Below, one piece after another: positions 1 through 9,674 of a stretch of DNA of 9,674 bases. This stretch comes from Candidatus Tectimicrobiota bacterium (GTDB lineage Bacteria > JACPSX01): positions 1-9,674 of the forward strand of contig JACPSX010000173.1 in the NCBI GenBank assembly GCA_016193065.1, in the 5' to 3' direction. The stretch's first letter is position 1. Each line of letters starts with the position of its first letter. The notes below the pieces were generated by a model. The model was not told where the DNA came from. It saw only the letters and a list, made by a program, of their open reading frames with translations, and searched no databases. The position numbers and the translations under genes are program-made.

Positions 1-112
1 CATCCCGCCGGCCATAAACGACGGCGGGAACGGCCCCGGCCCTTCGCAGGCGCCGGGACTCCCCTTTCCCGACCTGGTTTCGAACCTGAGCGCTAATTTC
101 CAGTTCAGTCAT
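1..112 (-). CDS. rplY: 50S ribosomal protein L25 / general stress protein Ctc, N-terminal part
   Basis: Only the first 37 codons lie in the window; the gene continues past base 1. The visible protein begins [20 protein letters not shown] and continues [14 protein letters not shown]. The run Gly-Lys-Gly/Glu-x-x-Arg-Arg-Leu-Arg-Arg-x-Gly-x-x-Pro-Ala-Val-Val-Tyr-Gly is the characteristic N-terminus of the L25/Ctc family, which binds 5S rRNA in the large ribosomal subunit. The ATG at 112 is preceded by a good Shine-Dalgarno (GGAGGT, 5 nt away). It lies only 20 nt behind the prs stop codon, so it is probably cotranscribed with prs. The prs-rplY order is common in proteobacteria, usually followed by pth, which would lie outside the window. 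Whether the protein has the long C-terminal Ctc/TL5 domain cannot be seen. Confidence 0.9.
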
Positions 113-132
113 GGACTACCTCCAAGATTCCT

Positions 133-1071
133 TCAATCAAACAGAGAACTGACGGAGGACCGATCGTGGATGCGGCGGATCGCCTCACCGAACAAATGGG
201 CTACCGAAAGGACCTTGAGCTTCGGGCACGCTTTTGTCTTTTCCCCTAGGGGGATCGTGTTGGTGACCACGATTTCCTTCAGCGGGGATTTGCACAGTCG
301 CTCGATGGCCGGGCCTGAGAGTACCGGATGAGTGCAGCAGGCAAAAACCTCAAAGGCGCCGTTTTCCAGCAGGGCGTTGGTCCCCTCCACCAGGGTGCCG
401 GCCGTGTCCACCATGTCATCCACGATCAAAGCGGTTCTTCCCTCCACATCGCCCACGATGTGAGCCACCTTGGCCAGGTTCTTACCAACCCGGCGCTTGT
501 CGATGAAGCCCACTTTTGCCTTGAGACGCTTCGCGTAGGCTCTGGCCCGCTCCACCCCCCCTGCGTCCGGGGAGATGACGATCAGGTTCTTGATATGCTT
601 CTTCCGGAAGTATCTCAGGAAGACCGGGCTGCCGAACAGATGATCCACAGGGACATTGAAGAAACCCTGAATCTGGCCCGCGTGCAGATCCATGGTGACG
701 ATCCGGTTGGCCCCGGCGGCGGTCAGAAGATCGGCAACCAGTTTGGCCGTGATGGGAACCCGCGGCTCAACCTTGCGGTCCTGGCGCGCATACCCGTAAT
801 AGGGGATGACGGCGGTGATCGTGTCGGCGGAGGCCCTCTTGAACGCGTCGATCATGATCAGGAGTTCCATAAGGTGTCTGTTCACGGGGGTGCAGGTGGG
901 CTGAATGATGAAGACGTCGCGGCCCCTGACGTTTTCCTGAATCTGCACTCCGATTTCCCCGTCGCTGAAATCGGAGGCGTCAATCTTCCCCAAGGGTTTT
1001 CCCAGATAGTCTCCAATCTTCCGGGCCAATTCGGGATTTGCCCGGCCCGAGAACACCTTGATCCCGACCAC
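133..1071 (-). CDS. prs: ribose-phosphate pyrophosphokinase (PRPP synthetase)
   Basis: Transfers pyrophosphate from ATP to ribose 5-phosphate to make PRPP, the cytoplasmic precursor of purines, pyrimidines, NAD, histidine and tryptophan. The 312 residues are close to the usual class I length (E. coli about 315). Visible landmarks are FSDGEI (35-40), the YGYARQDRK segment (92-100) of the ATP site, the family signature [11 protein letters not shown] (128-138), the flexible catalytic loop with DKRRVGK (191-197) and the PRPP-binding motif [12 protein letters not shown] (216-227). The start is a GTG at 1071, chosen because AGAGGAG lies 9 nt upstream and MVGIKVFSG is the normal family N-terminus. 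It lies 60 nt after ispE and 20 nt before rplY on the same strand, so it is an internal operon gene. No key residue looks missing. Confidence 0.97.
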
Positions 1072-1131
1072 CGCGTCTGTCTCCTCTTTTCTTTCTCTAG
1101 AGCCTGCAGGTACTGTGTGCTCGCGTGCTCT

Positions 1132-2025
1132 TTAAGGGATCTCTACCATGCGGACAGCCTTTTCCGCCTGGGTCAGGGTCACCACCTGGAATACGGACCA
1201 CTCCGGGCTCCGGTTCAATGCCTGATAGGCAGCCTGTGCAGAGGTGAGACGAGGAAAGAGTCCAAAAACGGTGGGGCCGCTTCCTGACATGAGCGCCACT
1301 TCCGCTCCCAAGGAGAGCAACTCTCCTTTCAGTGCCCTGACGATGGGGTGTGGCCCGGTCACCACCTCTTCGAGATCATTCACCAGGCTTTTGCCCAGCT
1401 CCTGATATTCTCCCTTCTCCAATAACAAGCGGAAAAGGTTAATATTTGCTGCTTGTCTTGTCAACTCCAATTTCACCTGGCCGTAGACCCAGGCCGTGGA
1501 CAGGGAAAACCGGGGGGTGACCAGGATCAACGCCAGGGGATCGGGGGCTGCAAGGGTTTCCAGAACGTCCCCCCTGCCTCGCCCCAGCGCCCGGGGCCCG
1601 TTTAAAAAGAAGGGGACGTCGCTGCCCAGCTCCCGGGCCATTTGCGTCAGAGTTTGCGGAGGGAGATGGGCCTGCCACAGTTCGTTCAAGGCCAAGAGGG
1701 TGGCGGCTCCATCGCTGCTTCCGCCGCCCAGTCCCGCTCCCGCCGGGATCCTCTTGTCCAGGTGGATATGAACCCCGGCGCTGGCAAGGGCCTTGGTCTT
1801 CATCATCGTCCAGGACCGGTAGACCAGATTCTCCTCACCCCGGGGGATTTCCGGCCAGTTGCAGGTGAGCTCGATTCCTGCCGGGCCCTGGGTAAAGAGC
1901 AGATGATCGTACAGTCCCACCATCTGGAGGATGGTCTCCACTTCATGGTAGCCGTCCGGCCTGCGGGCGAGGATCTTGAGGCCAAGGTTCACCTTGGCGG
2001 GGGTCCAAACTTCCAGACCTTTCAT
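1132..2025 (-). CDS. ispE: 4-diphosphocytidyl-2-C-methyl-D-erythritol kinase
   Basis: GHMP-superfamily kinase that phosphorylates CDP-methylerythritol in the MEP pathway of isoprenoid synthesis, so the organism makes IPP by the non-mevalonate route. The 297 residues fit the family (about 280-300). Visible are the N-terminal PAKVNLGLKI with the conserved Lys11, the glycine-rich ATP loop PAGAGLGGGSSDGAATL (94-110), the catalytic-type Asp136 in GSDVPFF and the third GHMP motif LMSGSGPTVFG (245-255). The ATG at 2025 is the only reasonable start: an in-frame TAG lies two codons upstream and the PAKVN motif begins at residue 9. The ribosome-binding site is weak; GGAACGG lies about 12 nt upstream, inside the inverted-repeat element that abuts this gene. 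The gene probably once followed the lipoprotein gene by 3 nt. Confidence 0.96.
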   Translation of the reverse strand: MKGLEVWTPAKVNLGLKILARRPDGYHEVETILQMVGLYDHLLFTQGPAGIELTCNWPEIPRGEENLVYRSWTMMKTKALASAGVHIHLDKRIPAGAGLGGGSSDGAATLLALNELWQAHLPPQTLTQMARELGSDVPFFLNGPRALGRGRGDVLETLAAPDPLALILVTPRFSLSTAWVYGQVKLELTRQAANINLFRLLLEKGEYQELGKSLVNDLEEVVTGPHPIVRALKGELLSLGAEVALMSGSGPTVFGLFPRLTSAQAAYQALNRSPEWSVFQVVTLTQAEKAVRMVEIP

Positions 2026-2028
2026 GGA

Positions 2029-2148
2029 CTAGTACCGTTCCAACTCGATGCGCCTAATTTGATTGGCCTGATTTGATTGGCCTGCCTGCCAGCAAGAACA
2101 TGGACCGCGAACCGAGAAAATGGCCGAAAATCGTTGGAACGGCACTAG
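2029..2148 (-). mobile_element. MITE-like inverted-repeat element, copy A (with flanking CTAG)
   Basis: A 112-bp body (2033-2144) lies between two CTAG tetramers (2029-2032 and 2145-2148). Read on the minus strand it starts TGCCGTTCCAACGATT and ends GAGTTGGAACGGTA, giving 12-bp terminal inverted repeats with one mismatch (a G:T pair). Including CTAG, the ends form a 16-bp stem. A second copy with the same ends and CTAG flanks lies at 7584-7691 in the opposite orientation. There is no room for a transposase, so the element would be non-autonomous. It fills the gap between the lipoprotein gene, whose TAG stop is within the right CTAG, and ispE, whose ATG is 3 nt outside the left CTAG. CTAG-type 4-bp target duplications are known for IS5-family elements, but assigning a family from this alone is speculation. 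It could instead be an RNA-level regulatory hairpin. Confidence 0.7.
2057..2084. repeat. 14-bp direct tandem repeat inside element copy A
   Basis: The unit ATTTGATTGGCCTG occurs twice, head to tail and without mismatch, in the interior of element copy A. It is followed by a further CCTGCC. The second element copy has nothing like it, so it belongs to the variable interior. It may be a simple slippage duplication or a pair of protein-binding sites. Confidence 0.85.
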
Positions 2149-2960
2149 TCCAGGTCCGTGATCCGGCTCCCCTGGGGCGGGACCAATTCAAAGAGTGAAG
2201 GGTCCAGGTTCCCGTTCAGCGTCACCTGACCGTAGGCTAGAGATAGGCGGGTGTTCTTCCGGGGCAGTGTGAAGACCAGGCGCCGGGGGAAGAGGATTCC
2301 GTCCACAAGGCCGTAATCCTCCAGCTCTGCTTCCAGGATCGTGTCCCCCTCGTGATCGTAGCGCGCGGCCCTTACCACCACGAGCCGGGCGGGATCGATC
2401 CATAACCGCCTTTTCCCTTCCTCCTCTGGAAAATGGAGGTCGACCACGTAGGTCTTGAGGGCCGGGTCGTAGCCGAGGGGTCCCCACCGGGCTTCCGGAT
2501 CGCCGCTCAAGTCCGTGCGGATCAGGCGGTTGACCTCCTCTATTTCCAGGGGAAAACCCAGCACCCGGGAAAAATTGAAGGAGTTGGCTCGCCCCCGCAC
2601 ATAGCGTCTTGCGGCCACCGAATACGCCGAGAAGCGCCCGTCCCGGATCACCAGAATGAGAAGAGGAGGCCCGAAAGGGCTCAACATTTCCAGGCGCATG
2701 GCCTTTGCACCCTGCAGGAGGATTACCTCTTTACCCGAAACAGTTTTGCCGTCAGACACCAGCGAAAAATCGGCCAGAGCCGTAAGATTGAGGATTTTTT
2801 TCTGGCTCGACAGGGCGGCTTGCAAGTCTCGGGAATCGGAAAAGGGCAAAGAGGGTGGGACCTGGGCAATGGGAGGAAGTTCCACGCGCGCGCAAGCGCC
2901 GAGCAGCCCGGCCAGGAGGATCAGGAAAAGGCTCTTGAGCAGCAAGGGAGCCCGCGGCAC
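2145..2960 (-). CDS. LolB/DUF4292-like outer-membrane lipoprotein
   Basis: From a GTG at 2960 the protein has 271 residues and a textbook lipoprotein signal: MPRAPLLLKS, then a leucine-rich stretch, then lipobox LLGAC with the lipidated Cys at residue 23. The mature part is predicted beta-rich. Its segment SPFGPPLLILVIRDGRFSAY is typical of the LolB/DUF4292 group, which takes part in lipoprotein insertion or transport at the outer membrane. Position between a TPR gene and ispE-prs is where lolB sits in Pseudomonas and, for lolB-ispE-prs, E. coli. The start is uncertain. The frame stays open to a GTG at 3086, which would overlap the TPR gene by 97 nt. A CTG at 2993 overlaps the TPR stop (CTGA) and has GGGGAGG 5-6 nt upstream. 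GTG 2960 gives the cleanest signal peptide but lacks a clear ribosome-binding site. The TAG stop lies in the CTAG that borders element copy A. Confidence 0.82.
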   Translation of the reverse strand: MPRAPLLLKSLFLILLAGLLGACARVELPPIAQVPPSLPFSDSRDLQAALSSQKKILNLTALADFSLVSDGKTVSGKEVILLQGAKAMRLEMLSPFGPPLLILVIRDGRFSAYSVAARRYVRGRANSFNFSRVLGFPLEIEEVNRLIRTDLSGDPEARWGPLGYDPALKTYVVDLHFPEEEGKRRLWIDPARLVVVRAARYDHEGDTILEAELEDYGLVDGILFPRRLVFTLPRKNTRLSLAYGQVTLNGNLDPSLFELVPPQGSRITDLD

Positions 2961-2989
2961 TTCGGGAACGGTGGGGGCAGGGCGAGAAA

Positions 2990-4759
2990 TCAGGGGGTCC
3001 TCCCCTCTTTGATCTCCTTTTTGACGCGCTCCAGCTTCTCGGTAATACCTGACTCGTCCGGCTTGATCTTCAAGGAGCGCTCCCACTCGGCTGCGGCCTG
3101 CCGGGTCTTGCCCAGCTTGTAGTAGACGTCTCCCAGGTGATCCCGGATCACCGGGTCATCCGGAACGAGTTGGGTTGCCCGCTCCAGTTCTTTCACCGCT
3201 TCCTGGATCATTCCTTTTTTAAAATAGACCCAAGCCAGGCTGTCGATGAAGTAGCCGTTTTCGGGCTCCAGCTCCAGTGCCTTCTGGATCAGATTCAGGG
3301 ACTCGTCCAGGCGCACCCCCCGGTCCGCAAACAGGTAACCGGCATAGTTGTAAGCGCTGGCATTCTTGGGGTTGATCTCCGTGGCGCGGAACATGGCCTC
3401 CACGGTTTTATCGAAGTTTCCCAACTTGTCGTACGCGACCCCGAGGTTGAAATAGTACTTGTCCTGCCCTGGCTTCAGAGCAATTGCTTTCTCCAGGGTG
3501 GAGGCCGCCTCCGTATATTGGTTCTGTTCGGTAAAAGCAATTCCCAGGTAGAAGTGGGCATCCGCGTTGTTGGGATCGGCTGTCACGACCTCCTGAAAGA
3601 GAGGGACCAGATCTTTTTCGCGCTTCATTTTTCTATATACCTGGGCTGTTTGCAGGCGCGATTCCAGGTCCTTGGGTTCTTTCTTGAGCAGGATCTGCAG
3701 CTCCGCCAGCGACTCATCATAGCGCTCCAGCATCTCGTAGCAGGCGGCCACGTAACGGCGCACTTCCCGGTGATCCGGACGGGCGGCCAGGACGAGGCGA
3801 AAGCCCTCGAGGGCTTTCAGGTAGTTCTTCTGATCGAAGTAAATCAGCGCGATTCGCAGCCGGGTGTCGAAATCATCGGAATCTTCCCTTAAAACTCCCT
3901 CGTACTCTTGCAGGGCGCTGTCCAGTTTGTCCGTTTCCACGTAAAGCTGTCCCAGGCGGCGGTGTAAGTCCTGGTCTTCCGGGAAGAGGGCCAGCGCCCG
4001 CCGGTAAGTCTCCTCGGCCCGGGTAAAATCTTTGCGCTGCTGGTAGAACTGGGCCAGGGCCTTGTAAGCCGGGATCAGGTCTGGCTGTACCTCGATTGCT
4101 TTTAAGAACTTGGCCTCCCCTTGCGCTACCTGATTTAAAGCCAGGTGCATGCGCCCCTGATAATAGTAAGCCAGCCCCGAATTGGGCTGGCGCTGGGAGA
4201 GCCGCTCGAAAACCGCCAGAGCCTTGGCAAAGTCCTTCTGCTGAATGTACAGCCCCCCGAGGTACAGGTAGGCTTCGGCTCGATTGGGGTTTAATTCAAT
4301 GGCCCGGGAATACTCCCGCACGGCTTCTTCGATCTTTCCCGTGGTGGCGTAGAGTCCCCCCAGGAGCACCCGGGCTTCGGCGAAGTCGGGTTTAATCGCC
4401 ACGGCCCTTTCGGCGGCCTGGACCGCCTCGGCCACCTTCCCTTTCTTAACTCGCGCTGAGGCCAGGGCCATGTAGGTCTCCGGGGCGGGGTCAATGGTCA
4501 GGGCCCGTTCGTAGTTGGCGATGGCCTCATCCCAGTTTCCCGATAGCTCGGCCATCGTGCCCACGGAAAAGTAGTAGTAGGCTTGGGCCTGGAACAACTG
4601 GCGGAAAAAGAGCCTGGAATATCCCGAGCCTGTTTCCGAAGACTCGGCCTCCGCAGCATCCCCAATTCCTCTGCCTGCCACTGCGACTATGGACAGGACC
4701 ATCACGAATACGATCAGCCAATGCCGCGAGCCAAGCCGCCAGCCCTGCATGCACCTCAT
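2990..4759 (-). CDS. secreted protein with about 15 tetratricopeptide repeats
   Basis: 589 residues. An N-terminal signal peptide is visible: a basic start (MRCMQGWRLGSRHW), a hydrophobic core about residues 14-28 and AVA or DAA cleavage options. There is no lipobox Cys, so a periplasmic location is likely. From about residue 60 to 567 come some 15 consecutive 34-residue TPR units with the usual spacing of Gly/Ala, Tyr, Ala and terminal Pro (for example ...ALTIDP, ...AIELNPN, ...AIALKPG, ...ALELEPE). One unit near residue 470 is a residue longer. TPR arrays are scaffolds for protein binding; the partner is unknown. In Pseudomonas a TPR protein gene (PA4667, from memory) likewise precedes lolB-ispE-prs. 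ATG 4759 has GGAGGGG 6 nt upstream and overlaps the dciA-like stop as ATGA, so translation is probably coupled. A second ATG at 4750 is a less likely start. Confidence 0.93.
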   Translation of the reverse strand: MRCMQGWRLGSRHWLIVFVMVLSIVAVAGRGIGDAAEAESSETGSGYSRLFFRQLFQAQAYYYFSVGTMAELSGNWDEAIANYERALTIDPAPETYMALASARVKKGKVAEAVQAAERAVAIKPDFAEARVLLGGLYATTGKIEEAVREYSRAIELNPNRAEAYLYLGGLYIQQKDFAKALAVFERLSQRQPNSGLAYYYQGRMHLALNQVAQGEAKFLKAIEVQPDLIPAYKALAQFYQQRKDFTRAEETYRRALALFPEDQDLHRRLGQLYVETDKLDSALQEYEGVLREDSDDFDTRLRIALIYFDQKNYLKALEGFRLVLAARPDHREVRRYVAACYEMLERYDESLAELQILLKKEPKDLESRLQTAQVYRKMKREKDLVPLFQEVVTADPNNADAHFYLGIAFTEQNQYTEAASTLEKAIALKPGQDKYYFNLGVAYDKLGNFDKTVEAMFRATEINPKNASAYNYAGYLFADRGVRLDESLNLIQKALELEPENGYFIDSLAWVYFKKGMIQEAVKELERATQLVPDDPVIRDHLGDVYYKLGKTRQAAAEWERSLKIKPDESGITEKLERVKKEIKEGRTP

Positions 4760-5253
4760 GGTTTTCCCCTCCGCACCATACTATACCCCCTGACTAGAAA
4801 GCCCCGGATCAACCCTGCCGCCTCCGGATCGGAAATCCGGCCCGAAAGGCCCTCGATTTCCTCGATCCCCCCCTCCGTGAGAGGCAACGTCGGGCGGTGG
4901 GCACCCGCAAGGCGGGTACCCGCCGCTGGCGCCGTGGCCTGGCCCTCAATTTTTCCTATCCGGAAGAAAAGTCTGGAAATCTTCTCCCCTTCCGGAAAGC
5001 GCCGCAGCTTTTCCAGAATCTGGTCCTGCAAGAAGTGCAATTCCTGCAGCCAGACCGGATCTGCGACCTCGATGAACAACATCTGTCCCTTCACTCCGGC
5101 TACCCGGCTGATGGCCGCGATGGGACCTCCCACCGCCTGCGGCCAGATTTTCTGGATCTTGTACTGGCGCAGGTCCTGATCGAATCCCAACCGGGAACAG
5201 GAATTTTCCAGGATCTCTCCCAGCCGGATGAATCGACCTCTTTTCTCGCTCAC
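4756..5253 (-). CDS. DUF721 / DciA-like protein
   Basis: 165 residues from a GTG at 5253. The GTG overlaps the plsC stop as GTGA and has a weak AGGGA about 5 nt upstream. The frame is open further back to 5376, but that would overlap plsC by 127 nt and lies before any family sequence. Residues about 8-95 match the DUF721 pattern: LGEILENSCSRLG, then KIWPQAVG with the conserved Trp and Val-Gly, then LFIEVADPVWLQEL and a helix LQDQILEKLR. DUF721 includes DciA, which helps load the replicative helicase DnaB in bacteria lacking DnaC/DnaI. Many DUF721 proteins are unstudied, so the DciA role is inferred. The tail after residue 100 is Ala/Gly/Pro-rich and not recognisable. The position between a lipid acyltransferase and an envelope TPR gene tells little about function. 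Confidence 0.82.
   Translation of the reverse strand: MSEKRGRFIRLGEILENSCSRLGFDQDLRQYKIQKIWPQAVGGPIAAISRVAGVKGQMLFIEVADPVWLQELHFLQDQILEKLRRFPEGEKISRLFFRIGKIEGQATAPAAGTRLAGAHRPTLPLTEGGIEEIEGLSGRISDPEAAGLIRGFLVRGYSMVRRGKP
4911..4924. repeat. perfect 14-bp palindrome in the dciA-like gene
   Basis: GGCGGGTACCCGCC is its own reverse complement. A related GCGGGTGCCC (minus strand) lies just beside it, at about 4900-4911. Both fall in the poorly conserved Ala/Gly-rich tail of the DUF721 protein (AAGTRLAGAHR). It may only reflect GC-rich low-complexity coding, but it is a strong hairpin candidate in the mRNA. Confidence 0.6.
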
Positions 5254-5960
5254 CGGGTCCCTACCATTTCGGGCTCCGCCACTCTCCCGATCAAATTGCC
5301 CTGGCGGTGCTTGCCCAGTTGAGATGCGATGGCTGCCATGATCCTGCGCAGGATCTCCTCGTAGGTTTCCTTGCACGCCGGTAGGTGGTAGCAGGATTCC
5401 AGATCCACGGCGGGTCCAAAATCAAGGCGCACCTTGCGAAACAGGCGCGGCAGGGACTTTCCTTTTGGCAAGATTTGCTGGGTTCCCGTGACACCCACGG
5501 GAATGACCACAGGCCGGGACTCAAACACCAGGCGGCCCACGACCCGGTTTCCTTTCCCGAGCTCGCCCGTGGTGCTGCGGGTCCCCTCGGGAAACATCAT
5601 TACCCTGCGGGTTCGCAGCAGATCCAGGAGCTTTCGAATGGAGGCCAGATCCCGGCCATTTCGCCGCACGGGGAATACACCCCAGGACCTCAGGAGCAGG
5701 CCTAAAGCAGGGTTGCGGAATAGTTCTTCTTTGGCCGGAGCGTTCAGGGGGGAGAACGGGAATCTCTTCAGGACCGCCCAGGCCAGCAGCAGTGGGTCCA
5801 GCAAGGAGACATGGTTGGCAGCCAGGAGGTGCCCTCCCGTCCGGGGGATATTTTGACCTCCGGTTATGGTGAGTCGCATGGTGCAGCGGACCAGGGCCGA
5901 TATCACCACGACAGAGAGGAGCATCCAGCTTTTCCTCAACTGTTCTTTGAATCTCGCCAT
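5250..5960 (-). CDS. plsC: 1-acyl-sn-glycerol-3-phosphate acyltransferase
   Basis: Membrane-associated PlsC-family enzyme that acylates lysophosphatidate to phosphatidate, a central step of phospholipid synthesis. The 236 residues are typical. The catalytic NHxxxxD motif is NHVSLLD (49-55). Motif II appears as GVFPVRR (94-100), motif III as FPEGTRS (123-129) and motif IV as VIPVGVTG (152-159). Residues about 11-24 (SWMLLSVVVISALV) form a hydrophobic N-terminal membrane anchor. ATG 5960 has GGAGGGACC directly upstream, an excellent ribosome-binding site. It is the first gene after the promoter at 6051-6079, with a leader of roughly 80 nt, and its stop overlaps the dciA-like start. The exact acyl acceptor cannot be read from sequence; a lyso-ornithine-lipid or other lysophospholipid acyltransferase is possible. 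Confidence 0.93.
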   Translation of the reverse strand: MARFKEQLRKSWMLLSVVVISALVRCTMRLTITGGQNIPRTGGHLLAANHVSLLDPLLLAWAVLKRFPFSPLNAPAKEELFRNPALGLLLRSWGVFPVRRNGRDLASIRKLLDLLRTRRVMMFPEGTRSTTGELGKGNRVVGRLVFESRPVVIPVGVTGTQQILPKGKSLPRLFRKVRLDFGPAVDLESCYHLPACKETYEEILRRIMAAIASQLGKHRQGNLIGRVAEPEMVGTR

Positions 5961-5969
5961 GGTCCCTCC

Positions 5970-5991
5970 GCTGCCTTTCCCGGCAGGCAGC
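5970..5991 (-). promoter_or_regulatory. hairpin just upstream of the plsC ribosome-binding site
   Basis: On the minus strand GCTGCC (5991-5986) pairs perfectly with GGCAGC (5975-5970) around a 10-nt loop. The 3' arm ends directly against the GGAGGG Shine-Dalgarno of plsC. In the leader RNA it would stack beside the ribosome-binding site without covering it. It may tune translation or be chance; there is no U-run, so it is not a terminator. Confidence 0.4.
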
Positions 5992-6050
5992 CATTTCCTC
6001 CCGGGAGTGCTCTCCCCTTGTCGGCACGAAACCCGGGGAAACCTGACTGA

Positions 6051-6079
6051 ATTATAGGGGGAGAGTGGGGGCTCTGCAA
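6051..6079 (-). promoter_or_regulatory. sigma70-type promoter of the plsC operon
   Basis: On the minus strand a perfect -10 box TATAAT (6056-6051) follows a -35-like TTGCAG (6079-6074) with the optimal 17-bp spacer. The -35 matches TTGACA at 3 of 6 positions. Transcription would start near 6044, leaving a leader of about 84 nt before plsC. It lies in the 147-bp gap after the aryl-CoA ligase gene, and no other strong promoter is seen downstream on this strand, so it probably drives plsC through rplY. Confidence 0.65.
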
Positions 6080-6107
6080 GGCTGATTCCCGGTTCCCTGC
6101 GGTTGGC

Positions 6108-7460
6108 TCAGGATTTCGGGCGATGGTCAAAAAAGCGTTTGGCCTTCAATTCGTAGCGGGGCAAGGCGCCTGGCGCGCAGATTTCGACTCCGATTTTGAC
6201 CAGAATCCGGCTGTACAGGGTTTCTTCCGCCTTCTTTTGCAGTTCCAGGTACCCCGAGGCCGGGGCATCCTGGGCGGCCTCGACTTTCACGGAAACCTCG
6301 TCATTGAGCGGGCCGCGGGAAATGTGGATCTCGTAGTGGGGGGATAGGCCTGCAATGGTCCCCAGCAGGGCCTCGACCGCCGTCGGATAGAGGTTGGACC
6401 CCTTGATGATGACCATGTGGTCCGTCCTGCCCCGCACCCCGTCCCGGAACAGCGTCCAGGTGCGGCCGCACTCGCACACCGAGTAGGAGGGGCGCACGAG
6501 ATCGTGGGTCCGGTACTTAATGACCGGCTGGTAGAGTTGGGCGTAACTGGTCACCAGGTTCTCCCCAGCTTCCCCCTCGGAGACGGCCTGCCCGGTTTCC
6601 GGGTTCACGACCGTGGAGTAAGCAAAGTCCTCGGCCAGGTGCACCCCGAGCTGGTGGGGGCAGGTGGGGCAGATGGCACCGACCTCGCCAATTCCGTATT
6701 GTTCGTACGCTTTCGCCCCCCAGGCGTCCTCGATCGCTTTGCGGGTGGAGGGGATGCTGACCCCCGGCTCCCCGGAGAGATACATGACCTTGATTCCGAT
6801 ATCGCGCAGGTGAATCCCCATTTCCCGGGCCTTTTCCACCATGTAGAGGGCGTAGGTTGGCGTGGACAAGAACACCGTGGGCTTGTATTCCAGGAGCTGC
6901 TTGAGGCGCATCTCGGTGGACAGACCGCCTCCGGAAAAGACGGTCCCTCCGATCCTCCGCACCCCCCAGTAGGCGCTCCAGAAGCCGATGAAGGCCCCCC
7001 AGCCAAACGCAAAATAAAAGGTGTGCCCGGGGCGCAGCCCCAGCCCCCAGAAGCCGTACGCCCACTGGTCGCCGTAGCGGATCGAGTCGTAATAGGAGAC
7101 AGGAATGCCCAGGGGGACACCGGTGGAGCCCGAGGTCTGGTAGCGGTAGAGGAGGGTTTCTTCACCTAAAGCAGCCGCCTCGCCCCAGGGGGGGCGCTTG
7201 GCTTGAGCCTCCAGCAGATCCTTCTTGTCAATGGAGGGGACCAGGCGATCGAAGTCCTCCAGCGTGCAGATGTCTTCGGGCTTCAAGCCTGCCCGGTCGT
7301 AGAGTTTTCGGTACAAAGGCACCCGGTCGTAGGCATACCGGAGCAGCTTTTGAATCCGCTTCAAGTGCAGTGCGTTGATCTCCTCCCGCGGCATGGTTTC
7401 CGTGTAAGGATTCCAGTATTTACTTTGGAGAGAGACTTCGCTGAAGATGGATTGCTTCAT
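6108..7460 (-). CDS. phenylacetate-CoA ligase family (PaaK-type) protein
   Basis: 450 residues, slightly longer than PaaK (about 430). It belongs to the adenylate-forming superfamily, which activates a carboxylate with ATP and transfers it to CoA. The N-terminus YWNPYTETMPREE...RYAYDRVPLYRKLYD is characteristic of PaaK proteins. Further motifs are the P-loop TSGSTGVPLG (109-118), SGEPG (229-233), YEQYGIGEVG (252-261), the ATP-binding YRTHDL (316-321), GRTDHM (344-349) and a C-terminal Lys-rich ELKAKRFFD. Cys264, Cys267, Cys329 and Cys331 form two CxxC/CxC pairs that could bind a metal (inference). No other aromatic-degradation genes lie nearby, so the acid substrate is open: phenylacetate, another aryl acid or an unknown. 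ATG 7460 has a modest AGGGG about 8 nt upstream. No strong terminator is seen after it. Confidence 0.88.
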   Translation of the reverse strand: MKQSIFSEVSLQSKYWNPYTETMPREEINALHLKRIQKLLRYAYDRVPLYRKLYDRAGLKPEDICTLEDFDRLVPSIDKKDLLEAQAKRPPWGEAAALGEETLLYRYQTSGSTGVPLGIPVSYYDSIRYGDQWAYGFWGLGLRPGHTFYFAFGWGAFIGFWSAYWGVRRIGGTVFSGGGLSTEMRLKQLLEYKPTVFLSTPTYALYMVEKAREMGIHLRDIGIKVMYLSGEPGVSIPSTRKAIEDAWGAKAYEQYGIGEVGAICPTCPHQLGVHLAEDFAYSTVVNPETGQAVSEGEAGENLVTSYAQLYQPVIKYRTHDLVRPSYSVCECGRTWTLFRDGVRGRTDHMVIIKGSNLYPTAVEALLGTIAGLSPHYEIHISRGPLNDEVSVKVEAAQDAPASGYLELQKKAEETLYSRILVKIGVEICAPGALPRYELKAKRFFDHRPKS

Positions 7461-7527
7461 GGCTAGGCCCCTGATGGCAAGCGAAACGAAAGTTGTTTGG
7501 GACTTCTTTTAGAAAATTTAGGTCCCT

Positions 7528-7533
7528 ATTATA
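7528..7533 (-). promoter_or_regulatory. probable -10 box of the PaaK-type gene
   Basis: A perfect TATAAT on the minus strand lies 67 nt upstream of the ATG at 7460, giving a leader of about 60 nt. No convincing -35 hexamer is found at 16-19 bp spacing, and it lacks an extended TGn, so an activator or an alternative start is possible. The surrounding 7501-7540 is AT-rich for this genome, as expected of a promoter. Confidence 0.45.
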
Positions 7534-7583
7534 ACCCAATCTTTGTGGGATCGGGGTTGATTCGCATGCCTCCCCATAATAGA

Positions 7584-7691
7584 CTAGTGCCGTTCCAACG
7601 ATTCGCACCGACTCTTTCGGGTCACAAGGTTGCAAGTGCTGCCACGATGCAGGCTGCTAGAATTCCCCGCGTTGAGTTGGAACGGTACTAG
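7584..7691 (+). mobile_element. MITE-like inverted-repeat element, copy B (with flanking CTAG)
   Basis: A 100-bp body (7588-7687) lies between CTAG at 7584-7587 and CTAG at 7688-7691. On the plus strand it begins TGCCGTTCCAACGATT and ends CGCGTTGAGTTGGAACGGTA. The first 16 bases are identical to copy A. The last 20 match copy A at 18 positions, and the last 14 are identical. Interior bases 7604-7667 show no clear similarity to copy A and have no 14-bp tandem repeat. They contain a small hairpin, GACTC-TTTC-GGGTC (7610-7623, one G-T pair). The element sits in the 270-bp gap between the divergent PaaK-type gene and corA, 39 bp before the corA start. Flanks outside CTAG differ from copy A, as expected for independent insertions. 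It encodes no protein. Confidence 0.7.
7655..7663 (+). promoter_or_regulatory. possible extended -10 promoter for corA inside element B
   Basis: The plus strand reads TGCTAGAAT: a -10-like TAGAAT (5 of 6 matches) preceded by the TGn of extended -10 promoters. A TTGCAA lies 22 bp upstream, too far for a normal -35. Transcription would start near 7670, about 60 nt before corA. A CATAAT at 7575-7580, just before the element, is an alternative, also without a good -35. Confidence 0.3.
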
Positions 7692-7730
7692 GCGGACTTA
7701 GGGAAACCGGGACATTTTCAAGGGATTGTC

Positions 7731-8807
7731 ATGACCATGCAGATCCGGCAGCACCGCTATCATCCGCCAGGAACTCCCCCGGGAACTCTGGTCGCTCCCG
7801 CGGTTGTTCCCCAGGTGCCCGTCTCCATGACCCTGATCGCTTACGACCACGAGGCGGTGGAGGAAAAAACGCTGTCCAAAGTGGAAGATTGCCTCCCTTA
7901 CCTGGACAAGAAGCGGGTGACCTGGATCCACCTGGACGGCATTCACAACCTGGAGTTCCTCTCCAAGCTCGGGGAAGTCTTTCACCTCCACCCCCTGGCT
8001 CTCGAAGACGTCCTGCACATTTCCCAGCGCCCCAAAGTGGAAGACTACGAGAAGTACGAGTTCCTGGTCTTCATCCGCGTTGCCCTGCAGGATCGGCTTG
8101 AGTTCGAGCAGGTGAGCCTGTTCCTGGGGGAAAACTTCCTGATAACGGTTCAGGAAAAACCCGGCGACGTTTTTGAGCCGGTGCGGGAGAGGATTCGCAG
8201 CAATCGGGGGACCATTCGCCGCTCGGGAGCGGACTATCTCGCCTATGCCTTGATCGATACGCTGGTGGACGGCTTTTTCCCGGTCCTGGAATCCCTGGGG
8301 GAACGAATCGAGGACCTCGAGGATCAGGTAGCCGAAAAACCAAGCCGGGAAACCCTGCAGAAAATCCACCAGACCCGGCGGGAACTCCTGAACCTGCGGC
8401 GGGCCATCTGGCCCGAGCGGGATGCGATCAACAGCCTGTTGCGGGAGGAGTCGCCTCTGATTTCACCGCAGACTCAGGTTTACTTGCGGGATTGCTACGA
8501 TCACGCCATCCGCATCCTGGACATCCTGGAAACCTATCGGGAAATCGGCACCGGCCTCATGGACATTTACCTGTCCAGCATGAGCAACCGCTTGAACGAG
8601 ATCATGAAGGTGCTGACGATCATCACGACGTTCTTCATCCCTTTGAGCTTCATTGCCGGGATCTACGGGATGAACTTCAACACGGCCAAAAGCCCCTGGA
8701 ACATGCCCGAGCTGGACTGGGCTCTTGGATACCCCTTGGCGTTGGGCATCATGGCGGCCGTGGCCTTGGGCTTTCTCTACTTCTTCCGGCGCAAGAAGTG
8801 GCTGTAG
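7731..8807 (+). CDS. corA: CorA-family magnesium (cobalt) channel
   Basis: 358-residue homopentameric inner-membrane channel for Mg2+ influx, of the same layout as Thermotoga maritima CorA (351 aa). Shared stretches recalled from that protein include PPGTLV near the N-terminus (16-21), HPLALEDVLHISQRPKVE (87-104), QEKPGDVFEPVRERIR (141-156), the long stalk helix (about 230-292) and MKVLTIITTFFIPLSFIAG leading to the selectivity motif YGMNF (312-316). TM1 covers about 293-313 and TM2 about 333-351, ending in the basic tail FFRRKKWL. ATG 7731 has AAGGGA 5 nt upstream; an ATG two codons later is possible. The gene is complete. It may be cotranscribed with the aldolase gene 27 nt downstream. Inverted-repeat element B lies just upstream and would be in or next to its leader. 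Confidence 0.97.
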   Translation: MTMQIRQHRYHPPGTPPGTLVAPAVVPQVPVSMTLIAYDHEAVEEKTLSKVEDCLPYLDKKRVTWIHLDGIHNLEFLSKLGEVFHLHPLALEDVLHISQRPKVEDYEKYEFLVFIRVALQDRLEFEQVSLFLGENFLITVQEKPGDVFEPVRERIRSNRGTIRRSGADYLAYALIDTLVDGFFPVLESLGERIEDLEDQVAEKPSRETLQKIHQTRRELLNLRRAIWPERDAINSLLREESPLISPQTQVYLRDCYDHAIRILDILETYREIGTGLMDIYLSSMSNRLNEIMKVLTIITTFFIPLSFIAGIYGMNFNTAKSPWNMPELDWALGYPLALGIMAAVALGFLYFFRRKKWL

Positions 8808-8834
8808 CGGCGTGAATCCGCACCCACTGGAGCG

Positions 8835-9674
8835 ATGACTGTGGAAAACTGCTGGTCTGATGCGGAGTCCACAAAGCTTCAAGGTCTCGACCTTCTCCTG
8901 TACGCTTCCCGCCTGATCGGCCTGGAGGAAAGCCTGGTCATCTGGGGCGGGGGGAACACCTCCATGAAACTTGAGGAGACCGACTTCCGGGACCGGCCCA
9001 CCCGGGTGCTGCGCATCAAGGGGAGCGGCTCCGATCTGAAAACCATCGAGGCCCGGCATTTCCCCGGCGTGCGCCTGGACGACGTGCTTCCCCTCCTGGA
9101 GCGGGAGGAGATGAGCGACGAGGAGATGGTCGAGTACCTCACGCACACCCTCATGGAGCCTCAGGCTGCCCGTCCCTCCATCGAGACGTTGCTGCACGCC
9201 TTTCTCCCCTATCCTCACATCTACCACACTCACGCCGACGCAATTCTCTCCCTCACGAACCTCAAGGACGGCCGCCGCGTCATGCGCGATGCCCTAGGGG
9301 CCGAGGTGGTCTTCATCCCCTACATCCAGCCCGGCTTTCAGCTTGCCAAGCTCGTGGCCGCCGAAGTCGGAAAATCTCCCTGCGCTCCGGGGGCGGTGCT
9401 GGAAAAGCACGGCCTCTTCACCTGGGGGGAAAGTGCCAAGGAAGCCTACAGCCGCACGATTGACCTCGTGGGCCGTGCCGAGCAGTACATCGAGCAGGGT
9501 CTCAAGAAGCACTTCCCTCTGAGTGTACGCCCAGTCCTGGAGAACAAGCCCGGCTGGCGCCGGGAACACGTGGGCGCTCTGGCTCCTGTGGTGCGCGGGG
9601 CTCTCAGCCGCAAACAGCACATGGTCCTCCTCTACGATGACTGTCCGGAGGTGTTGGAATTCGTCAACTCGGAG
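8835..9674 (+). CDS. class II aldolase/adducin-family protein, N-terminal part (RhaD-like)
   Basis: 280 codons are visible without a stop; the gene runs off the window. Class II aldolase signs are GGGNTS (38-43) and KGSGSDL (62-68) for phosphate binding, the catalytic-type Glu117 in PSIET, the zinc-binding HTH pair (His131, His133) in YHTHADA and the third ligand His192 in EKHG. The run SIETLLHAFLP-HIYHTHADA resembles bifunctional rhamnulose-1-phosphate aldolase/short-chain dehydrogenases (about 680-700 aa), so a C-terminal SDR domain may follow outside the window. A stand-alone aldolase is also possible. Sugar substrate unknown. ATG 8835 has GGAG only 2 nt upstream, too close. GTG 8841, two codons later, would have the same GGAG at 8 nt and may be the true start. 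It lies 27 nt after corA. Confidence 0.87.
   Translation, partial: MTVENCWSDAESTKLQGLDLLLYASRLIGLEESLVIWGGGNTSMKLEETDFRDRPTRVLRIKGSGSDLKTIEARHFPGVRLDDVLPLLEREEMSDEEMVEYLTHTLMEPQAARPSIETLLHAFLPYPHIYHTHADAILSLTNLKDGRRVMRDALGAEVVFIPYIQPGFQLAKLVAAEVGKSPCAPGAVLEKHGLFTWGESAKEAYSRTIDLVGRAEQYIEQGLKKHFPLSVRPVLENKPGWRREHVGALAPVVRGALSRKQHMVLLYDDCPEVLEFVNSE

Follow-up and report, generated by a model that had tools for sequence, protein, structure and literature searches.

A gene-less MITE family of about 100 bp that duplicates CTAG-like targets, often lies at stop codons and recurs across bacterial phyla

Two short sequences in the window (the whole stretch of DNA analyzed here, 9,674 nucleotides, contig C140 in a draft genome, or MAG, of 2.9 Mb) are very probably copies of a MITE: an element of ~100 bp, gene-less, with 12-bp terminal repeats, inserted at CTAG-like tetranucleotides, presumably by a DDE-type transposase acting in trans. 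On sequence grounds, the element is genuinely mobile. This kind of element—a MITE with a 4-bp CTAG duplication—is already known; what is novel is a cross-phylum family, unusually widespread, that lands on stop codons.

When the sequence was re-read, the two copies, the four CTAGs and the common ends all lay where the first-pass annotation had placed them; together with the adjoining gene, these features are:

2029..2032, no strand: left CTAG of element 1, a copy of the target duplication (from the sequence; 4-bp direct duplication assessed on 194 copies)
2033..2144, minus strand: element 1, 112 bp, ends TACCGTTCCAAC...GTTGGAACGGCA, in the opposite orientation to element 2
2145..2148, no strand: right CTAG of element 1; its minus-strand TAG serves as stop codon for the ORF 3086-2145
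2145..3086, minus strand: host gene adjoining element 1, lipoprotein-like, with weak LolA_like and DUF4292 matches; it abuts the target and lies outside the element
7584..7587, no strand: left CTAG of element 2, a copy of the target duplication (from the sequence)
7588..7687, plus strand: element 2, 100 bp, ends TGCCGTTCCAAC...GTTGGAACGGTA (from the sequence and alignment)
7688..7691, no strand: right CTAG of element 2 (from the sequence)

Both intervals, 2029-2148 (CTAG + 112 bp + CTAG) and 7584-7691 (CTAG + 100 bp + CTAG), enclose an element that holds no gene and has near-perfect 12-bp terminal repeats (TGCCGTTCCAAC), starting with TG and finishing with CA—the short, non-coding, terminally repeated form of a MITE. 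Imperfect similarity between the ends runs on past 12 bp to ~25 bp. Element 1 is longer than element 2 because of an internal tandem duplication of ~14 bp around 2058-2085, and the TAG within its right CTAG ends a 336-codon open frame. CTAG is scarce in the window as a whole (11 sites vs. ~35 expected from base composition, about three-fold), and the element flanks account for four of these 11 sites.

Further copies are plentiful in the source genome. Its 2.9 Mb contain 30 exact matches to the 16-mer CTAGTRCCGTTCCAAC, vs. 0 for a reversed control pattern, and the shared ends are therefore not chance. With mismatches allowed, ~20 complete copies were found, most of them 107–109 bp including CTAG, which contradicts the first refuting condition of the first-pass annotation, an absence of further copies from the genome. 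Aligned over their full length, not just their ends, with 18 other copies from this genome, copy 1 falls in reverse and copy 2 in forward orientation; the two thus belong to one family in opposite orientation, as had been proposed, and are not a chance palindrome. Per alignment column, the mean identity between pairs of copies is 0.95 in each 12-bp end, 0.63 in the middle, and 0.91 and 0.84 in the CTAGs on the two sides. One pair of copies, on different contigs, has middles that are 96% identical and flanks that agree at chance level; a second pair, with middles at 92%, likewise has flanks at chance, and near-identical bodies are therefore found at unrelated positions. On contig C32 one CTAG is common to two copies. 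Among the genome's 58 listed relatives, all of the same domain, no copy was found. Another miniature family, related to this one, has ends TGCCGGTCCAAT and CTAG flanks; two copies of ~185 bp lie in the source genome (L059 401-586, L060 401-584), and many of its ends occur in another carrier genome, G059 (e.g., L369 7277 and 12110, L378 8799).

The target-site duplication was assessed on 194 distinct copies defined by their 12-bp ends alone. In 134 of them (69%) the two flanks match over exactly 4 bp, whereas each other length between 1 and 8 bp reaches at most 2%. CTAG stands on both sides in 109 of the 194 and on neither side in 46; among the latter, 25 have identical direct 4-mers (TTAG, CTGG, CTCG, CTAA, CCAG, CGAG, CAGG, and CAAG were seen) and one has an inverted pair. 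The target is thus YTAR-like, with CTAG dominant, TTAG and CTAA next and some CTGG, CTCG, and CCAG, and the duplication has the 4-bp length of the IS5 group. The 134 exact matches and the 25 direct pairs vs. one inverted pair are the target duplications of a MITE. As the flanking repeats are direct and 4 bp long, they exclude a palindrome kept by base pairing, duplication of TA only, and the 6-bp NCTAGN duplication of IS481. The first-pass annotation, which proposed a non-autonomous element that has terminal repeats of 12 bp and duplicates the 4-bp target CTAG, is accordingly supported: ~20 copies in the genome, exact 4-bp direct duplications, and empty sites (see below) all agree with it.

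These flanks weigh on two readings that would assign the element to other families. That it is an offshoot of the IS481 family, which also targets CTAG, has in our judgment a small chance. The IS481-family element TnRErm46 inserts at CTAG, has ends that start with TG and has stop codons supplied by the CTAG (PMC6794481), and IS481-type transposases are present in seven of eight element-bearing genomes. Against this, flanks are identical over the 6 bp of an IS481-type NCTAGN duplication in 0 of 194 copies, none of 30 IS481 loci examined has element ends, and the carrier genome G062 has no match. A slim chance goes to an IS630/Tc1-mariner offshoot that duplicates only the TA inside CTAG. A preference of IS630 for TA within CTAG is described in work cited by PMC2170065, and the source genome holds a CTAG-flanked IS630-like element of ~1 kb with ends TGCACTGAC. 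This IS630-like element (contig C24; L310 966-1994 / L358 1072-2101) measures 1.02 kb, contains a 334-codon frame, has imperfect ends and is the genome's only DDE_3 match. Its terminal repeats, however, are unlike those of our element beyond TGC, and the carrier genomes G059, G062, and G066 have no DDE_3 match. Moreover, the 4-bp identity in 69% of copies departs from a 2-bp TA duplication, from which exact pairs such as TTAG/TTAG, CTAA/CTAA, CTGG/CTGG, and CTCG/CTCG are impossible.

Filled and empty sites were compared on nested copies, i.e., elements interrupted by another copy. Several copies in G059 are interrupted in this way at an internal TTAG or CCGG/CCAG site. Specifically, when the insert and one 4-bp repeat are removed from four interrupted copies (178, 178, 281, and 211 bp), each closes to exactly 108 bp, and the closed sequences match the uninterrupted copy L399 at 93, 100, 104, and 102 of 108 positions (86–96%). 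More nested copies occur in G062 and G064, one of which, with CAAG/CAAG, also closes to 108 bp. The family thus has both the multiple dispersed copies and the filled and empty sites of a MITE. One and the same compound arrangement is present at both L341 and L349, which means either that compounds were mobile as whole units or that the internal TTAG has been targeted repeatedly. Inside some G059 copies, 25-bp end units and 45-bp units, each with a YTAR at its start or its end, are arrayed in tandem (L344 14850-15120, L346 10950-11205, L338 9560-9880). A truncated left half of the element lies at L399 9458-9530, its CTAG being the stop codon of a 276-codon frame. Nested copies suggest a way for middles to vary while ends stay fixed.

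Beyond the source genome, a public scan (one genome per species; hits selected by exact 10-bp ends, a choice that inflates end conservation) returned at least 115 stretches with the element in MAGs whose titles name seven or more phyla, most of the stretches again 107–109 bp including CTAG. Titles among the matches listed include Methylomirabilota, Acidobacteria/Terriglobia, Beta- and Gammaproteobacteria, Gemmatimonadetes, Nitrospirae, Omnitrophota, and Armatimonadetes, and the carriers among these matches are, judged by titles, mainly soil or groundwater MAGs. Where just one contig carries the element, as in Armatimonadetes, a binning error could be the cause; genomes with many copies are not easily so explained. 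Ends number 203 (G059), 96, 66, 63 (G065), and 10 in five genomes, and one genome holds up to ~100 copies. No copies were found in the plasmid and phage collections searched, and one IMG/VR contig (L189) carries the element. The other viral-contig hits in IMG/VR lack CTAG and have a different inverted repeat, and so are not of this family; among them, L190, L191, L192, L193, and L196 have an inverted repeat of CCGTTCCAAC, with arms 100 bp apart, that recurs in related viral contigs. The end sequence of the element stands in no relevant paper. Reports of bacterial MITEs usually concern a single genus or a small number of related genera. A spread over at least seven phyla (by title), with ~100 copies in one genome, points to a family that is very old or that moves easily between lineages by horizontal transfer. 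Left unmasked, the element will confuse the annotation and assembly of carrier lineages.

A MITE usually, though not in every case, has ends in common with an autonomous element that provides its transposase. Such a partner was sought among five transposase families (PF01609, PF13546, PF01797, NF033577, and PF13358) in as many as 13 genomes that carry the element, each fetched locus being checked for element ends; these genomes are draft MAGs, ~40% of one genome was read, and PF13359, PF13586, PF13751, and IS3-type enzymes lay outside the search. Within the loci fetched, no full-length IS or transposase had matching ends, and the full-length IS with the same 12-bp ends that the first-pass annotation suggested looking for was thus not recovered. 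Neither these loci nor 1.17 Mb of G059, the richest genome, contain paired ends 0.6–4 kb apart around a transposase. None of the long end pairs at L231, L399, and L376 was an autonomous element on closer reading: they are separate copies, or a truncated copy beside ordinary genes. The IS5-type domain PF01609 is absent from seven of 12 element-bearing genomes and DDE_5 (PF13546, IS701) from eight of 10; the fetched PF01609 loci, like the four fetched for DDE_5, have no element ends. In the source genome itself, L073 (contig C242) holds two adjoining transposase genes, at 367-1779 (+) and 1981-3069 (-), one with a DDE_Tnp_1 match (IS1380-like by eye) and the other ISKra4-like by eye; neither carries element ends, and both were rejected as partners.

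The same loci and genomes speak to another type of mobilization, that of a REPIN or BIME, in which two inverted REP sequences are moved by a single-copy RAYT (Y1/HUH) transposase and no target is duplicated; we regard this as a minimal prospect. The single-strand HUH mechanism makes no target duplication, and a 4-bp direct duplication is present here. None of 30 fetched Y1_Tnp loci has an element end nearby, and G059 and G065, with their 203 and 63 ends, have no Y1_Tnp match. The appeal of this reading lies in the ~100-bp length, conserved ends, variable spacer and extragenic position that the element shares with REPINs (PMC3116915), and in ends that can form weak hairpins (by eye).

The MITE we describe is enriched at stop codons. 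We counted a copy when the TAG beside it terminates a reading frame that is open for at least 100 codons, such frames serving in place of called genes. By this measure, 16 of 20 insertions in the source genome lie at a frame-closing TAG, vs. 14 of 49 other CTAG sites (29%; P = 1e-4). The corresponding counts are 22 of 47 copies vs. 219 of 753 other CTAG sites in G059 (P = 0.014) and, across phyla, 65 of 90 insertions at the public loci vs. 128 of 346 other CTAG sites (37%; P = 2.5e-9); in G062/G064 they are 8/11 vs. 23/39, a small sample and not significant. Element 1 is itself such a case: the lipoprotein-like gene 3086-2145 takes its stop from the element's right CTAG. TAG can be read in CTAG on either strand, so an element that inserts at a stop codon disrupts neither the gene nor its stop. 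The enrichment arises either by selection (loss of harmful insertions) or by target preference. In either case, the link between CTAG and TAG suggests a simple way, open to testing, in which a parasite can fill a compact genome while its host's genes stay unbroken.

Position at gene ends could also be read as the mark of an immobile regulatory or terminator-like hairpin held there by selection, and copies do fold into hairpins (z about -2.5 to -5.5) and often lie directly 3' of genes; yet inverted ends of themselves make a hairpin, the middles are not conserved, there is no Rfam match, and empty sites, nested copies and direct target duplications leave this reading scarcely credible. A secondary role of the element in transcription or mRNA stability is possible.

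In the model that we propose for the MITE, a DDE-type transposase supplied in trans would bind the element ends and, by inserting the element at CTAG-like tetranucleotides through cuts staggered by 4 bp, bring about the duplication of CTAG. We infer this mobilizing enzyme from the duplication and the end structure. Most surviving copies are found at the harmless stop-codon sites. Copies also insert into one another's internal YTAR sites, giving rise to compound elements and tandem arrays of ends, and such nesting may help to account for variable middles beside fixed ends. A bolder version, which we consider unlikely, is that a cross-phylum, CTAG-landing family, whose target sequence itself provides the gene-end niche, is moved by a lineage of transposases so far unconnected with it. 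If true, numbers of up to ~100 copies without a detected co-resident parent would imply rare visiting transposases or an undescribed resident one.

Known systems share parts of this behavior. REPINs resemble the element in being ~100 bp long and mostly extragenic, with two inverted conserved ends and a variable spacer (PMC3116915); the element differs in its 4-bp target duplication and in having no RAYT nearby. TnRErm46/ISRe46 (IS481 family) likewise has a CTAG target and ends starting with TG, and it inserts at stop codons without breaking the gene it targets, whereas its duplication is the 6-bp NCTAGN, it encodes its own transposase and its end sequence is another (PMC6794481). The IS5 group of the IS5 family duplicates YTAR (PMC10359306). 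Our element is like it in its 4-bp duplication and YTAR-like consensus (CTAG, then TTAG, CTAA), and unlike it in that PF01609 is missing from most carrier genomes tested and the PF01609 loci fetched have no element ends. IS5 ends begin with GG or GA and those of the element with TG; because the ends differ and no IS5-type partner was found, we do not claim membership in the IS5 family. The nearest published element in behavior is MITEPsy1 of Pseudomonas syringae, which is 100 nt long, was trapped transposing, duplicates 4 nt at a CTAG or YTAA target and has been proposed to derive from IS5/ISPsy2 (PMC3189936). Both are gene-less, 100 bp long, duplicate 4 bp at CTAG/YTAA and lie partly inside other mobile elements. 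Their terminal repeats, however, are unrelated (GGAAGGTCTGAAAAAGCC in MITEPsy1 vs. TGCCGTTCCAAC here), and MITEPsy1 has a co-resident parent IS, whereas no parent of our element was found in the loci searched. MITEPsy1 is reported mainly in Pseudomonas and its relatives, whereas the element described here spans phyla.
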